Assembly: GCF_003226255.1 (NCBI RefSeq)
Contig: NZ_QJST01000007.1
Location: forward strand, 1-64,000
From: Idiomarina fontislapidosi
GTDB taxonomy: Bacteria; Pseudomonadota; Gammaproteobacteria; Enterobacterales; Alteromonadaceae
DNA length: 64,000 bases
Direction: 5' to 3'
Each line of letters opens with the position of its first letter. Within the stretch, counting starts at the first letter, position 1. The notes beneath the pieces are model-generated. The model saw nothing but the letters and a program-made list of their open reading frames with translations. It was not told the origin of the DNA and ran no database searches. Made by a program: the position numbers and the translations under genes. Of the stretch, positions 1-64,000 are shown one piece after another.

Positions 1-85
1 TCCATTCCGAACCCAGAAGTGAAACATACCAGCGCCGATGGTAGTGTGGGGTCTCCCCATGTGAGAGTAGGACACCGCCAGACTT
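1..85 (+). rRNA. rrf: 5S ribosomal RNA, 3' part
   Basis: The first 85 bases match the 3' two thirds of gammaproteobacterial 5S rRNA: the GAAGTGAAAC block, then GCGCCGATGGTAGTGTGGGG, then the loop E/stem IV region and a terminal ACCGCCAGACT. The 5' end lies before the window. An intrinsic terminator follows within 15 bases, so this 5S gene closes an rRNA operon that enters from the left. The exact 3' end (about 84-86) is set by analogy with the E. coli molecule. Confidence 0.95.
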
Positions 86-96
86 CAAATAGAATA

Positions 97-124
97 ACCC
101 CAGCCGATTGGCTGGGGTTTTTTT
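97..124 (+). terminator. Intrinsic terminator of the rRNA operon
   Basis: A perfect 9-bp stem (ACCCCAGCC at 97-105 with GGCTGGGGT at 110-118) closes a GATT tetraloop and runs straight into a T tract (118-124). It lies about 12 bases past the 5S 3' end, the expected place for the operon terminator. Confidence 0.93.
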
Positions 125-361
125 ATGCCTGCTCGCCGGACGTCCGTCGCGCCCGTACGGCGTAGGTCGCGCATTTTGCGCGACAATCGATATCGCGCCG
201 TGCTACGACCATGCCACGTACGTCGCGCATTCTGCGCGACAATCCACACCGGCCCGTGCGCCAAAGGCGCACGCTACGACGGTGATAACGACCGTGCCAC
301 GTACGTCGCGCATTCTGCGCGACAATCCATACCGCCCCGTGCGCCAAAGGCGCACGCTACG
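125..361. repeat. Cluster of REP-like palindromic repeats
   Basis: This gap between the rRNA terminator and the tamB stop codon is filled by GC-rich palindromes of two kinds. The first, GTCGCGCATTCTGCGCGAC, is at 222-240 and 305-323, with a diverged copy at 166-184. The second, CGTGCGCCAAAGGCGCACG, is at 255-273 and 338-356. The two form a composite unit of about 67 bp occurring at 211-278 and 294-361 (offset 83 bp) with only a few mismatches. The paired-hairpin layout resembles extragenic REP/BIME elements of gammaproteobacteria. Short ORFs through it on both strands follow from the repeats and are not genes. Whether copies exist elsewhere in the genome cannot be seen here. Confidence 0.8.
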
Positions 362-3300
362 CTATTTTTCGATGCTGTATATGATGTCGGCGCCTTGGCT
401 TTCTGTTGATGATGAGGATTCAAACCAAAGGTTATCGGTAAAACGATAACGAAGGTAAAAGCTCGAGGTTGATTCAATTAATCCGATGCCGTACTTGATG
501 TACAAATTAGGTGAGAGGTACTTACCGATATACAAAGACGTATCGTTAACGTCGGAGGTTTCTGAATCAATGGCGACCTCATCGAGGCTAAAAGTCTCTT
601 TTAATGATTGCGTGAGAGCGCCTGTGGTTTTTCCTCCTACCAATAACGCTGCTTGAAGCTCTAGGTTTTGGCTCTCACTGTTTGATGTAGGACCGCGCCC
701 AAACAATAAATAAGAAAGCACACTTGCATCAGGCATTGCGGGATCCGAGAAAAGATCTAACTCTGGTCTATTTAACGAACCAAGGACGCGAGCACCGACT
801 GAATTAGGTCCATCGGTTACTTCAGATAGCGAGCGCGTGACCCTTAGGTTGAGCGCTGGGTTCGATAAAGGTCCACCATTAAATATGAACTGGCCACGGT
901 CAATTGAAAGTTTTTGCCCATAAATCTCGTAGTCACCTGTAGCGACCGAAATAGTACCGCTGCCGGTAGGTACCGATTGCCCAGCTTGCGTCACATTCAG
1001 GCCGCCTTCCAGCCGCCCGTTGAAGCCATAGGCATCGACACGTACATCATCGCCAAGCGTAATACTCAAATTCGTTTTAACAGTGCGCGCTTGGCTGCGC
1101 TTCTGTTGACGTTGGATGACCGTTACATCAGGCGAAGGGGTCACCGTTGATGATAAGTCGGGCGGACTGATATTTGCCTCAGGTATAAGCACTTTACCAG
1201 TTAGCTCTATGATGTCCTCGCTAACACTTAACGCAAGGTTAGGTGAAGCCATTAATCGAATACGCGGAGAATCCATTACGACCAAACGGTCGCCATTAAA
1301 TTCTACATCGCCGGTAAAGTTAGATACATCAAATGAGCCATCCAAATTAAATGTCCCGTTACCTACTTTACCTTCGCCAGATAGCTCCATATTTGGCGAC
1401 CCAGGACTCCCAGCAACCGAGATCACAGTCTCCGAGATGGAGGTACCAGTACGACTTATCAACGCATTCGCTATTTTCACCTGCGCGTTGGGTGTAATTA
1501 ACAAGTTGCCATCTTGTGTCGAGAGTTCGAGCTGCGCGTCTAACTTACCCTCAAGTTGTGCTACCTGCGTAGTAAAGGTCTGTACGATACTCAGATCGTC
1601 CAGCGATGCATTAACGCGGCCTTTGATATTAGGCTGGCTTAAGTTGGGCGATAACGCCAAATCGGCATTGACGGAGGCACCGACTTCATCGCTGGCTAAA
1701 TCCATGACGATGTTGACTGATTCACTATTAACGCGCTTATTGATTGTCAGTTCAGCCTTATTAAAGTCGATCTGATCGTCGTTCTGTTCGATACGAAAAT
1801 TACTAATACCAAAACGCCCTGATGCTGTGCTGATTTCGATTGAGTCGAGCGTTTTAATCTGACTGTCGAACTGCCCCGATAAAGTCCCTTGCAACACCAT
1901 ATCATTGACAGGGATAAAGGGCTCAACTAAAGCCAAAGGTAGCTCGGTCAAACCCACTGAGGTGTGCAGCTTCTCACCAACCATCGACGCCTCAAAGCAA
2001 ATTGACTCCTGTTGTTTGCTTAAACACAGTTTAGAGAGATCCAGCGTGGTATCTTTAAATTGATATGTAAGCTTACTTTGTTCACTGAGTTCAAAACGTC
2101 CCACATCTGGTTGAGCAAAACTCAGCGTGTTGATTCGTGCTGATACCTGTTGCTCGGAGAGTGCCGTATCAGTGGCAATCTCCATTGCGACATCTTGATA
2201 TCGCAACTGTAATTGAGTCGATTGATTTGAGCTGTCACCAGCAAATGCTAAAGCAACTTCATTTATTACTTGCTCGCCGATGCCGATGCGATCCGAATTG
2301 AGATCGACTGACAAACTAGGTGAGTCAAGCGATCCTGTGAGTTCGCCCTTCGCAGTAAAGCCTCCTGTTAACTGTAAGCCAGGAACGGGCAAGTCGGATA
2401 GGTCACGGGCATTGAGGTCCAACTTAACGGCGGAACCTGGGCGTAAATCGCCCGTTGCGGTGAGCGTATTATTGCGCCAATTGGCATTGAGCTTTTCAAT
2501 AAATAGATAAGGGGCTTTGTAGGAGACATCCGCTGCTAGCTTGATAGGTTCTTGCTGCCAAGCCCCTTCGAGCTGAGTAACCAGCTTGAGGTTATCGAGA
2601 TCGGCTCGCGCGTTTCCTGACAAAACATTTTCATTCTGTACAATATCAAGCTGACTCACAGTAACAATATCATCGTCCAATCGCACGTCAGCCGAAACAT
2701 TGATGGCGGATTGGTTTGCAGGTAGAACTGAGAACTCGGGTTTTACATAGAGTTGAGCAAGCGTCCCTGTAACGTTGACGCGTAGTTTCTCAATCGCAGC
2801 CCCTTTTATTTGTTCTGCGGCCACTTCGTCGCTGCGCACCTCAAGATCAAACTTCGGCGTGGATGCCAGATTGATAGAACCCGCAACATCGAGATGTGTG
2901 GTGACTTGACCTTCGAGGGCGGCGGAAAGCGGGGACAGTTCGATACGGTTACCGGTGTAGTGCAGATTACCGAATACGCGACCGTGTTGTTCATTCACTG
3001 ATAGCTGAAGGTCAGGTGCGATTGAGATATCGTTTAAATTACCTTGCGTCGTTATCTCACCACTGATGTCTGCATGCTCAATGCCGGATAGACCCAATGT
3101 GTCTAACAAAGGAACAAGTTTGCTCTGTTTAATCTGTGTGGCAACGTCAAAATTCAATTCGTCCAGAAGGTTATTGATTGTAAACTGCGTTGTGCTGGCA
3201 ATGGACGCTTGTGTGATCAGCTCACCTTGCAGCTGGTTAGCATCACCGTCGGCGGTCAGTTTAATGTTGGTTTGAGGCCAGTCTGGTACGCGAATGCCGA

Positions 3301-3916
3301 TATTGGAATCCATGTTGACTGATTGGCTTGGGTTTAAACCCACTCGGGCCGTGAGTTCGAGCGTCGCATAGTTATGGGATACCGCTAGCTGATCGATGTC
3401 TAGCGTACCGGAGCCTTTAAGTGACAGACCCGTTTTCAGGCTAAACGTTTGCGCTTGCTGATTAGGTAAGTGCAGTAATATGTCGTCGATACGTACACTC
3501 GACAACATAACATCTATGGGTAGAGCAATCTGAGGCCATTGTGCCTGACTGGTCGATTGCGCTTCGGACGGACTGGCTGCTCGTACCCAGGCCTCGGCGT
3601 CGGTCAGTGCAACGGTGTTAATTTGTGCTGTTCCGGCAAACAACTTTGTTGGTGACCAATCGATTGATAGTCGGCGGGTATGCAGACTGAATGCATCCAT
3701 ATCAAACTGTAAATCGGAAAACGTGAACTCATCGAGTAATGTTCCCTCGAATTTTTCAAAGGTTAACTCTAGGGGTAAGCGTTTACTGGCATTACTCACA
3801 ACCCATTGACTGCCTGTTTCTGTGCCCAGTATAAGTAAGCTAGGCAACAATATGACCGCACACAGGCCGATTAAGCCGTACAGAAAAGCTTTTGCCAATC
3901 GTTTATACATCGTCAT
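362..3916 (-). CDS. tamB: TamB, inner-membrane-anchored AsmA-like translocation/assembly protein
   Basis: The 1184-aa product carries an N-terminal membrane anchor (about residues 9-32) followed by a very long beta-rich periplasmic region of repeated short strands, as in AsmA-like bridge proteins. It ends in the conserved DUF490/TamB domain, with the typical closing stretch YIGKYLSPNLYIKYGIGL and an aromatic C-terminus. TamB spans the periplasm and works with the outer-membrane barrel TamA; the family is linked to outer-membrane protein assembly and phospholipid transport. The start ATG at 3916 overlaps the tamA stop codon as ATGA, so the two are translationally coupled. Another ATG lies two codons further in. 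An upstream in-frame ATG (3949) lies inside tamA and is unlikely. Length fits the family (about 1200-1300). Confidence 0.93.
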   Translation of the reverse strand: MTMYKRLAKAFLYGLIGLCAVILLPSLLILGTETGSQWVVSNASKRLPLELTFEKFEGTLLDEFTFSDLQFDMDAFSLHTRRLSIDWSPTKLFAGTAQINTVALTDAEAWVRAASPSEAQSTSQAQWPQIALPIDVMLSSVRIDDILLHLPNQQAQTFSLKTGLSLKGSGTLDIDQLAVSHNYATLELTARVGLNPSQSVNMDSNIGIRVPDWPQTNIKLTADGDANQLQGELITQASIASTTQFTINNLLDELNFDVATQIKQSKLVPLLDTLGLSGIEHADISGEITTQGNLNDISIAPDLQLSVNEQHGRVFGNLHYTGNRIELSPLSAALEGQVTTHLDVAGSINLASTPKFDLEVRSDEVAAEQIKGAAIEKLRVNVTGTLAQLYVKPEFSVLPANQSAINVSADVRLDDDIVTVSQLDIVQNENVLSGNARADLDNLKLVTQLEGAWQQEPIKLAADVSYKAPYLFIEKLNANWRNNTLTATGDLRPGSAVKLDLNARDLSDLPVPGLQLTGGFTAKGELTGSLDSPSLSVDLNSDRIGIGEQVINEVALAFAGDSSNQSTQLQLRYQDVAMEIATDTALSEQQVSARINTLSFAQPDVGRFELSEQSKLTYQFKDTTLDLSKLCLSKQQESICFEASMVGEKLHTSVGLTELPLALVEPFIPVNDMVLQGTLSGQFDSQIKTLDSIEISTASGRFGISNFRIEQNDDQIDFNKAELTINKRVNSESVNIVMDLASDEVGASVNADLALSPNLSQPNIKGRVNASLDDLSIVQTFTTQVAQLEGKLDAQLELSTQDGNLLITPNAQVKIANALISRTGTSISETVISVAGSPGSPNMELSGEGKVGNGTFNLDGSFDVSNFTGDVEFNGDRLVVMDSPRIRLMASPNLALSVSEDIIELTGKVLIPEANISPPDLSSTVTPSPDVTVIQRQQKRSQARTVKTNLSITLGDDVRVDAYGFNGRLEGGLNVTQAGQSVPTGSGTISVATGDYEIYGQKLSIDRGQFIFNGGPLSNPALNLRVTRSLSEVTDGPNSVGARVLGSLNRPELDLFSDPAMPDASVLSYLLFGRGPTSNSESQNLELQAALLVGGKTTGALTQSLKETFSLDEVAIDSETSDVNDTSLYIGKYLSPNLYIKYGIGLIESTSSFYLRYRFTDNLWFESSSSTESQGADIIYSIEK

Positions 3917-5670
3917 AAGTCCGGTCCAATGGTGAGGTGAATGCGCCAAGGCTTGTCGGGTTCGTCTATTGCCTGCGCAAAATCAATGCGAACCGAGCCG
4001 ATAGGAGATATCCAACGGAAGCCCACACCGATGCTTTGCTTTAAGGGTTGATTAGGTTCCAGCATGGCATTGCCGATATCAGTGAACGCAGCAACACGCC
4101 AATTCTCTGCAAACTGGTAATCAATTTCTGCGCTAGCGACGGCTAAGTAGCGCCCCCCAATAACATCTCCAGAGTTATCTTCGGGACCCAATTGTTCATA
4201 TGCGTATCCACGGACACTTTGGTCGCCACCGGCAAAAAAGCGTAGCGAAGGAGGGATATCCTCGAAGCTATTGGTATACATCGCACCGATTTCAGCACGA
4301 GCTAATAAACGCCAATTCTCTAATAGGGGAATAACCGATTTTAACTCCACCTGACCACGAATCAGGTCGGCTTCTGATAGGGCGTCTCTGGATGCTGTTT
4401 GTAAGCTAAAGTTCGCACGCCATCCTTGATTTATATTGATTCGTTCGTCAGCCGATAGGTAACGCCACTCAATCGAAGGGACAAAAAGTTGTGCGTTGCC
4501 ACTTTGCTCACCTATTTCGAAGTCTTCATTAAGCCAATATACCCCTACATCATATTGCCAGTGTTTATAGGCGCGAATTTCAGCGGCACCGATTTTAATG
4601 AGCTGACTCTCTTGGCTATCAGTAGTCTTGTCCGCAAGTTGCGAACGAAATTGGTAAGAGTCGGTCTGTGGGCGAGGTCCTGGAATTTGATACAGAGCAG
4701 TGAGCCGGCTCTCAAATTGAGAAAGCTGAAGTTGGCTTTTAAACAGGTGCCCTTCTGGATTGATCCAGCGACGGTCAAACCCTGCGCTGATACGTGCGCC
4801 GGTGTCGGTGCCATAGCCTAAACCAAAACGATAGTGAGAGCGTTGATTCGGGGTGGTATCGACTTGGATAGGCACCTTATTTTCTTCAGCCTGGTCCCAA
4901 AGTGCGTTGACTTGTACTGTTTCAAAGTAACCGCTTTCGGAGAGGTTCACCTGCAGGTCACTCAAGCTGCTGGTGACGAAGGGTTGTGACTGGTTAAAGC
5001 GCGGGTACCGGCGAAGTAAGTCTTCACTAATATAGTCGGCGTTAAAGTCAATCGAACCAAACTTATAGCGCTTACCGCTATTAAACACTGCGTTTATCGA
5101 GGCCGTATTGGCTTCGGTATCGACCTGAACATTGGTTTCTTCCCATTCGGCATCGCGATAGCCACGCTGTGCCGCTAAGCTCAGTAATTGAGTTTTAAGT
5201 TGCTCGTAAGGACCGTGTTCAAATACGTTGCCTTGTTTCAGTGACGACCGTTCGATGACCGAGCGAAAAGCGCTATCTGCCTGTGCGTCGCCTTTAAGTG
5301 TCCACTGCACTGAATCTAATCGAACAGGATCATTCAGTGTGATTGTGTATTGCGCCTGCCAGTTACCGTCAATAGAATCAAGTTGGCTAGTGATTTTTAC
5401 GTTATAATAGCCAAATGGTTCGAGCGCAGTGCGAATTTCATCTTCAGCGCGTTTGAAAAAGAAACGGATCTGAAAGGACCGGTAGTCTTTGTCTTGATTT
5501 AAGTTGGCAATTTGTACATAACTTTTGATATTGTCGAGCAGCCTGCCTTCAACACCATCAAAAGCCACGTCCACTTTTGCCTGTAGACTCGCGCAAACAG
5601 AGATGGCATAGAATGTGAGAAGATATTTTAGTCGTTTCTTAATGCGGGTGGACATATTGTTTTTTTTCAT
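3913..5670 (-). CDS. tamA: TamA, Omp85-family outer-membrane barrel
   Basis: The 585-aa product has a basic N-terminus and a hydrophobic signal segment ending near ASLQA (about residue 31). POTRA domains follow (about 35-270), then a C-terminal 16-strand Omp85 barrel. The diagnostic L6 loop SVRGYAYEQLGPED is present, and the barrel closes with a final amphipathic strand ending WRIHLTIGPDL. TamA pairs with TamB, encoded directly downstream with an ATGA overlap. The start is uncertain: ATGs at 5670 and 5655 both give a good signal peptide and neither has a clear Shine-Dalgarno; 5670 is used. The promoter must lie in the short divergent gap shared with the HDOD gene (5671-5739). Confidence 0.92.
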   Translation of the reverse strand: MKKNNMSTRIKKRLKYLLTFYAISVCASLQAKVDVAFDGVEGRLLDNIKSYVQIANLNQDKDYRSFQIRFFFKRAEDEIRTALEPFGYYNVKITSQLDSIDGNWQAQYTITLNDPVRLDSVQWTLKGDAQADSAFRSVIERSSLKQGNVFEHGPYEQLKTQLLSLAAQRGYRDAEWEETNVQVDTEANTASINAVFNSGKRYKFGSIDFNADYISEDLLRRYPRFNQSQPFVTSSLSDLQVNLSESGYFETVQVNALWDQAEENKVPIQVDTTPNQRSHYRFGLGYGTDTGARISAGFDRRWINPEGHLFKSQLQLSQFESRLTALYQIPGPRPQTDSYQFRSQLADKTTDSQESQLIKIGAAEIRAYKHWQYDVGVYWLNEDFEIGEQSGNAQLFVPSIEWRYLSADERININQGWRANFSLQTASRDALSEADLIRGQVELKSVIPLLENWRLLARAEIGAMYTNSFEDIPPSLRFFAGGDQSVRGYAYEQLGPEDNSGDVIGGRYLAVASAEIDYQFAENWRVAAFTDIGNAMLEPNQPLKQSIGVGFRWISPIGSVRIDFAQAIDEPDKPWRIHLTIGPDL

Positions 5671-5739
5671 GCGATTAACTACGAAAAATAATCGCACGTT
5701 GATCTCTGCAAAGTAAACTCTTGTTGAGGAGATTTATTA

Positions 5740-6582
5740 ATGTCGGTTGTTTTAACCTCTGAGCAAAAAGAATTACTCACGCAAATGACGTTGCCACCTA
5801 GGTCAGAAACCCTAGCAGCGTTGCGGCAGGAGATGGAAGCGCGTGAACCCAATATAGAGATCATGGCGGAACTGATTGCCAAAGACATCGGCCTTGCAGG
5901 TCAAGTGTTGAGCGTTGTAAATTCATCTGCATACAGCCCTGTGCAAAAGGTTGACTCAATTAAGCAGGCAGTGATGATGCTTGGAATTGAAAAGTTAATG
6001 CCACTGATTCGAGCAGCCTCGTTAAAGTCGTCGTTGATCAGTCATGGCTTTTTGGCCGATTACTGGCGATACAACGAGTGGACAGCACAAGCCTGTCTTG
6101 TTGTTGCTCGTTTACTTAAGCGCGAGAAACTGGCGAACTATGCGTATCAGTTTGGCCTATTTCAGGGCGCCGGCGTGCCGCTACTTTATCTTAATTTTGA
6201 GGGGTACGAGCGGTTTATTAAACAGTCGAATCAAGTCGGTTGGCGAGAAATTGCCGCTAAAGAAGAAGCATCATTGCTTGTATCGCACGCAACAGCGAGC
6301 GCGGCACTCGCGCAATATTGGCGTTTGCCTGCAACGTTAGTGAAGATGATTTACTTTTACTACAATGAGGATGTGGTCGAAAAAGTAGGTGAATCAACCT
6401 CAGCTATTGCCGAACTCATCGGTATTCACCGATTGGCGCGTTACTGTATTGACCAGCAAACGCGAAGTATTGCGGGTAATAAGGATTGGCAAGCTTTTAA
6501 AGCGCCGACGATGGCAACATTTAACTTGGCGGATAATGATGTAAATGAATTGCTTGATAATACCGTTGATCACGTTTTTTAA
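5740..6582 (+). CDS. HDOD-domain signalling protein
   Basis: The 280-aa soluble protein is occupied by one HDOD domain (about residues 12-215), a relative of the HD phosphohydrolase fold without most metal ligands. The characteristic VNSSAYSP segment and the VDSIKQAVMMLGIEKL helix are visible. HDOD proteins act as output or scaffold modules in bacterial signalling. No receiver, GGDEF or EAL domain is attached, so the partner is unknown. A good ribosome-binding site (GAGGAG) lies about 8 bases before the ATG. It is divergent from tamA with a 69-bp shared gap and is followed by tRNA-Trp on the same strand. Confidence 0.85.
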   Translation: MSVVLTSEQKELLTQMTLPPRSETLAALRQEMEAREPNIEIMAELIAKDIGLAGQVLSVVNSSAYSPVQKVDSIKQAVMMLGIEKLMPLIRAASLKSSLISHGFLADYWRYNEWTAQACLVVARLLKREKLANYAYQFGLFQGAGVPLLYLNFEGYERFIKQSNQVGWREIAAKEEASLLVSHATASAALAQYWRLPATLVKMIYFYYNEDVVEKVGESTSAIAELIGIHRLARYCIDQQTRSIAGNKDWQAFKAPTMATFNLADNDVNELLDNTVDHVF

Positions 6583-6635
6583 CCTGCAAGTTGTTCAAAT
6601 TAACAGCGATCAATCGGGCAGGGGACAGTTTCTGC

Positions 6636-6663
6636 TTGCTACATTCAATTAGGTCAGTATAAT
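6636..6663 (+). promoter_or_regulatory. Sigma-70 promoter for tRNA-Trp
   Basis: A -35 box TTGCTA (6636-6641) and a perfect -10 box TATAAT (6658-6663) are separated by 16 bp. The predicted start is about 6670, a few bases before the mature tRNA 5' end. The bases after the -10 (TCTCGAC) are moderately GC-rich, as in stringently controlled stable-RNA promoters. Confidence 0.7.
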
Positions 6664-6676
6664 TCTCGACAGCAGT

Positions 6677-6753
6677 AGGGGCGTAGTTCCAATTGGTAGA
6701 ACAGCGGTCTCCAAAACCGACGGTTGGGGGTTCGAATCCCTCCGCCCCTGCCA
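6677..6753 (+). tRNA. trpT: tRNA-Trp (anticodon CCA)
   Basis: A 77-nt cloverleaf with acceptor stem AGGGGCG/CGCCCCT, D arm GTTC/GAAC, anticodon loop CTCCAAA (anticodon CCA), T arm GGGGG-TTCGAAT-CCCTC and an encoded 3' GCCA. It closely follows E. coli tRNA-Trp. One oddity is that the first anticodon-stem pair (27-43) is G against A rather than a Watson-Crick pair. It stands alone here, with holD starting 76 bases downstream and no terminator visible between them, so some transcripts may continue into the holD-deo operon. Confidence 0.96.
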
Positions 6754-6828
6754 CTGCTTCCTTTCTTGCCTAGCATATCTAATCACTCTGCTTTAAACTG
6801 CATACTAAATTATGCGGACATTTTGCTG

Positions 6829-7158
6829 ATGAAACTATCAAACTTACAATCTCGCGTGCTAGCAGAGATGGGTATTCCGTGTTGGACGTTGAAGTCGCAA
6901 CAGGCTAAGCCATCAAGCACTGAACACGCGCATTGGTATCGAGTCGGTAGCCTTTTCTTAACGTCTTCCGAGCCATTACCCGTGCAGTTACCCCGCTGGT
7001 TGCAAGACCTTGTCATTTTGTTCGATACGCGGCCTACAGCGATAAAGCCGCCAGACGTCGCTGAGATCGTTATTTCAGTTGATGACGTTAACCCCAAGAT
7101 TACTCATCCAGAAACGAAAAAGGCGCTTTGGCGCACGATTCAGCAATGCCAAAAATAG
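6829..7158 (+). CDS. holD: DNA polymerase III psi subunit (HolD-like)
   Basis: The 109-aa protein is recognised mainly by its ends and neighbour. The start LQSRVLAEMGIPCWTLK matches the HolD N-terminal helix pattern (LQxLGIxxWxLR in E. coli), and the end ETKKALWRTIQQ matches the conserved C-terminal helix. The next gene is rimI, the standard holD-rimI pair. Psi links chi (HolC) and SSB to the DnaX clamp loader; the N-terminal tail is the DnaX-binding part. The protein is shorter than the E. coli protein (137 aa), common outside enterics. The ATG at 6829 is chosen because upstream in-frame starts would lie in or beside the tRNA gene. It overlaps rimI by 13 bases. Confidence 0.75.
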   Translation: MKLSNLQSRVLAEMGIPCWTLKSQQAKPSSTEHAHWYRVGSLFLTSSEPLPVQLPRWLQDLVILFDTRPTAIKPPDVAEIVISVDDVNPKITHPETKKALWRTIQQCQK

Positions 7159-7586
7159 ACGTATACCACACACAACCTAGCGCTGCGTTGTTTGATATTG
7201 AGCATAAAGCACACGCGTACCCGTGGTCTGAAGTGGTCTTTTTTCAGCCATCAGGTCCCGGCACCCTCTGGTGGGCGGTGAGTGTCGATGATCGTATCGC
7301 AGGCTTTGCAAATACCCAACTTATCGCTGATGAAGTTACGCTACATAACATTGCGATTGATCCAAGTTATCAGGGGCAGGGTCTGGGACAGCATTTACTG
7401 CAACATATTTTGAATTATGTCGATGAACACCAAGCGCTCATGTTTTTGGAAGTAAGGGAATCCAACGCCACTGCGATACACGTGTATCAGCGCGCCGGGT
7501 TTAGTTTGGTCGGTCGCCGACCCCATTATTATGCGTCCGACTCCGGACGTGAAGACGCATTAGTGATGCGCAGAGAATCAAAATAA
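7146..7586 (+). CDS. rimI: RimI, ribosomal protein bS18 N-alpha-acetyltransferase
   Basis: The 146-aa GNAT acetyltransferase has the IEHKAHAYPWS N-terminal motif typical of RimI, the acetyl-CoA binding loop QGQGLG (about 76-81), the conserved glutamate in LEVRESNATAI (about 102) and the tyrosine in VYQRAGF (about 114). It acetylates the N-terminal alanine of ribosomal protein S18. The start at 7146 gives 28 residues up to PWS, exactly as in E. coli; an ATG at 7128 would only add six residues and lies deeper inside holD. Translation is probably coupled to holD. deoC begins 9 bases after the stop, so the gene sits in one holD-rimI-deoCAB transcription unit. Confidence 0.92.
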   Translation: MPKIDVYHTQPSAALFDIEHKAHAYPWSEVVFFQPSGPGTLWWAVSVDDRIAGFANTQLIADEVTLHNIAIDPSYQGQGLGQHLLQHILNYVDEHQALMFLEVRESNATAIHVYQRAGFSLVGRRPHYYASDSGREDALVMRRESK

Positions 7587-7595
7587 GAGGTCGTT

Positions 7596-8324
7596 ATGAA
7601 CAAACAGGCAGCTTTAGCATTTCGCTGTATGGATTTAACATCGTTAGGTAATCAGGACACGCCCGAAGATATCGAGGCATTGTGCGCAAAAGCTCGTTAC
7701 GACGCCAACCACGTCGCTGCCATTTGTGTGTTTCCCGAGCACGTGACGACGGCAAAGCGTGCGTTGCGTGAACACCAGTTAACGGATGTAGCTGTTGCGA
7801 CGGTCACTAATTTCCCGCAAGGGGGGACTGACGTTGAGCGAGCGGTAGAGGAAACGCAACGAGCTATTGCCGCTGGAGCCGATGAAATTGATGTTGTACT
7901 GCCTTATCACGCATTACTGGCGGGTGATAAGGTGATCTGTGAACGCTTGGTACGGCAGGTAAAAGATGCCTGCGGGAATGACATCCTGTTAAAAGTCATT
8001 ATTGAAAGCGGCGAGTTACAAACATCTGCACAAATCCGACTGGCGAGTCAATTGAGCATTGCAAACGGCGCTGACTTTATTAAAACTTCGACCGGTAAAG
8101 TACCTGTGAATGCAACGCTTGAAGCCGCAGAAGACATGTTATCGGTTATCGCACAGGATAATCCTTCATGTGGATTTAAAGCAGCAGGTGGGATTCGAAC
8201 CTTAGCTGATGCATGCGCTTATTTTGATCTCGCTGAACGCCTATTGGGGGCTGACTATTTGAGCCCCAACTGTTTCCGATTAGGTGCCAGCAGCTTGTTA
8301 AAGGATCTTATCGAGAGTCGCTAG
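7596..8324 (+). CDS. deoC: Deoxyribose-phosphate aldolase
   Basis: The 242-aa class I aldolase splits 2-deoxyribose 5-phosphate into glyceraldehyde 3-phosphate and acetaldehyde, the last step of deoxynucleoside catabolism. By comparison with E. coli DeoC, the Schiff-base lysine is K163 in FIKTSTGK, the activating lysine is K195 in GFKAAGG, and the aspartate of DEIDVVLPY is D99. A Shine-Dalgarno (AGAGGTCG) precedes the ATG at 7596. The gene is first of a deoC-deoA-deoB set with 9-bp and 5-bp gaps. Only 9 bp separate it from rimI, leaving no room for the long CytR/DeoR/CRP control region that drives deo in E. coli. Confidence 0.96.
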   Translation: MNKQAALAFRCMDLTSLGNQDTPEDIEALCAKARYDANHVAAICVFPEHVTTAKRALREHQLTDVAVATVTNFPQGGTDVERAVEETQRAIAAGADEIDVVLPYHALLAGDKVICERLVRQVKDACGNDILLKVIIESGELQTSAQIRLASQLSIANGADFIKTSTGKVPVNATLEAAEDMLSVIAQDNPSCGFKAAGGIRTLADACAYFDLAERLLGADYLSPNCFRLGASSLLKDLIESR

Positions 8325-8333
8325 GAGAGTGAT

Positions 8334-9659
8334 ATGGCGCTTACACGCGAAATTATTCGCATAAAACGCGATGGCGGCCAATTAGACGAGGCCTCGATCG
8401 CTGCGTTTATTCAAGGAATCACCGATGAGACGGTCAGTGAGTCACAAATTGCCGCGATGGCGATGGCTATCTATCTGAATGGCATGTCTGATCAAGAAAC
8501 GATGCTACTGACACGTCATATGCGGGACTCGGGTGATGTGCTGGATTGGCAACCATTAAATCTTGATGGGCCCGTGTTAGATAAACACTCGACTGGCGGT
8601 GTAGGTGATAATGTCAGTTTGATGCTGGGTCCTATTATAGCGGCATGTGGTGGCTATGTGCCGATGATTTCGGGACGTGGCTTAGGCCACACCGGCGGCA
8701 CACTTGATAAATTTGATTCGATCCCAGGCTATCAAACACATCCCTCTAATGAGTTGTTTAGACGTACAGTGCATGATGTCGGTGTTGCTATCATCGGACA
8801 AACCGGGTCATTAGCACCTGCCGATAAGCGCTTTTATGCAACCCGCGATGTTACATCCACGGTCGAATCACTGCCGTTGATTACCGCGTCGATCTTGTCC
8901 AAAAAACTAGCTGAGGGCTTAGATGGCCTCGTGTTGGACGTCAAGGCAGGTAACGGCGCGTTTATGGATAACGAGCAGAAAGCCCGAGAAATGGCGGATA
9001 CGTTGGTCAACGTAGGTAATCAACTCGGTGTCCCCACGCGGGCGATTATCACCGACATGAACCAGCCGTTGGCACCCTGTGCGGGTAACGCGATTGAGGT
9101 GCGCTGTGCAATTAACTATTTATCCGGCATTGAGCAACCCGCGCGGTTACACGATGTAACGGTAGCACTCGCGGTAGAGGCCCTGATAGCAGGCGGTTTA
9201 GTCGATGACCAAAGTGCCGCTAAACATAAAGTTGATGAGGTGCTTCGCACGGGTAAAGCGCTCGAGGTATTTCAGCACATGGTGCATGCACTCGGAGGAC
9301 CGCATGACCTGGTCGAGAACATGGATGCGTATTTACCTAAGGCTGAGATCATTAAACCGGTGTTAGCGAATCAGCCAGGCTACGTGGCGGAGATAGACGC
9401 ACGCGCACTCGGTAACATCGTAGTAAGTCTAGGCGGCGGGCGTTTAACATCTAAAGATCAGTTAAATTATAGCGTGGGTGTCTCTGATATTGTCGAACTG
9501 GGCACTAAAATCGAGCAGGGTGAGCCGCTAGCGATAATTCACGCTGCGAACGAAGCCGAGTGGCAGCATGCCGCAGAACAGTTAAACCACGCGATAGCGA
9601 TTGCCCAACAACAACCTCAACCCCATGAGGTAATTTATTCAAAACGCCAGCGAGGTTAA
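8334..9659 (+). CDS. deoA: Thymidine phosphorylase
   Basis: The 441-aa protein has the length and order of motifs of DeoA: the phosphate-binding KHSTGGVGD (about 84-92), the signature [14 protein letters not shown] (about 113-126) and the C-terminal alpha/beta lobe. It converts thymidine (or deoxyuridine) and phosphate to the base and 2-deoxyribose 1-phosphate, which DeoB and DeoC then process. The Shine-Dalgarno GGAGAG sits 5 bases before the ATG. The gene is in the middle of the deoCAB run, and the operon lacks a deoD purine phosphorylase here. Confidence 0.97.
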
Positions 9660-9664
9660 TCAGT

Positions 9665-10864
9665 ATGAAACGCGCCATTGTTGTGGTACTCGACTCGTTT
9701 GGCTTAGGTGCAGCACCCGATGCTGAAAAATTTGGCGACACTGGGGCTGACACTTTGGGTCATATTGCCGAACATCGGTTACGTCAAAATCAACCGCTGC
9801 AACTGCCGCATATGGCGCAGTTGGGCTTATGGCACGCGCATAGCGAGGCGACCGGGAAACAATTCAGTTCACTAGACGGCATCGCTTTGCGGGGGCGTTA
9901 TGGCTGGGCAGCAGAACGTTCATCAGGAAAAGACACACCTTCGGGTCATTGGGAGTTGATGGGCTTACCAGTGCATTACGACTGGGGTTATTTTCTGAAT
10001 AAGCAAAATAGTTTTCCTGATACGTTATTGGCTGAGCTTTGCCGTCGCGCGGACCTAGATGGTGTATTGGGTAATTGTCACGCGTCGGGGACACAAATCA
10101 TTGAGCAATGGGGGGCGACTCATCAAGAATCGCAGCAACCCATTGTGTACACTTCGGCCGACTCGGTGTTTCAAATTGCAGCGCACGAAGACACGTTTGG
10201 GCTCTCACGTCTTTATGAGGTATGCGAAATAGCCCGTGAGCTAGTCGATGAATACAACATCGGTCGCGTTATCGCACGACCGTTTGTAGGTGATAGTACC
10301 TCAGGTTACACCCGTACGAGCAACCGTCGAGATTACGCGACGCCGCCTCATGGCAACACATTGCTTGATCAGGTGATAGCGGCTGGAGGCGAGGTGCATG
10401 CTGTCGGAAAAATCAGCGATATTTTTGCGGGGCAAGGGATCAGTGCCAGCTATAAGGGCAACGATACTGCTAGTTTGGTCGATACCACCATTGAGCTAAT
10501 GCGCAGTAAACAGCAAGACAAATGCCTGATTTTTACCAACTTAGTGGCATTTGACACATTATACGGTCATCGCAGAGATGTCGCAGGCTATGCGCGCGAG
10601 CTAGAGGATTTTGATGTCAGACTTGCGGACTTAATGTCGTCGATGCAGCCGGACGATCTCTTAGTACTGACTGCTGATCATGGCTGTGACCCAACCTGGC
10701 CTGGCAGTGATCACACTCGCGAGTTTGTGCCCTTGCTTTGCTACAGCCCAAGTATGAAGAGTGGGTGTTTGGGTCAACGTGATAGTTTTGCTGACCTCGG
10801 ACAGACCCTTGCGACTTGGTTGAAGGTTGACGCCACAGAGAGTGGCGCCAATATGTTTGCTTAA
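9665..10864 (+). CDS. deoB: Phosphopentomutase
   Basis: The 399-aa alkaline-phosphatase-superfamily mutase interconverts (deoxy)ribose 1- and 5-phosphates, connecting DeoA to DeoC. Metal-binding residues are visible at the N-terminus ([15 protein letters not shown]10) and near the end ([18 protein letters not shown]). The phospho-accepting threonine is T91 in [12 protein letters not shown]. It starts 5 bases after deoA. Its stop TAA overlaps the stop of the convergent chemoreceptor gene; both use the same TTAA at 10861-10864. No T-rich intrinsic terminator is present, only a short 6-bp hairpin (CGCCAC/GTGGCG) near the end. Confidence 0.97.
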
Positions 10865-12552
10865 TCGATTTTGTATCGTTTTACTAATTGTTCAAGGCGT
10901 TGTGCGGTATCAGTGAGTTCACCCATGGTATCGCCCGCCTCGCGAGTCCCCTGAGCGGTTCGCTCAGCAATCTCGACAATAGTCGACATATTTTGATCAA
11001 TGGTTTGCGAAACCGACGTTTGTTCTTCAGCAGCCGTCGCAATCTGCGCGTTTTGCGAGTTAATAGTATTCACCGCTTCTAAGACTTGTTTAAGCGATTG
11101 CTCTACTTCGCCCGCACGCTCAACACTTTGACTGCTGCCTTCGCGTATCGCGCCCATCACATCAGACACTTCATTACTGCTCAGTTGCAGTTGATCAATC
11201 ATTTGCTCTATTTCGTGGGTGCTGTCCTGCGTGCGCTTGGCAAGTGTTCTGACTTCGTCAGCTACAACGGCGAAGCCTCGACCGGCCTCACCAGCACGGG
11301 CGGACTCAATCGCTGCATTAAGCGCTAACAAATTGGTTTGGTCGGCAATCGCACGAATCACATCAAGTACGCCGCCAATCTTAGCCGATTGGTTGGCGAG
11401 GTTATCTACAGAGTGGCTGCCGCTCTCAACTTTATCGGCTAACCCGTTGATTACATTGACCGCTTGCTTCAACAAGTTCGACGCATCGTAGACCAGCTTT
11501 TCGGCGTTCTCGGCGGCTCCGGACGCTTCTGACGCACTTGCGGCCACCTGCTGAGATGCGGCGGCCAACTCGTTAATTGCCGTCGCGACTTGCTCACTTT
11601 CTAACTGTTGTTCACCTACACCGTCCTGCGCTTGTTGGAGAACACTGGAGAGGTTTTGTGTTGACTGATTGACCAAAGAGGCGGACTCGCGCACACGAAC
11701 GATCAAGTCGGATACTTGATCACCAAAACGATTAAACGCAGCGCCCAAATCGGCAAGTTCATCGTTGCTGTCAGTTGCTAGGCGGCGAGTTAAGTCGCCG
11801 TCTCCAGTAGCAATCTCATCCATCGCTGCAAGCGCTTTTGCTAATGGGCGAGTAATGCTACGAACAACCACTAGTGCAACGAATGCAGTGATCATGAGCG
11901 CAATAAAACTTGCCAACAAGGTCTGCCACAACGCATCAGTAATTGACTCTTGCACGCTGTTTTCGAGTGCAATCGCTTTCTGCTCCAAGCCTTCGATCCA
12001 AAAGCCAGTGCCGATAACCCAGTCCCACTCTTCAATATATTCAGCGTAGCCTAACTTGGGGGCGACCTGTTTATTGTTATTTTGCCAGTCGTACGCGACA
12101 TAGCCACCACCGCCTTTCGCCGCGCCAATTAAGTCGCGAATCAAATATACGCCGTTGGGATCCTGAAAATCATATAAGTCGCGACCTCGTAATGATTGAT
12201 TCACTCCATGCGCCACACTGATTCCATTTGAATCGTATACGAACAAATAGCCGACATCACCGGAGTCATCAAATCGCAACTGTTCGATAATCTTGCGCGC
12301 CCGTGCTTGACGCTCTTCGAGGGTGCCTAGAGAGGGATCGTTAACGAGATGCGATATCGCCGACTGCGCTAAAGACAGGTAGTTAGATAAAGAGTTACGC
12401 GCGTCCTGCTGCATCTGGTCGGTAAATTGGTCAACGGCAGATTCACCAATGTTGTTCGACTGCTGAAAATTGAACCAAGTCAGAAAAATGGCGATGACTG
12501 CTGGAGGTACCAGCGCCAAGATAAATACCTTAGCGCGAATGTTAAATCTCAT
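10861..12552 (-). CDS. Methyl-accepting chemotaxis protein with single Cache sensor
   Basis: The 563-aa transducer has TM1 at about 8-28, a periplasmic single-Cache domain at about 35-195 ([22 protein letters not shown]-like [12 protein letters not shown], and WVIGTGFWI), TM2 at about 208-230 and a HAMP domain at about 231-285. A cytoplasmic signalling domain follows, with the invariant hairpin tip around 405-440 ([20 protein letters not shown]). sCache_2 receptors often bind small carboxylates, but the ligand cannot be read from sequence. The C-terminus lacks an NWETF-type CheR tether. It interrupts the E. coli-like order between deoB and prfC. The promoter should lie in the 184-bp divergent gap before prfC. 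Confidence 0.93.
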
Positions 12553-12622
12553 GGGCGTTTCACTTTTACCAGAATAGCTGTGTTAATTGTATAATAGACG
12601 ATTATCAGTCTCACTTAGACAT

Positions 12623-12651
12623 TTGTCTTGATTGAGTCAAAATCTTGTAAA
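12623..12651 (+). promoter_or_regulatory. Possible sigma-70 promoter for prfC
   Basis: TTGTCT (12623-12628) and TGTAAA (12646-12651) are separated by 17 bp in the gap between the chemoreceptor gene and prfC. The predicted leader to the prfC start would be about 80 nt. The boxes are imperfect, so this is only a plausible site. Confidence 0.4.
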
Positions 12652-12736
12652 CTCTCAGTCGTCCCTCGGCATTGTGTCTAGCGCGTAAATCAGCGAAAAT
12701 ACGCCCTTTAAATCGGCCGATATGCGAGAAAGTTAA

Positions 12737-14335
12737 ATGTCAGATGTGAGTGTCGCAAAACAAATTAAGCATGAGGTAGACAAACGTCGTACCTTTGCCA
12801 TTATTTCTCACCCAGATGCTGGTAAAACCACCATTACCGAGAAAGTGCTTTTACATGGTCAGCAGATCCAAAAAGCAGGCACGGTGAAAGGTAAAAAATC
12901 AGGTCAGCACGCGAAATCTGACTGGATGGAAATGGAGCAGGAGCGTGGTATCTCTGTGACCACCTCGGTTATGCAGTTTCCATATCACTCATCATTGGTT
13001 AACTTGCTCGATACGCCCGGTCACGAAGACTTTTCGGAAGATACCTATCGTACATTGACCGCTGTCGACTCCTGCCTGATGGTGATTGACGGTGCTAAAG
13101 GTGTTGAGGACCGTACCATCAAGTTGATGGAAGTTACGCGGTTGCGTGATACGCCGATAATTACGTTTATGAACAAACTCGACCGCGATATCCGCGATCC
13201 ATTAGAGCTTTTGGATGAAGTTGAGGATGTTTTAAAGATTATGTGCGCGCCGATTACTTGGCCCATTGGCTCAGGTAAGAACTTTAAAGGTGTATATCAC
13301 CTATTGCGCGATGAGACGATTCTCTACAAAACAGGTCAAGGCCACACGATCCAAAATATTGATGTCATCAAAGGAATTGATAACCCTGAGCTAGATGAGC
13401 GTCTGGGGGTTTGGGCTGAAGAACTGCGCGAGCAGATTGAGCTCGTCAACGGTGCGTCTAACGCATTTGATAAAGAACTGTTCCTCGCGGGTGAATTAAC
13501 GCCGGTATTCTTTGGTACGGCATTAGGTAACTTTGGTGTCGATCACATGCTAGATGGCCTCGTCGAGTGGGCGCCTAAGCCGCAACCACGCGAGACGGAT
13601 GAAGGCGAAGCGGTCGCTTCAGACAACAGTGACTTTTCGGGTTTTGTGTTTAAAATCCAAGCGAACATGGATCCGCGTCACCGCGACCGTGTCGCGTTTC
13701 TCCGCATTGTCTCGGGTAAATACGAGAAAGGCATGAAGATGAAACAGGTACGTACAGGCAAGGATGTGCGTATTAGTGATGCATTAACTTTTCTGGCAGG
13801 TGACCGAGCCCACGTTGAAGAGGCATATCCTGGTGATATCATCGGATTGCACAACCACGGTACGATTCAAATAGGCGATACCTTTACCAGTGGCTCAGAC
13901 TTCAAGTTTAGTGGTATTCCAAACTTTGCTCCCGAGCTGTTCCGTCGCATTCGATTAAAAGATCCGCTTAAACAAAAACAGTTGCTCAAAGGTTTGGTAC
14001 AGCTTTCTGAGGAGGGTGCGGTTCAAGTTTTTCGCCCCCTTATTAGCAATGACTTGATTGTGGGCGCCGTTGGTGTGTTGCAGTTTGACGTTGTTGTTCA
14101 TCGTTTGAAAACGGAATACAAAGTCGATGCAATGTACGAGAACATCAATGTCGCGACCGCGCGTTGGGTATCCGGTGATGAGCGTAAGGTGGATGAATTC
14201 CGTCGTAAGGCTGAAGCTAACTTGGCGCTTGATGGCGGGGATAACCTCACGTATATAGCTCCGACCATGGTGAACTTGAGCTTGGCCGAAGAGCGCTATC
14301 CGGATATTACTTTTAGTCACACCCGCGAGCATTAA
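12737..14335 (+). CDS. prfC: Peptide chain release factor 3
   Basis: The 532-aa translational GTPase recycles RF1/RF2 from the ribosome after peptide release. GTPase motifs are all present: SHPDAGKTT (about 24-32), the switch I region around [18 protein letters not shown] (92-99) and NKLD (146-149). The elongation-factor-like domain 2 and the RF3-specific C-terminal domain follow, and the length equals that of E. coli RF3 (529). A weak Shine-Dalgarno (GAGAAAG) lies before the ATG. The gene yjjV starts 6 bases downstream, so the two are probably co-transcribed. Confidence 0.97.
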
Positions 14336-14340
14336 TTTCG

Positions 14341-15114
14341 ATGCGGATCTTCGACACCCATTGTCACTTGGACTTTGCTGCATTTGACGATGACCGAGCA
14401 CAGGTTATCGCAGCGGCTCAAGATCTGGGTGTCGAGCGATTTATGCTGCTTGGTGTTGCCAAGCAGCAATTTGATAGACTCATCAATGTAAGCCAAGATT
14501 TTTCTAACTCCTGCTATTTCTCACTTGGTTTGCATCCTTACTTTATTGAACAACACGAAGAACACCATCTCGGTGCACTCGAGAGCTACCTCGAAGCGAT
14601 ATTGGCAGATACTCAGACGCGCTGTAAAGCCGTCGGTGAAATAGGCCTGGATGTCACCTGTGGTAAGCCTGAGCTGCAACAGACACTGTTCAAGGGACAA
14701 CTCAAAATAGCAGCGGAGTACCAGTTACCCGTTATATTACATCACCGAAAGACCTTAGATGAGCTCTTAAAAGCTGTACGAGAAGCAAGTATCCAGCGCG
14801 GTGTGGTGCATGCATTCTCTGGCAGTTATGAGCAAGCAGCGGCATGGGCTGATCAAGGCTTTAAGCTGGGCGTGGGCGGAACTATTACTTACCAGAGAGC
14901 TAAGAAAACTCGTGATGCTATTTCTCGTATTGGCGCTGAACATTTGGTGCTGGAAACGGATGCCCCTGATATGCCGTTGTGTGGGTATCAAGGTCAACGA
15001 AACGAGCCCAAACGTGTGCTCGAGGTGCTGAATAGCCTTTCCGAATTGCTACAAACAGAAACCAACGAGCTTGCCGATGTGCTTTGGAAAAACAGCGTCG
15101 AACTCTTTAATTAA
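14341..15114 (+). CDS. yjjV: TatD-family metal-dependent hydrolase (YjjV-like)
   Basis: The 257-aa TIM-barrel hydrolase has the metal-binding N-terminal FDTHCHLD (H7, H9), the glutamate in VGEIGLD (E100), the histidines of ILHHRK and VVHAFSGS, and the final aspartate in LETDAPDMPL, all TatD signatures. TatD-family proteins are DNases or related phosphohydrolases. Its position directly after prfC corresponds to yjjV of E. coli, so that paralogue is the best name. It overlaps the convergent ytjB gene by 8 bases at the stop codons. Confidence 0.88.
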   Translation: MRIFDTHCHLDFAAFDDDRAQVIAAAQDLGVERFMLLGVAKQQFDRLINVSQDFSNSCYFSLGLHPYFIEQHEEHHLGALESYLEAILADTQTRCKAVGEIGLDVTCGKPELQQTLFKGQLKIAAEYQLPVILHHRKTLDELLKAVREASIQRGVVHAFSGSYEQAAAWADQGFKLGVGGTITYQRAKKTRDAISRIGAEHLVLETDAPDMPLCGYQGQRNEPKRVLEVLNSLSELLQTETNELADVLWKNSVELFN

Positions 15115-15754
15115 AATATTTTTGACGTTGCTTTTTAACCCACCGTCTATCGCGGATACGATTGAACCCGAGAAAAATCAGTCCACCCGTAATTAAAGCA
15201 AGCAACAACAAGGTTTTACCTTGTGCGGTTAGATTCGTCAATGCTTGATGATTCGACTGAAGCACCTGCTGTTTATCAAACAAGACCTGCAGATATCCCT
15301 GATTAAGCGACGTAGCTCCAATCGGCTGAATAAAGATCCAGGGTGCTGGGCGCGGTTCTGGGTAGTCAATAACAGAGAATGACTCGCCCGCGGTCAATAC
15401 ATTTTCTCCTGTCGCGCTTTTTACCGCAACACTGATGACTAGAGGCTGTTTCTCAAACGTTGTGACTAATTGCTTTAAACCGTCTTGATCACCGTTGGTA
15501 ATAAACACTTCAGCGGCGCTGGCTGTTTGTTGCAGTGCCAACTCGAGTTGTTGCCGAGTATTTTGTTGAAGTTGTTGTTGTGCTTGGTTCGTGGCAATAT
15601 TCCAAATACTGTACATCAGTAATAGCAGAGCGGCTGCCGCGAGAAAACGCAGCAGTCTTTTAAACGCGAGCCGGGTTAAGCGTTGCAACTTAGCTGTGGG
15701 CACTCGGCGCATGAGCTCACTTATGGTGTGTTTTGGCAATGCGTTTTGGTTCAC
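15107..15754 (-). CDS. ytjB: YtjB/Smp-family membrane protein
   Basis: The 215-aa protein has two transmembrane segments (about 34-52 and 178-196) enclosing a periplasmic region that begins with a Gln-rich helical stretch (about 55-95). This architecture and the divergent position next to serB match E. coli YtjB (Smp/AhpA family), an inner-membrane protein of unknown biochemical function. The start used is a GTG at 15754; an ATG at 15712 (MRRVPTAKL) is an alternative. The gap to serB is only 35 bp, so their promoters overlap each other or the coding starts. Confidence 0.8.
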   Translation of the reverse strand: MNQNALPKHTISELMRRVPTAKLQRLTRLAFKRLLRFLAAAALLLLMYSIWNIATNQAQQQLQQNTRQQLELALQQTASAAEVFITNGDQDGLKQLVTTFEKQPLVISVAVKSATGENVLTAGESFSVIDYPEPRPAPWIFIQPIGATSLNQGYLQVLFDKQQVLQSNHQALTNLTAQGKTLLLLALITGGLIFLGFNRIRDRRWVKKQRQKYFN

Positions 15755-15789
15755 TCGTGAATACCTATTGCAGCAACTAAGGAAACTCT

Positions 15790-16434
15790 ATGCTAAACCA
15801 TTCTGGGTTGATTGTCTTTGATATGGACTCAACCTTGATCTCAATTGAGTGTATCGATGAAATCGCAAATTTGCTAGGTCAGCGTGATGCGGTGGCAGCG
15901 ATTACTGAGCAAGCCATGCTAGGTGAGATTGATTTTGCGGCGAGTTTGAAGCAACGTGTTGCGCTACTAGAGGGGATCGAAACATCGCTGTTCGACACTC
16001 TATTTAATCCAATCCCACTTACTCCGGGGGCGCAGTCGCTTGTTGATTATTGTAAGTCTCGTGATTGGTATTGTGTTGTGGTCTCAGGCGGTTTTACATG
16101 GTTTTCCGAGCGAGTTGCTGGGCAGTTGGGACTTGATCAGCATGTGGCAAATGGGCTTGAAATTAACGACGGAAAATTAACAGGTAAAGTATCAGGTGCG
16201 ATAATTGACGGATACAAAAAAGCACAGATTCTCAATGAACTTAAAGCTAAATTGCCAAAGAACGCACCTGTCGTTGCCGTGGGAGATGGTGCAAACGATC
16301 AATGGATGTTGCAGGCGGCTGATATAGGTATTGCCTTTTGTGCAAAACCGTTATTGCGTCGGCAGGCTGATATTTGCATTTCACAGGCCGATTTATCGCT
16401 TGTTATTCCTGAGTTGGAAAAGCGTTGTAAATAG
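15790..16434 (+). CDS. serB: Phosphoserine phosphatase
   Basis: The 214-aa HAD phosphatase dephosphorylates O-phosphoserine, the final step of serine synthesis. The nucleophile motif DMDST (D11, D13), VVSGGFTWF and the motif IV GDGANDQWML are present. The ECIDEIA segment that gives serine specificity follows motif I. It is about 100 residues shorter than E. coli SerB (322) because the N-terminal regulatory-like extension is absent; the catalytic unit is intact. The start follows GGAAAC and leaves only six residues before the core. It sits in the conserved ytjB/serB-radA order with a PilZ gene inserted after it. Confidence 0.94.
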   Translation: MLNHSGLIVFDMDSTLISIECIDEIANLLGQRDAVAAITEQAMLGEIDFAASLKQRVALLEGIETSLFDTLFNPIPLTPGAQSLVDYCKSRDWYCVVVSGGFTWFSERVAGQLGLDQHVANGLEINDGKLTGKVSGAIIDGYKKAQILNELKAKLPKNAPVVAVGDGANDQWMLQAADIGIAFCAKPLLRRQADICISQADLSLVIPELEKRCK

Positions 16435-16439
16435 CAACG

Positions 16440-18905
16440 CTAAAGCCACTGCCGTAAACGTTCATAAGCCGTAGCACGCAACGAATCGGAGAGCTGCAAA
16501 CTTTGCATCAGCAAGTTTGAAACGCTGTAGCTATCAGCAACGCCGATAACACTCTCTAATTGCTCCTCAACGCGATCAACCTTGTGCTGTGCGTAAGCGG
16601 ATAAGTATTGCATTTCTGCCTCGACAAATTGACTATCTGGTCGGCCGGTGCGACTGAGTTCAACGTTAACTGCGATAATAGTGCCGTCGAGCAGTGCTTG
16701 TGTGACGCAGTGCTCAACATCGTCTAGCGATAGCGTCTGTGTATCGAAGCTGGTGAGGTTGATTGTCCGTTGACTCTTTTCATTCCAACCTAATTGAAAA
16801 ATGAGTAATGTGGTTAACGGGGCATCTTTTCGGTCGGCTTTGGTTAACCATGAAGTCCAGTAGTCGAACAATGTGCCTTCATTCAGCAAAGAGGTCAGCC
16901 GCGACTGTGAAATTTTGCGGCTTGGCATTTGCAGCAATTGGCTCCAATCGGTAACTTGTTGGGGGATACCGACACGGCCCAAATACTGCTCATGGCGTTT
17001 AGAACGATAAAAAAATAATGGAACGGCACTGGCGGCATCGCAATATAAGTTTCTCAGCCCCAACTCAAAACCTTTTAACGACTTATTTTCATAGATGCGT
17101 GGTAATTGACTACGTTTTTCTTTGATAAAGCGAGTCAAAAATTGTCCGGGCGCTTGATTAGCACTTTGTTCTGTTAGTTTAAGATTGAACGTTGTGTTCG
17201 CCTCGTCAGAGTTAACAATTTGATAATTTACATCAGCTAAGGGTTCATTCTTATAGCGCTGCTTTAATTGCGAGAAGGTGACACGCATTTCTGAGCGAGA
17301 GTCGCCGGGAATCGGCTCATCCACTTGTATACGTAGGCCATGATTTGATATGTCCAGCACCATACCATCTCGGACAATAGAACCACTTTTTACACGACAA
17401 CGGCTCCTTAGTTGGTACCTTTGTTCACTCCTCAAATCGACAAACTCTAGTTTTACTGCTTGCGAGCGTTGCGGCAAAGAGGGTGGATGCACAAAGGCAC
17501 GCAATTTGGCTAACTCTTCTTTATTGTAATTAACCGCGCATAGGGGTTTTACCAAATCAGTCACGTTATCGAGCGTTGCCAAATAATCGACCTCCGCCAA
17601 AGCCGCTTGAATATCTTGCGAAAAAGGTTGCTCTCGTGCAGGAAGATTTATATGTTGCGGAACGGCTTGAGGTCGCCAAGCATGTGCATGGTCTACAGGA
17701 GATAAACTAATTCGGAATGCTTGGAAAGATGACTTTTTTACCGCAAAAGCGGTAAATGTGTCCCACAAGCGAGTCTTCTCAAGTTCTTCGGCTAAGGCTG
17801 AGTAAAAGTGTATTTTTCCCTTTGCAGAAATGCTGAACGTGAGTATCGTCAGCTCACATGGTTCGTTTCGCTTTAGCCGATTTATCATGAACTGACTTCG
17901 GCGTTTATTAAGTAGTGAACCTATGGCCAACTCGTTCGTTTCTGTGTACCAATGCGCTAACGCATCTTCGTTATTGTCAGTAGTGAGCACATACTTGCAG
18001 TTCAGCTCCCGCGTATGAGCCTTAAGGAAAAGCGTTAATCGTGTCATGCGGGGTAAGTAGAATTGCTCGTGCGCTTTATTGATAAGTGCAATTTCAGTGT
18101 TATCAGTGTTAATTTTATAACGCCGTTTGTAGCCACTGATAAAACGAGAGATAAATGCATCAAACTCAGGGTTGTCATTTTCGTTAGCGCGTTTTAGTGA
18201 AATATAAGAGCGCTTGTTAGCCGCTTTTACGTTCGTTATTACGTAATCTATTGGCTTATTAGGATCCAATGTGAATTCTTTCGCAAAGCCAGTAAAGTAC
18301 ACTCTGACACGTTGCTCTGATGCGAACGAGAGTTGTGTTCTATCGACTCTAACTCTCAGTCCACCTTGCGAAATATTATTGGTAACCGCACGGAAAGGCT
18401 GTCCGCCATCGGGTTCAACGACGACCTCAACGGTGTAATTCATTCGCTCTTCGTCGCGGTACGGATAAAAACCCAGTTTAAATAGTTCAAATCTGAAATT
18501 TTTGCTATCGACGTTCTCATCCGTATTTTTTTCAAGTTCAGCTAACTTTTGATGCTCATACATCACGCGGTAGTTATTCTCCGCCTGCATGATTCGTTCG
18601 TAGGTATCTTGGGTGAAAACGCCGTTGTACTGCTTAAGGCCTCGTTCGAAAATATCGCGAGCGACCTCATCGAGGAAGTGGGTACGGCCTCGGTGATCGA
18701 ACCGTTTACAGTCCCCATCGACACGCTTTCGTAAATCAAGCGTTCGTGCGCAGGGGCTCGTTAATCTACGAACCTCAGCACGCACTTTAAATTTGCTTGG
18801 ACCGTCTAGGTTTGCGGTCAATAAACTAAAGTGTTTTTCGTAGTCGTTATCTAAAGCAACGAGTTTGAGTTGGTCGATTAGCGGTGTTAATTGTAAGTTC
18901 GGCAT
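16440..18905 (-). CDS. Large protein with two PilZ domains (putative c-di-GMP receptor)
   Basis: The 821-aa soluble protein contains two complete PilZ signatures. The first has RDEER (150-154) followed by NNISQGG (N177, S179, G181). The second has RYQLR (496-500) followed by DISNHG (518-523). The spacing RxxxR...[DN]xSxxG is that of c-di-GMP-binding PilZ domains. The flanking regions (1-145, 270-480, 600-821) match no domain I recognise. No membrane segment or signal peptide is seen. The gene is convergent with serB (5-bp gap) and divergent from radA. Proteins of this type sit at the same place in other Alteromonadales, from memory. The output it controls is unknown. Confidence 0.82.
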   Translation of the reverse strand: MPNLQLTPLIDQLKLVALDNDYEKHFSLLTANLDGPSKFKVRAEVRRLTSPCARTLDLRKRVDGDCKRFDHRGRTHFLDEVARDIFERGLKQYNGVFTQDTYERIMQAENNYRVMYEHQKLAELEKNTDENVDSKNFRFELFKLGFYPYRDEERMNYTVEVVVEPDGGQPFRAVTNNISQGGLRVRVDRTQLSFASEQRVRVYFTGFAKEFTLDPNKPIDYVITNVKAANKRSYISLKRANENDNPEFDAFISRFISGYKRRYKINTDNTEIALINKAHEQFYLPRMTRLTLFLKAHTRELNCKYVLTTDNNEDALAHWYTETNELAIGSLLNKRRSQFMINRLKRNEPCELTILTFSISAKGKIHFYSALAEELEKTRLWDTFTAFAVKKSSFQAFRISLSPVDHAHAWRPQAVPQHINLPAREQPFSQDIQAALAEVDYLATLDNVTDLVKPLCAVNYNKEELAKLRAFVHPPSLPQRSQAVKLEFVDLRSEQRYQLRSRCRVKSGSIVRDGMVLDISNHGLRIQVDEPIPGDSRSEMRVTFSQLKQRYKNEPLADVNYQIVNSDEANTTFNLKLTEQSANQAPGQFLTRFIKEKRSQLPRIYENKSLKGFELGLRNLYCDAASAVPLFFYRSKRHEQYLGRVGIPQQVTDWSQLLQMPSRKISQSRLTSLLNEGTLFDYWTSWLTKADRKDAPLTTLLIFQLGWNEKSQRTINLTSFDTQTLSLDDVEHCVTQALLDGTIIAVNVELSRTGRPDSQFVEAEMQYLSAYAQHKVDRVEEQLESVIGVADSYSVSNLLMQSLQLSDSLRATAYERLRQWL

Positions 18906-18968
18906 TCTTCTCGTTTATATTTATAATGATGAGCTTAACTGACAGCATCATAGAACGAGAGCAGTAAC

Positions 18969-20333
18969 ATGGCAAAGACAAAAACAGCGTACGTGTGTAC
19001 CGAATGTGGTGCCGATTTCCCACGATGGGTAGGGCAGTGCAGTGAATGTAAAGCCTGGAATACAGTATCGGAAGTGCGTTTAGGAACCAATAAAACCGCC
19101 ACCACGGCGACTCGCAGTGGCTTTGCCGGCGTCACACAAGCTAAAGTGACGACGCTAAACGAAGTCTCTCTCGACGAGGTGCCACGCTTCAGTTCAACGT
19201 TTAAAGAGTTTGATCGTGTGCTTGGTGGTGGCGTCGTACCCGGCTCAGCGATTTTAATTGGCGGCTCGCCGGGTGCTGGAAAAAGTACCTTATTGCTACA
19301 AACCTTATGTCGGTTGGCGGGTAATATGAAAGCGTTGTACGTGACGGGCGAAGAATCGCTACAGCAGGTTGCAATGCGCGCCAAGCGTTTGGGTTTGCCG
19401 ATGGATAAATTACGGATGCTTGCGGAAACCTCAGTAGAAACCATCTGCCAGCTTGCCGACCAAGAAAAGCCACAGCTGATGGTGATCGATTCGATACAAG
19501 TGATGCATTTAGATGACATTGCATCCGCACCTGGAAGCGTCTCGCAAGTGCGTGAATCGGCGGCTTACTTAACCCGTTACGCTAAGCAGAAAGGTGTTGC
19601 CATTATTATGGTGGGGCATGTGACCAAGGATGGTTCGTTGGCAGGCCCCAAGGTACTCGAACATTGTATCGATTGTTCGGTTATTTTAGACGGTTCTTCT
19701 GATAGTCGCTATCGCACGCTGCGCGGCACTAAAAACCGCTTTGGCGCGGTTAACGAACTCGGTGTGTTTGCGATGACAGGAAGCGGTTTAAAAGAGGTCT
19801 CTAACCCATCGGCGATTTTCTTGCAGCGTGGTGAGGAGCAAGGCAACGGCTCCGTGGTGACGGTGATTTGGGAGGGAACGCGGCCACTACTTGTTGAGAT
19901 TCAAGCGTTAGTGGACTACTCGGCACTGGCGAACCCGCGACGCGTCGCGGTTGGCTTGGAGGCGACACGATTGGCATTATTGTTGGCCGTGTTGCACCGT
20001 CATGGTGGTTTACAGGTTTCCGATCAGGATGTTTTTGTCAATGTGGTGGGGGGCGTTAAGGTCTCTGAAACATCAGCAGATTTGGCACTTATGCTTGCTA
20101 TTGTATCGAGCTTTAAAGGCGAGCCGCTGGCGCGTGAACTTATTATTTTAGGTGAAGTGGGGCTGGCAGGCGAGATTCGTCCCGTCCCCAACGGTTTAGA
20201 GCGACTTAATGAAGCGGCCAAACACGGTTTTAAGCGCGCTATCGTGCCGCACGGGAACGCGCCTAAACAAACGATTGAGGGCATGCAGGTGACGCCGGTT
20301 AAGAATTTACAGGAAGCGTTGGATGCGATTTAA
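18969..20333 (+). CDS. radA: RadA/Sms DNA repair ATPase
   Basis: The 454-aa protein has an N-terminal four-cysteine zinc finger (C10, C13, C24, C27), a RecA-like core with Walker A GGSPGAGKST (98-107), the RadA-specific KNRFG motif (about 257) and a C-terminal Lon-like domain (about 290-454). RadA drives branch migration of recombination intermediates. The sequence following GAGAGCAGTAAC gives the start. It is divergent from the PilZ gene with a 63-bp gap and overlaps the next gene, a periplasmic binding protein, by 11 bases. Confidence 0.97.
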   Translation: MAKTKTAYVCTECGADFPRWVGQCSECKAWNTVSEVRLGTNKTATTATRSGFAGVTQAKVTTLNEVSLDEVPRFSSTFKEFDRVLGGGVVPGSAILIGGSPGAGKSTLLLQTLCRLAGNMKALYVTGEESLQQVAMRAKRLGLPMDKLRMLAETSVETICQLADQEKPQLMVIDSIQVMHLDDIASAPGSVSQVRESAAYLTRYAKQKGVAIIMVGHVTKDGSLAGPKVLEHCIDCSVILDGSSDSRYRTLRGTKNRFGAVNELGVFAMTGSGLKEVSNPSAIFLQRGEEQGNGSVVTVIWEGTRPLLVEIQALVDYSALANPRRVAVGLEATRLALLLAVLHRHGGLQVSDQDVFVNVVGGVKVSETSADLALMLAIVSSFKGEPLARELIILGEVGLAGEIRPVPNGLERLNEAAKHGFKRAIVPHGNAPKQTIEGMQVTPVKNLQEALDAI

Positions 20334-21090
20334 GTGGCTGATTGCATGCCTGTTAGTCAGTGTCGTGTGTTCAGCGCAAAGTAAACCGCGCTGGGTCAGT
20401 TTAAACCAGTGCTTAGACTATCTGCTTGTTGACTGGGCGCCTGACCAGCTTGTCGGCGTCACGGGATTGGATGAGACCGTCATTTCGGCATCACGCAGTG
20501 CTCATTTCGGACGTTTAGAGCGGATCCTAAGGTTAAAGCCCGACCGCGTGTTTGCTACTGAGTACAACAATCCAAAACTGATTCAGTTGCTTAAGAAATA
20601 CACGCACGTCGAGGTGTTACCGCAGCCACAAAACCTAGAACAGTACCGAGAATGGATACAGCAGCTCAGCCAGTACACGGCGCTTGCATCGCATGCAAGG
20701 GCACATCAGTTGCGTTTGGAAGCAAGCCTGCGAGCGGCACAGCACGTCACGCAAGATGTCGTTATCTTGATGCCGAACCAGTTTAGTTGGGGGCGATCGA
20801 GTTGGGCAGACGAGTTAATTCGTGCGATGCATTGGAATAACTTAGCCGCCCCTCTTGGTAACAATCTTGTATCGTTAACGCTAGAAGAGGTGATTTATCT
20901 AGACCCCGATCGCTTTATCCTAGAAGGGTTTAGTCAGGCCAATTATGCATTGGCGAATCAGTGGCTTTACCATCCGTTACTTCAGCAACGGTTGTCCGAA
21001 GTACCTACTCAGCAAATTCCCGCCCGACTGGCGTCGTGTCCCGTGGTGTTTGCCAACCAATATTTACAAGCGATTCAGGGAACAGAATGA
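20323..21090 (+). CDS. BtuF-like periplasmic substrate-binding protein
   Basis: The 255-aa protein has a cleavable signal peptide (about 1-20, ending CSAQS) and the two-lobed class III binding-protein pattern joined by one long helix. RWVSLNQCLDYLLVDW near the start and LRLKPDRVFATEYN in lobe one are typical of the cobalamin, heme and Fe-siderophore group. With the following permease and ATPase it forms a full importer (ATGA and 8-bp overlaps). The substrate is not determined; cobalamin is the leading guess from similarity to BtuF, with ferric siderophore or heme as alternatives. Its start lies inside radA, so it is expressed from the radA transcript or from a promoter within radA. Confidence 0.7.
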   Translation: MRFKWLIACLLVSVVCSAQSKPRWVSLNQCLDYLLVDWAPDQLVGVTGLDETVISASRSAHFGRLERILRLKPDRVFATEYNNPKLIQLLKKYTHVEVLPQPQNLEQYREWIQQLSQYTALASHARAHQLRLEASLRAAQHVTQDVVILMPNQFSWGRSSWADELIRAMHWNNLAAPLGNNLVSLTLEEVIYLDPDRFILEGFSQANYALANQWLYHPLLQQRLSEVPTQQIPARLASCPVVFANQYLQAIQGTE

Positions 21091-22058
21091 AATTGAGTTC
21101 GCGGCAGTGTATTTTTAGTTTGGTGATTCTTTTCGTTGGGCTCAGCGCGCTGCAGCTTACTGTTGCAGAGACACCGCTTAATTGGTGGTCTCCTAATGCG
21201 CTTGAGCAAAACATTATTTGGGATATCCGCATTCCGCGTACTGTATTAACTTGGGTGATTGCGATTGCTTTAGGGTTCGCTGGCGCAGTGATGCAATTGT
21301 TGCTTCGTAATCCTTTAGCAGAGCCGGGTATCACGGGCGTATCGGGGTGTGCCGCTTTAGTAACTATTGCATGTCTCTATTTTGGCTGGCTCCCAGCGTA
21401 TTCGTTTGGGCTTCCAGCACTCGCGTTAGTCGGTGGATTAACTGGGGTGGGTTTATTGATGCTATTGGCCGGCGAGCGTGCTTCGCCCACACGCGTCATC
21501 TTAGCGGGGGTTGCGATTGCAACCATGAGCAGTGCCGGAATGGGTCTGTTGCTCTATTTAGCGCCTAATCCGTTTGCTTTTCAGGAGTGGGCGTTTTGGC
21601 ATATGGGAAGTTTAGCCAACAAAAGCTGGCACTCGGTGCTATTAGCGCTACCCGGTGTTGCGCTGGCGGTTCCGCTGATTTGGTTTGGACGGCGGTTTTT
21701 GTACGCATTGACGTTATCGGAAGAAACCGTTGAAACAATGGGATTCAATGTCGCGCGTTATCGCAATTTGATGCTGCTGGCAGTGGCGCTACTGACAACG
21801 GCTTCAGTGGTAGCGGCAGGCGTTATTGGTTTTGTAGGTTTATTAGCGCCCCATGCGGTTAGGTTACTCGGATTCAATCATCCCAAGTATGTGTTATGGC
21901 TGTCGCCGTTAACATCCGTTTTATTGCTAGTGAGTTTTGACACTTTGGCGCAACTGGTAAGCACGGCGCGCGAATTACCCGTGGGGGTATTGGCTGCACT
22001 GGTGGGGGCACCGTTACTGATCGTTTTATTAATGCGGGAGCGCGGCAGACATGCTTGA
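21087..22058 (+). CDS. FecCD/BtuC-family ABC permease
   Basis: The 323-aa permease has about ten hydrophobic segments and FecCD/BtuC family markers: RIPRTVLTWVIAIALGFAGA, LLRNPLAEPGITGVSGCAAL, and AAGVIGFVGLLAPHAVRLLG near the end, the coupling region to the ATPase. The start ATG at 21087 overlaps the stop of the binding-protein gene (ATGA); the in-frame extension upstream lies in that gene. It overlaps the ATPase gene by 8 bases. It imports cobalamin or an iron complex; the sequence does not decide. Confidence 0.85.
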   Translation: MKLSSRQCIFSLVILFVGLSALQLTVAETPLNWWSPNALEQNIIWDIRIPRTVLTWVIAIALGFAGAVMQLLLRNPLAEPGITGVSGCAALVTIACLYFGWLPAYSFGLPALALVGGLTGVGLLMLLAGERASPTRVILAGVAIATMSSAGMGLLLYLAPNPFAFQEWAFWHMGSLANKSWHSVLLALPGVALAVPLIWFGRRFLYALTLSEETVETMGFNVARYRNLMLLAVALLTTASVVAAGVIGFVGLLAPHAVRLLGFNHPKYVLWLSPLTSVLLLVSFDTLAQLVSTARELPVGVLAALVGAPLLIVLLMRERGRHA

Positions 22059-22797
22059 GATCCATAACTTGTCGCTAGTGGGTATTACGCGTCCACGCTT
22101 ACAAGGTATCGAGTTGACGTTATCCCAACATCAGTTGGTGGGTGTTATTGGCGCTAATGGCGCCGGAAAAAGTTCGCTACTGCGCTGCATCGCAGCGGTT
22201 GAACCGCGTCTCGAGGGAGAAATTCGGTTTAATAGCCGCGATTGGCTCAGTTTATCTCACCGTCGGCGACAGCAAAGCTTGGGTTACCTGCCGCAGACTG
22301 AGACGCCAGAATGGGATATTCGCATTGATGAGCTCGTTAACCTTACCGCTCAGCATTCACGCGAGCAATTAGATGCGCATCTGCGTAATTATGAACTGTT
22401 GGCGTTGCGCGACCGTCGTGTTTCGCAAGTCTCGGGCGGTGAACGACAACGCGCATTATTGGCACGAGCGACAATCACCCAACCTGAGCTACTTATTTGC
22501 GACGAACCAGTGAGTGGATTGGATGTAGCTCATCAACTGACAATGATGCAGCAGCTTAAAACTCACGCTCAAGGTCGAGGGCTGGTGCTTGTTGCTATTC
22601 ATGATCTTGCGCTTGCAGCACGGTTTTGCGACCAGTTATTACTCATGCATGATGGACAATTGGTCGCATTAGGTGAGCCATTTGAGGTGTTAACTGAGGC
22701 CAATTTGGCGCATTGTTTTGGTGTTCGTGCGGAGTGGGTTTGTAAAACCAACGGCGTTGGTTGGATACCGACGCCGTTGGTAACAGAGACCGATTAA
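22051..22797 (+). CDS. ABC transporter ATPase, BtuD/FecE type
   Basis: The 248-aa ATPase shows Walker A GANGAGKSS (34-42), a Q-loop in LGYLPQTE, signature VSGGERQR (about 130), Walker B LLICDEP and the H-loop in VAIHDLALA. Its short length is typical of BtuD. It is the third gene of the importer. An 11-bp perfect inverted repeat (ACCAACGGCGT at 22747-22757, its complement at 22771-22781) lies inside the last codons. The stop TAA shares TTAA (22794-22797) with the convergent ettA stop. Confidence 0.87.
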   Translation: MLEIHNLSLVGITRPRLQGIELTLSQHQLVGVIGANGAGKSSLLRCIAAVEPRLEGEIRFNSRDWLSLSHRRRQQSLGYLPQTETPEWDIRIDELVNLTAQHSREQLDAHLRNYELLALRDRRVSQVSGGERQRALLARATITQPELLICDEPVSGLDVAHQLTMMQQLKTHAQGRGLVLVAIHDLALAARFCDQLLLMHDGQLVALGEPFEVLTEANLAHCFGVRAEWVCKTNGVGWIPTPLVTETD

Positions 22798-24458
22798 CCG
22801 ATAGGTTTATACTTAATACGGTGAGGCTCCATTGCCTGCTCACCGAACTTCTCTTTCATGTAAGCTTCATAATCGCTGTAGTTACCTTCGTAGAAGACGA
22901 CTTCAGCTTCATCACGGTAATCGAGAATATGTGTTGCGATACGGTCTAAGAACCAGCGGTCGTGCGAGATAACTAACGCAGAACCCGGGAATTCTAGGAT
23001 CGCCTCTTCGAGTGCACGTAATGTTTCGACGTCGAGGTCGTTGGTCGGTTCGTCCAATAAAAGTACGTTGCCGCCAGCTTTAAGCAGCTTAGCTAGGTGA
23101 ACACGATTGCGCTCACCACCCGATAACTCGCCAATCCGTTTTTGCTGATCGGTACCTCTGAAATTAAACCGTCCAACGTAAGCACGACCTTGTACTTCGA
23201 AGCCACCAATACGCAGGATGTCGTTGCCGTCGGTGATCTCTTGGAACACCGTTTTACTGTCATCCATACTGTCACGGAACTGATCGACGCTGGCTAACTG
23301 AACCGTTTCGCCGACTTCGATTGAACCGCTGTCGGGCTGTTCTTGACCACTGATCATACGGAATAAGGTTGATTTACCCGCACCGTTCGGACCGATGATA
23401 CCGACAATTGCACCTTTAGGTACGCTAAAGCTCAAATTATCAATCAATTGGCGACTTTCATAAGCTTTACTAATACCGTTAACGTCAATGACCTTATCAC
23501 CCAAGCGTGGACCTGGTGGAATAAATAGTTCATTGGTTTCGTTACGTTTTTGGTAATCACTGCTTTGCAGCTCTTCAAAGCGTGCCATACGCGCTTTGCT
23601 CTTAGCTTGGCGACCTTTCGGATTGGTGCGGACCCATTCAAGCTCTTGCTTGATTGTGCGTTGACGCGCTTTTTCTTGACGCTCTTCTTGCGCAAGACGC
23701 TTGTCTTTTTGCTCCAACCACGATGAGTAGTTGCCTTCCCAAGGAATGCCGTAACCACGGTCAAGCTCTAGGATCCAGCCCGCCACGTTATCTAAGAAGT
23801 AACGGTCGTGGGTAATAGCAACGACGGTTCCTGTGTAATCGTGCAAGAAACGCTCTAGCCACGCGACTGATTCAGCATCTAAGTGGTTAGTCGGCTCATC
23901 GAGCAACAACATGTCAGGTTTTGAAAGCAATAAGCGGCAGATCGCTACACGGCGGCGTTCACCCCCAGAGAGATTACCGATTTTTGCATCCCAGTGTGGC
24001 AAACGCAGGGCATCTGCAGCACGGTCGAGGATATTCTCGATATTGTGACCATCTTTGGCTTGGATTAATGCCTCGAGCTGTGCCTGTTCTTTTGCCAGCG
24101 CATCAAAGTCAGCATTTTCATCGGCGTAGGCCGCGTAAACTTCATCTAGGCGTGCAAACGCATCTTTAACATCGGCGACCGCTTCTTCTACCGTTTCCTT
24201 GACGGTTTTCTCTTCGTCAAGCTGTGGTTCCTGTGGTAAGTAACCGATGTTAATGCCGGCGAGAGGACGTGCCTCGCCTTCAAATTCAGTATCCACGCCC
24301 GCCATAATGCGAAGCAAGGTTGATTTACCCGCACCGTTAAGGCCGAGCACACCAATTTTGGCACCTGGAAAAAATGATAACGAAATATCTTTTAAGATAG
24401 TTTTTTTGGGTGGAACAACTTTGCTCACCCGCGACATTGAATAGATATATTGCGCCAT
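22794..24458 (-). CDS. ettA: EttA, energy-dependent translational throttle ABC-F ATPase
   Basis: The 554-aa soluble protein has two ABC domains joined by a charged linker. The first P-loop is GLNGAGKST (39-47) and the second GPNGAGKST; both signature LSGGE motifs are present. It aligns from MAQYIYSMSRVSKVVPPKK to PHRIKYKPIG with E. coli EttA (555 aa). EttA binds the ribosomal E site and gates translation according to the ATP/ADP ratio. The start at 24458 fits the family; an ATG four codons upstream has its Shine-Dalgarno too close. It occupies the place after radA seen in E. coli (radA-nadR-ettA), with nadR replaced by the importer. Confidence 0.96.
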   Translation of the reverse strand: MAQYIYSMSRVSKVVPPKKTILKDISLSFFPGAKIGVLGLNGAGKSTLLRIMAGVDTEFEGEARPLAGINIGYLPQEPQLDEEKTVKETVEEAVADVKDAFARLDEVYAAYADENADFDALAKEQAQLEALIQAKDGHNIENILDRAADALRLPHWDAKIGNLSGGERRRVAICRLLLSKPDMLLLDEPTNHLDAESVAWLERFLHDYTGTVVAITHDRYFLDNVAGWILELDRGYGIPWEGNYSSWLEQKDKRLAQEERQEKARQRTIKQELEWVRTNPKGRQAKSKARMARFEELQSSDYQKRNETNELFIPPGPRLGDKVIDVNGISKAYESRQLIDNLSFSVPKGAIVGIIGPNGAGKSTLFRMISGQEQPDSGSIEVGETVQLASVDQFRDSMDDSKTVFQEITDGNDILRIGGFEVQGRAYVGRFNFRGTDQQKRIGELSGGERNRVHLAKLLKAGGNVLLLDEPTNDLDVETLRALEEAILEFPGSALVISHDRWFLDRIATHILDYRDEAEVVFYEGNYSDYEAYMKEKFGEQAMEPHRIKYKPIG

Positions 24459-24631
24459 AGCGACGAACATTCCTACTGTTGGATTGAAAATGAGGTCTAG
24501 TTTACTGGTAAATACAGCAAATGCCCAAATTTGTTGCCGAATTTTTTCTGAAGGCATGTGATGGTTTGCTAGGCAGTTTGGGGTATTTTGCGGTAAACTG
24601 CACGTCATAATTTAGCTAATGAAACTGATGG

Positions 24632-25897
24632 ATGTCCGAGATGCAGAAAAAAGATCAGACAATTGCCGCGTTCGACGCGGAGTTATGGCAAGCAATGAGT
24701 CAGGAAGTTGAGCGTCAAGAACAACACATTGAGCTGATTGCTTCAGAAAACTACACCAGCCCACGTGTGCTTGAAGCACAAGGTTCGCAGTTGACCAATA
24801 AGTACGCAGAAGGCTATCCGCACAAGCGTTACTATGGTGGGTGTGAATACGTGGACGTGGTTGAGGATCTCGCCATTGAACGCGCTAAAGAATTGTTTGG
24901 TGCTAAGTATGCAAACGTACAGCCGCACTCTGGTTCGCAAGCGAACACTGCGGCATTTATGGCATTGATGGAAGCGGGCGATACGTTCTTAGGTATGAGC
25001 CTGGCACACGGTGGCCATTTAACGCATGGTGCGGGCGTCAACTTCTCGGGTAAACTATATAACGCTGTTCAATATGGTATTTCCGAAGAGACTGGCGAAA
25101 TTGACTACAACCAAGTCGAGGCGTTAGCTAGAGAACACAATCCTAAGGTGATCGTCGCAGGCTTTTCTGCCTACTCGGGTATTGTTGACTGGCAGCGCTT
25201 TAGACAAATCGCTGATGAAGTAGGTGCGTATTTGTTGGTCGATATGGCGCATGTTGCAGGTTTGGTTGCTGCGGGTGTTTACCCAAGCCCGATTCCTTAT
25301 GCAGATGTTGTCACCACGACAACTCATAAAACGCTAGCAGGTCCTCGTAGTGGCTTGATTCTCTCGGGTAAAGATGACGAAAAACTGCACAAAAAATTGA
25401 ACAGTGCTGTATTCCCAGGTAACCAAGGCGGTCCTCTAATGCATGTTATCGCGGCTAAAGCGGTTGCATTTAAAGAAGCGCTTGAGCCTGAGTTTAAAAC
25501 CTATCAAGAGCAAGTCCTTAAGAACGCTAATGCAATGGTTAAAACCCTGCAAGCGCGTGGCTACAAAATCGTATCCAACGGTACGCAAAACCACCTGTTC
25601 TTAGTTGACCTCATCGACAAAGATATCACGGGTAAAGATGCTGATGCTGCTTTAGGCCGTGCTTATATCACGGTAAACAAAAATGCAGTACCGAACGATC
25701 CGCGTTCGCCTTTCGTTACATCAGGTCTGCGTTTAGGGACACCAGCGATTACACGTCGCGGTTTCAAAGAGTCGGAAGCTGAGCAAGTAGCTCATTGGAT
25801 CTGTGATGTATTGGATGACATCAACAACGAGCAAACAATTGAACGTGTTCGTAACGATGTTAAAACTTTATGCGCAGAGTTCCCTGTTTATAAATAA
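24632..25897 (+). CDS. glyA: Serine hydroxymethyltransferase
   Basis: The 421-aa fold-type I PLP enzyme transfers the serine hydroxymethyl group to tetrahydrofolate, producing glycine and 5,10-methylene-THF. The PLP lysine is K233 in [25 protein letters not shown] and [13 protein letters not shown] near the start are diagnostic. The length matches E. coli GlyA (417). ATGs at 24632 and 24641 are both possible; the first is used. nrdR follows 20 bases after the stop. The 173-bp gap to ettA must hold both promoters, but no clear PurR or MetR site is seen. Confidence 0.97.
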
Positions 25898-25917
25898 CCT
25901 TTAAAAAGGAGCGCGCC

Positions 25918-26367
25918 ATGCACTGTCCATTCTGCGGAACACAAGATACCAAGGTCATTGATTCGCGGTTAGTAGGAGATGGTGCTTCGGTGCGCAGACG
26001 TCGCGAATGTAGCCACTGCCGCGAGCGTTTCACTACTTTTGAGACCGCTGAATTGGTGATGCCTCGCGTGATCAAATCAGATGGCGGGCGGGAGCCGTTT
26101 AACGAAGATAAATTGCGTAACGGATTATTACGCGCACTGGAAAAGCGACCCGTAAGCCTCGAGAAAATGGAGCAAGCGGTCAACAAGATTAAATCCAGTA
26201 TTCGAGCTACGGGTGAGCGCGAAATCACGTCCAATTTTATTGGTAACTTGGTGATGGACAACTTAAAACAGATCGACAAGGTCGCCTATGTGCGGTTTGC
26301 GTCGGTTTATCGCTCGTTCGAAGATATCAAAGAGTTCGGTGAGGAGATCGCACGACTCAATGATTAG
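25918..26367 (+). CDS. nrdR: NrdR, transcriptional repressor of ribonucleotide reductase genes
   Basis: The 149-aa protein has an N-terminal zinc ribbon (C3, C6, C31, C34, with VRRRREC) and an ATP-cone domain (about 49-139). NrdR senses ATP/dATP and represses nrd operons. AAGGAG stands 7 bases before the ATG. The ribD start lies within its last codons (8-bp overlap), the usual nrdR-ribD arrangement. Confidence 0.97.
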
Positions 26368-27481
26368 TTTGGCACAAGACAAGCGCGATCATCGTTATAT
26401 GCATCGCGCACTAGAACTGGCAAGAAAAGGGCGTTTCACAACAGGCCCGAATCCCGCTGTCGGTTGCGTAGTCGTCAAAGACGAACATATTGTCGGCGAG
26501 GGTTGGCACCAAAAGGCTGGCGAGCCACATGCTGAAGTGTTCGCTCTGCAGCAAGCAGGCGCGCTAGCAGAACAAGCGACCGCATATGTCACCCTTGAAC
26601 CTTGCAGCCATCATGGCCGAACTCCCCCATGTGTTGATGCGCTCATCGAAGCCAAGGTTGCCCGGGTGGTCATCGCAATGCAGGATCCAAACCCCGTGGT
26701 ATCAGGGCGAGGAATTCATAAGTTGCATGATGCCGATATTGAAGTGCGCGTGGGTTTATTCGAAGCAGCCGCGCGTGCGCTCAACCCTGGCTTTATTCAC
26801 CGCATGCAAACCCAAATGCCCTTTGTCCGGGTGAAGCTAGCGAGTTCACTGGATGGTCGCACGGCACTGAATAACGGCGTAAGCCAATGGATTACAGGTG
26901 AGTCGGCACGCGCTGACGTGCAGGTTTGGCGAGCACAAGCGGATGCTATATTGACCGGTGCCGATACCGTGTTAACCGATAATCCACGCCTCAACGTGCG
27001 CCCCGAACAATGGCCTGAAGGTGTAGAACTGCCATTGTTTTTTAAGCAACCGGTCAGGGTCATCATTGATGGCAAGAATCGTGTTCATGATGACTTGCGG
27101 TTATTTGAAGTGGATGCCCCTGTATTTGTTATTCGGACCCATGAGGGCACACCGTCGCGTCATAATCACTGTCACGAGATTATTGCAAAAGCCGATAATC
27201 ATGGTCGAGTGGATCTGCGTGATGCGTTAAAAAAACTTGCATTGCGTGAAATCAATTCGGTGTGGACTGAATGTGGCGGTCAGTTAGCGGGGGCGCTTTT
27301 TGATGCTCAGCTAGTCAATGAATTGGTCTATTATCAAGCGAACAAAGTATTAGGCAGTGACGCGCGCAGCATGATCGCGTTGCGTGAACTGACTCAACTA
27401 GAGGATGCGCTCTCATTTAACGTGCTGGAGCGCCGAATGGTCGGCGAGGATATTCGCGTGATCGCTCAGCCAATGAAGTAG
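26360..27481 (+). CDS. ribD: Bifunctional riboflavin deaminase/reductase
   Basis: The 373-aa fused enzyme catalyses the deamination and side-chain reduction of the pyrimidine intermediate of riboflavin synthesis. The N-terminal deaminase holds the zinc site HAE (H57, E59) and [11 protein letters not shown] (C82, C91). The C-terminal reductase begins near [14 protein letters not shown] (about 152) and contains [12 protein letters not shown]. The ATG at 26360 overlaps the end of nrdR by 8 bases; longer in-frame starts lie inside nrdR. ribBX follows 8 bases later. The usual ribE (riboflavin synthase) between ribD and ribB/A is missing here. Confidence 0.96.
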
Positions 27482-27489
27482 GAACTATT

Positions 27490-28608
27490 ATGTCATTGCA
27501 TTCGACAGAAGAAATTATTGAAGACATTAAGCAGGGTAAAATGGTCATCCTAATGGATGACGAAGATCGTGAAAATGAGGGCGATCTGATTCTCGCCGCT
27601 GACTGTGTTACACCGGAAGCGATTAATTTCATGGCACGCTATGGGCGCGGATTGATTTGTCTGACACTCAGTGAAGAGCGTTGTAAACAGTTGAATTTAC
27701 CGCTGATGGTTGACCGAAATAATGCGCCTTACTCGACTGCGTTTACGGTTTCGATTGAGGCGGCAGAAGGTGTCACCACGGGTATTTCAGCCGCTGACCG
27801 TGCACAAACCGTGAAAGCGGCAGTGGCGCGGGATGCCAAACCGGAAGACTTAGTGATGCCAGGGCACATCTTTCCGTTGAAAGCCAAGCAAGGTGGCGTA
27901 CTCAATCGAGCTGGACATACTGAGGCGGGCTGTGACCTCGCGCGTCTAGCAGGCTTTGAGCCTGCAGCAGTGATTGTTGAGGTGCTTAACGAGGATGGCA
28001 CCATGGCACGCCGAGCAGACTTAGAAAAGTTTGCCGAAGCACACGACATCAAAGTAGGCACTATCGCTGATCTGATTGAGTATCGCTCTGTGCGTGAGAA
28101 AACGATTCGTCGGGTGGCTCAATGCCAGCTTCCTACCAGTTTTGGTGAGTTCACGATGATTACTTATCAAGACTCTATTGATCAGCAAGTTCATCATGCG
28201 TTAGTACATGGTGACATCAATGCGGATAAAGTCACGAATGTACGTGTGCACTTGCAAGATAGTCTGCATGATACTTTATCGACTGAGCGCGCCGCGAAGC
28301 GCAGCTGGCCGATTGCAAAAGCGATGCAATACATTGCAGAGCATGATGGTGTTTTAGTGCTGATTGGTCGTCAACAAACGCCGGATGACATTATCGCGCA
28401 GGTTAAAGAGTTTGAAGCGCAGGATCAGGGTCAGCACAAGCCAACTGCGTCAGCCTCTAATGCATCACGAAATGTGGGCGTTGGTTCACAAATTCTTGCG
28501 GATTTAGGTATTCACCAAATGCACTTACTGAGTTCACCTAAACGCTATTCAGCGCTGTCTGGGTTCGGGCTCGAAGTGATTGACTTTATCGAAGATAAAG
28601 CTGATTAA
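27490..28608 (+). CDS. ribBX: RibB fused to a degenerate RibA-like domain (RibBX type)
   Basis: The 372-aa protein has an intact N-terminal DHBP synthase (RibB) domain, about 1-205, with [10 protein letters not shown] (23-32) and [21 protein letters not shown], which makes 3,4-dihydroxy-2-butanone 4-phosphate from ribulose 5-phosphate. The C-terminal part (about 206-372) follows the GTP cyclohydrolase II fold but lacks its zinc ligands: where RibA has HSECLTGD...RCDCG, this protein reads [20 protein letters not shown] with no cysteine. Such RibBX hybrids are known in proteobacteria and do not act as GTP cyclohydrolase, so a separate ribA is expected elsewhere. It overlaps convergent panE by 23 bases. 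Confidence 0.9.
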
Positions 28609-29476
28609 ATTGCTGATAAAGCGCCGCATGAGTGGGCATATTGATGTCGACTTCTGCGGCCTTTTTTAATGCGTATCCGGTGAGCGCCTCGATTTCTGTT
28701 TTCCGCTTCGCCTTTACATCCGATAACATCGAGGACTGGTTTGCAGCCGTTGCCTGACAAACGCTTTCGACCAGTGATAGTAATTCACCGGCATTCACCC
28801 AATACCCCAATGCCTCACTTAACGTCACCAACTCGATGACCAGTTGCCGGTATTGTTGTTGGTACTGTTGTGCCAACAACTCACCATTTAGGCACTGATG
28901 AACCGCAGTTAGCGGATTAATAACGCAATTTAGACAGAACTTCTGCCACTGCCGAGTGTTAATATCTGGGTCAAACTCAAGCCGTGTAAACGCAGTGCGC
29001 AATTGTTTACTTAGCAGGCGATGTTTTTTTATATCGCTATCGATCCAGTCAACACCTAACCCTTTGTGCTCTGTGACCTCAGGGCTTCGAGTCACACCTT
29101 GCGTCGTTATCCATGTATAACAAGGGCGCGTGGTGGTTAAATCGACAAGTCCATTATGTGCACAGATGATGGGATATTGTTGTGGGAGCTCAATGCGATC
29201 CAGCTCTGTGAACACGTTAACAAGATCGTACGTTTTAACCGCAATAAACACTGCGTGTATCGCGCTTATATCACTCGGATCGGCGAAAGGGATGGCGCAA
29301 GCCTCAACCTTATTGGATTGATAACCACGAAACTGGTAGCGCAGGTAACTGTCGGTTGCTGACTTTTTACGAGGTAAAGTAACCAAAGGGAGATTAGCCT
29401 GTTGCCACTGATAGGCAACCAGTTGACCGATAGCGCCCGCGCCCATCAATAGCATCGTAGAGTGACTATCGGTCAT
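28586..29476 (-). CDS. panE: 2-dehydropantoate 2-reductase
   Basis: The 296-aa NADPH-dependent ketopantoate reductase makes pantoate for coenzyme A synthesis. The Rossmann motif GAGAIG is at the start (about residues 12-17), and the catalytic lysine and substrate region appear as [19 protein letters not shown]. The start ATG at 29476 has an unusually strong purine run (GGGGGG) 4 bases upstream; the upstream in-frame ATG at 29494 lies further inside ampG. It overlaps ampG by 11 bases and ribBX by 23 bases at the other end. It is the last gene of yajG-ppi-ampG-panE. Confidence 0.9.
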
Positions 29477-30791
29477 TTGCCCCCCAGTGAGCATAGTAGC
29501 TGCGCTTTAAATAACCCAGCAGCAATAAGCTCGGTAATATCGCTAAACTGGTCAGCACAAAAAACAGACTCCAATTGCCATCAAGTTTATCAACTAACAC
29601 GCCACTGTATGCCGATAGGGTCGTTCGACCAAAGGTGCTCAATGAGGCGAGCAGTGCATATTGGGTTGCAGTAAATGTGCGATCACACAAGAAGCTGATG
29701 AAGCCGACGAATGCAACTGTTGACCACGCGCTGGTAAAGCCATCGACCAGCACTGCCGCTAGAAATAAGTGTTCGCTTGGACCGACATTGGCTATCCAAG
29801 CAAACATCAGATTTGAGCCTGCCATAGCAATACCGGCGATAAGCAACCCTTTGAATTGCCCAATACGTAGGGTAACCAACCCTCCGAGTAGCGAAAATAT
29901 AATGGTTATCCACCAGGTTACCAATTTTGAATAGGTGCCAATTTGCTCGTTCGAAAAACCGATTTCTTTGTAGAACACGATGGACATACGCCCTAAAAAG
30001 GCCTCGCCTATTTTAAACAGAAAAACAAATAATAAGATCTGCATTGCGAGTTTGACGCCATTGCGTTTAAAGAAAGAGCTAATCGGTTCAACAATGACGG
30101 TACTGACACGCTTGACAAGGGATAAGGTTGCGATTGTTTCGGCTTTGACTTGGGTGTAGCGCGCTGGTTTAAGCACTAACGTCACTGTTGCTAGCGCAAG
30201 CATCAGTGCCGCAAGCACAATATAGGCATCTTGCCACTGCCATGTTGTACCATCGACGAGTAGAAATGGGATGGCACCTAGCCCCGCGTAGCCACTCCAC
30301 CAGCCCGATGTTGCCATAGCCGCTCCCGCGCTTTGCATACGGCCCTCAGACTCAGAAAAGGTTTCTATTCGGTACGCATCAATGGCGATATCTTGGGTAG
30401 CAGAACTGACCGCGATGAGTAAGGCGGTGATACCGACTAAGTGTAAGTTATCTGCAATCGACAATGTTGATATAAAAATACACAGCGCTGCAATGGTTAC
30501 TTGGCAGAGTACAATCCAACTTCTGCGTTGGCCAAGCCAGCGATGGAGAAGGGGCAGTTTGACACTGTCGACGATAGGCGACCAAAGGAAATTAACGGAG
30601 TATACCGCGAACACAGCGCCAAAATAGCCAATAACAGAGCGACTGAGCCCTGCTTCTTGCAGCCATGCTGATAGGGCAGAGCCAATCATGACCCAAGGGA
30701 AGCCGCTTGATAGCGCTAAGAAAAAGAGCGCTATCACACGCGGCTGGCGATATACCTTGAGGTCAGTTATTAACGTGTGTTGCTCGCTCAT
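29466..30791 (-). CDS. ampG: AmpG-family muropeptide permease (MFS)
   Basis: The 441-aa protein has about twelve to fourteen hydrophobic segments. Its N-terminus (FFLALSSGFPWVMIGSALSA, then WLQEAGLSRSVIGYFGAVFA) and SSATQDIAIDAYRIE are AmpG hallmarks. AmpG imports anhydro-muropeptides for peptidoglycan recycling. The yajG neighbour supports the call, since yajG-ampG is an operon in E. coli. It overlaps the upstream peptidyl-prolyl isomerase gene as ATGA, and panE starts within its end. Confidence 0.88.
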   Translation of the reverse strand: MSEQHTLITDLKVYRQPRVIALFFLALSSGFPWVMIGSALSAWLQEAGLSRSVIGYFGAVFAVYSVNFLWSPIVDSVKLPLLHRWLGQRRSWIVLCQVTIAALCIFISTLSIADNLHLVGITALLIAVSSATQDIAIDAYRIETFSESEGRMQSAGAAMATSGWWSGYAGLGAIPFLLVDGTTWQWQDAYIVLAALMLALATVTLVLKPARYTQVKAETIATLSLVKRVSTVIVEPISSFFKRNGVKLAMQILLFVFLFKIGEAFLGRMSIVFYKEIGFSNEQIGTYSKLVTWWITIIFSLLGGLVTLRIGQFKGLLIAGIAMAGSNLMFAWIANVGPSEHLFLAAVLVDGFTSAWSTVAFVGFISFLCDRTFTATQYALLASLSTFGRTTLSAYSGVLVDKLDGNWSLFFVLTSLAILPSLLLLGYLKRSYYAHWGANDR

Positions 30792-31375
30792 TGCGGCACA
30801 ATTTCAACGCGCTTTAACACGGGCGGGGTGGCCGGCACATCACGCCATCCGGTTTTTTCGTCAAATGGCAACGATTCTAGCGCCGCTAGCTTCTCCAGCA
30901 CGTCCAAACCTGTAGTAATACGTCCGAACACGGTATAACCCCAGTCACCATCATCGGGATCTAACGAGGTATTATCATTTAGATTAAAGTAGAACTGCCG
31001 AGTTGCGGTATGTGGCTTACGTTCGCGTGCCATGGCAATAGTGCCGTAGCTATTCAAGAGGCCGTTACCCGCTTCGTTCACGATAGTCTCAAAGCTCGGC
31101 TTGTCCGAAAAGTCGGCATCATAGCCACCACCTTGAATGACGAAACCAGGCACCAACCGATGAAAAATTGTCTCGTTGTATTGTGCCTTCGCTACATAAC
31201 GAAGGAAGTTAGCTACGGTAATGGGGGCCGCTTCGCGGTTAAGTTCAACCGTTATGTTCCCCTCAGAAGTCACAAAAATAACTTTTGGGAACGGGTTGTC
31301 CGGTTGCACTTGTGCTTGAGCAGTTGGATTGACTAGCACGAAGAAGCAGGCGAGAAACGCAATAATGATTTTCAT
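30788..31375 (-). CDS. Periplasmic cyclophilin-type peptidyl-prolyl cis-trans isomerase
   Basis: The 195-aa protein has a signal peptide (about 1-21, ending TAQA) and a single cyclophilin domain. Active-site residues of the bacterial PpiA/PpiB group are visible in FHRLVPGFVIQGGG, GTIAMARE and FYFNLNDN. It catalyses proline isomerisation during folding of exported proteins. It lies between yajG and ampG with a 2-bp gap and an ATGA overlap, so it belongs to that envelope-related operon. The choice between the ppiA and other paralogue names is not clear. Confidence 0.9.
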   Translation of the reverse strand: MKIIIAFLACFFVLVNPTAQAQVQPDNPFPKVIFVTSEGNITVELNREAAPITVANFLRYVAKAQYNETIFHRLVPGFVIQGGGYDADFSDKPSFETIVNEAGNGLLNSYGTIAMARERKPHTATRQFYFNLNDNTSLDPDDGDWGYTVFGRITTGLDVLEKLAALESLPFDEKTGWRDVPATPPVLKRVEIVPQ

Positions 31376-31377
31376 AG

Positions 31378-31938
31378 TTAACCTCGGGGATCCATCAAAC
31401 GTAACTGGGGATCATTAGCTACATCATTGAGTACTTGTTGTAATAGCCGTTTAAACTCTCTCTCTATAGTCGCTTCGTCTGGATTAGAGACACCTTCCGA
31501 GGTACTGGTTCCAGTAAATGTACGAGCAAACGACCGATTCATGCGTTGTGCTTCTACACGGATATTTAATTGATAATCCAGTTGATATTTCAACGCCGTT
31601 TCGGTGTGTTCCACGACTGCCTTATTAACCGATACGTACCAGTTCAAATCGCCTTGTCCGCTCACAATTCCCGACTGCTGAAATGCTTGCTTGACGATCT
31701 CGTTTAACGGCTGTGACAGCGCCGAAAACGCATTAGCTTTTTGTGTGTCTCGGTCGATGTGCCGGTATAAATAGCTGTGGGGGCGCTTATCTTGCACACT
31801 GAGGCGTGACACGCTGCCTGAAAGTTGTGATGTGATTGTCGGTGGTTCAACAATAAGATCGGAGTCAATCGTCGAACATCCACTGATAGTCATCAATGCA
31901 ACGGCCGAGAGTGCTGTGAGCTTTATTAAGTGACGCAT
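31378..31938 (-). CDS. yajG: YajG-family outer-membrane lipoprotein
   Basis: The 186-aa protein has a lipoprotein signal with lipobox ISGC (C21). Its body matches the YajG family in length and pattern, with an FKRLLQQVLNDVANDPQL-like C-terminal helix. Function is unknown, but E. coli yajG also precedes ampG. It heads the minus-strand yajG-ppi-ampG-panE operon. Its promoter would lie in the 144-bp divergent gap with the KAS III gene. Confidence 0.83.
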   Translation of the reverse strand: MRHLIKLTALSAVALMTISGCSTIDSDLIVEPPTITSQLSGSVSRLSVQDKRPHSYLYRHIDRDTQKANAFSALSQPLNEIVKQAFQQSGIVSGQGDLNWYVSVNKAVVEHTETALKYQLDYQLNIRVEAQRMNRSFARTFTGTSTSEGVSNPDEATIEREFKRLLQQVLNDVANDPQLRLMDPRG

Positions 31939-32082
31939 GGCTTCCTCGTTTTATTCATTCACGTAACACAGTTTCATGCTATCATACGGTAAAATTATGC
32001 CTTGCAAAAATGCTTTACTGATATTCAGCAAAGCGATACGGTGTCGAGGCAACGCGTTGTCAATGAAGTTAAAGGTTTTGTC

Positions 32083-33171
32083 GTGAAAAAATACGCAGAA
32101 ATTACAGGATGGGGAAAGTGCTTACCGCCAGCAGTCATGACGAATGACGACTTGGCTACATTTTTAGATACCTCGGATGAGTGGATTGTCACGCGAACTG
32201 GAATTTCAGAGCGACGCGTCAGTCATGTCGGAACATCTAAGCTGGCGACGGTTGCTGCTCAGAACGCGTTAGCTGCCGCTGGGTTAGATGCTGAAGAAAT
32301 CGATCTGATTATCGTTGGCACCTGTACCCCCGATGAAGTTATCCCGAACGTGGCATCAGCCGTGCAACAAAATATCGGTGCACCCAATGCAGCAGCCTTT
32401 GATTTAAACGCGGCTTGCAGCAGCTTTTTATATGCCATGCATGTCGCTACGCAAGCCATTCAAACCGGTGCGCACAAGAAAGTCTTGCTGATCGGTGCTG
32501 AACGCTTAACGCGTATTTTGGACTGGACCAAACGTGAGAGTGCGGTGCTGTTTGGTGATGGTGCTGGCGCGATGGTGTTAGAAGCCAGCGACGAAGAAGT
32601 TGGATTACTCGCTAGCCACATTAGCTGTGATGCCGATGCGCGCGATGTATTGAGTCTCGACTTTGGTTTGAGCTTTGACCGTTTTGGGTTTGACGGCATT
32701 ATGCAGTTCGACTTTGTTGGTCAAGAGATCTTTAAGCGGGCAGTGAAGGGAATGAATGCGGCGGTCGAAAAGGTATTTGAGCAAACGGGCTTAAGCACCG
32801 AAGACGTCGATGCCTTGATTCCGCATCAAGCGAATAAACGTTTAATCGATTACCTTGCGAAGTTATGTAAAGTACCTTCTGAGAAAACCGTAATTAATAT
32901 TCAAAACTACGGCAATACATCTTCGGCAACGTTGCCCATCGCGTTTTGTGAAGCGGTAGAAAACGGCACAGTTAAACCGGGTGACACCATCGTGTCAGCG
33001 GTGTTTGGTGGCGGTCTGACTTGTGGCGCGGGCTTGATTCGTTGGGGACAGCGAGTTACACCGGTCAACCCACCCACGTTTGAACTTGAGCCGAGTGAGC
33101 TGAGCGCACTGGATATGATTGTGCCGATGCATGAAAAAACCGCAGCGGCTTGGGCTAAGCGAGAAAAGTAA
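32083..33171 (+). CDS. Beta-ketoacyl-ACP synthase III family protein (FabH-like)
   Basis: The 362-aa thiolase-fold condensing enzyme has the KAS III catalytic triad C112 (LNAACSSFLYA), H248 (IPHQANKRL) and N278 (NYGNTSS). KAS III enzymes condense acyl-CoA with malonyl-ACP. The protein is about 40 residues longer than E. coli FabH (317), with an extra C-terminal tail, and is not next to plsX/fabD, so it is probably a second KAS III with a special role. The GTG start at 32083, preceded by AAAGG, begins KKYAEITGWGKCLPP; the in-frame ATG at 32002 gives an uncharacteristic 27-residue extension. It is followed by a hairpin-T-run and an enoyl-CoA isomerase gene. Confidence 0.87.
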   Translation: MKKYAEITGWGKCLPPAVMTNDDLATFLDTSDEWIVTRTGISERRVSHVGTSKLATVAAQNALAAAGLDAEEIDLIIVGTCTPDEVIPNVASAVQQNIGAPNAAAFDLNAACSSFLYAMHVATQAIQTGAHKKVLLIGAERLTRILDWTKRESAVLFGDGAGAMVLEASDEEVGLLASHISCDADARDVLSLDFGLSFDRFGFDGIMQFDFVGQEIFKRAVKGMNAAVEKVFEQTGLSTEDVDALIPHQANKRLIDYLAKLCKVPSEKTVINIQNYGNTSSATLPIAFCEAVENGTVKPGDTIVSAVFGGGLTCGAGLIRWGQRVTPVNPPTFELEPSELSALDMIVPMHEKTAAAWAKREK

Positions 33172-33220
33172 TTTCATCCATTGAACTGAAATAGCGCTGA
33201 TCTTGTGCTGAAAAGCTGAT

Positions 33221-33263
33221 AGTCTCGTGAGAGTGGTACAACCAGTTTCATGAGACTTTTTTT
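33221..33263 (+). terminator. Hairpin with T-run directly before the next start codon
   Basis: AGTCTCGTGA (33221-33230) pairs with TCATGAGACT (33248-33257) through ten pairs including one G-T, leaving a 17-nt loop, and leads into seven Ts (33257-33263). It is well placed as a terminator of the KAS III gene, but the T-run ends exactly at the ATG of the isomerase gene. It may instead act as an attenuator or a translation-blocking stem. Confidence 0.6.
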
Positions 33264-34010
33264 ATGACAGAACAACATATAATTATCGATAAAAAGCCCA
33301 GCGTCGTTACCATAAGGCTCAATCGACCCGACAAGAAGAATGCCTTTACCCAACAAATGTACTCGGAAGCAACGGCGGCACTCAAAGCGGCCGACGAAGA
33401 CGAAAGCATCAAAGTCGTGGTATTTGAGGGAAGCGGAGATAGTTTCTCTGCGGGTAATGATTTGAATGACTTTCTTGCTATTGAGTCATTGGACGAGACC
33501 GCGCCTCCATTTAAATTCCTGCACTTATTGAACAAAGTCAATGTGACCATTGTTGCCAAAGTCAATGGTTTAGCAATCGGTATTGGCACAACCTTGTTGC
33601 TTCATTGCGACCTAGTGTATAGCGCGGATAATGCGATCTTTGCGTTGCCTTTCGTACAGCTCGGACTATTACCTGAGGCGGGCTCTAGCCTGTTGTTGCC
33701 ACGTATTATGGGACACCAACGTGCCTCCGAACTGCTCTTGTTGGGCGACACGTTCTCATCCGATAAGGCACATCACTATGGTTTAGTGAATGAGGTAGCG
33801 TCAGCGAATGACTTGGATCAGCGCGTTGAACAGGTGGTTTCGCATTTAGTAAAACAGTCACGAAATGCATTACGGACCTCTAAGAAGTTGATAAAAACTG
33901 AATCAGATACAGTGTCAGAACGTATCAGTCTCGAGGCGGGATACTTTGCTAAGGCGCTGAGCTCTGATACAGCAAAGCAAGCAATCGCGGCTAAACTGAA
34001 GAAAAACTAG
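33264..34010 (+). CDS. Enoyl-CoA hydratase/isomerase family, probably delta3-delta2-enoyl-CoA isomerase
   Basis: The 248-aa crotonase-fold protein has the oxyanion-hole segments FSAGNDL (61-67) and NGLAIGIG (101-108). At the first catalytic position of hydratases (the E of PEI in crotonase) it has valine (PFVQLG). A glutamate appears in LGLLPEAGSS (E138), the arrangement seen in peroxisomal-type enoyl-CoA isomerases (PEGCSS). The second hydratase glutamate position is kept (E156 in ASELLLLG). Isomerase activity on unsaturated fatty acyl-CoA is therefore the better call. No Shine-Dalgarno precedes the ATG, which follows a T-run and hairpin. Confidence 0.8.
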   Translation: MTEQHIIIDKKPSVVTIRLNRPDKKNAFTQQMYSEATAALKAADEDESIKVVVFEGSGDSFSAGNDLNDFLAIESLDETAPPFKFLHLLNKVNVTIVAKVNGLAIGIGTTLLLHCDLVYSADNAIFALPFVQLGLLPEAGSSLLLPRIMGHQRASELLLLGDTFSSDKAHHYGLVNEVASANDLDQRVEQVVSHLVKQSRNALRTSKKLIKTESDTVSERISLEAGYFAKALSSDTAKQAIAAKLKKN

Positions 34011-34075
34011 GCAGTCAGCGCACTGGGGCTTGTTTACCTTAGCCGAGTGCGCGATAATGCCGTTTCACGAGTTAT

Positions 34076-34188
34076 GGTGACCCTGCGGGTCCCCTCGCGA
34101 CACTAACTGGCAAACCCGGTCAGGCCCGGAAGGGAGCAGCCGTAGTCGGGGATGTGGGCGCCGAGGTGTGGCTGGTAGGGTCGCCACC
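34076..34188 (+). ncRNA. ffs: Signal recognition particle RNA (4.5S RNA)
   Basis: The 113-nt RNA has the invariant SRP domain IV core GGTCAGGCCCGGAAGGGAGC with its GGAA tetraloop and the asymmetric loop bases, and long terminal pairing between GGTGACCCT (34076-34084) and the AGGGTCGCCACC region (34177-34188). It binds Ffh and directs ribosomes making membrane proteins to FtsY. Ends are inferred from the closing helix. It fills the gap between the isomerase gene and the convergent HDAC gene; no T-rich terminator is obvious after it. Confidence 0.95.
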
Positions 34189-34193
34189 CCCCT

Positions 34194-35105
34194 TTATTCT
34201 GTTGTATCCCATACATGATGGCTGGCTCTGAGTAGTTGCGCATGAGCGAGGATCAAGCGCGATAGGTTACGCTGATAGCCTCCGCCTATAACTGCCGCTA
34301 CACTGATCCCGTGTTGCTTTGCGTAGTCTAAAACAAAGTGGTCCCGAGCATAAATTCCCTCTATTGAGATATCCAAGTGACCTAAGTCATCGCGACGATA
34401 AATGTCTACGCCGGCATCGTATAAAATCAGATCGGGTTTAACATCACTGACCAGCGACGTTAATGTGCGCTGCACGACTTCAAGGTAGTGCGCATCTTGC
34501 GTGCCCTTGGGCAATGCAATATCGAGATCGGACTCTGCCTTGGTGAACGGAAAATTTCGTTCTCCGTGAATTGAGCAGGTAAATATATTGGCATGCTCTT
34601 TAAGCAGTACTGCAGTGCCGTCACCTTGATGCACATCGGTATCAAATACCAATATCTTTAAGCTAGGATTTTCTTGGCTCGCAAGCAAAGCGCTAATAGC
34701 TAAGTCGTTAATCAAACAAAAACCGCTACCCCAGTCATGATGCGCATGGTGATAACCACCCGAAAAGTGAATCGCGATGCCACTGCGCAATGCGGTTTTT
34801 ACGGTTTCGAATGTGCCGCCCGCTGAAGTGAGTGTGCGTGTCAGTAGTTGCGTTGACCAAGGAAATCCGACTTTGCGCCACTCTTTCTTATCGAATTGAT
34901 AGTTAATCAACTTATTTATATATTCGTCGCTATGTGCGATCGATACCTGAGACCATGTCAGTGGTTGTGGTCGGATAAACTGGTCGTTATTGGCGCCATG
35001 AGCCAATGCCCATTGATAAAGCAACTGATATTTTTGAATCGGGTAACGGTGTCGCTCAGGTAAGTCGAGATCGCTGTAGATAGCGTCATAAATAAAAGGG
35101 ACCAT
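34194..35105 (-). CDS. Histone-deacetylase superfamily metal-dependent amidohydrolase
   Basis: The 303-aa protein has the HDAC/acetoin utilisation/acetylpolyamine amidohydrolase fold. The paired histidines (GGYHHAHHDWGSGFCLIND, H119/H120 and H122/H123) and the zinc ligands DTDVHQGDGT (D157, H159) are present, as is the distal aspartate in YDAGVDIYRRDDLG. Bacterial members hydrolyse acetylated amines; the substrate here cannot be assigned. The start lies 3 bases after priC, so the two form an operon. Its 3' end abuts the SRP RNA gene (about 6 bp). Confidence 0.85.
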   Translation of the reverse strand: MVPFIYDAIYSDLDLPERHRYPIQKYQLLYQWALAHGANNDQFIRPQPLTWSQVSIAHSDEYINKLINYQFDKKEWRKVGFPWSTQLLTRTLTSAGGTFETVKTALRSGIAIHFSGGYHHAHHDWGSGFCLINDLAISALLASQENPSLKILVFDTDVHQGDGTAVLLKEHANIFTCSIHGERNFPFTKAESDLDIALPKGTQDAHYLEVVQRTLTSLVSDVKPDLILYDAGVDIYRRDDLGHLDISIEGIYARDHFVLDYAKQHGISVAAVIGGGYQRNLSRLILAHAQLLRASHHVWDTTE

Positions 35106-35107
35106 GG

Positions 35108-35620
35108 TTAGCCTTCGTCCATTATCTGGATTTGTTTTTCAACCTCATTAATCGCTGTTTGGCAGCGGCTCAAACGTTTCTGATATGCTTGGGCTTGTGT
35201 GAGGTCGCCCGCTTTCTGGAAGCCGTCCACTTTATTTTGTAGGCGTACCTCATACTGTCTATATTTCGCTAAAGTGCGATGCAGGTGACCGTGCTTGACC
35301 TCTTGGTGAGCGCGTTGGTCAAATTCAGCGTCAGGCGGTCGACTATTTTGTAGCAGCGAACTCAAAGAAAGTACCTGTTCGCTAATTCGTTGTGCTAAAT
35401 ACTGCTTTCTCTCGTTATCCCGAGTTGTTAGTAACTTATTAACTAATTGCTCAGTTTCATCAATGTAGGCTTCGGCGAAATGCGACCTTGTGGTGAACAG
35501 GTTCTCCGCAAACCATTGCTCTGCAAAGCGTTTATTCTTTTTTTGCTGATCAAATGCTTGCGCACGCTGCCGTAATAGCGCCAAAGTGCTTTTAAATTGT
35601 TGCAAAGATGTAGTCGCCAT
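35108..35620 (-). CDS. priC: PriC-like primosomal replication protein N''
   Basis: The 170-aa, highly charged, helical protein follows the PriC pattern: LALLRQRAQAFD at the N-terminus, LFTTRSHFAEAYIDE, then HRTLAKYRQYEVRLQNKV, and a C-terminal AYQKRLSRCQTAINEVEKQI. PriC loads DnaB helicase at stalled forks with gaps. The family is divergent, so the call rests on the pattern of conserved Arg and hydrophobic positions rather than a catalytic motif. It is upstream of the HDAC-family gene with a 2-bp gap. Confidence 0.75.
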   Translation of the reverse strand: MATTSLQQFKSTLALLRQRAQAFDQQKKNKRFAEQWFAENLFTTRSHFAEAYIDETEQLVNKLLTTRDNERKQYLAQRISEQVLSLSSLLQNSRPPDAEFDQRAHQEVKHGHLHRTLAKYRQYEVRLQNKVDGFQKAGDLTQAQAYQKRLSRCQTAINEVEKQIQIMDEG

Positions 35621-35742
35621 AATGTGCCGTAATGTTGCGGTTTTTCAGCATTCTACCTAAATTTAAGTGAGTATGCTTTTTAACAATAGAGAGACCGAAC
35701 GGGTTAAATTGTTTAAATAACGTTGAAATTTGTAACCGAGTG

Positions 35743-35770
35743 TTGTTCGTCGATCAAAAAGTGATACTAT
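35743..35770 (+). promoter_or_regulatory. Possible promoter of the TonB2 operon
   Basis: TTGTTC (35743-35748) and TACTAT (35765-35770) are 16 bp apart, on the correct side of priC. If used, it gives an untranslated leader of about 310 nt before the DUF3450 gene. No convincing Fur box (paired GATAAT-type hexamers) overlaps it. Confidence 0.4.
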
Positions 35771-35774
35771 GCGA

Positions 35775-36090
35775 GATAGGGTTCAGCTAAATAAAACTCT
35801 ATATTAATAGTGAATAAGCTGAACACTTGATTGACAGGAAGTTACCGCTCGTAGCGGCTGGAAATGAATTCCGTTGGTAACATGGATAAGCGTCGCACGG
35901 CTATCATAACGCAGTTAACGCTGTTTCATCAGGTTGACAGCGTATGGTCATCGTGGGAATATTCCTGTGAATGTACGCGCTTTTTATGGTTGCGTACGCG
36001 GATAGAATTTAATCTTTTCGTCACTCAATAAACTGGTGTTTCACGTTATTTAACGTTGGAGCGGAAGTTAATTCAAATTGGTTGGGAACT
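35775..36090 (+). other. Long structured leader upstream of the TonB2 operon
   Basis: This part of the 470-bp gap between priC and the DUF3450 gene is rich in potential RNA hairpins. GTTCAGCT (35781-35788) pairs with AGCTGAAC (35817-35824). GTTACC/GGTAAC (35841-35846 with 35876-35881) encloses two hairpins, CCGCT/AGCGG and GGAA/TTCC, as a three-way junction. ACGCTGT (35918-35924) pairs with ACAGCGT (35937-35943), and GTACGC (35973-35978) with GCGTAC (35992-35997). No known riboswitch (cobalamin box, TPP, FMN) was recognised. A 49-codon ORF runs through its second half. Role unknown; a regulatory leader RNA is the inference. Confidence 0.45.
35882..36031 (+). CDS. Unrecognised 49-codon ORF in the TonB2 leader
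   Basis: An ATG at 35882 opens 49 sense codons ending TAA at 36029-36031. The product starts MDKRRTAIITQLTLFHQ, is basic at the N-terminus, and carries four Trp and two Cys in its second half. No Shine-Dalgarno is obvious; the ATG sits at the foot of the predicted GTTACC/GGTAAC stem. Nothing similar is known to me. It could be a small protein, a regulatory upstream ORF, or a chance frame through structured RNA, which is the conservative reading. Confidence 0.25.
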   Translation: MDKRRTAIITQLTLFHQVDSVWSSWEYSCECTRFLWLRTRIEFNLFVTQ

Positions 36091-36879
36091 ATGACCAAAG
36101 TAATCAAGAGAACCAAACTCGCCGCAGCCCTTATGGGCGCAATGGCGGTTGCTGGCACCAGCGTTGCTGCTGCACAGCAAGTTGATGTAGCTAAGCTACA
36201 GAAAGAAGAGCAGCAGATCTTGAATGCACAAGAGCAATCACAGAAAAAGATTGATTCTCTGTATGAGCAAAGCCAAGATTTGTTGATTGAGTATCGCTCT
36301 GTTGTTGCTGAATACGAGAACCTCAAGGTCTACAACGACCACGTGGCTCGTTTGGTTGCTGACCAGCAGTCGAACATCGATTCACTTCAGCGTCAGATCG
36401 ACACCATTGAAGAAACCAAGCAAGGCGTGGTTCCTTTGATGTATGAAATGATCGACGCGTTGGAAGAATTCGTACAGCTCGATATTCCAATTCACAAAGA
36501 AAAGCGTTTAGAGCGCGTTGAACGTCTTCGCGATATCATGGGTAACGCGAACGTCTCTACGTCTGAGCAGTTCCGTCAAATCATCGAAGCTTACCAAGCA
36601 GAGATGGACTACGGACAAATGCTTAACGCTTATCAGGGTAACCTGAACGTCGACGGTGAAGAAGTTGCCGTAGACTTTTTCCACATGGGTCGCGTTGTCT
36701 TCGCAGCACAGTCTTTAGACTTGAAAAATGCGTGGTTGTACAACAAAGACTCTAACGAGTGGACTAAGTTGGAAGACGAGTTCGTGAATCCTCTTACCAC
36801 AGCGATTCGTATGTCACGTAAGCAAACTGCTTACGATCTGGTGAAACTTCCAGTATTCGCAGCGGAGAGTGCAGAATGA
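36091..36879 (+). CDS. DUF3450 periplasmic protein of the TonB2 cluster
   Basis: The 262-aa protein has a signal peptide (about 1-28, SVAAAQ) and then a long coiled coil (about 35-120) followed by a compact C-terminal part (LVKLP near the end), the DUF3450 family. It begins the operon DUF3450-ttpC-exbB2-exbD2-tonB2-TPR known from Vibrio and Shewanella relatives, in which its exact role is not established. The ATG at 36091 with a TGGGA Shine-Dalgarno 5 bases ahead is used; an in-frame TTG at 36082 is also possible. It overlaps the next gene as ATGA. Confidence 0.87.
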   Translation: MTKVIKRTKLAAALMGAMAVAGTSVAAAQQVDVAKLQKEEQQILNAQEQSQKKIDSLYEQSQDLLIEYRSVVAEYENLKVYNDHVARLVADQQSNIDSLQRQIDTIEETKQGVVPLMYEMIDALEEFVQLDIPIHKEKRLERVERLRDIMGNANVSTSEQFRQIIEAYQAEMDYGQMLNAYQGNLNVDGEEVAVDFFHMGRVVFAAQSLDLKNAWLYNKDSNEWTKLEDEFVNPLTTAIRMSRKQTAYDLVKLPVFAAESAE

Positions 36880-38246
36880 AAAAATTAGTCAGTTCTTTAA
36901 TGATTGCAGCAGCAGTCACCCTTTCTGCAGGTACGACTCTCGCTGCTCAAGCACAAGACAACCAGCCAGAAGCAAAGAGCTTAGACGAACTGCTTCAATT
37001 GGTTGAGAAAAATCGTATTTCTTCTCGTCAAATCAGCGAAGAGCGTGAGCAAGAGTTCATGTCAGCGCGTGCTGATAAACAAGCGTTGTTGAACAAAGCT
37101 AAGCAACAGCTGTCGGACGAGCAAGCACGCGGTAAGCGTTTGCAAAACCAATTCTCAGAAAACGAAATCACTTTAGCAAACAAAGAGCAAGAGCTTGAGA
37201 ATGCTAAAGGTACGTTGGGTGAGATGTTCGGTGTTGTACGTGGTGCTGCAACCGAGACTATCGGTCGTATCGCAACGTCAATCGTAAGCGCTCAATACCC
37301 AGGTCGTGAAGACGTCCTTCAGAGCTTGTCTGAAGCGAAAGAGCTTCCTACATTGTCTGAACTTGAAGATCTTTGGACTGCATTGTTAACCGAAATGGTT
37401 CAATCAGGCAAAGTTGTTCAGTTTGACGCAGAAGTATTTAGCTTAGCGGGTGGTTCAGAGCAACGTACTGTAACTCGTGTAGGTGTATTTAACCTGATTT
37501 CAGATGACCAGTACTTGACTTACAACGACTCAACTGAGCAGATTCAGCCGTTAGGTCGTCAACCAGATGGCTTTATCACTAGCCAAGCTGACACCTTCAC
37601 TGATATCGAAAGTGGCTACGGCGGCGTTTACTTAGATCCGTCTAAAGGTCAGATCTTGGGTCTATTGACTCAGAAAGCAACCTTGACTGAGCGTTATCAC
37701 CAAGGTGGCACAGTAGGTTATGTAATCACTGTGGTACTTATCATTGGTTTGATCATCTCAGTATTCAAGCTTGTAACTTTGACTGTTGTTGGTGGCAAGA
37801 TGCGCTCGCAGCTTAAGAACATCGATAACCCTTCAGACAAGAACCCACTGGGTCGCGTATTGAAAGTTTATCATGAGAACAAGACTGCTGATGCTGAAAA
37901 CCTCGAGCTGAAACTTGACGAAGCAATCATGCGTGAGACGCCGAAGATCGAAAGCGGCATCAACGTTGTGAAAATCTTCGCAGCAATCGCACCATTACTT
38001 GGTCTCTTGGGTACTGTTGTGGGTATGATTGGTACGTTCCAATCAATCACATTGTTCGGTACAGGTGACCCGAAAATCATGGCAGGCGACATCTCAATGG
38101 CGTTGGTAACAACAGCTATGGGTCTAATCGCAGCGATTCCATTGATTTTGGCTCACAGTATTGTGGCTTCACGTAGTAAATCAATTGTTCACTTGTTGGA
38201 TGAGCAGGCTGCAGGCATTGTAGCGGCTCACTCGGAGAAGGAGTAA
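36876..38246 (+). CDS. ttpC: TtpC-like ExbB/MotA/TolQ-family protein with periplasmic extension
   Basis: The 456-aa protein combines a signal peptide (about 1-25), a large periplasmic region with a coiled coil (about 40-115), and a C-terminal ExbB/TolQ-type domain with three membrane segments (about 280-302, 362-385, 405-428). The family signature AAIAPLLGLLGTVVGMIGTF and AMGLIAAIPLILAHS are present. This layout is that of TtpC, the extra component required by TonB2 systems in vibrios. The start overlaps the upstream stop as ATGA. Abundant preferred codons suggest strong expression. Confidence 0.88.
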   Translation: MKKLVSSLMIAAAVTLSAGTTLAAQAQDNQPEAKSLDELLQLVEKNRISSRQISEEREQEFMSARADKQALLNKAKQQLSDEQARGKRLQNQFSENEITLANKEQELENAKGTLGEMFGVVRGAATETIGRIATSIVSAQYPGREDVLQSLSEAKELPTLSELEDLWTALLTEMVQSGKVVQFDAEVFSLAGGSEQRTVTRVGVFNLISDDQYLTYNDSTEQIQPLGRQPDGFITSQADTFTDIESGYGGVYLDPSKGQILGLLTQKATLTERYHQGGTVGYVITVVLIIGLIISVFKLVTLTVVGGKMRSQLKNIDNPSDKNPLGRVLKVYHENKTADAENLELKLDEAIMRETPKIESGINVVKIFAAIAPLLGLLGTVVGMIGTFQSITLFGTGDPKIMAGDISMALVTTAMGLIAAIPLILAHSIVASRSKSIVHLLDEQAAGIVAAHSEKE

Positions 38247-38250
38247 GTTC

Positions 38251-38775
38251 ATGCTTTACCTGATGGAACTATGGGAATCTATCAGGGATTTTATTGCGAC
38301 CGGTGGCGACGTGTTATACGTCGTCATGGGGGTACTCTTTCTAATGTGGGTACTGATGATTGAGCGTTATTGGTACTTAACGAGTTCATTCCCGAAACTG
38401 CGTAAAGATATAATCGCACGTTGGGACGCTCGTAAAGATACCACCTCATGGTACGCACATAGAATCCGCGAAGCATGGATTTCCGAAGCGAACGATAAAT
38501 TGAATGCACGTATTCTGTTGATTAAGACTTGCGTTGCACTTTGTCCTCTAGTGGGACTGCTCGGTACAGTAACCGGTATGATTACCGTATTCGAGATCAT
38601 GGCAGTGCAAGGTACCGGTAACCCTCGTCTTATGGCGTCGGGTATCTCGATGGCAACAATTCCGACAATGGCGGGTATGGTTGCAGCGTTATCCGGTATG
38701 TTCTTTGCGACCCGACTCGAGAGTCGTGTACGTCGCGCTAAGCAGAACTTGGTCGACAGTCTGCCACATCACTAA
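38251..38775 (+). CDS. exbB2: ExbB2 proton-channel subunit
   Basis: The 174-aa protein has three membrane segments and the MotA/TolQ/ExbB core ALCPLVGLLGTVTGMITVFE plus ISMATIPTMAGMVAALSGMF. It is a short ExbB of the TonB2 type and lies 4 bases after ttpC. With ExbD2 it forms the inner-membrane motor that uses the proton gradient to energise TonB. Confidence 0.92.
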   Translation: MLYLMELWESIRDFIATGGDVLYVVMGVLFLMWVLMIERYWYLTSSFPKLRKDIIARWDARKDTTSWYAHRIREAWISEANDKLNARILLIKTCVALCPLVGLLGTVTGMITVFEIMAVQGTGNPRLMASGISMATIPTMAGMVAALSGMFFATRLESRVRRAKQNLVDSLPHH

Positions 38776-38787
38776 GAGAGTATTACT

Positions 38788-39189
38788 ATGGCAAGAAATC
38801 GTATTCGTGAAGAGGAAGATGCAGCGATTGACATGACGCCGATGCTGGACATCGTATTCATCATGTTGATCTTCTTCATCGTAACAACCTCTTTCGTTAA
38901 AGAGGCTGGTATTCAGGTGAACAAACCTGAAGCAAACCAGGCCAACAAGGAGCCTTCAGCTAACATCTTTATCGCGATTCGCGATACAGGTGAGGTCTGG
39001 ATGGATAAGCGTCAAGTTGACGTAGAACGCGTGGCAGCAAACCTTGAGCGTATGCTTGCTGAGCAACCTACTGACTTAGTGGTTATTCAGGCAGACAAAA
39101 AAGCTGAGCATGGTCGTGTTGTAGAAGTCATGGACCAGGTTAAGGAAGCGGGTATCGATAAGATATCCATAGCAGCGGAGACTAACTAA
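38788..39189 (+). CDS. exbD2: ExbD2 biopolymer transport protein
   Basis: The 133-aa protein has a short cytoplasmic N-terminus, one membrane helix carrying the essential proton-path aspartate (MTPMLDIVFIMLIFF, D21), and a periplasmic domain with the QADKKAEHGRVVEVMD segment typical of ExbD. AGAGAG precedes the ATG. It is placed between exbB2 and tonB2. Confidence 0.94.
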   Translation: MARNRIREEEDAAIDMTPMLDIVFIMLIFFIVTTSFVKEAGIQVNKPEANQANKEPSANIFIAIRDTGEVWMDKRQVDVERVAANLERMLAEQPTDLVVIQADKKAEHGRVVEVMDQVKEAGIDKISIAAETN

Positions 39190-39190
39190 T

Positions 39191-39805
39191 ATGGTGCGCT
39201 TTTTAGTATCTTTAATACTAGGTGCGGCCGTTACGTTTGCTTTGTTTGCTTTTATGGCTTACTTAATCGGTGGGGGGGCTAAGAGTAACGAAGCTCCGCC
39301 TCCCACTCCGGTCATTGACATCGTAACGTCGCCGCCAGAGTCCGACGTTCAAGAGCGCCGGAGAACACCTCCGCCGCCGCCACCGCCGCCTCAGGCTCCG
39401 CCTGAGACGCCGCAATCTGAACCTGACACGTCAGATGCAGGTGGTATGAATATGAACATGGGCTTCGACGTCGATGTAGGTGGTGCTGACACTGGTTTGT
39501 CAGGCCCCGGCAACTTGTTAAATCAAGATGGTGACGCTACGCCAATCGTTCGAATTGAACCTCGTTATCCACCGTCAGCTGCCCGTAATGGCACCGAAGG
39601 TTGGGTTCAACTGAGATTCACTATCGACGAGCAAGGTGGTGTGACCGACGTTGAAGTAATTGACTCAGAACCTCGTCGAGTGTTCGACCGTGAAGCACGC
39701 CGCGCATTATTGCGTTGGAAGTATAAGCCGAAGGTCGTAGATGGTACGCCTGTTCGTCAGGAAGGTATGACTGTTCAGCTCGACTTCAACATGGATGGGC
39801 AATAA
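39191..39805 (+). CDS. tonB2: TonB2 energy transducer
   Basis: The 204-aa protein has an N-terminal anchor (about 4-27), a Pro-rich periplasmic linker including eight consecutive prolines (about 60-67), a Gly/Met/Asp linker, and a C-terminal TonB domain (about 115-204) with RIEPRYPPSAARNGTEGWVQ and WKYKPKVVDG. It contacts the TonB box of outer-membrane receptors. The start is one base after exbD2. A run of seven Gs (39272-39278) and repeated CCG triplets in the linker are possible slippage sites. Confidence 0.94.
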   Translation: MVRFLVSLILGAAVTFALFAFMAYLIGGGAKSNEAPPPTPVIDIVTSPPESDVQERRRTPPPPPPPPQAPPETPQSEPDTSDAGGMNMNMGFDVDVGGADTGLSGPGNLLNQDGDATPIVRIEPRYPPSAARNGTEGWVQLRFTIDEQGGVTDVEVIDSEPRRVFDREARRALLRWKYKPKVVDGTPVRQEGMTVQLDFNMDGQ

Positions 39806-39808
39806 GAA

Positions 39809-41101
39809 ATGAAAACTGTAATGAAGACATTTGTTACTGCCCTTGCTTTTGGCTTGGTTGTAGCTACCGCTCCGGTAGCTGCACAAGACCTTGGTCTTGA
39901 CTTGCCGAGTAAAGAAACCGTTGAAGCGCAGAAGAAAGCTCGCAAGAACCAAGTCGCGTCTCAACGCGTTGGTCGAGCGATCATGGATGCGTTCGAGTTG
40001 TATGAGCAAGAGCAGTTGCAAGAAGCAATCAGCCTTCTTGAGGAAGAATTGCCCGATGCAGAAGGTTATGACCGTGCTTATTTGAGCCGCTTTCTAGGTA
40101 CATTGTATGCGCAAGCAGAACGTACTGACGAAGCATTGCCGATGTTGAAAAACGCGGCAGACCAAGATGTTCTTGGTTGGAACGACCAAGCGGCCGTGCT
40201 CAAATTGGTAGGTCAGTTAAGCCTTCAAGTCGAGAAGTACTCACAATCAGTTGAATATTTAAAGAAATGGTTTGAGTTCACCGGCGAGATGGATCCTCAG
40301 GCGTTGTTCTATGTAGCTAACGCTTATTATCAACAGAAAGAGTTCGCTGAAATCGTACCTTTCGCACAAGCGGCATTGAAGTATGCGGATGAGCCTAAAA
40401 AGGACTACTACACGCTACTGATGGCCTCTTACTTTGAGCGTAAGATGTACGATAAAGCCATCGCTACAATTGAAGAAGGCTTAAACGTACTGCCGGAAAC
40501 AATTGCATGGTGGCCGCAACTTGCACAAATGTACATGCTTAAGGAAAACCTGCCTAAAGCATTACAAACGATGGAAGTTGCATACTTAGCGGGTTATTTA
40601 AAAGAGGAAAACCAATTTAAATTGTTGGTTCAACTCTACGATAATGAGGGTATTCCTTACAAAGCCGCGACAACAATGCTTAAACACATTGAGTCAGGCG
40701 ATGTTGAGGGTACAGCTAAGAACTACTCGACAGCAGCAAATAGTTTCCACCGCGCTAAAGAACTCTCTGATGCAGCGAAGTGGTACGGTAAAGCTGCTGA
40801 GCTTACGGATGACCGTGACGACAAGGGCGAGTATTTGCGCAAGCAAGGTAACTTGTTGGTTCAGAACGAACAGTACGTAGCTGCGACCACACCGCTTAAA
40901 AACGCATTGGATTTAGCGGAAGGCGATGACAAGGGTCGTATCTATATGTCACTAGCAGAAGCTTTCTTCTACGGTGGCGACTATCGTCAGGCATTAACGT
41001 ATGTAAACGAAGCGGCTAAATTTGACAACCAACGTCGTAGTGCACGTAGCTGGAAAGGTTATATCCAGTCAACGGCTAAACGCAAAGGTGTTGATCTATA
41101 A
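39809..41101 (+). CDS. TPR-repeat periplasmic protein of the TonB2 cluster
   Basis: The 430-aa protein has a signal peptide (about 1-26, PVAAQ) and then tetratricopeptide repeats through most of its length (for example FYVANAYYQQKEFAEIVPFA, and repeats around 340-400). It is the last gene of the operon, 3 bases after tonB2, where a TPR protein is standard in TonB2 clusters. It is probably a scaffold for the complex; the precise partner is unknown. A strong terminator follows at 41119. Confidence 0.88.
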   Translation: MKTVMKTFVTALAFGLVVATAPVAAQDLGLDLPSKETVEAQKKARKNQVASQRVGRAIMDAFELYEQEQLQEAISLLEEELPDAEGYDRAYLSRFLGTLYAQAERTDEALPMLKNAADQDVLGWNDQAAVLKLVGQLSLQVEKYSQSVEYLKKWFEFTGEMDPQALFYVANAYYQQKEFAEIVPFAQAALKYADEPKKDYYTLLMASYFERKMYDKAIATIEEGLNVLPETIAWWPQLAQMYMLKENLPKALQTMEVAYLAGYLKEENQFKLLVQLYDNEGIPYKAATTMLKHIESGDVEGTAKNYSTAANSFHRAKELSDAAKWYGKAAELTDDRDDKGEYLRKQGNLLVQNEQYVAATTPLKNALDLAEGDDKGRIYMSLAEAFFYGGDYRQALTYVNEAAKFDNQRRSARSWKGYIQSTAKRKGVDL

Positions 41102-41118
41102 AGCGAATGCTTTGCTAA

Positions 41119-41145
41119 AGCCCCGCTCAAGCGGGGCTTTTTTTT
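41119..41145 (+). terminator. Terminator of the TonB2 operon
   Basis: An 8-bp GC-rich stem (AGCCCCGC at 41119-41126, GCGGGGCT at 41131-41138) with a TCAA tetraloop is followed by eight Ts (41138-41145). It lies 17 bases after the TPR-gene stop. Confidence 0.95.
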
Positions 41146-41228
41146 GCCTTTAATTTACAACGTCTCGTACTTTTATAACGGCCTGTTTTCGAGTATGATC
41201 TGCGTCGACTTTTTACGGAGGAATTCTC

Positions 41229-41351
41229 ATGGGCAGTAACAATTACAAAGATCCTTCAAGCGGTAAATTTCTGCTTATCGCTGTTTTACTCTTCGTGTTT
41301 GCGGGATGTCTCCCACTTGTTTTGCGCTTTGTCCAATTAATTAGCGCATAA
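41229..41351 (+). CDS. Small 40-residue membrane protein, unknown function
   Basis: An ATG at 41229 with a strong Shine-Dalgarno (ACGGAGGA, 6 bases upstream) opens a 40-codon gene. The product begins MGSNNYKDPSSGKF and continues into one hydrophobic helix (about 15-36) with a Cys-Leu-Pro in its middle. It sits between the TonB2 terminator and the CheY-like gene, with a possible -10 TATGAT at 41194-41199. The excellent ribosome site, clean codons and isolated position support a real gene. I do not recognise a function; a single-pass inner-membrane miniprotein is the reading. Confidence 0.7.
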   Translation: MGSNNYKDPSSGKFLLIAVLLFVFAGCLPLVLRFVQLISA

Positions 41352-41386
41352 GCGAAACGTGCGTTCTGCACAAGGACTTTAATGTT

Positions 41387-41764
41387 ATGACAATTTCAAC
41401 GCTCGTGGTCGACGACAACGCCAACACACGAGCTGATATCGCAAGTAGCTTGTCTCACTTGGATATCAATTTGGTGTTTGCGAACGACGGACTTGACGGT
41501 TTAAAGCAGGCCAAAGAAGGCGTCTTTGATTTGATGATCGTCGATCATAAAATGCCACTCATGGATGGTCTCACATTACTCAAAAATCTACGTCAGCTCG
41601 AGCACTATCATTACACACCGATACTGTTTGTTACGACGCAAGATGTCACTGAGATTGAGCCGATAGCACTGAAAAATGGTGCCACCCGTTGCTTAAGTAA
41701 ACCGCTTGAATCGGAATTCTTGAGCGATGTTGTAACTTACTATACTAAGCGTTCCGTTGCTTAA
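41387..41764 (+). CDS. CheY-like single-domain response regulator
   Basis: The 125-aa protein is a lone receiver domain: acidic pair D9/D10, phospho-acceptor D53 (MIVDHKMPLMDG), switch Thr (T83/T84 in FVTTQD) and K105 in CLSKPLE. No output domain and no adjacent kinase gene exist. It could act in chemotaxis, in a phosphorelay or by binding a partner. AAGGA lies 10 bases before the ATG. It precedes apt by 8 bases, but a functional link is not evident. Confidence 0.88.
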   Translation: MTISTLVVDDNANTRADIASSLSHLDINLVFANDGLDGLKQAKEGVFDLMIVDHKMPLMDGLTLLKNLRQLEHYHYTPILFVTTQDVTEIEPIALKNGATRCLSKPLESEFLSDVVTYYTKRSVA

Positions 41765-41772
41765 GGATATCT

Positions 41773-42303
41773 ATGGATTTGATAAATACTATCCGAGATA
41801 GCATTCGAGCGATTCCAGACTACCCCAAACCTGGAATTATATTTCGAGACATTTCACCGTTACTTCAATCTGCGACGGCGTTTAACGCAACCATCGAAGC
41901 TTTTGCACAGCGTTACGAGGCCGAAGGCATTGACCAGATTGCAGCGGTCGAAGCACGCGGCTTTATTTTTGGTGCTGCACTCGCGCAGCGACTGGGATGC
42001 GGTCTCACATTATTGCGCAAACCGGGAAAATTGCCGGGACCGGTTGTGACAGAGCGCTATGCGTTAGAGTACGGTGAAGATTCACTTGAGTTGCAGGAAA
42101 CAGCATTTACGCAACCGCAACGTGTTGTATTGATTGATGACTTGCTAGCGACCGGTGGCACCGTTGCCGCGGCTGCTAAACTTTTGTCTCGCACACAAGC
42201 AGAACTGGTTGAAGCCGCATTTGTTATCACACTTGATGACCTGCCAGGTGAACAAAAATTGCGAGAACTCGGCATATCGTGCTATACCTTGTGTCGTTTC
42301 TAA
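41773..42303 (+). CDS. apt: Adenine phosphoribosyltransferase
   Basis: The 176-aa enzyme salvages adenine with PRPP to form AMP. The PRPP-binding motif VVLIDDLLATGGT, the IAAVEARGFIFGAALAQRLG loop and the N-terminal IPDYPKPGIIFRDISPLL are classic. It lies 18 bases before dnaX, the same apt-dnaX order as E. coli. Confidence 0.96.
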   Translation: MDLINTIRDSIRAIPDYPKPGIIFRDISPLLQSATAFNATIEAFAQRYEAEGIDQIAAVEARGFIFGAALAQRLGCGLTLLRKPGKLPGPVVTERYALEYGEDSLELQETAFTQPQRVVLIDDLLATGGTVAAAAKLLSRTQAELVEAAFVITLDDLPGEQKLRELGISCYTLCRF

Positions 42304-42321
42304 TCAAATAAGAGGCTGTTA

Positions 42322-44226
42322 ATGGCTTATCAAGTGCTTGCGAGAAAATGGCGTCCGATGCAGTTTGACCAGGTCGTCGGTCAACAGCATGTGTTGGAGC
42401 CTTTATTTCATGCGCTTGAGCAACAGCGTTTACATCACGCCTACTTATTTACTGGTACGCGCGGTGTGGGAAAGACAACCATTGCGCGTATCCTCGCTAA
42501 GGCACTCAATTGCGAACAAGGTGTGAGCGCGCACCCCTGTGGTGAATGTCAAAGCTGCCAAGAAATTGAACAAGGCCGATTTGTCGATCTGATAGAGGTC
42601 GATGCTGCATCACGTACAAAAGTCGAAGATACACGTGAATTGCTGGATAATGTCCAATATCGTCCAACCCGTGGTCGCTACAAAGTGTACTTAATCGATG
42701 AAGTACACATGTTGTCGCGTCACAGTTTTAATGCGTTATTAAAAACGCTCGAAGAACCGCCCGAACATGTAAAATTCCTGCTCGCTACAACCGATCCTCA
42801 GAAATTACCTATTACCGTTGTCTCGCGATGCTTGCAGTTTAATTTACGCGCGCTCGATCGCGAGCAAATTGTCGGTCAACTCGCTCACGTACTAGGCCAA
42901 GAAAAAGTCGTATACGATAAGCAGGCACTTACATTGCTCGCGCAATCGGCCAAAGGAAGTATGCGTGATGCGTTGAGTTTAACTGATCAAGCAATCGCGC
43001 AAGGACAAGGCGAGGTTAAAACTGATTCAGTGCAACGCATGTTGGGTCACCTTGCAGATGCGCGAGTACACCCGTTGCTCGATGCGCTCGCCGATGGTGA
43101 TAATGGGACGGTCTTTGCTAAGTATGAAGAACTTAAGGGGCTGGTACCCGATCCGTTGATGATTCTTAATGAGCTCCAGCGTGTCATTCACCGCCTAGCA
43201 TTAGTTCAACAGATTCCTGCAATGATGGGCGCTGAAGATAAAACTAAAACAACTCAGACTCTTTTGCGCAAACTGCCTGCCGAAGTACTGCAGCTCTATT
43301 ATCGGATAATTATCGAAGGCAAAAAGGAAGCGCCTTTCGCCGTTGATCCGCAAAGTGCCGTTGAAATGACGTTGCTACGATTGTTGTCTTTCACCTTTGC
43401 GAGCGGTGACGCTCATTCAGATATGGACGAACAGCCGCCAACATCCGAACTCGATATGATGGCAGCGCAGGATGAGTCGGCGCCAGAGCCCTCCGAACCG
43501 GCACCAACATCAGTCGCATACGATCAGCAAGATGATGTAGACCCAGTTGATGATGAGGCGACTTTGATAGCTCAGCAACGCGATATCGAAGCGCAAGCTG
43601 AACAGCAGCGCCCGACTGCTTCTCCTGACGATAGTCTGACATCACTACTGAATATGCGACAGGATTTGTCAGGCAATAGTCAGCAGACTGAAAAAAAAAA
43701 TTCTGAAATAGACGTTGAAACAGCTGCGGATGAACCTCATTTAGTAAGTCAGGAACAGCCGAAAGCGACGCTCAATACAGCGGGTAAAGTCGCAACCAAT
43801 TTAGCCGAGATACAGCAAAAGTTTGACGGTTCGACACGACGCGCAGCGGATGTCGACAGTTGGTCTGCATTAGTAGACGCAACCGATGTGCAAGGGTTAA
43901 CGCGGCAACTGTTGTTAAACTCGGTTTTAGAGAAAGTGGGGCATCAGCAATGGTGTATTTGGGTCACCGAAGAGCAACAGAGTTTGCTGAGTGAAAAAAC
44001 GGTTACATTGGCACGACAGGCGTTAGCAGATGTGTTATCTGCGCAAGGCGAGTATAGCTTTAATATTGGCTCACAGCAGATGGTGACACCGCTGCTAATA
44101 CAGCAGGCAATTGATCAGTACCGATTAGAGCAGGCTAAGCAGTGGCTAAAGACTGATACAGGCTTTAACGAATTAGTAAATACATTTGAAGCGGTGATCG
44201 ACGAAACGTCTATCAGCGCACGATAA
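42322..44226 (+). CDS. dnaX: DNA polymerase III tau (and probably gamma) subunit
   Basis: The 634-aa full product is tau, the clamp-loader ATPase that ties the polymerase cores together. Seen in order are Walker A GTRGVGKTT (45-53), the zinc cysteines C64, C73, C76 and C79, Walker B LIDEVHML, the sensor motif VVSRCLQF, domain III to about 370, an acidic Gln/Asp/Glu-rich linker (about 370-500), and a C-terminal tau-specific domain. An A10 tract at codons 457-460 could yield a gamma-like product of about 461 aa. It is followed by ybaB and recR, the conserved order. Confidence 0.97.
   Translation: MAYQVLARKWRPMQFDQVVGQQHVLEPLFHALEQQRLHHAYLFTGTRGVGKTTIARILAKALNCEQGVSAHPCGECQSCQEIEQGRFVDLIEVDAASRTKVEDTRELLDNVQYRPTRGRYKVYLIDEVHMLSRHSFNALLKTLEEPPEHVKFLLATTDPQKLPITVVSRCLQFNLRALDREQIVGQLAHVLGQEKVVYDKQALTLLAQSAKGSMRDALSLTDQAIAQGQGEVKTDSVQRMLGHLADARVHPLLDALADGDNGTVFAKYEELKGLVPDPLMILNELQRVIHRLALVQQIPAMMGAEDKTKTTQTLLRKLPAEVLQLYYRIIIEGKKEAPFAVDPQSAVEMTLLRLLSFTFASGDAHSDMDEQPPTSELDMMAAQDESAPEPSEPAPTSVAYDQQDDVDPVDDEATLIAQQRDIEAQAEQQRPTASPDDSLTSLLNMRQDLSGNSQQTEKKNSEIDVETAADEPHLVSQEQPKATLNTAGKVATNLAEIQQKFDGSTRRAADVDSWSALVDATDVQGLTRQLLLNSVLEKVGHQQWCIWVTEEQQSLLSEKTVTLARQALADVLSAQGEYSFNIGSQQMVTPLLIQQAIDQYRLEQAKQWLKTDTGFNELVNTFEAVIDETSISAR
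43691..43711 (+). other. A10 slippery tract in dnaX with stops in both other frames
   Basis: Ten consecutive As (43691-43700) in codons GAA AAA AAA AAT are followed by TTCTGAAATAG. A one-base backward shift (or one extra A in the mRNA) gives KKKF then TGA at 43704-43706. A one-base forward shift (or one missing A) gives ILK then TAG at 43709-43711. A truncated product of about 461 residues with domains I-III would result, as for gamma in E. coli (ribosomal frameshift) and Thermus (transcript slippage on A9). Confidence 0.75.
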
Positions 44227-44250
44227 AATTTAGCAATAGAGGATATGGCC

Positions 44251-44577
44251 ATGTTTAAAGGTGGTATGGGAAATATGATGAAGCAGGCGCAGCAAATGCA
44301 AGAGCGCATGCAACAAGCTCAAAAAGAGATCGCTGAGCTAGAAGTCACCGGTGAATCAGGCGCTGGTTTGGTTAAAATTACTATGTTGGGCAATCACAAC
44401 ATCAAGCGAGTTGAGATTGATGAGAGCCTAATGGACGACGATAAAGAAATGCTTGAAGACTTGATCGCCGCCGCAACCAATGACGCTGTTCGTCGTGTCG
44501 AAGAGACCAGCAAAGAGCGTATGGCTGACATTACCGGTGGTATGGGCTTACCTCCTGGTTTTAAGATGCCATTTTAA
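44251..44577 (+). CDS. ybaB: YbaB/EbfC-family nucleoid-associated protein
   Basis: The 108-aa protein is nearly collinear with E. coli Yba[39 protein letters not shown], and PPGFKMPF at the C-terminus. It forms a DNA-binding dimer of tweezers shape. The ATG at 44251 fits the family start MFG/MFK and gives a better distance to GAGGAT than the ATG at 44245. It sits between dnaX and recR, 9 bases before recR. Confidence 0.95.
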
Positions 44578-44586
44578 GCGACCCTT

Positions 44587-45195
44587 ATGAGCGAAGGAAT
44601 CAGCCCTGCGATTGACCGTCTAGTAGACGACTTAAAACGTCTACCCGGAGTAGGTAAGAAAACCGCGCAACGTATGGCGTTTTATTTATTGGAGCGCGAT
44701 CGCGAGGGTGCACAGCGCTTGGCTGATTCCCTACATCACGCTGTTGAGCGTGTGGGTCATTGTAAACAGTGTAGAACCTTGACAGAGGAACCTCTGTGCC
44801 GCATTTGCGCAAATCCAGCGCGCAGTGAACAGGGCACCTTATGTGTTGTCGAGACACCTGCCGATGTCCTCGCAATCGAACAAACCTCGCAGTTTAAAGG
44901 GCGTTATTTTGTGTTAATGGGTCACTTGTCGCCGTTAGATGGCATCGGACCTGAAGATATTGGCTTAGATGAACTCGAAGCACAGCTCAAAAGCGCTGTG
45001 ATTGAAGAAATCATTTTAGCGACTAATCCTACCGTTGAAGGCGACGCCACGGCTCACTACATAGCCGATATCGCCGAATCTCTTAATGTAAATACATCGC
45101 GTATAGCGCACGGTGTGCCCGTCGGTGGCGAGCTTGGTTATGTTGACCAGGCAACACTTGGACATGCGTTCACGGGACGTAAAAAGTTTGGTTAA
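44587..45195 (+). CDS. recR: RecR recombination mediator protein
   Basis: The 202-aa protein has an N-terminal helix-hairpin-helix ([15 protein letters not shown]), the zinc finger C59-C62-C71-C74, a Toprim domain (about 83-177, [12 protein letters not shown]) and a C-terminal Walker-B-like segment. With RecO (and RecF) it loads RecA on SSB-coated gaps. The length equals that of E. coli RecR (201). It ends 3 bases before the sigma-32 promoter of htpG. Confidence 0.97.
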
Positions 45196-45197
45196 CG

Positions 45198-45225
45198 CTT
45201 GAAATCGCCTACATCGCCCCCATTT
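45198..45225 (+). promoter_or_regulatory. Sigma-32 heat-shock promoter of htpG
   Basis: CTTGAAA (45198-45204), a 13-bp spacer, then CCCCATTT (45218-45225) matches the RpoH consensus CTTGAAA-N(11-16)-CCCCATNT at every specified base. The leader to the htpG ATG would be about 30 nt. It begins just after the recR stop codon. Confidence 0.93.
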
Positions 45226-45263
45226 CTGACATGAATAGGTGGTTGAAGTAGGAGAACACAATT

Positions 45264-47180
45264 ATGGCGGAAGCCGCTCAAACGCAAAAACATGGATTTC
45301 AAACAGAAGTTAAGCAGTTGCTTAACTTAATGATCCATTCTCTATATTCAAACAAAGAAATCTTCTTACGTGAGCTCGTTTCAAATGCGTCCGACGCAGC
45401 CGATAAGCTTCGCTTTAAGGCGCTCAGCGATAATTCGCTGTATGGCGACGATGGCGATCTGCGCGTGCGCATTACGATCGATAAAGAGAACCGTACACTG
45501 ACTATCAGTGATAACGGTATCGGTATGACACGCGACGAAGTGATGACTAACTTAGGTACTATCGCTAAATCAGGCACCGCTGAGTTTTTCGGCCAGTTGT
45601 CGGGTGATGAAGCGAAAGACAGTAAGTTAATCGGACAATTTGGCGTGGGCTTTTATTCGGCGTTTATCGTTGCGGATGAAGTGACCGTACGCACACGTTC
45701 TGCTTATGAGCCTGCAGAAAACGGCGTCGAGTGGAACTCTAAAGGTGAGGGCGAATTCGAAGTTGCTGATACGCAGAAGTCGCAACGTGGCACGGATATC
45801 ATTTTGCGCTTAAAAGATGATGCAGACGAGTTCCTAGACGATTTTCGTATCCGCGGTGTGATTAATAAATATTCGGAACATCTGAGTATTCCTGTACAGA
45901 TGTGGAAAGAAGCGGTTGAAGAGCAGAAAAATGATGATGGCGAGGTGATTACGCCAGCACAAGATGCTCGTTGGGAAACCGTGAATTCTGGGCAAGCGCT
46001 GTGGACGCGCGATAAAGCCGATATCAGTGATGAGGAATACAAAGAGTTTTATAAAACGGTTGCGCATGATTTTGACGATCCGCTGTTGTGGAGCCACAAC
46101 AAAGTCGAGGGTACCCATGAGTACACCAGTCTTCTGTATGTGCCTAAGCGCGCGCCATGGGATCTTTGGAACCGTGAACAACAGCAAGGCGTAAAACTCT
46201 ACGTTAAGCGTGTCTTTATTATGGATGACGCTGAGCAATTAATGCCGACGTATTTGCGTTTTGTTAAGGGGCTTATTGATACCAATGACTTGCCTCTAAA
46301 CGTATCGCGTGAAATCTTACAAGACAATAAGATTACTCGCTCAATGCGGAATGGTAGTACCAAGAAAGTACTACAAATGTTGAAGAAGCTGGCTAAAGAC
46401 GATGCAGAGCAATATCAAGGCTTCTGGGATACCTTTGGTAACGTATTGAAAGAAGGCCCAGCAGAAGACAGCGGTAACCGTGAGCGTATCGCAGAATTAT
46501 TGCGTTTTGCTTCGACTCATACCGATGAACAGACGCAAAACGTGAGCCTCGATGATTACCTTGAGCGCATGAAAGAAGGTCAAGATAAGATCTATTATAT
46601 TGTGGCGGATAGCTTTGAAGCTGCAAAGAACAACCCAGCGCTTGAGATCTTCCGTAAAAAAGGTATCGAGGTACTGTTACTGTCGGAGCGCATCGATGAG
46701 TGGTTAATGAGCCACTTAACTGAGTTCAAGGAAAAACCGTTGCAGTCTGTTACGCGTGGCGATTTAGACTTGGGTGACTTGGATGATGAAGAAGACAAGG
46801 CTGAGCAGGAGAAGTCAGAAGAAGCCTTTAAAGCGCAATTAGAACGTTTTGAGAAGGCGTTGGGTGAGCGAGTGAAAAAAGTGCGTGTGACACACCGCTT
46901 AACCAACTCACCTGCATGCATCATCACCGATGATCATGACATGAGCACGCAAATGGCTAAGCTGATGGAAGCTGCGGGTCAAAAAGTACCTGAAACCAAG
47001 TATATTTTTGAGGTTAACCCCGATCATCCTTTAGTCGTAAAAATGCAAGGTAAAAACGACGAGGAATTTGCTGAGTGGGCACAGGTTCTGCTTGATCAAG
47101 CGACCCTTGCAGAGCGCGGAAACCTTAAAGATCCAGCGTCTTTCGTTGCACGTCTTAACAAGCTGATGCTCAACGCATAA
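45264..47180 (+). CDS. htpG: HtpG, bacterial Hsp90 chaperone
   Basis: The 638-aa protein has the GHKL ATPase motifs ([39 protein letters not shown]), the middle domain ([30 protein letters not shown]) and the C-terminal dimerisation domain. It aids folding of client proteins and is heat-induced, in agreement with the sigma-32 promoter upstream. GTAGGAGAACACAATT leads to the ATG. A terminator-like hairpin follows at 47191. Confidence 0.98.
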
Positions 47181-47190
47181 TCACGCTATA

Positions 47191-47230
47191 GCGCACAGCA
47201 ACAACCGCTTGCTGTGCGCCTCTTTTCTTG
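47191..47230 (+). terminator. Probable htpG terminator
   Basis: A 10-bp perfect stem (GCGCACAGCA at 47191-47200 with TGCTGTGCGC at 47210-47219, loop 9 nt) is followed by the pyrimidine tract CTCTTTTCTT. It lies 11 bases after the htpG stop. Confidence 0.75.
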
Positions 47231-47285
47231 TAAAAACGCCCTCATCGGGGTAAAGTTCCCATCAGACACTTGAATACAATTATAA

Positions 47286-47942
<657 letters not shown>

Positions 47943-47968
47943 TTGAGTACACTGTAAGGCTTTGATGA

Positions 47969-47995
47969 AGGCTCACCCATAGGTGAGCCTTTTTA
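47969..47995 (+). terminator. Terminator of adk
   Basis: AGGCTCACC (47969-47977) pairs perfectly with GGTGAGCCT (47982-47990) around a CATA loop and runs into a T tract (47990-47994). It separates adk from the MAPEG gene. Confidence 0.93.
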
Positions 47996-48030
47996 ATTTT
48001 CAGCATAATAAAGTTAATGAGAGAAGACTT

Positions 48031-48429
48031 ATGGCCTCCCTTACGATAACAAGTCTATACGCGGGTATCCTCGCATTGATCTACATTGTACTCTCGGTGC
48101 GGATTATTCAATTACGCTGGCGTCACCGCGTAGGCATTGGCACCAATAAAGTGGAAGAACTGCAGCGAGCTGTCCGTGCGCACGGAAACTTTATTGAGTA
48201 TGTTCCATTAATGCTACTGATGTTTGCCCTGATTGAGTTTAATGGGGTGGGTAGCACATGGGTATATGCCCTAGGTGGCGTGCTGACCGTCGCACGTATC
48301 GCTCATGCGTTGGGACTCTCCTCAAGTGCGGGGGTTTCGTTACCGCGTACTATCGGTGTGGCGGGCACATTCGGCGTATTACTGCTACAGGCGGGTATTT
48401 TAATCGGCATTTTTGTAGGTCAGGCATAG
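48031..48429 (+). CDS. MAPEG-family membrane protein
   Basis: The 132-aa protein has four hydrophobic segments and the MAPEG pattern ELQRAVRAHGNFIEYVPLML, with the Arg/Asn that bind glutathione in eukaryotic members, and ARIAHALG. It probably belongs to the YecN-like bacterial branch, with possible glutathione-dependent activity that is not proven. The ATG at 48031, after GAGAGAAG, is chosen; an in-frame start at 47983 lies in the adk terminator. The following hydrolase begins 11 bases later. Confidence 0.83.
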   Translation: MASLTITSLYAGILALIYIVLSVRIIQLRWRHRVGIGTNKVEELQRAVRAHGNFIEYVPLMLLMFALIEFNGVGSTWVYALGGVLTVARIAHALGLSSSAGVSLPRTIGVAGTFGVLLLQAGILIGIFVGQA

Positions 48430-48440
48430 GAGGCGTTGCA

Positions 48441-49223
48441 GTGCAGGAGTTAGCCCCAGGGATTTCCTATCTGGCGTCGCAAGGTGAGGTAAAAGGCACC
48501 TGTGTACTGCTTCACAGTTCGCAAAGCTCAAACGCCCAGTGGAAGTTACTCGTGCAAAGCTTGAACAGCGAATACAATATCGTTGGCATTGACTTGCTCG
48601 GTTATGGGCGCGCCCCACAGGTCGAGTCCGCATCACATTTTCGCTTACAGCAAGAGATTGACCGTATTGAAGATGTGCTGGTACCTATCTTAGGTGACCA
48701 GCCATTGACTTTGATTGGGCATTCGTATGGCGGTGCCGTTGCGCTGAAAATGGCGCAACAAAAACACGTTAATGTCGAACGTGTTGTGGTGTATGAGCCG
48801 GTGAGCTTCCATGTTCTAGAGGAAGATTGTCCAGGCATGCAAGAAATACGACAAGTGAGTGATGCGATGCACGGCAAAGATGAGGTAGAATGCACGCGCA
48901 CATTTATTGATTACTGGAACCAACCTGGATATTTTGATGCTCTGCCGACACGCGTTCAGCAAGCAATGGTTGCACAGTCGGCAAAAGTCGCGCTTGATTT
49001 TGATGCGCTGCTAAACGATGAGTTGAACCTCGATGATTATCAACAGGTTGACGCCCCCGTACTTATTATTCAAGGCGAGTATACACGCCGCAGTGCGCGC
49101 GCGGTGGTGAAAGCGCTATCGACAGCGCTGCAATCAGTAACGGTAAAGCGCGTCCAAGCAGGACACATGGGACCTCTTACGCATCCGGCTGAGGTTAATC
49201 CGCTCATTCTTGACTTTATTTAG
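48441..49223 (+). CDS. Alpha/beta hydrolase
   Basis: The 260-aa protein has the alpha/beta-hydrolase order: oxyanion-hole region VLLHSSQSSNAQW, nucleophile elbow LIGHSYGG (serine), an acid around VLIIQGEYT and the catalytic histidine in AGHMGPL. The substrate is unknown. A GTG start at 48441 follows a near-perfect TAGGAGG 7 bases upstream; the longer in-frame ORF from 48258 runs through the MAPEG gene in another frame and is rejected. It is followed 13 bases later by the MATE gene, so MAPEG, hydrolase and pump form an operon. Confidence 0.85.
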   Translation: MQELAPGISYLASQGEVKGTCVLLHSSQSSNAQWKLLVQSLNSEYNIVGIDLLGYGRAPQVESASHFRLQQEIDRIEDVLVPILGDQPLTLIGHSYGGAVALKMAQQKHVNVERVVVYEPVSFHVLEEDCPGMQEIRQVSDAMHGKDEVECTRTFIDYWNQPGYFDALPTRVQQAMVAQSAKVALDFDALLNDELNLDDYQQVDAPVLIIQGEYTRRSARAVVKALSTALQSVTVKRVQAGHMGPLTHPAEVNPLILDFI

Positions 49224-49236
49224 GGTGTTGTAAGTC

Positions 49237-50616
49237 ATGGCCAATCGCTCGCATGAAATAAGAAAGCTCGCTAAACTCACTGGTCCTATACTTGTCGCGC
49301 AATTGACACAAATGCTGATGAGCGTAGTTGACACGGTGATGGCGGGTCGCAAGGATGCGGTGGATTTGGCGGCCGTTTCAGTAGGTGGCAGTATTTTTGT
49401 ACCAGTCACTTTATTAATGTTTGGAATTGCACTTGCACTAGCCCCTATCGTCTCGCACTTTGATGGTTCAAAGAAGTACCGCCGTATGGCGAATATGTTA
49501 CAGCAGGGGTTTTATGCCTGTGCCATATTTGGTGTGCTCGCCTTAGTGGTTCTGCAATTTTCGCCGTACATCCTAGACTGGATGGAAGTCGAAGATAGAT
49601 TTAGGCAGGTAACCCTGGACTACGTGAACTACATTGCGTGGGGTGTGCCCGGTTTCGTTCTCTACGTGATCTTACGAAACTTCTGCGAGGGGCTATCGAA
49701 CACCATGCCATCCTTAGTGATAGGCTTTATCGGGTTACTGATTAATATCCCTGCTAACTATATTTTTATTTATGGTCACTTTGGTGCTCCTGAATTAGGG
49801 GGAGCGGGGTGTGGTCTCGCATCGGCTTTGGTGTTTTGGGGAATGGCGATCTCAATGGCGATTTATGTATTCACCAGTCGCCGTTACAAGAAGCTTCACC
49901 TCCTAAGGCGTTGGTATCCACCTAAATTTGATGACGTGGCTTATATTATAAAGATTGGTTTCCCCATCGCGATGTCGTTATTTTTTGAGGTGAGCTTATT
50001 TGCGGCGGTTGCATTACTGATTGCACCGTTAGGTCCGACGGTGGTTTCTGCTCACCAAATTGCATTGAATATTAGTTCGCTGGTGTACATGGTGCCGCTC
50101 AGCATATCCATGGCTGTCACGCTTCGGGTCGGCTTTGCGTTGGGCGCTGGTGAACCTAAAAATGCCATGTTGAGCTTTAAAATTGCCATGGTATTCGGCA
50201 TGGTGTTTGCTGCGGTCAACGGTGTCATCATGTATCTCGGTGGCGCTTGGCTGGCAAGTTTGTATACGCCTGACACGGCTATTATTAATCTTGCCGCAAC
50301 GTTAATGGGACTGGCCGCTATCTTTACCATGTCGGATACGTTCCAAGCCGTTGCTATGGGGACCTTGCGAGGTTACAAAGACACTAAATGGCCTATGATC
50401 ATGGCGTTTATCTCCTATTGGCCGTTTGGTTTGACCGTGGGCTATATTTTAGGACGTACCGACTGGTGGGTGCCGCGCATGGGTGCAGCAGGCTTCTGGA
50501 TTGGTTTTATCAGTGGCTTAACCGTTGCCGCGGTGATGTTGACGATTCGCTTGCGCCACGTATCCAAGCATTACGAGCGCAAGCAGTTCGAGCAAGCGGT
50601 GAACAACGCCACTTAA
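49237..50616 (+). CDS. norM: NorM-type MATE multidrug efflux pump
   Basis: The 459-aa protein has twelve membrane segments and the MATE signatures KLTGPILVAQLTQMLMSVVD with TVMAGRKDAVDLAAVSVG, and in the second half SAHQIALNISSLVYMVPLSI and RVGFALGAGEPKNA. It exports cationic drugs in exchange for Na+ or H+. Its last codons form one arm of an 11-bp palindrome, and its TAA stop shares TTAA (50613-50616) with the convergent hisIE stop. Confidence 0.92.
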   Translation: MANRSHEIRKLAKLTGPILVAQLTQMLMSVVDTVMAGRKDAVDLAAVSVGGSIFVPVTLLMFGIALALAPIVSHFDGSKKYRRMANMLQQGFYACAIFGVLALVVLQFSPYILDWMEVEDRFRQVTLDYVNYIAWGVPGFVLYVILRNFCEGLSNTMPSLVIGFIGLLINIPANYIFIYGHFGAPELGGAGCGLASALVFWGMAISMAIYVFTSRRYKKLHLLRRWYPPKFDDVAYIIKIGFPIAMSLFFEVSLFAAVALLIAPLGPTVVSAHQIALNISSLVYMVPLSISMAVTLRVGFALGAGEPKNAMLSFKIAMVFGMVFAAVNGVIMYLGGAWLASLYTPDTAIINLAATLMGLAAIFTMSDTFQAVAMGTLRGYKDTKWPMIMAFISYWPFGLTVGYILGRTDWWVPRMGAAGFWIGFISGLTVAAVMLTIRLRHVSKHYERKQFEQAVNNAT

Positions 50617-50629
50617 CGGTGGCGTTGTT
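50602..50629. terminator. Palindrome across the norM and hisIE stop codons
   Basis: AACAACGCCAC (50602-50612) is the exact complement of GTGGCGTTGTT (50619-50629) around the six-base TTAACG that carries both stop codons. The 11-bp stem could slow or end transcription from both sides, but no T-run follows in either direction, so intrinsic termination is uncertain. Confidence 0.55.
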
Positions 50630-51221
50630 GTAGTACCTCAAGCACTTGTTCGAGATTTAAATCGCTGGCTTCTAGCGTCACGAGCAAGTGATACAGTAAA
50701 TCTGCACTTTCATTGAGCAGTTCATCTTTATCCTGCACTGTGGCTGCAAGTGCCACCTCAACGCCTTCTTCACCGACTTTTTGTGCGATACGTTTAATCG
50801 GTTGGCTAAGTAGCTTGGCTGTATAACTGTCGTCGGGTGAAGCACCCCGGCGCGCCTTAATAATGTTATTCAGTTGTACTAGAAAAGGAGCAGGTGCCTC
50901 GGCAAAGCATGAGCGTGTTCCCAAATGGCAGGTAGGTCCTTTGGGCACGGCTTGGACAAGAATCGAGTCATTGTCACAGTCGCGGTATGCACCGGTGAAC
51001 TGTAAAACATGACCCGACTGCTCACCCTTTTTCCACAGTCGCTGCTTGCTGCGGCTGTAAAAGGTCACGGCTTTGGTTTGCAAGGTCTCGAGCAGTGCGT
51101 CACGGTTCATATAGCCTTGCATGAGCACTTCGCCTGTTAGTACATGCTGTACGATGCAGGGAATGAGCTGATCCATTTTTTCCCAAGCCAGTTGGTCTAC
51201 TGTGCTTTCAGTAATCAGCAT
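50613..51221 (-). CDS. hisIE: Bifunctional phosphoribosyl-AMP cyclohydrolase / phosphoribosyl-ATP pyrophosphatase
   Basis: The 202-aa fused protein performs steps two and three of histidine synthesis. The N-terminal HisI part carries the zinc residues in DCDNDSILV and GPTCHLGTRSCF. The C-terminal HisE part (about 113-202) shows KRIAQKVGEEGVEVALA and ESADLLYHLLV. The ATG at 51221 has AAGGAG about 10 bases upstream and starts one base after the hisF stop. It is the last gene of the operon. Confidence 0.96.
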   Translation of the reverse strand: MLITESTVDQLAWEKMDQLIPCIVQHVLTGEVLMQGYMNRDALLETLQTKAVTFYSRSKQRLWKKGEQSGHVLQFTGAYRDCDNDSILVQAVPKGPTCHLGTRSCFAEAPAPFLVQLNNIIKARRGASPDDSYTAKLLSQPIKRIAQKVGEEGVEVALAATVQDKDELLNESADLLYHLLVTLEASDLNLEQVLEVLQQRHR

Positions 51222-51222
51222 G

Positions 51223-52014
51223 TTACAAAACTCCTTGTTCGATTGGGCGAATGGCAATGCCTTCTTCAATCAATTGCTGCTTTAGGTCGGCCATGGCGAT
51301 GATACTCTTATGAAATACCGAGGCGGCTAAGGCGCCATCAACATCCGCTTGTTTAAACACCTGGGTAAAGTGCTCAATTGCGCCCGCACCGCCAGAAGCG
51401 ATCAAGGGCACTGAACAATGGCGGCGTATTGCCGCAAGTTGCTCAACATCGTAGCCATTACGCACGCCATCTTGATTCATACAGTTAAGTACAATCTCAC
51501 CGGCACCGCGACGAATGACTTCATTAACCCAGTCCTTAGTTTGCCATTGCGAGCGACGTGATTTGCTCTCATCGCCTGTAAATTGATGCACTTCATATTC
51601 GCCGCTGTCTGCATTGTAGAAGCTATCGATACCAATGACGACACATTGCTGGCCAAACTCATCTACCATCTCGTTGATGAGGTCAGGGTTCATCAATGCA
51701 GGTGAATTAATTGATAGTTTGTCAGCGCCCATAGATAGCAGCTCACGACCATGCGCGAGCGTCCGGATGCCGCCGGCAACGGTAAACGGGATATCGATTT
51801 CCCGAGCGACTCGTTCTACCCAGCTTTTATCCACGGTGCGACCGTCAGACGAAGCGGTTATGTCATAGAAGACCAATTCGTCGGCGCCAATTTCAGCGTA
51901 GCGTTTGGCAAGCGGCAGAATGTCCCCAATTAATTCGTGGTTACGGAACTGAACGCCCTTGACTACTTGACCATCGCGAACATCTAGGCAGGGGATGATG
52001 CGTTTTGCCAGCAT
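51223..52014 (-). CDS. hisF: Imidazole glycerol phosphate synthase, cyclase subunit
   Basis: The 263-aa TIM barrel has the catalytic aspartates D11 ([10 protein letters not shown]) and D130 ([10 protein letters not shown]). With HisH it makes imidazole glycerol phosphate and AICAR. It overlaps the end of hisA by 31 bases, unusually long for his genes. The start [12 protein letters not shown] is fixed by the family, so the overlap is real and implies translational coupling. Confidence 0.97.
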
Positions 52015-52733
52015 TCGATTGCCTCCTCTAAACTAAATGCACCTGTAAGCAATGACTTACCTAAAATCACATGGTCGCACTGCGCCGCTTTAAGGCGTTG
52101 AATGTCATCAATACTATTCACACCGCCAGATGCCTGCCACTGAATGGCTGGAAAACGCGCTTTATAGTTTTGATACAGTGCCACATTGCTGCCTTGCATC
52201 GTACCGTCACGGCTAATATCTGTGCACAATACATGGCGACAGCCAACCGCAGAGAAACGCTCGAGTATGTCGTCTAATGTGACTTCGCTTGACGATTGCC
52301 AGCCATGGGTTGCCACACGTGCGACGCCGTCGTCATCAATATTGACATCCAACGCGAGTACGATGCGTTCTGCACCGAATTGATTAAACCAGGCTTCAAC
52401 TTGTTCTGGATCGGTGACCGCTTTGGAGCCAATCACAACGCGCTCAATACCACAGGCGAGAATTTCTTCAATATCGGCGGTACTACGAATGCCACCACCC
52501 GCCTGACAACTGAGCGAGGTTGCCGCGCAAATCGTGCGAAGCGTTTCAAGTTGACGATTTTGCGGGTCCTTTGCACCATCCAAGTCGACTAAGTGAAGCC
52601 ATTGGGCCCCAGCGGCTTGATAACGTTGTGCTTGTTCAACGGGATCCACATCGAAATTGGTTTGTTGACTGAAGTCGCCTTGGTACAGGCGTACCACGCG
52701 ACCTTCAATCAAATCTAATGCGGGTATCATCAT
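51984..52733 (-). CDS. hisA: ProFAR isomerase (HisA)
   Basis: The 249-aa TIM barrel isomerises ProFAR to PRFAR. The N-terminal [19 protein letters not shown] (catalytic D7), VIGSKAV and the second aspartate region [13 protein letters not shown] are present. It overlaps hisH by four bases (ATGA) and hisF by 31 bases. Confidence 0.97.
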
Positions 52734-53320
52734 AACTCGTTCTCCAAAAAGCGTTTTAGCATGGCGCGACCGATGCTGCCCGAGCGCTCGGGATGAAACT
52801 GAGCACCAATAAAGTTGCCATTGCGGATCATGGCTGCAAACGTATCGCCATACTCACAGGTCGCGATGGTGAAATCGTCCTTTGCTACCGCGTAGCTGTG
52901 CACAAAGTAACAATATGGATCGGTTGCTGTTTCCAGCAACGGATTGTTGTTACTTGCACGGACGTTGTTCCAGCCCATATGTGGAAGAGGGCGATCACCA
53001 ACTTGCATGCGCTTTGTTTGAGCAGGAATCAGGCCTAAGCACGCTACGTCACCTTCTTCAGAATGCGCGGTCATCAGTTGCATACCGAGACAGATGCCTA
53101 AAGTGGGTTGCGTGAGTGCCTTAATGGGTTCAATTAACTGTTTTCGTTGCAAATTGCGCATCGCAGCCGCTGCGGTACCAACTCCAGGTAAAATCACGCG
53201 GTCAGCAGCACTGATGGCCGCAGCATCGTCAGTGATTTCAGGCTGATAGCCCAGTCGCTCGATGGCAAATTTTACCGAGGTAAGGTTCGCACACTCGGTA
53301 TCTACAATCACAATTTTCAC
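52730..53320 (-). CDS. hisH: Imidazole glycerol phosphate synthase, glutaminase subunit
   Basis: The 196-aa class I glutamine amidotransferase supplies ammonia to HisF. The triad is C77 (LGICLGMQL), H176 and E178 (FHPERSG). The oxyanion strand is LPGVGTA. It overlaps hisB and hisA by four bases each. Confidence 0.97.
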
Positions 53321-54393
53321 GCGAGCATTCCTTTACTTGACGGTAACTGTTGGTCGCCGGTTTTTGCCACGGCTTGACGCAGTGCGCGACCAAATACTTT
53401 AAACAAGCTTTCTACTTGGTGATGCGTATTGCCTTCGGTGGTCGATAAGTGCAGGCTAATTGCCATCGCATCTGTCAGCGAACGGAAAAAGTGTTCAACC
53501 ATTTCGGTCGATAGCTCGCCGACTTTGTCGCGAGTGAAGTCGGCTTGCCATTTAAGATAAGGGCGCCCCGATAAATCAATTAAGCACTCTGCGCGGCACT
53601 CATCCATTGGCAAAGCAAAGCCAAATCGACCGATCCCACGTTTATCACCGAGCGCCTGACGAAGCGCCTGACCTAAGGCGAGTGCGGTGTCCTCGATAGT
53701 GTGGTGATCATCAATGTGCAAATCACCGGTTACATTGACAGTTAAGCTAATGCCCGCGTGTGTCGCGATTTGTTCAAGCATGTGGTCAAAAAAACCAATG
53801 CCTGTTGAAAAAGCACGTGGTGCTGCGTTATCAAGGTCTACCGCGATACGAATATCGGTTTCGTGTGTGGTACGCACGACTTCAGCCGCGCGTGAGCGTT
53901 GAGTCAGTTCGCGCACAATCGAGTTCCAGTCTGTAGTGCTGCGATCGTAGCGAATGCCGCGGATACCCATACTCTCAGCTAGTTTGATATCGGTATCGCG
54001 ATCACCAATCACATAGCTGTCGGTGAAATCGATAAGACCCTGCTGCAAGTATTCTTGTACGAGTCCAAGCTTGGGTTTACGACAACTGCAGTTGTCTTCC
54101 TCAAAGTGTGGGCATATCAATACGTCGTCAAAGCGCACGCCTTGGCTTTCAAAGATCGCCATCATTAGGTTATGAGGGGCATCAAAATCCGCCTGTGGAA
54201 AGCTGTCCGTGCCCAGCCCATCTTGGTTGGATACCATAACCAGACGGTAGCCGGCTTGCTGCAGTTTCAGTAGTGCTGGAATGACACCCGGTTCAAACTC
54301 GAGTTTACTGACGCTGTCTAACTGTTTGTCGACAGGCGGCTCAAGCACGAGTGTGCCATCGCGGTCGATAAATAACCAACGTTGCTGATTCAT
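53317..54393 (-). CDS. hisB: Bifunctional histidinol phosphatase / imidazoleglycerol-phosphate dehydratase
   Basis: The 358-aa fusion has an N-terminal HAD phosphatase (about 1-165, DRDGT with D10/D12, and the zinc loop [14 protein letters not shown]). The C-terminal dehydratase (about 168-358) has the metal motifs [25 protein letters not shown] and [10 protein letters not shown]. This is the enteric-type fused HisB (E. coli 355 aa). It overlaps hisC and hisH by four bases each. Confidence 0.97.
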
Positions 54394-55457
54394 TGATTCT
54401 CTCCAAAAAAGCGTTTCAGCGCGTCGATAACAAGCGTGTTTTCGCGCTCGTCGCCGACACTAATGCGTATGGTGTTACTGAGTCCAAGCTGCGCTGACTG
54501 ATTTCGTATCAAGATACCGTCTTGTTGCATCGCCTGCATCAGGGGCTCAGCGTCGGCGACTCGATAAAGTAAAAAGTTTGTCTCGCTATCGGCGACCAAT
54601 GCCATCGGTAGAGCGTCCAACTCAGCGCGAATACGTTGACGTTGGTCAATCGTGCGTTTTACGTCGGCTTGCACGCGTTTAATACCCTCGGATGATAACG
54701 CCTGACTGGCTACTTGAACCGTTAAGTCGGGCAGTGGGTAAGGAGCGAGCACCTTTTGCAATACTGCAATCACGTCTTGATTAGCGAGTGCAAAACCACA
54801 CCGCGCGCCTGCTAAAGCAAAGGCTTTTGATAGCGTGCGCAATACCACCAAATTAGGGTATTTCGCTAACCAGTCAATGACACTCGCCTCAGCACAAAAC
54901 TCAATGTAGGCTTCATCGACGACCACTAAGCTGGTAGTGGCAAAGTTTAGCACTGCTTCAATATCGTCTTGTGCAAGTCGGTTACCGACTGGGTTAGACG
55001 GTGAACATAAAAAAATCAATCGTGCATCGGCACAGCGTTCTTTAATGCCGTCTAGATCGAGCTGGTACGACGAAGTCAATGGCACGGTTGTGACTGCGGC
55101 ACCATGCGTTTGCGCTGAAATCGCGTACATACCATAGGTGGGTGGGCAAATCAGCACACTGTCTTGCTTGGGCTCGCAAAAGGCTTTGATTAAAAGCTCA
55201 ATCGCTTCATCTGAGCCGCGACAACTGAGCACTTGATCAGCCGTTACGCCAGCATAATCAGCGTAGGCTTGATTGAGTGTTTGTGACTGAAACGCAGGAT
55301 AGCGGTTCAGCTGTGAACAATCCAATGCATAGTCGTACGCATAAGGTGATTCATTGGCGTTTAACCAAACCGAGCCGCCACTCATTGAACGCCGCGCTGA
55401 TGCATACGGCACCAAGGTTTTTAAGTGAGGTCGCTGTAACTGTTCGGCTAAGCTCAT
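54390..55457 (-). CDS. hisC: Histidinol-phosphate aminotransferase
   Basis: The 355-aa fold-type I aminotransferase converts imidazole acetol phosphate to histidinol phosphate. The PLP lysine is K211 ([16 protein letters not shown]). [30 protein letters not shown] and [10 protein letters not shown] mark the family. It overlaps both neighbours (hisD, hisB) by four bases. Confidence 0.97.
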
Positions 55458-56779
55458 GAGTTGCCCTCCTGCGCTTCGAGGCGAATGGTAACTGCACGTT
55501 TGTGAGCATCCAAACCTTCAATGTCGGCCAATGTAGTAATACTCTCGGCGAGTTCGGCTAAACCTTCGCGGGTCACTTCCTGCAGTGTGTATCGGCGATA
55601 AAAATCCAACAGCCCTAAGCTACTGTAGTTCTTCGCGTAGCCGTAGGTAGGCAAAACGTGGTTAGTGCCTGTTGCATAGTCGCCCCCCGATTCGGGCGTG
55701 TAGTGCCCAACAAAGATCGAACCTGCCGTGGTTAATTGCGCGCTTAATTCTGCCGCATCCTCGGTTTGTACAGCAAGGTGCTCAGGAGCGTAACGTTGCG
55801 TAACGGCAACAGCCTCAGCTAAGCTCTGCGTGACAATAAGTCGACTCGAGGCGAGTGCTTGTCGCGCAATATCAATGCGCGGTAATGCGTTGCACTGTGT
55901 AACAAGTTCCGCTTGCACTGCGCTCGCAACCGCAGCTGATGGTGTCACCAAAATAACCTGTGAATCGGGGCCGTGTTCGGCTTGAGATAATAAGTCTGCC
56001 GCGACAAAGCGTGGGTTGGCGGTGTCGTCGGCGAGTACCAGTAATTCAGACGGTCCTGCGGGCATATCAATGCTAATACCACTGTCATTTTGGCTTAGCT
56101 GTTGTTTAGCCTCAGTTACAAACGCATTACCAGGACCAAATACTTTATCAACTTTGGGCACTGACTCGGTACCATATGCGAGTGCAGCTACCGCCTGCGC
56201 GCCACCACACATCACTAACGTTTCGATGCCACATTTTTCTGCAGCATAGACGACCTCTGGTGACATCTCGCCTTGTTTGTTGGGTGGAGTCACCAGGACG
56301 CGTGTTTTACAACCGGCAATTTGTGCGGGTACGCCGAGCATGAGTGCAGTCGAAGGCAAGGTCGCTGAGCCACCTGGGATGTAAAGGCCAACCGACTCAA
56401 GCGCAGTGTATTTTAGTGTGCACTGGACGCCCGGTGAAGTTGTTAAGGTAATGTCTTCAGGCGTTTGCGCTACGTGAAACGCACGAATGTTGTCATATGC
56501 TTTATCGATCGCTGCCTTCGCCCGATCAGAAACCTGTGCGAGCAGCGCTTGCTTTTGTGCGTCGTCTAACACCAGTTGTTCGATATCGGCACAATCAAAT
56601 TGACGGGTGTAGTCCAATAGTGCAACGTCGCCCTCGAGTTTAATACGCTCTATAATGTTGCGTACTGTCTCTTTTAATTGCGCCGAACGGCTTTGCTCAG
56701 GGCGAGCAAGCGTTGCTTGCTGCTCCGAGCGAGTAAGTTGTGACCATTGCGTAATCGCGATGTCTTGTAGCGTTAACAT
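55454..56779 (-). CDS. hisD: Histidinol dehydrogenase
   Basis: The 441-aa zinc enzyme oxidises histidinol to histidine in two NAD-dependent steps. GGSATLPSTALMLGVPAQIA, DMPAGPSELLVLAD, LLSQAEHGPDSQ and the catalytic VTQRYAPEHLAVQ region are visible. The length matches E. coli HisD (434). It starts 5 bases after hisG and overlaps hisC by four. Confidence 0.97.
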   Translation of the reverse strand: MLTLQDIAITQWSQLTRSEQQATLARPEQSRSAQLKETVRNIIERIKLEGDVALLDYTRQFDCADIEQLVLDDAQKQALLAQVSDRAKAAIDKAYDNIRAFHVAQTPEDITLTTSPGVQCTLKYTALESVGLYIPGGSATLPSTALMLGVPAQIAGCKTRVLVTPPNKQGEMSPEVVYAAEKCGIETLVMCGGAQAVAALAYGTESVPKVDKVFGPGNAFVTEAKQQLSQNDSGISIDMPAGPSELLVLADDTANPRFVAADLLSQAEHGPDSQVILVTPSAAVASAVQAELVTQCNALPRIDIARQALASSRLIVTQSLAEAVAVTQRYAPEHLAVQTEDAAELSAQLTTAGSIFVGHYTPESGGDYATGTNHVLPTYGYAKNYSSLGLLDFYRRYTLQEVTREGLAELAESITTLADIEGLDAHKRAVTIRLEAQEGNS

Positions 56780-56784
56780 ACCAG

Positions 56785-57678
56785 CTATCCCATCATTTTT
56801 TCGATTGGTAATACGAGTATTGAGCTGCAGCCTAAGTCTTTTAAGTCTTCCATCGTTTCCCAGAACAGCTTTTCTGTACTCACCACGTGTACTGCGACTT
56901 GCTCGTCAGTGTGGCTCAACGGCAATACAGTGGGGGTTTCTGCTCCAGGTAATAAGGCGTTAACTTCATCAAGGCGATTTTTGGGCGCGTGTAGCATGAT
57001 GTACTTGCTCTCTTTCGCCATTTGAACGCCATCAATACGGGGTAATAGCTGGTCCATCATCGCCTGCTTTTCGGCGGATAATGGGTTAGCATTTTGAATC
57101 AACTGTGCCTGAGATCGGAAAATAACCTCTTTTTCGACCAGGCCGTTGGCTTCGAGTGTGGCACCCGTTGACACTAAATCGCAAATTGCATCCGCAAGAC
57201 CCGCACGTGGTGCAACTTCAACTGAACCGGTTAAAACCACGTTCTTTGCTTTGATACCGTTGTTTTTCAGGTAACGTTGGAGTAAGTACGGGTAAGTACT
57301 GGCAATGCGTTTATTCTGTAGGTCTTCGATCGAGTTGTAATCGCTCTCGCGCGGTACCGCAATAGATAAACGACAACCGCCGAAGTCGAGGCTACGCAAT
57401 GCTTTGTAGTCGGCATTTTCGTTGACTGCCGTGCGTTCAAGCGCAACTTCTTCTAACACGTTTTCGCCGACTAAACCCAGATCGACAACACCGTCCATCA
57501 CAAGGCCTGGGATATCGTCATCACGAACTCTAAGCAAATCAATTGGGTGGCTGGTGCTGTGTGCGATGAGGCGCGCTTCATTGATGCTGAATTTAACACC
57601 GCAGGCATTGAGCAAAGATAAAGACTCTTTGCTGAGGCGGCCAGACTTTTGAATCGCTATAGTAAGTCGTTCACTCAT
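56785..57678 (-). CDS. hisG: ATP phosphoribosyltransferase (long form)
   Basis: The 297-aa enzyme starts histidine synthesis from ATP and [32 protein letters not shown] and the C-terminal regulatory HisG domain (about 225-297) make it the long, hexameric, histidine-feedback form. The ATG at 57678 has AGGAGTAG 6 bases upstream and begins [10 protein letters not shown]; the upstream in-frame ATG at 57741 would read through the attenuator terminator and is rejected. It is the first structural gene of hisGDCBHAF(IE). Confidence 0.97.
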
Positions 57679-57696
57679 TGATCTACTCCTAATAAT

Positions 57697-57731
57697 AAAA
57701 AAACCCTTCGAAAGCTGCCTTTCGAAGGGTT
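57697..57731 (-). terminator. his attenuator terminator
   Basis: On the minus strand AACCCTTCGAAAG (57731-57719) pairs perfectly over 13 bp with CTTTCGAAGGGTT (57714-57702) around a four-base loop, and the transcript continues into a run of Us (complement of A at 57697-57703). It sits 19 bases before the hisG start, the expected place for an attenuator. Confidence 0.95.
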
Positions 57732-57793
57732 GTATAGTCATGCGAAAGGCTAGTCAAAAAACGGACTAGCCTGAACAAAGAACGTAGCTAGCC
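57717..57793 (-). promoter_or_regulatory. his attenuator: antiterminator and pause stems
   Basis: Between the leader peptide and the terminator, three competing pairings can be drawn on the minus strand. An 8-bp hairpin GGCTAGTC/GACTAGCC (57771-57764 with 57755-57748). An 8-bp pairing GCCTTTCG/CGAAAGGC (57750-57743 with 57724-57717) that destroys the terminator stem. And GGGCTAG at the end of the leader peptide (57793-57787), which can pair with the CTAGCC (or CTAGTCC) strands of the first hairpin. Ribosome stalling at the His codons would free the antiterminator, the standard logic of his attenuation. Confidence 0.85.
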
Positions 57794-57838
57794 CAATAAA
57801 TTCCAATGATGATGGTGGTGGCGCTGGCTTAAGTTCAT
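57788..57838 (-). CDS. hisL: his operon leader peptide
   Basis: A 16-residue peptide, MNLSQRHHHHHWNLLG, with five consecutive His codons (CAC CAC CAT CAT CAT) ends in TAG at 57790-57788. AAGGAAG (57852-57846) is its ribosome site. It senses charged tRNA-His by ribosome position, controlling the terminator that follows. E. coli HisL has seven His codons in the same role. Confidence 0.96.
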   Translation of the reverse strand: MNLSQRHHHHHWNLLG

Positions 57839-57885
57839 TTGCTCGCTTCCTTATAAAAATGGATTTAACTGTAAAGTTGTATAGC

Positions 57886-57914
57886 ACTATAAATAAAAAA
57901 AAGCGCGAACGCAA
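57886..57914 (-). promoter_or_regulatory. his operon promoter
   Basis: On the minus strand TTGCGT (57914-57909) and TATAGT (57891-57886) are 17 bp apart. The predicted start near 57878 gives about 40 nt to the leader-peptide ATG. The spacer holds a run of eight Ts. Confidence 0.75.
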
Positions 57915-57984
57915 CTCTATTGATGCATAAAATTTCGACGATAATAGTCTAAACTCATGACTATTAAACGGCTGGAGACGCGAA

Positions 57985-58251
57985 ATGGTGAATTTCGATG
58001 CAATGATTCCTCTTATCCCAAAAGATTCGCGTATCCCTGTGAGTCACAATGAAGAGCAATTGAAAGTTGAGCAAGTGGAAAAATCGCAAAAGTTGGCAGA
58101 GGTAGAGAAAGAGCAGGAGAGCGCAGTGGGTGACCGTGAATCGGAACACTCTGGACAAGGTGCGCAGCAGCAGGGTGGTGAAAAGCCGAGCGCACAAGAG
58201 GATGATGACGAAGAGCGTGGTAGTGATGGGCATATTGACACCTATGCCTAG
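57985..58251 (+). CDS. Small hydrophilic protein of unknown function
   Basis: The 88-aa product is strongly charged and low in complexity: an N-terminal MVNFDAMIPLIPKDSRIPV, a Lys/Glu/Gln-rich helical middle (about 22-48), then a Gly/Gln/Ser and Asp/Glu-rich tail ending HIDTYA. No signal or membrane segment. CTGGAGACG gives a ribosome site before the ATG, and TTGATG/TAATAG (16-bp spacing) upstream may be a promoter divergent from his. Probably disordered. Like the protein at 61076 it ends in a short hydrophobic motif (…YA) and shares a Gln/Ser/Glu bias, but similarity is too weak to call homology. Confidence 0.6.
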   Translation: MVNFDAMIPLIPKDSRIPVSHNEEQLKVEQVEKSQKLAEVEKEQESAVGDRESEHSGQGAQQQGGEKPSAQEDDDEERGSDGHIDTYA

Positions 58252-58390
58252 TAGACACTCCCTATTGCCGTACAAATTTAAGCTAAAACGCGCGCCGTGG
58301 CAGGGGGATTTAAGATTAACAGCGCACTGGCAACTATGTCATACTATGGGGCTTTAATCGGTCTAAAATAGAATTAGGTGTGGGCATTTA

Positions 58391-60328
58391 ATGAGCAAAG
58401 TGGCAGCTGTTTTTACGCCCGAGGGTCAATTGGCAAAAGCGATAGAAGGCTTTCAGCCGCGCGATGCTCAGCTTACCATGGCCCAGGCTATCGAAAAATC
58501 CATCCGTAAAAAAAGTACGTTGGTCGTTGAGGCTGAGACCGGCACGGGTAAAACCTTTGCTTATCTCGCCCCGGTGCTACAAGCCAAAGGCAAAGCGATT
58601 ATTTCCACAGGCACCAAGGCACTGCAAGAACAGCTGTATCACCGTGACTTACCAACGTTAAGGGCGGCGCTGGCGCCTGAAAAAGTGATCGCGTTGCTCA
58701 AAGGACGGTCAAATTATCTGTGTACTCACCGTCTCGAACAAGCGCAGTTACAAGCGAGTCAATTTAATAGCGAAACGCAGACCAAGTTAGTTAAAGTCAA
58801 ACGTTGGTCGACGCAAACCCGTGACGGCGATATTGGCGAACTCGTAGTGTTGCAAGACGATCCGCAACTTACAGCTTTAGTCACCAGTACCAAAGACAAC
58901 TGCTTGGGGCGAGAATGTCCTAACTACGATGATTGCTATCTCGTTAAAGCGCGAGATGAAGCCAAACAGGCCGATGTGGTGGTGGTTAATCACCATCTAT
59001 TTTTCGCAGATCTGGCGATCAAAGATACTGGCTTTGGCGAAATCATTCCTGAATCGGATACGGTGGTGTTTGATGAAGCGCATCAGGTGCCCGATATTGC
59101 GAGCCAATACTTTGGTGATTCGTTGTCCTCTCGGCAATTAATAGAGATCGCCGACGAAGTACAACGACTCTGTTTAACCGAGCTCAAAGATCTGTCGCAG
59201 GCGGCACAAATGGCTCGGATCCTCACGCAAGTCGTTCGTGATTGGCGGTTGCAGTTTCCATCGGATCCAACCCGTGGTAACTGGCGCGATAAACGTGACG
59301 ACGCGGCGATGACCGAGGTGTGTAGTCGCGTGGCAGAAAAGCTCACGTTATTTATTGATGTCATTAAAACAGCGCGCGGACGCCATAAGGAAATGGACAG
59401 TCTGATCGAGCGCGCTGAAGAAGCGTATGATTTATGGCAACAGTTAATGCAGACCGATCAAACGGGCTATAGCTTTTGGTTTGAGACAACAGTTCGACAC
59501 ATTGTATTGCATCAAACGCCATTAAGTGTTGCCAAACGGTTTGGTAACTTGGTCAAACACAGTGATAGGGGATGGGTATTTACCTCCGCTACGTTATCGG
59601 TTAACGAGAAGTTCGATTATTTTGTCAATCGGTTAGGGCTATGGGACGCCGAAACCCTCGTACTTGCGAGCCCATTCGATTTTGCTAATCAAGCAATGTT
59701 GTGCTTGCCACGCTATTTACCGCCCGCAAATCAGTTCAACCGTGATCAACACTTGGCTGAACTCGCGCAACAATGCATTGAGGCGAATCAAGGTGGGACG
59801 TTCTTACTCTTTACCAGCCATAGTATGTTAAAGCGTGTGGCGGCCTTACTCGACGAAAAAATTGACCGACCCATTCTGGTGCAAGGCGAGGGCAGCAAAC
59901 GCAGTATTTTGCAAAAATTCACTGATGCGGGAAATGCTGTGTTACTGGGCACTTCATCATTTTGGGAAGGTGTTGATGTGAGAGGTGCCGCACTACGGTG
60001 TGTTATTATTGATAAATTACCCTTTGCCTCACCCGATGACCCGTTGCTTAATGCCCGTGTAGAAGACGCCAAACTTCGTGGTGTTGACGCGTTTCACACG
60101 ATTCAGCTACCCGAAGCCATTATTGCGTTGAAACAAGGGGCCGGCCGGTTGATACGTGACCAGCGCGACTCGGGTGTGCTGCTGGTGTGCGATGACCGTT
60201 TAGTGACGCGCCAATATGGTGCTCGTTTTATAAAAAGTTTACCGCCAATGTCGCGGACGCGTGACCTGAGTCGTGCGATGCTGTTTTTGAAGGATACCTA
60301 TAATGAAACCAACGCTACTAGCCATTGA
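58391..60328 (+). CDS. yoaA: YoaA, DinG/XPD-like Fe-S DNA helicase
   Basis: The 645-aa superfamily 2 helicase has Walker A ETGTGKT (49-55), four cysteines placed to hold a 4Fe-4S cluster (C111, C171, C176, C182), the DEAH box in VVFDEAHQVPD, and late motifs TSATLS, GTSSFWEGVDVRG and QGAGRLIRDQRD. E. coli YoaA acts with HolC (chi) in repair of stalled replication. The choice of YoaA over DinG rests on the tsaB neighbour, as in E. coli yoaA-tsaB, and on length. Its end overlaps tsaB by 26 bases. No LexA box is seen upstream. Confidence 0.92.
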   Translation: MSKVAAVFTPEGQLAKAIEGFQPRDAQLTMAQAIEKSIRKKSTLVVEAETGTGKTFAYLAPVLQAKGKAIISTGTKALQEQLYHRDLPTLRAALAPEKVIALLKGRSNYLCTHRLEQAQLQASQFNSETQTKLVKVKRWSTQTRDGDIGELVVLQDDPQLTALVTSTKDNCLGRECPNYDDCYLVKARDEAKQADVVVVNHHLFFADLAIKDTGFGEIIPESDTVVFDEAHQVPDIASQYFGDSLSSRQLIEIADEVQRLCLTELKDLSQAAQMARILTQVVRDWRLQFPSDPTRGNWRDKRDDAAMTEVCSRVAEKLTLFIDVIKTARGRHKEMDSLIERAEEAYDLWQQLMQTDQTGYSFWFETTVRHIVLHQTPLSVAKRFGNLVKHSDRGWVFTSATLSVNEKFDYFVNRLGLWDAETLVLASPFDFANQAMLCLPRYLPPANQFNRDQHLAELAQQCIEANQGGTFLLFTSHSMLKRVAALLDEKIDRPILVQGEGSKRSILQKFTDAGNAVLLGTSSFWEGVDVRGAALRCVIIDKLPFASPDDPLLNARVEDAKLRGVDAFHTIQLPEAIIALKQGAGRLIRDQRDSGVLLVCDDRLVTRQYGARFIKSLPPMSRTRDLSRAMLFLKDTYNETNATSH

Positions 60329-61013
60329 TACGTCGACAGAAAATTGTTCGGTCGCGTTGCAGATAGGCGATAAAGTGATCAGTCGCGAAATGGAGAGCCC
60401 GCGGGAGCACTCGCAGCGTTTGCTACCTTTTGTTCAAGAGGTGCTGAAAGAAGCCGATACGCAATTAAGTGCAGTTAACGGCCTTGTCGTTGGTGTCGGA
60501 CCTGGTAGTTTTACTGGCGTTCGTATCGGCGTTTCGATAGCGCAAGGGTTAGCATTCGGCGCGGACTTGCCTGTGCAGTGTGTCAGTAGCCTTGATGCGA
60601 TGGCTATTGAAGGTGTACGTAAACACCCGACTGACTGGGTTATCAGTGCCATTGACGCGCGTATGGGCGAAATTTATTGGCGCATTTATAAGCGAAACGG
60701 CGAACAACTAACAACGTTTGCCGGAGCCCAGGTCAATAAGCCCGACCAGTTAAATTTAGCTGAACTGCTGTCTGAGTATGGCTTTCAAACGAACGAGTCA
60801 ATAGGCTATGTGGGTACGGGGTGGCAAACTTATTATCCGCAGTTAGTGGCCACCATGCCGACCGCGCCAGACTCGCTCGAATGCACGTTACCGACAGCGG
60901 CAGCGATGTTGGTATGGGCTGAACAGCATAACCAACAGGCGATATCGGCCGATGAACTTGAACCCCTGTATGTTCGTAATGAAGTTACGTGGAAAAAGTT
61001 GCCAGGTCGTTAG
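60303..61013 (+). CDS. tsaB: TsaB, tRNA threonylcarbamoyladenosine synthesis protein
   Basis: The 236-aa ASKHA-fold protein has LLAIDTSTENCSVAL and the hallmark GVGPGSFTGVRIGVSIAQGLAFG. It lacks the metal-binding histidines of TsaD and acts as TsaD's partner in making t6A37 in ANN-decoding tRNAs. The start lies within yoaA (26-bp overlap), which suggests coupled translation. Confidence 0.95.
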   Translation: MKPTLLAIDTSTENCSVALQIGDKVISREMESPREHSQRLLPFVQEVLKEADTQLSAVNGLVVGVGPGSFTGVRIGVSIAQGLAFGADLPVQCVSSLDAMAIEGVRKHPTDWVISAIDARMGEIYWRIYKRNGEQLTTFAGAQVNKPDQLNLAELLSEYGFQTNESIGYVGTGWQTYYPQLVATMPTAPDSLECTLPTAAAMLVWAEQHNQQAISADELEPLYVRNEVTWKKLPGR

Positions 61014-61075
61014 CTTGTAGAATTCATTGGAACTCGCCATAATAAATCGAGTCAAAGTATTTTAAGGAGCCTTCT

Positions 61076-61381
61076 GTGAACCCTGTGTCATCAAGTTCTA
61101 TTAATGGTGTACAAGGCTATGTTTCGCCCAGTCGTCGTGCTGCGTCAGATGAACGCAACCGTGTCGATGAGCAAACGGATCAGCAAAAAGTAAGTGCTCC
61201 GATTGAAATTCCAAGTCGACAACAAAGCTCTGATCAAGCGCGACGTTGGCAAGATTTAAACATTGTGTACGATCAGCCCTCACAGTCTGCTCAAAAAGCG
61301 GTTACGGCATATCAAACCGTAGCGCTTAATGAACAACGCGAGCGTGTTGAGTCAATGTTTAGTTTGGACTTGTATGCCTGA
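61076..61381 (+). CDS. Small hydrophilic protein of unknown function
   Basis: The 101-aa product, rich in Gln, Ser, Arg and Glu, starts with a GTG at 61076 preceded by AAGGAG. The N-terminal 60 residues look disordered (SSSSINGVQGYVSPSRRAAS); the C-terminal 40 are helical (AVTAYQTVALNEQRERVESM) and end FSLDLYA. The conserved-looking tail and strong ribosome site support a real gene. It lies between tsaB and slp, ending 9 bases before slp. I do not recognise its function. Confidence 0.65.
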   Translation: MNPVSSSSINGVQGYVSPSRRAASDERNRVDEQTDQQKVSAPIEIPSRQQSSDQARRWQDLNIVYDQPSQSAQKAVTAYQTVALNEQRERVESMFSLDLYA

Positions 61382-61390
61382 GGAGGCGTT

Positions 61391-61975
61391 ATGTTACGTA
61401 TCGCAAGTTTAACACTGGGTGCGCTGTTATTAGCGGGCTGCAGTTCTTTTCCTGATTCTATTGCAACAGATAATGAAGACGCGTTGGTGTCATACTCGCA
61501 AGTGAAGAACAATACGTCAGCCACAGTAGGTCAATCGGCGCGCTGGGGTGGCATTATTGCTGATGTGCGTAACGACGAAGGCTTCACCGTAATTGAAATG
61601 GTGCACTTTCCGCTAAAAAGCTGGGGTCGACCATTTGTCAGTGACGATACCGATGGCAGGTTCTTAGCGGTGATTAACGGCTTCGTTGATCCACAAGTCT
61701 ACAAGCAAGGGCGCAGTTTAACGGTGCTGGGTAAAGTAGGTAAAACTCAAGAAGGTAAGATCGACGAGTACACCTATGTTTATCCAGTCATTGAAGCGAC
61801 AGGCTATCATTTGTGGCCGAAAGAGGCCGAGCGCGTAGATACCGGGATTGACTATTCACCGTTATGGTTTCGCCACAATTTTTATGCACCCTATCCCTAT
61901 CGTCCATACTATTACCCATACCCAACACGGGTAAGGGTTCATGACGATAATTCTGGCGGAAAAAACAAGCAATAG
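61391..61975 (+). CDS. Slp/YeaY-family outer-membrane lipoprotein
   Basis: The 194-aa protein has a lipobox LLAGC (C17) and the Slp family pattern QSARWGGIIADVRND, TVIEMVHFPL and GRFLAVINGFVDPQVY, with an aromatic proline-rich tail (YPYRPYYYPYP). Slp proteins are starvation-induced outer-membrane lipoproteins of unclear function. E. coli carries the paralogue yeaY at the same place, between tsaB and fadD. GAGGAGGC precedes the ATG. It overlaps the next gene by 35 bases. Confidence 0.88.
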   Translation: MLRIASLTLGALLLAGCSSFPDSIATDNEDALVSYSQVKNNTSATVGQSARWGGIIADVRNDEGFTVIEMVHFPLKSWGRPFVSDDTDGRFLAVINGFVDPQVYKQGRSLTVLGKVGKTQEGKIDEYTYVYPVIEATGYHLWPKEAERVDTGIDYSPLWFRHNFYAPYPYRPYYYPYPTRVRVHDDNSGGKNKQ

Positions 61976-62852
61976 CGTGTTGTATCAATCGTTGTTAGAG
62001 CGTGCTCAACCGCTTGAGTTCGCGCTCGATTGGGGTTGCCTCAGAGGACTAGGCTGGGGCAACATCGATAATCCTCGCTATCTTCTCATGCACGGGTGGC
62101 TTGATAACTGCCATTCTTTTTTGCCGCTTATCGCTCATCTAAACGATTCCGATGAAGGTATCATTGCCTTGGATTGGGCCGGGCACGGTTACTCTGACCA
62201 TCGACCCGTGGGAAACTACTATCATTTTACTGATTATGCTTATGATGTGTGGCAACTGATAAAAAATCAGCACTGGCGAGACATCACATTGATTGGACAC
62301 TCGATGGGCGGCTTTGTGGCCAACATAGTCACTACTTTGTTACCTAAGCAAGTTTCTCACTTGGTGCTGATAGAAGCCTTTGGTTTGCTCACAGGAGACA
62401 ACGACGATGCACATGAGCAATTGTTATCGGGGTTTCAGTCGCGAAAGAAATCACAAGGTGCGCGTTGGCGCCCATACTCGGATAAAGCTCACGCCGTATT
62501 AGCGCGAGCAAAGACCGCCGACTTTAGTAATGAATTGGTCGAGGTTATTGTCGAGCGGGGCATTAAAGTGTCGGCTGAGGGTGAGTGGTGTTGGCGCGCC
62601 GACCCGCGTGTTCGCACAACATCGCCTTATCGGCTTCCAGCGCGAGCGGTTGAACAAATTTTGAACCAGTTGCGCGTGCCGGTTGTATTAATAAAAGGGA
62701 ATAAAGGTTACGCTCAATTAAATAAAGCGCTCGCGCAATGGCGTCAATGCGTGCCGCAATTGCAGGTGGTTGAGCTGGCGGGTGGGCATCACGTGCACAT
62801 GGAATGTCCTGAGGATATTGCAAAGCTGGTGCGCAACGTGTCGTCATCTTAG
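61941..62852 (+). CDS. Alpha/beta hydrolase next to fadD
   Basis: The 303-aa protein has the alpha/beta-hydrolase motifs: LLMHGWLDN (oxyanion hole), LIGHSMGG (nucleophile serine) and a late LAGGHHVHME (catalytic His). The position between slp and fadD suggests a lipid or acyl-ester substrate, but this is inference. The start at 61941 lies 35 bases inside slp; a GTG at 61977 just after the slp stop is an alternative. Confidence 0.83.
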   Translation: MTIILAEKTSNSVLYQSLLERAQPLEFALDWGCLRGLGWGNIDNPRYLLMHGWLDNCHSFLPLIAHLNDSDEGIIALDWAGHGYSDHRPVGNYYHFTDYAYDVWQLIKNQHWRDITLIGHSMGGFVANIVTTLLPKQVSHLVLIEAFGLLTGDNDDAHEQLLSGFQSRKKSQGARWRPYSDKAHAVLARAKTADFSNELVEVIVERGIKVSAEGEWCWRADPRVRTTSPYRLPARAVEQILNQLRVPVVLIKGNKGYAQLNKALAQWRQCVPQLQVVELAGGHHVHMECPEDIAKLVRNVSSS

Positions 62853-62879
62853 ATTGTGCCAAGGGGCGACATTGAGATA

Positions 62880-62896
62880 AACTGGTCCGATAAGCT
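62880..62896 (+). promoter_or_regulatory. FadR-like operator before fadD
   Basis: AACTGGTCCGATAAGCT matches the 17-bp FadR consensus AACTGGTCNGACCAGTT at 13 of 16 specified positions, with an intact left half. It lies 54 bases before the fadD ATG, where repression by FadR would be expected. No FadR gene is in the window. Confidence 0.65.
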
Positions 62897-62950
62897 CACG
62901 TTTACGTGAACTCTACATAATAATTATAGAAATAAATTTTGGAGCCTAGT

Positions 62951-64000
62951 ATGGAAAAGATTTGGCTTAAACATTACCCCGCGGGAGTGCCAGATACGAT
63001 CGATCCAGATCACTATGCGTCGTTGCTTGATATCCTTGAAGAAAGCATCGAGAAGTATGGTGATAAGACCGCATTCGTTAATATGGATTGCGAGATGTCG
63101 TTTGCAGAGCTGGGCGAAAAGGCGAAGCAATTTGCGGGATACCTGCAAAGCATAGGCTTACAAAAGGGCGATGCGGTTGCGATTATGATGCCAAATCTGT
63201 TGCAGTATCCCGTTGCGCTTTTTGGTGTGCTGGCGGCAGGCATGACGGTCGTTAATGTTAATCCGCTATACACCCCACGCGAATTAAAGCATCAACTGAA
63301 TGACTCACAATCGAAAGCGTTGGTCATCTTAGAAAACTTTGCCAACACCTACGAAAAAATTGCCAAAGATGTAAAACTTGAGAAAGTCATCACTACGCAA
63401 ATTGGTGACTTACTACCTGCACCTAAGCGCTGGCTCGTTAACTTTGTAGTTAAATACGTCAAGCGTATGGTACCGAGTCATTCGATTGGGCAACGTGTTG
63501 ATTTCAACACGGCGCTCAATAAAGGTAAGCAAAACGCATATCAACGGCCATCATTGACCGGAGACGATATCGCCTTTTTGCAATATACTGGCGGCACAAC
63601 CGGTGTTGCTAAAGGCGCCATGTTGTCACACCGCAATATGGTGGCAAACCTTGAGCAGGTTTCGTCGGTCATTACACCGATTATGTCCGATGGCGAAGAA
63701 ATTATTATCACGGCATTACCGCTCTATCACATCTTTGCGTTAACGGCCAATTGCTTGACCTTTATTAAGCACGGTGGACGCAATATCTTGATTACCAACC
63801 CCCGTGATATGCCTGGTTTTGTAAAAGAACTTGGCAAAGTGAAGTTCTCGATGATTTCGGGCGTAAATACGCTGTTCAATGGCTTATTGAATGCTAAGGG
63901 CTTTAAGGATCTTGACTTCTCCAACCTCAAAGTAGCGTTGGGTGGCGGTATGGCTGTGCAAAAATCAGTTGCAGAGCACTGGGAACGCGTGACTAAGTCG
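62951..64000 (+). CDS. fadD: Long-chain-fatty-acid CoA ligase, N-terminal part
   Basis: The first 350 codons are present and the gene runs off the window. The protein starts MEKIWLKHYPAGVPDTID, like E. coli FadD, and has the AMP-binding P-loop YTGGTTGVAKGAMLSHRN, ALPLYHIFALT and VALGGGMAVQ. It activates long-chain fatty acids to acyl-CoA with ATP at the inner membrane, the entry to beta-oxidation. GGAG is 7 bases before the ATG. A FadR-like operator stands upstream. The only oddity is truncation by the window edge. Confidence 0.96.
   Translation, partial: MEKIWLKHYPAGVPDTIDPDHYASLLDILEESIEKYGDKTAFVNMDCEMSFAELGEKAKQFAGYLQSIGLQKGDAVAIMMPNLLQYPVALFGVLAAGMTVVNVNPLYTPRELKHQLNDSQSKALVILENFANTYEKIAKDVKLEKVITTQIGDLLPAPKRWLVNFVVKYVKRMVPSHSIGQRVDFNTALNKGKQNAYQRPSLTGDDIAFLQYTGGTTGVAKGAMLSHRNMVANLEQVSSVITPIMSDGEEIIITALPLYHIFALTANCLTFIKHGGRNILITNPRDMPGFVKELGKVKFSMISGVNTLFNGLLNAKGFKDLDFSNLKVALGGGMAVQKSVAEHWERVTKS

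Follow-up and report, generated by a model that had tools for sequence, protein, structure and literature searches.

Does the run of ten As in the dnaX gene of Idiomarina fontislapidosi allow a single reading frame to be expressed as two clamp-loader proteins and, if so, is it the ribosome or RNA polymerase that slips on it? The question arises in a window of 64,000 nucleotides, by which we mean the whole stretch of DNA analysed here, and we address it by reading the tract against the dnaX genes of its relatives. We consider it probable that recoding is programmed at the A10 tract, where mostly RNA-polymerase slippage would generate a gamma protein of 461 or 462 amino acids beside the tau protein of 634 amino acids.

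The A10 tract and the stops around it

The gene for the clamp-loader subunit tau lies at positions 42,322–44,226 of the forward strand and appears in the list of open reading frames as a product of 634 amino acids, which is what is made without slippage. Its identity is supported by a profile match to NCBIfam NF005942 (E = 5.1e-215, above the model's cut-off) and by a match of its product to 8gj0_B, a solved DNA polymerase III tau chain (E = 3.6e-140). Judged by eye, its neighbours are presumably an apt-like gene on one side and ybaB-, recR-, htpG- and adk-like genes on the other. Elsewhere in the window, Rfam models recover a small SRP RNA gene (34,084–34,180) and the 3' part of a 5S rRNA gene (1–83), both of them ordinary.

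The ten As are where the preliminary description of this DNA placed them, at codons 457–460 (43,691–43,700, forward strand, phase GAA AAA AAA AAT), at 72% of the length of the gene. No other homopolymer in the window reaches a length of nine. In the 2.86-Mb genome (45 contigs), both strands together carry 11 runs of at least nine As, a count that comes from 12 pattern matches, two of them within the dnaX tract, and only the dnaX run reaches ten.

Both shifted frames close shortly downstream on the same strand, as can be read from the sequence and from the list of off-frame stops. The −1 frame (AAA TTC TGA) ends at the TGA of 43,704–43,706, and would be entered through one additional A in the mRNA or through a −1 ribosomal shift; the product would be a gamma of 461 amino acids ending in EKKKF. 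The +1 frame (ATT CTG AAA TAG) ends at the TAG of 43,709–43,711, and would be entered through the loss of one A or the gain of two; with one A lost, the product would be a gamma of 462 amino acids ending in EKKILK (the end residues of both forms were derived by hand). That the stops follow "at once", as had been stated, is right in that both are there and inexact as to distance: one sense codon precedes the −1 stop, and in the +1 frame, with the codon of the last A taken as the first, the stop comes fourth.

Domain III (residues 232–356; 43,015–43,389, forward strand; PF12169, E = 1e-20) would be present in tau and gamma alike, and the polymerase alpha-binding domain V of tau (residues 506–631; 43,837–44,214, forward strand; PF12170, E = 2e-25) would be absent from gamma. 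With residue 356 as the last of domain III and 506 as the first of domain V, the cut falls in the linker, some 100 residues beyond domain III; the earlier statement that slippage truncates the protein after domain III was thus correct, if loosely put. By the Pfam boundaries, a shift in either direction would cost the protein domain V and spare the clamp-loader core with about 100 linker residues. The 0 frame stays open through 44,226, domain V included, so the gene does not have the layout of two open reading frames (two-ORF) that some dnaX genes discussed below have.

The course of events that we propose is the following. RNA polymerase would slip on the A10 tract, and some dnaX mRNAs would gain or lose As. 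Messages with ten As, or with ten plus or minus a multiple of three, would be translated into full tau of 634 amino acids, give or take a residue or so, and the other messages would be read to a stop within about four codons of the tract, giving a gamma that retains the ATPase domain and domain III. Some gamma may additionally be contributed by ribosomal slippage.

Conservation within the genus

Off-frame stops are common in these linkers, so that their presence in one gene is weak evidence. dnaX is present in all 19 congener genomes searched, with a lowest full-length identity to the window protein of 51%; eight of these genes aligned in separate pieces only. In every one the linker carries an unbroken tract (A10 in 18, A9 in one), which starts between codons 443 and 508 and always stands in the phase NAA AAA AAA A. 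The linker around it is poorly conserved, and within 90 nt on either side the longest invariant block of the alignment is formed by nine As of the tract itself. Five congeners (G001, G006, G007, G014 and G018) have a G after the ten As, which creates an in-phase A_AAA_AAG.

A tract of this kind might simply reflect selection for a pair of lysines in the protein, with no recoding at all, and most tract genes do encode E/Q-K-K at the tract, with N, T, S or K as the next residue. Codon usage speaks against it: the two central lysine codons of the tract are AAA in 19 of 19 congeners, with AAG confined to the last codon of the tract in the five A10G genes, whereas lysine codons elsewhere in the congeners' dnaX genes are AAA in 63% of cases (258 AAA, 149 AAG). 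Alignment of the relatives, which the preliminary description had proposed as a check, found the tract broken by synonymous codons in none of the 19. Together with the enrichment of stops in both shifted frames and with run lengths that peak at 9–10 and include few A8, this makes the lysine explanation very improbable.

The stops are conserved with the tract. All 19 congeners have a −1 stop no more than four codons away (the background rate in these linkers is 43%), and 18 of them have a +1 stop within eight codons (background 37%), the exception being G013 at 15, although the 19 congeners are related and do not amount to 19 separate trials. The +1 stop is within two codons in none of the 19 (background 13%), and the −1 stop is the closer of the two in all of them.

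Repeats of a single base are in principle prone to mutation at this length, and the tract could conceivably be a phase-variable repeat that turns tau on and off through replication slippage. The full tau frame is open in all 19 congeners, however, and the one congener that has A9 in place of the A10 of the other 18 also stays in frame; of the explanations weighed here, we give this one the least credence.

Tract and heptamer across the family

A search of the family found dnaX in 144 of 147 genomes, five of them from the source genus. Of the 139 others, 85 were examined (25 + 60 loci), and 84 gave an open reading frame by the start motif, the gene missed being that of G076; with the 19 congeners, the set comprises 103 dnaX genes from 52 genera. 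Four genes (G042, G066, G085 and G144) run off the end of their locus and were read only that far. A linker tract of at least nine As is found in 39 genes, and a tract combined with an in-phase A_AAA_AAG and a −1 stop within two codons in four more, all from the source genus; the A10G gene of G001, whose −1 stop is four codons away, is counted with the tracts. A further 46 genes have the heptamer A_AAA_AAG with a −1 stop within two codons, six have the heptamer with a farther −1 stop, and eight have neither signal.

All 43 runs of at least nine As in these 103 genes fall in the stretch from codon 341 up to the final 130 codons. None occurs in codons 1–340 (105,060 nt) or in the last 130 codons (40,170 nt), and the 103 genes contain no run of nine or more Ts. 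Linker run lengths are bimodal, with, by difference, three A8, 20 A9, 23 A10 and no run of 11 or more, a distribution unlike that of chance runs, whose numbers would be expected to fall steadily with length. The phase is identical in 39 of the 43 tracts. Taken with a tract left unbroken in every congener and with the presence of stops in both shifted frames, the confinement of these runs to the linker bears out the earlier proposal of selected slippage at the dnaX tract, for which the comparative support is strong.

Some genes depart from the common pattern. The dnaX of L077 (G020), with A9 at codon 378, is just 524 amino acids long, and those of two relatives in its genus are 671 and 881. Two others combine an A9 tract with A_AAA_AAG in phase and a −1 stop that lies farther off, L126 (G130) at codons 535–543 and L106 (G046) at codons 408 and 637, and are possible intermediates between two mechanisms.

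Ribosome or RNA polymerase

For a −1 shift on the ribosome, a slippery sequence and a −1 stop are required, and usually stimulators as well. If the transcript slips in both directions, stops are called for in both frames. The −1 stop is near in both classes of gene (in the heptamer class by definition), and the +1 stop is near in the tract genes: genus medians of its distance are 1–8 codons in 16 tract genera and 1–99 codons in 33 heptamer genera, 31 of which are at nine or more (Mann-Whitney p = 2e-7, with genera taken as independent). Of the 39 tract genes, 35 have both stops within eight codons (among those from other genera, 21 of 24), versus four of 46 heptamer genes.

The surroundings of the two signals differ as well. 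Measured against dinucleotide shuffles, the fold downstream of the signal has a mean z of −1.57 in heptamer genera (23 of 33 below −1) and of −0.24 in tract genera (3 of 16; p = 0.004 between the classes, genera again treated as independent), and in the next 40 nt, taken as a control, the values are 0.13 (1 of 33) and −0.20 (2 of 16). Shine-Dalgarno-like cores of at least four bases stand upstream in 35 of 46 heptamer genes versus four of 39 tract genes. The window gene has no strong downstream hairpin, as had been noted from its sequence (z 0.8 over the 40 nt downstream), and by eye the 15 nt ending 4 nt before its tract contain no three-base piece of TAAGGAGGT. An upstream fold of the nascent RNA was also considered as a stimulator of slippage and dropped, for it gave no signal (mean z −0.25 in tract genera, −0.10 in heptamer genera, p = 0.45). 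The two classes thus look like two mechanisms, although the differences in stops and folds could partly reflect local composition, tract and heptamer often occupying different positions in the linker.

The main competing explanation places the slip on the ribosome: on the in-frame A_AAA_AAA, tRNA-Lys(UUU) would slip by −1, or the ribosome would slide along the As, and gamma would end at the TGA of 43,704. That heptanucleotide does stand in phase within the tract, in all 19 congeners the −1 stop lies closer to the tract than the +1 stop does, and tRNA-Lys(UUU), with two genes, is the sole lysine tRNA found in the source genome; in the five A10G congeners, the in-phase A_AAA_AAG makes ribosomal shifting possible. 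Set against this, excerpts of the E. coli literature describe A_AAA_AAA as much less shift-prone than A_AAA_AAG (PMC5009743) and ribosome sliding as robust on A11 but yielding little on A9 or A10 (PMC4363877). Moreover, a pure −1 shift leaves the near +1 stops unexplained, and the window gene is without a downstream fold. We regard a mainly ribosomal origin of gamma as unlikely.

The preference for RNA polymerase over a ribosomal heptamer as the site of the slip, already voiced in the preliminary description, is thus supported indirectly, by the near +1 stops and by surroundings that in most tract genes have neither the fold nor the Shine-Dalgarno-like context of the heptamer genes. Transcription of Thermus dnaX slips at A9, giving gamma and tau (PMC1088944, in excerpt). 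E. coli RNA polymerase, in the excerpted account of PMC6260861, is much more prone to slip on T runs than on A runs; reporters with fewer than eight As showed no slippage, and none of the A runs that were tried lost a single base, which counts against a high rate of slippage on A10.

Lysine tRNAs

Atkins et al. (PMC5009743) suggest that the presence of two lysine tRNAs may be relevant to slippage in Thermus. In the source genome, ARAGORN assigned all 48 tRNA matches; two are tRNA-Lys(UUU), and no tRNA-Lys(CUU) was found among the 48, in a draft assembly that may miss some tRNA genes, given that tRNA-Ile(GAU) is absent from the same list. Patterns for the two tRNAs were run on 80 of the 103 family genomes. 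The UUU pattern matched 58 of the 80, including 27 of the 29 that bear a tract, and the CUU pattern matched none; the 22 misses of UUU mark the tRNA pattern as incomplete, and absence of CUU elsewhere is not proven by it. A second lysine tRNA as the explanation of the family's tracts was set aside, with this reserve, on the 0 of 80 CUU matches and the UUU-only source genome.

Turnover of the signal

A quick tree was built from DnaX residues 1–357 (103 rows; 27 of 100 inner branches have support below 80). The source genus forms one clade with genera g27 and g11 (SH-aLRT 99), and 23 of its 25 members have the tract. The remaining two, L062 (G028) and L052 (G044), one in each of the nearby genera, have neither tract nor heptamer. 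The expectation that relatives keep the tract, which stood in full for the genus, thus holds only in part beyond it, and tract-made gamma would not be indispensable everywhere; these two genes may represent a natural loss of gamma or another route to it.

Over the family tree, tract and heptamer have exchanged at least 11 times, with the four double genes counted as tract, the six weak heptamers as heptamer and the eight genes with neither left out; with three states the count is 17. Neither number separates gain from loss. Tracts start at codons 363–388, 404–415, 436–508, 535 and 809. That of the source genus comes after an LLxxRxxL-like stretch, and in many other genera the heptamer comes after NMLRSR, a likeness of context which suggests that one site may have switched mechanism.

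The wider order shows the same mixture. dnaX was matched in 116 of 119 genomes, and 67 further genes were examined (27 + 40 loci): 18 have a tract, 21 a heptamer and 24 neither, and three were not found, the start motif having missed L181, L182 and L211; the script scored a 22nd heptamer, in L158, which comes from a G8 run and is an artefact. One tract gene, L212, has 29% G+C, and its run may be drift at that composition. The A10G tracts of three genes of family f8 (L184, L185 and L186), at codons 430–463, include A_AAA_AAG in phase and are soon followed by a stop in each shifted frame. Among 80 named genes, the best 80 of more than 587 in a scan that may omit records close to the window, six have a tract (all A9), 36 a heptamer and 38 neither; A9 is found in Shewanella pneumatophori and S. 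sairae, and the heptamer in S. colwelliana and S. atlantica.

Genus g58 of family f7 combines two arrangements. Three of its tract-bearing dnaX genes are a single open reading frame (L197, L201 and L202), and in three others (L198, L199 and L200) a 0-frame stop comes right after the tract and a long −1 frame is open; the −1 frame pieces match PF12170, tau domain V, in both of the two-ORF genes of this genus that were searched. Single-ORF and two-ORF tract genes can stand side by side in this way under transcript slippage. Two-ORF dnaX genes are also seen in family f3 (L205, L206, L207, L213 and L214), and in those of both families an A9 or A10 tract lies near codons 359–370 with the rest of the gene in the −1 frame, so that tau itself seems to depend on slippage there.

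Relation to known systems

The window gene resembles dnaX of Thermus thermophilus in having one open reading frame for tau (634 amino acids here), a long A run (A9 there, A10 here; PMC1088944, in excerpt) and stops close by in both shifted frames, which in our case are known from the sequence. It differs in belonging to an unrelated lineage, in the place of the tract, at 72% of the gene and not at about seven-eighths as in the excerpted account of Thermus (PMC1088944), and in that only tRNA-Lys(UUU) was found in the source genome, where Thermus has two lysine tRNAs (PMC5009743). The Thermus type is further marked by mRNAs whose number of As varies and by gamma and tau at near 1:1. With the −1 frameshift of E. 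coli dnaX it shares the gene and the expected pair of products, and in many genera of the family the linker carries the E. coli-type heptamer, frequently preceded by a similar short motif. The window tract, however, ends in AAA AAT, with no AAG and hence no such heptamer in phase, and it has no Shine-Dalgarno-like core upstream and no downstream fold but does have a near +1 stop. In the two-ORF dnaX genes collected by GeneTack, nine of 17 have A10, and the authors infer transcriptional realignment (PMC3711429, in excerpt); tau needs the shift there, whereas here the 0 frame encodes tau.

The dnaX site of I. fontislapidosi is ordinary in kind, having its precedent in Thermus, and it is solid and informative. 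Among open-licence papers we found no report of slippage at a dnaX tract in the source lineage or of repeated swapping of the signal, and within the same literature searches combining dnaX, Idiomarina and frameshift, or dnaX gamma frameshift and Alteromonas, returned none.

What the tract may mean

On balance we lean towards the reading that the family has swapped its way of making gamma repeatedly, between a ribosomal shift on A_AAA_AAG and RNA-polymerase slippage on A9 or A10, at several sites in the linker and with its lysine tRNAs unchanged. A length of nine to ten As would suit a slipping polymerase and stay just below the length at which ribosomes slide.

For the proposed role of tRNA-Lys, the source family offers no support. 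As a set of close relatives that differ in their signal, the family nonetheless makes the choice between ribosomal and transcriptional slippage, and the part played by tRNA-Lys in it, open to experiment. The place of gamma in the replicase was long disputed (PMC5009743). If lineages keep re-inventing gamma by different machines and at different sites, then gamma itself would be under persistent selection.
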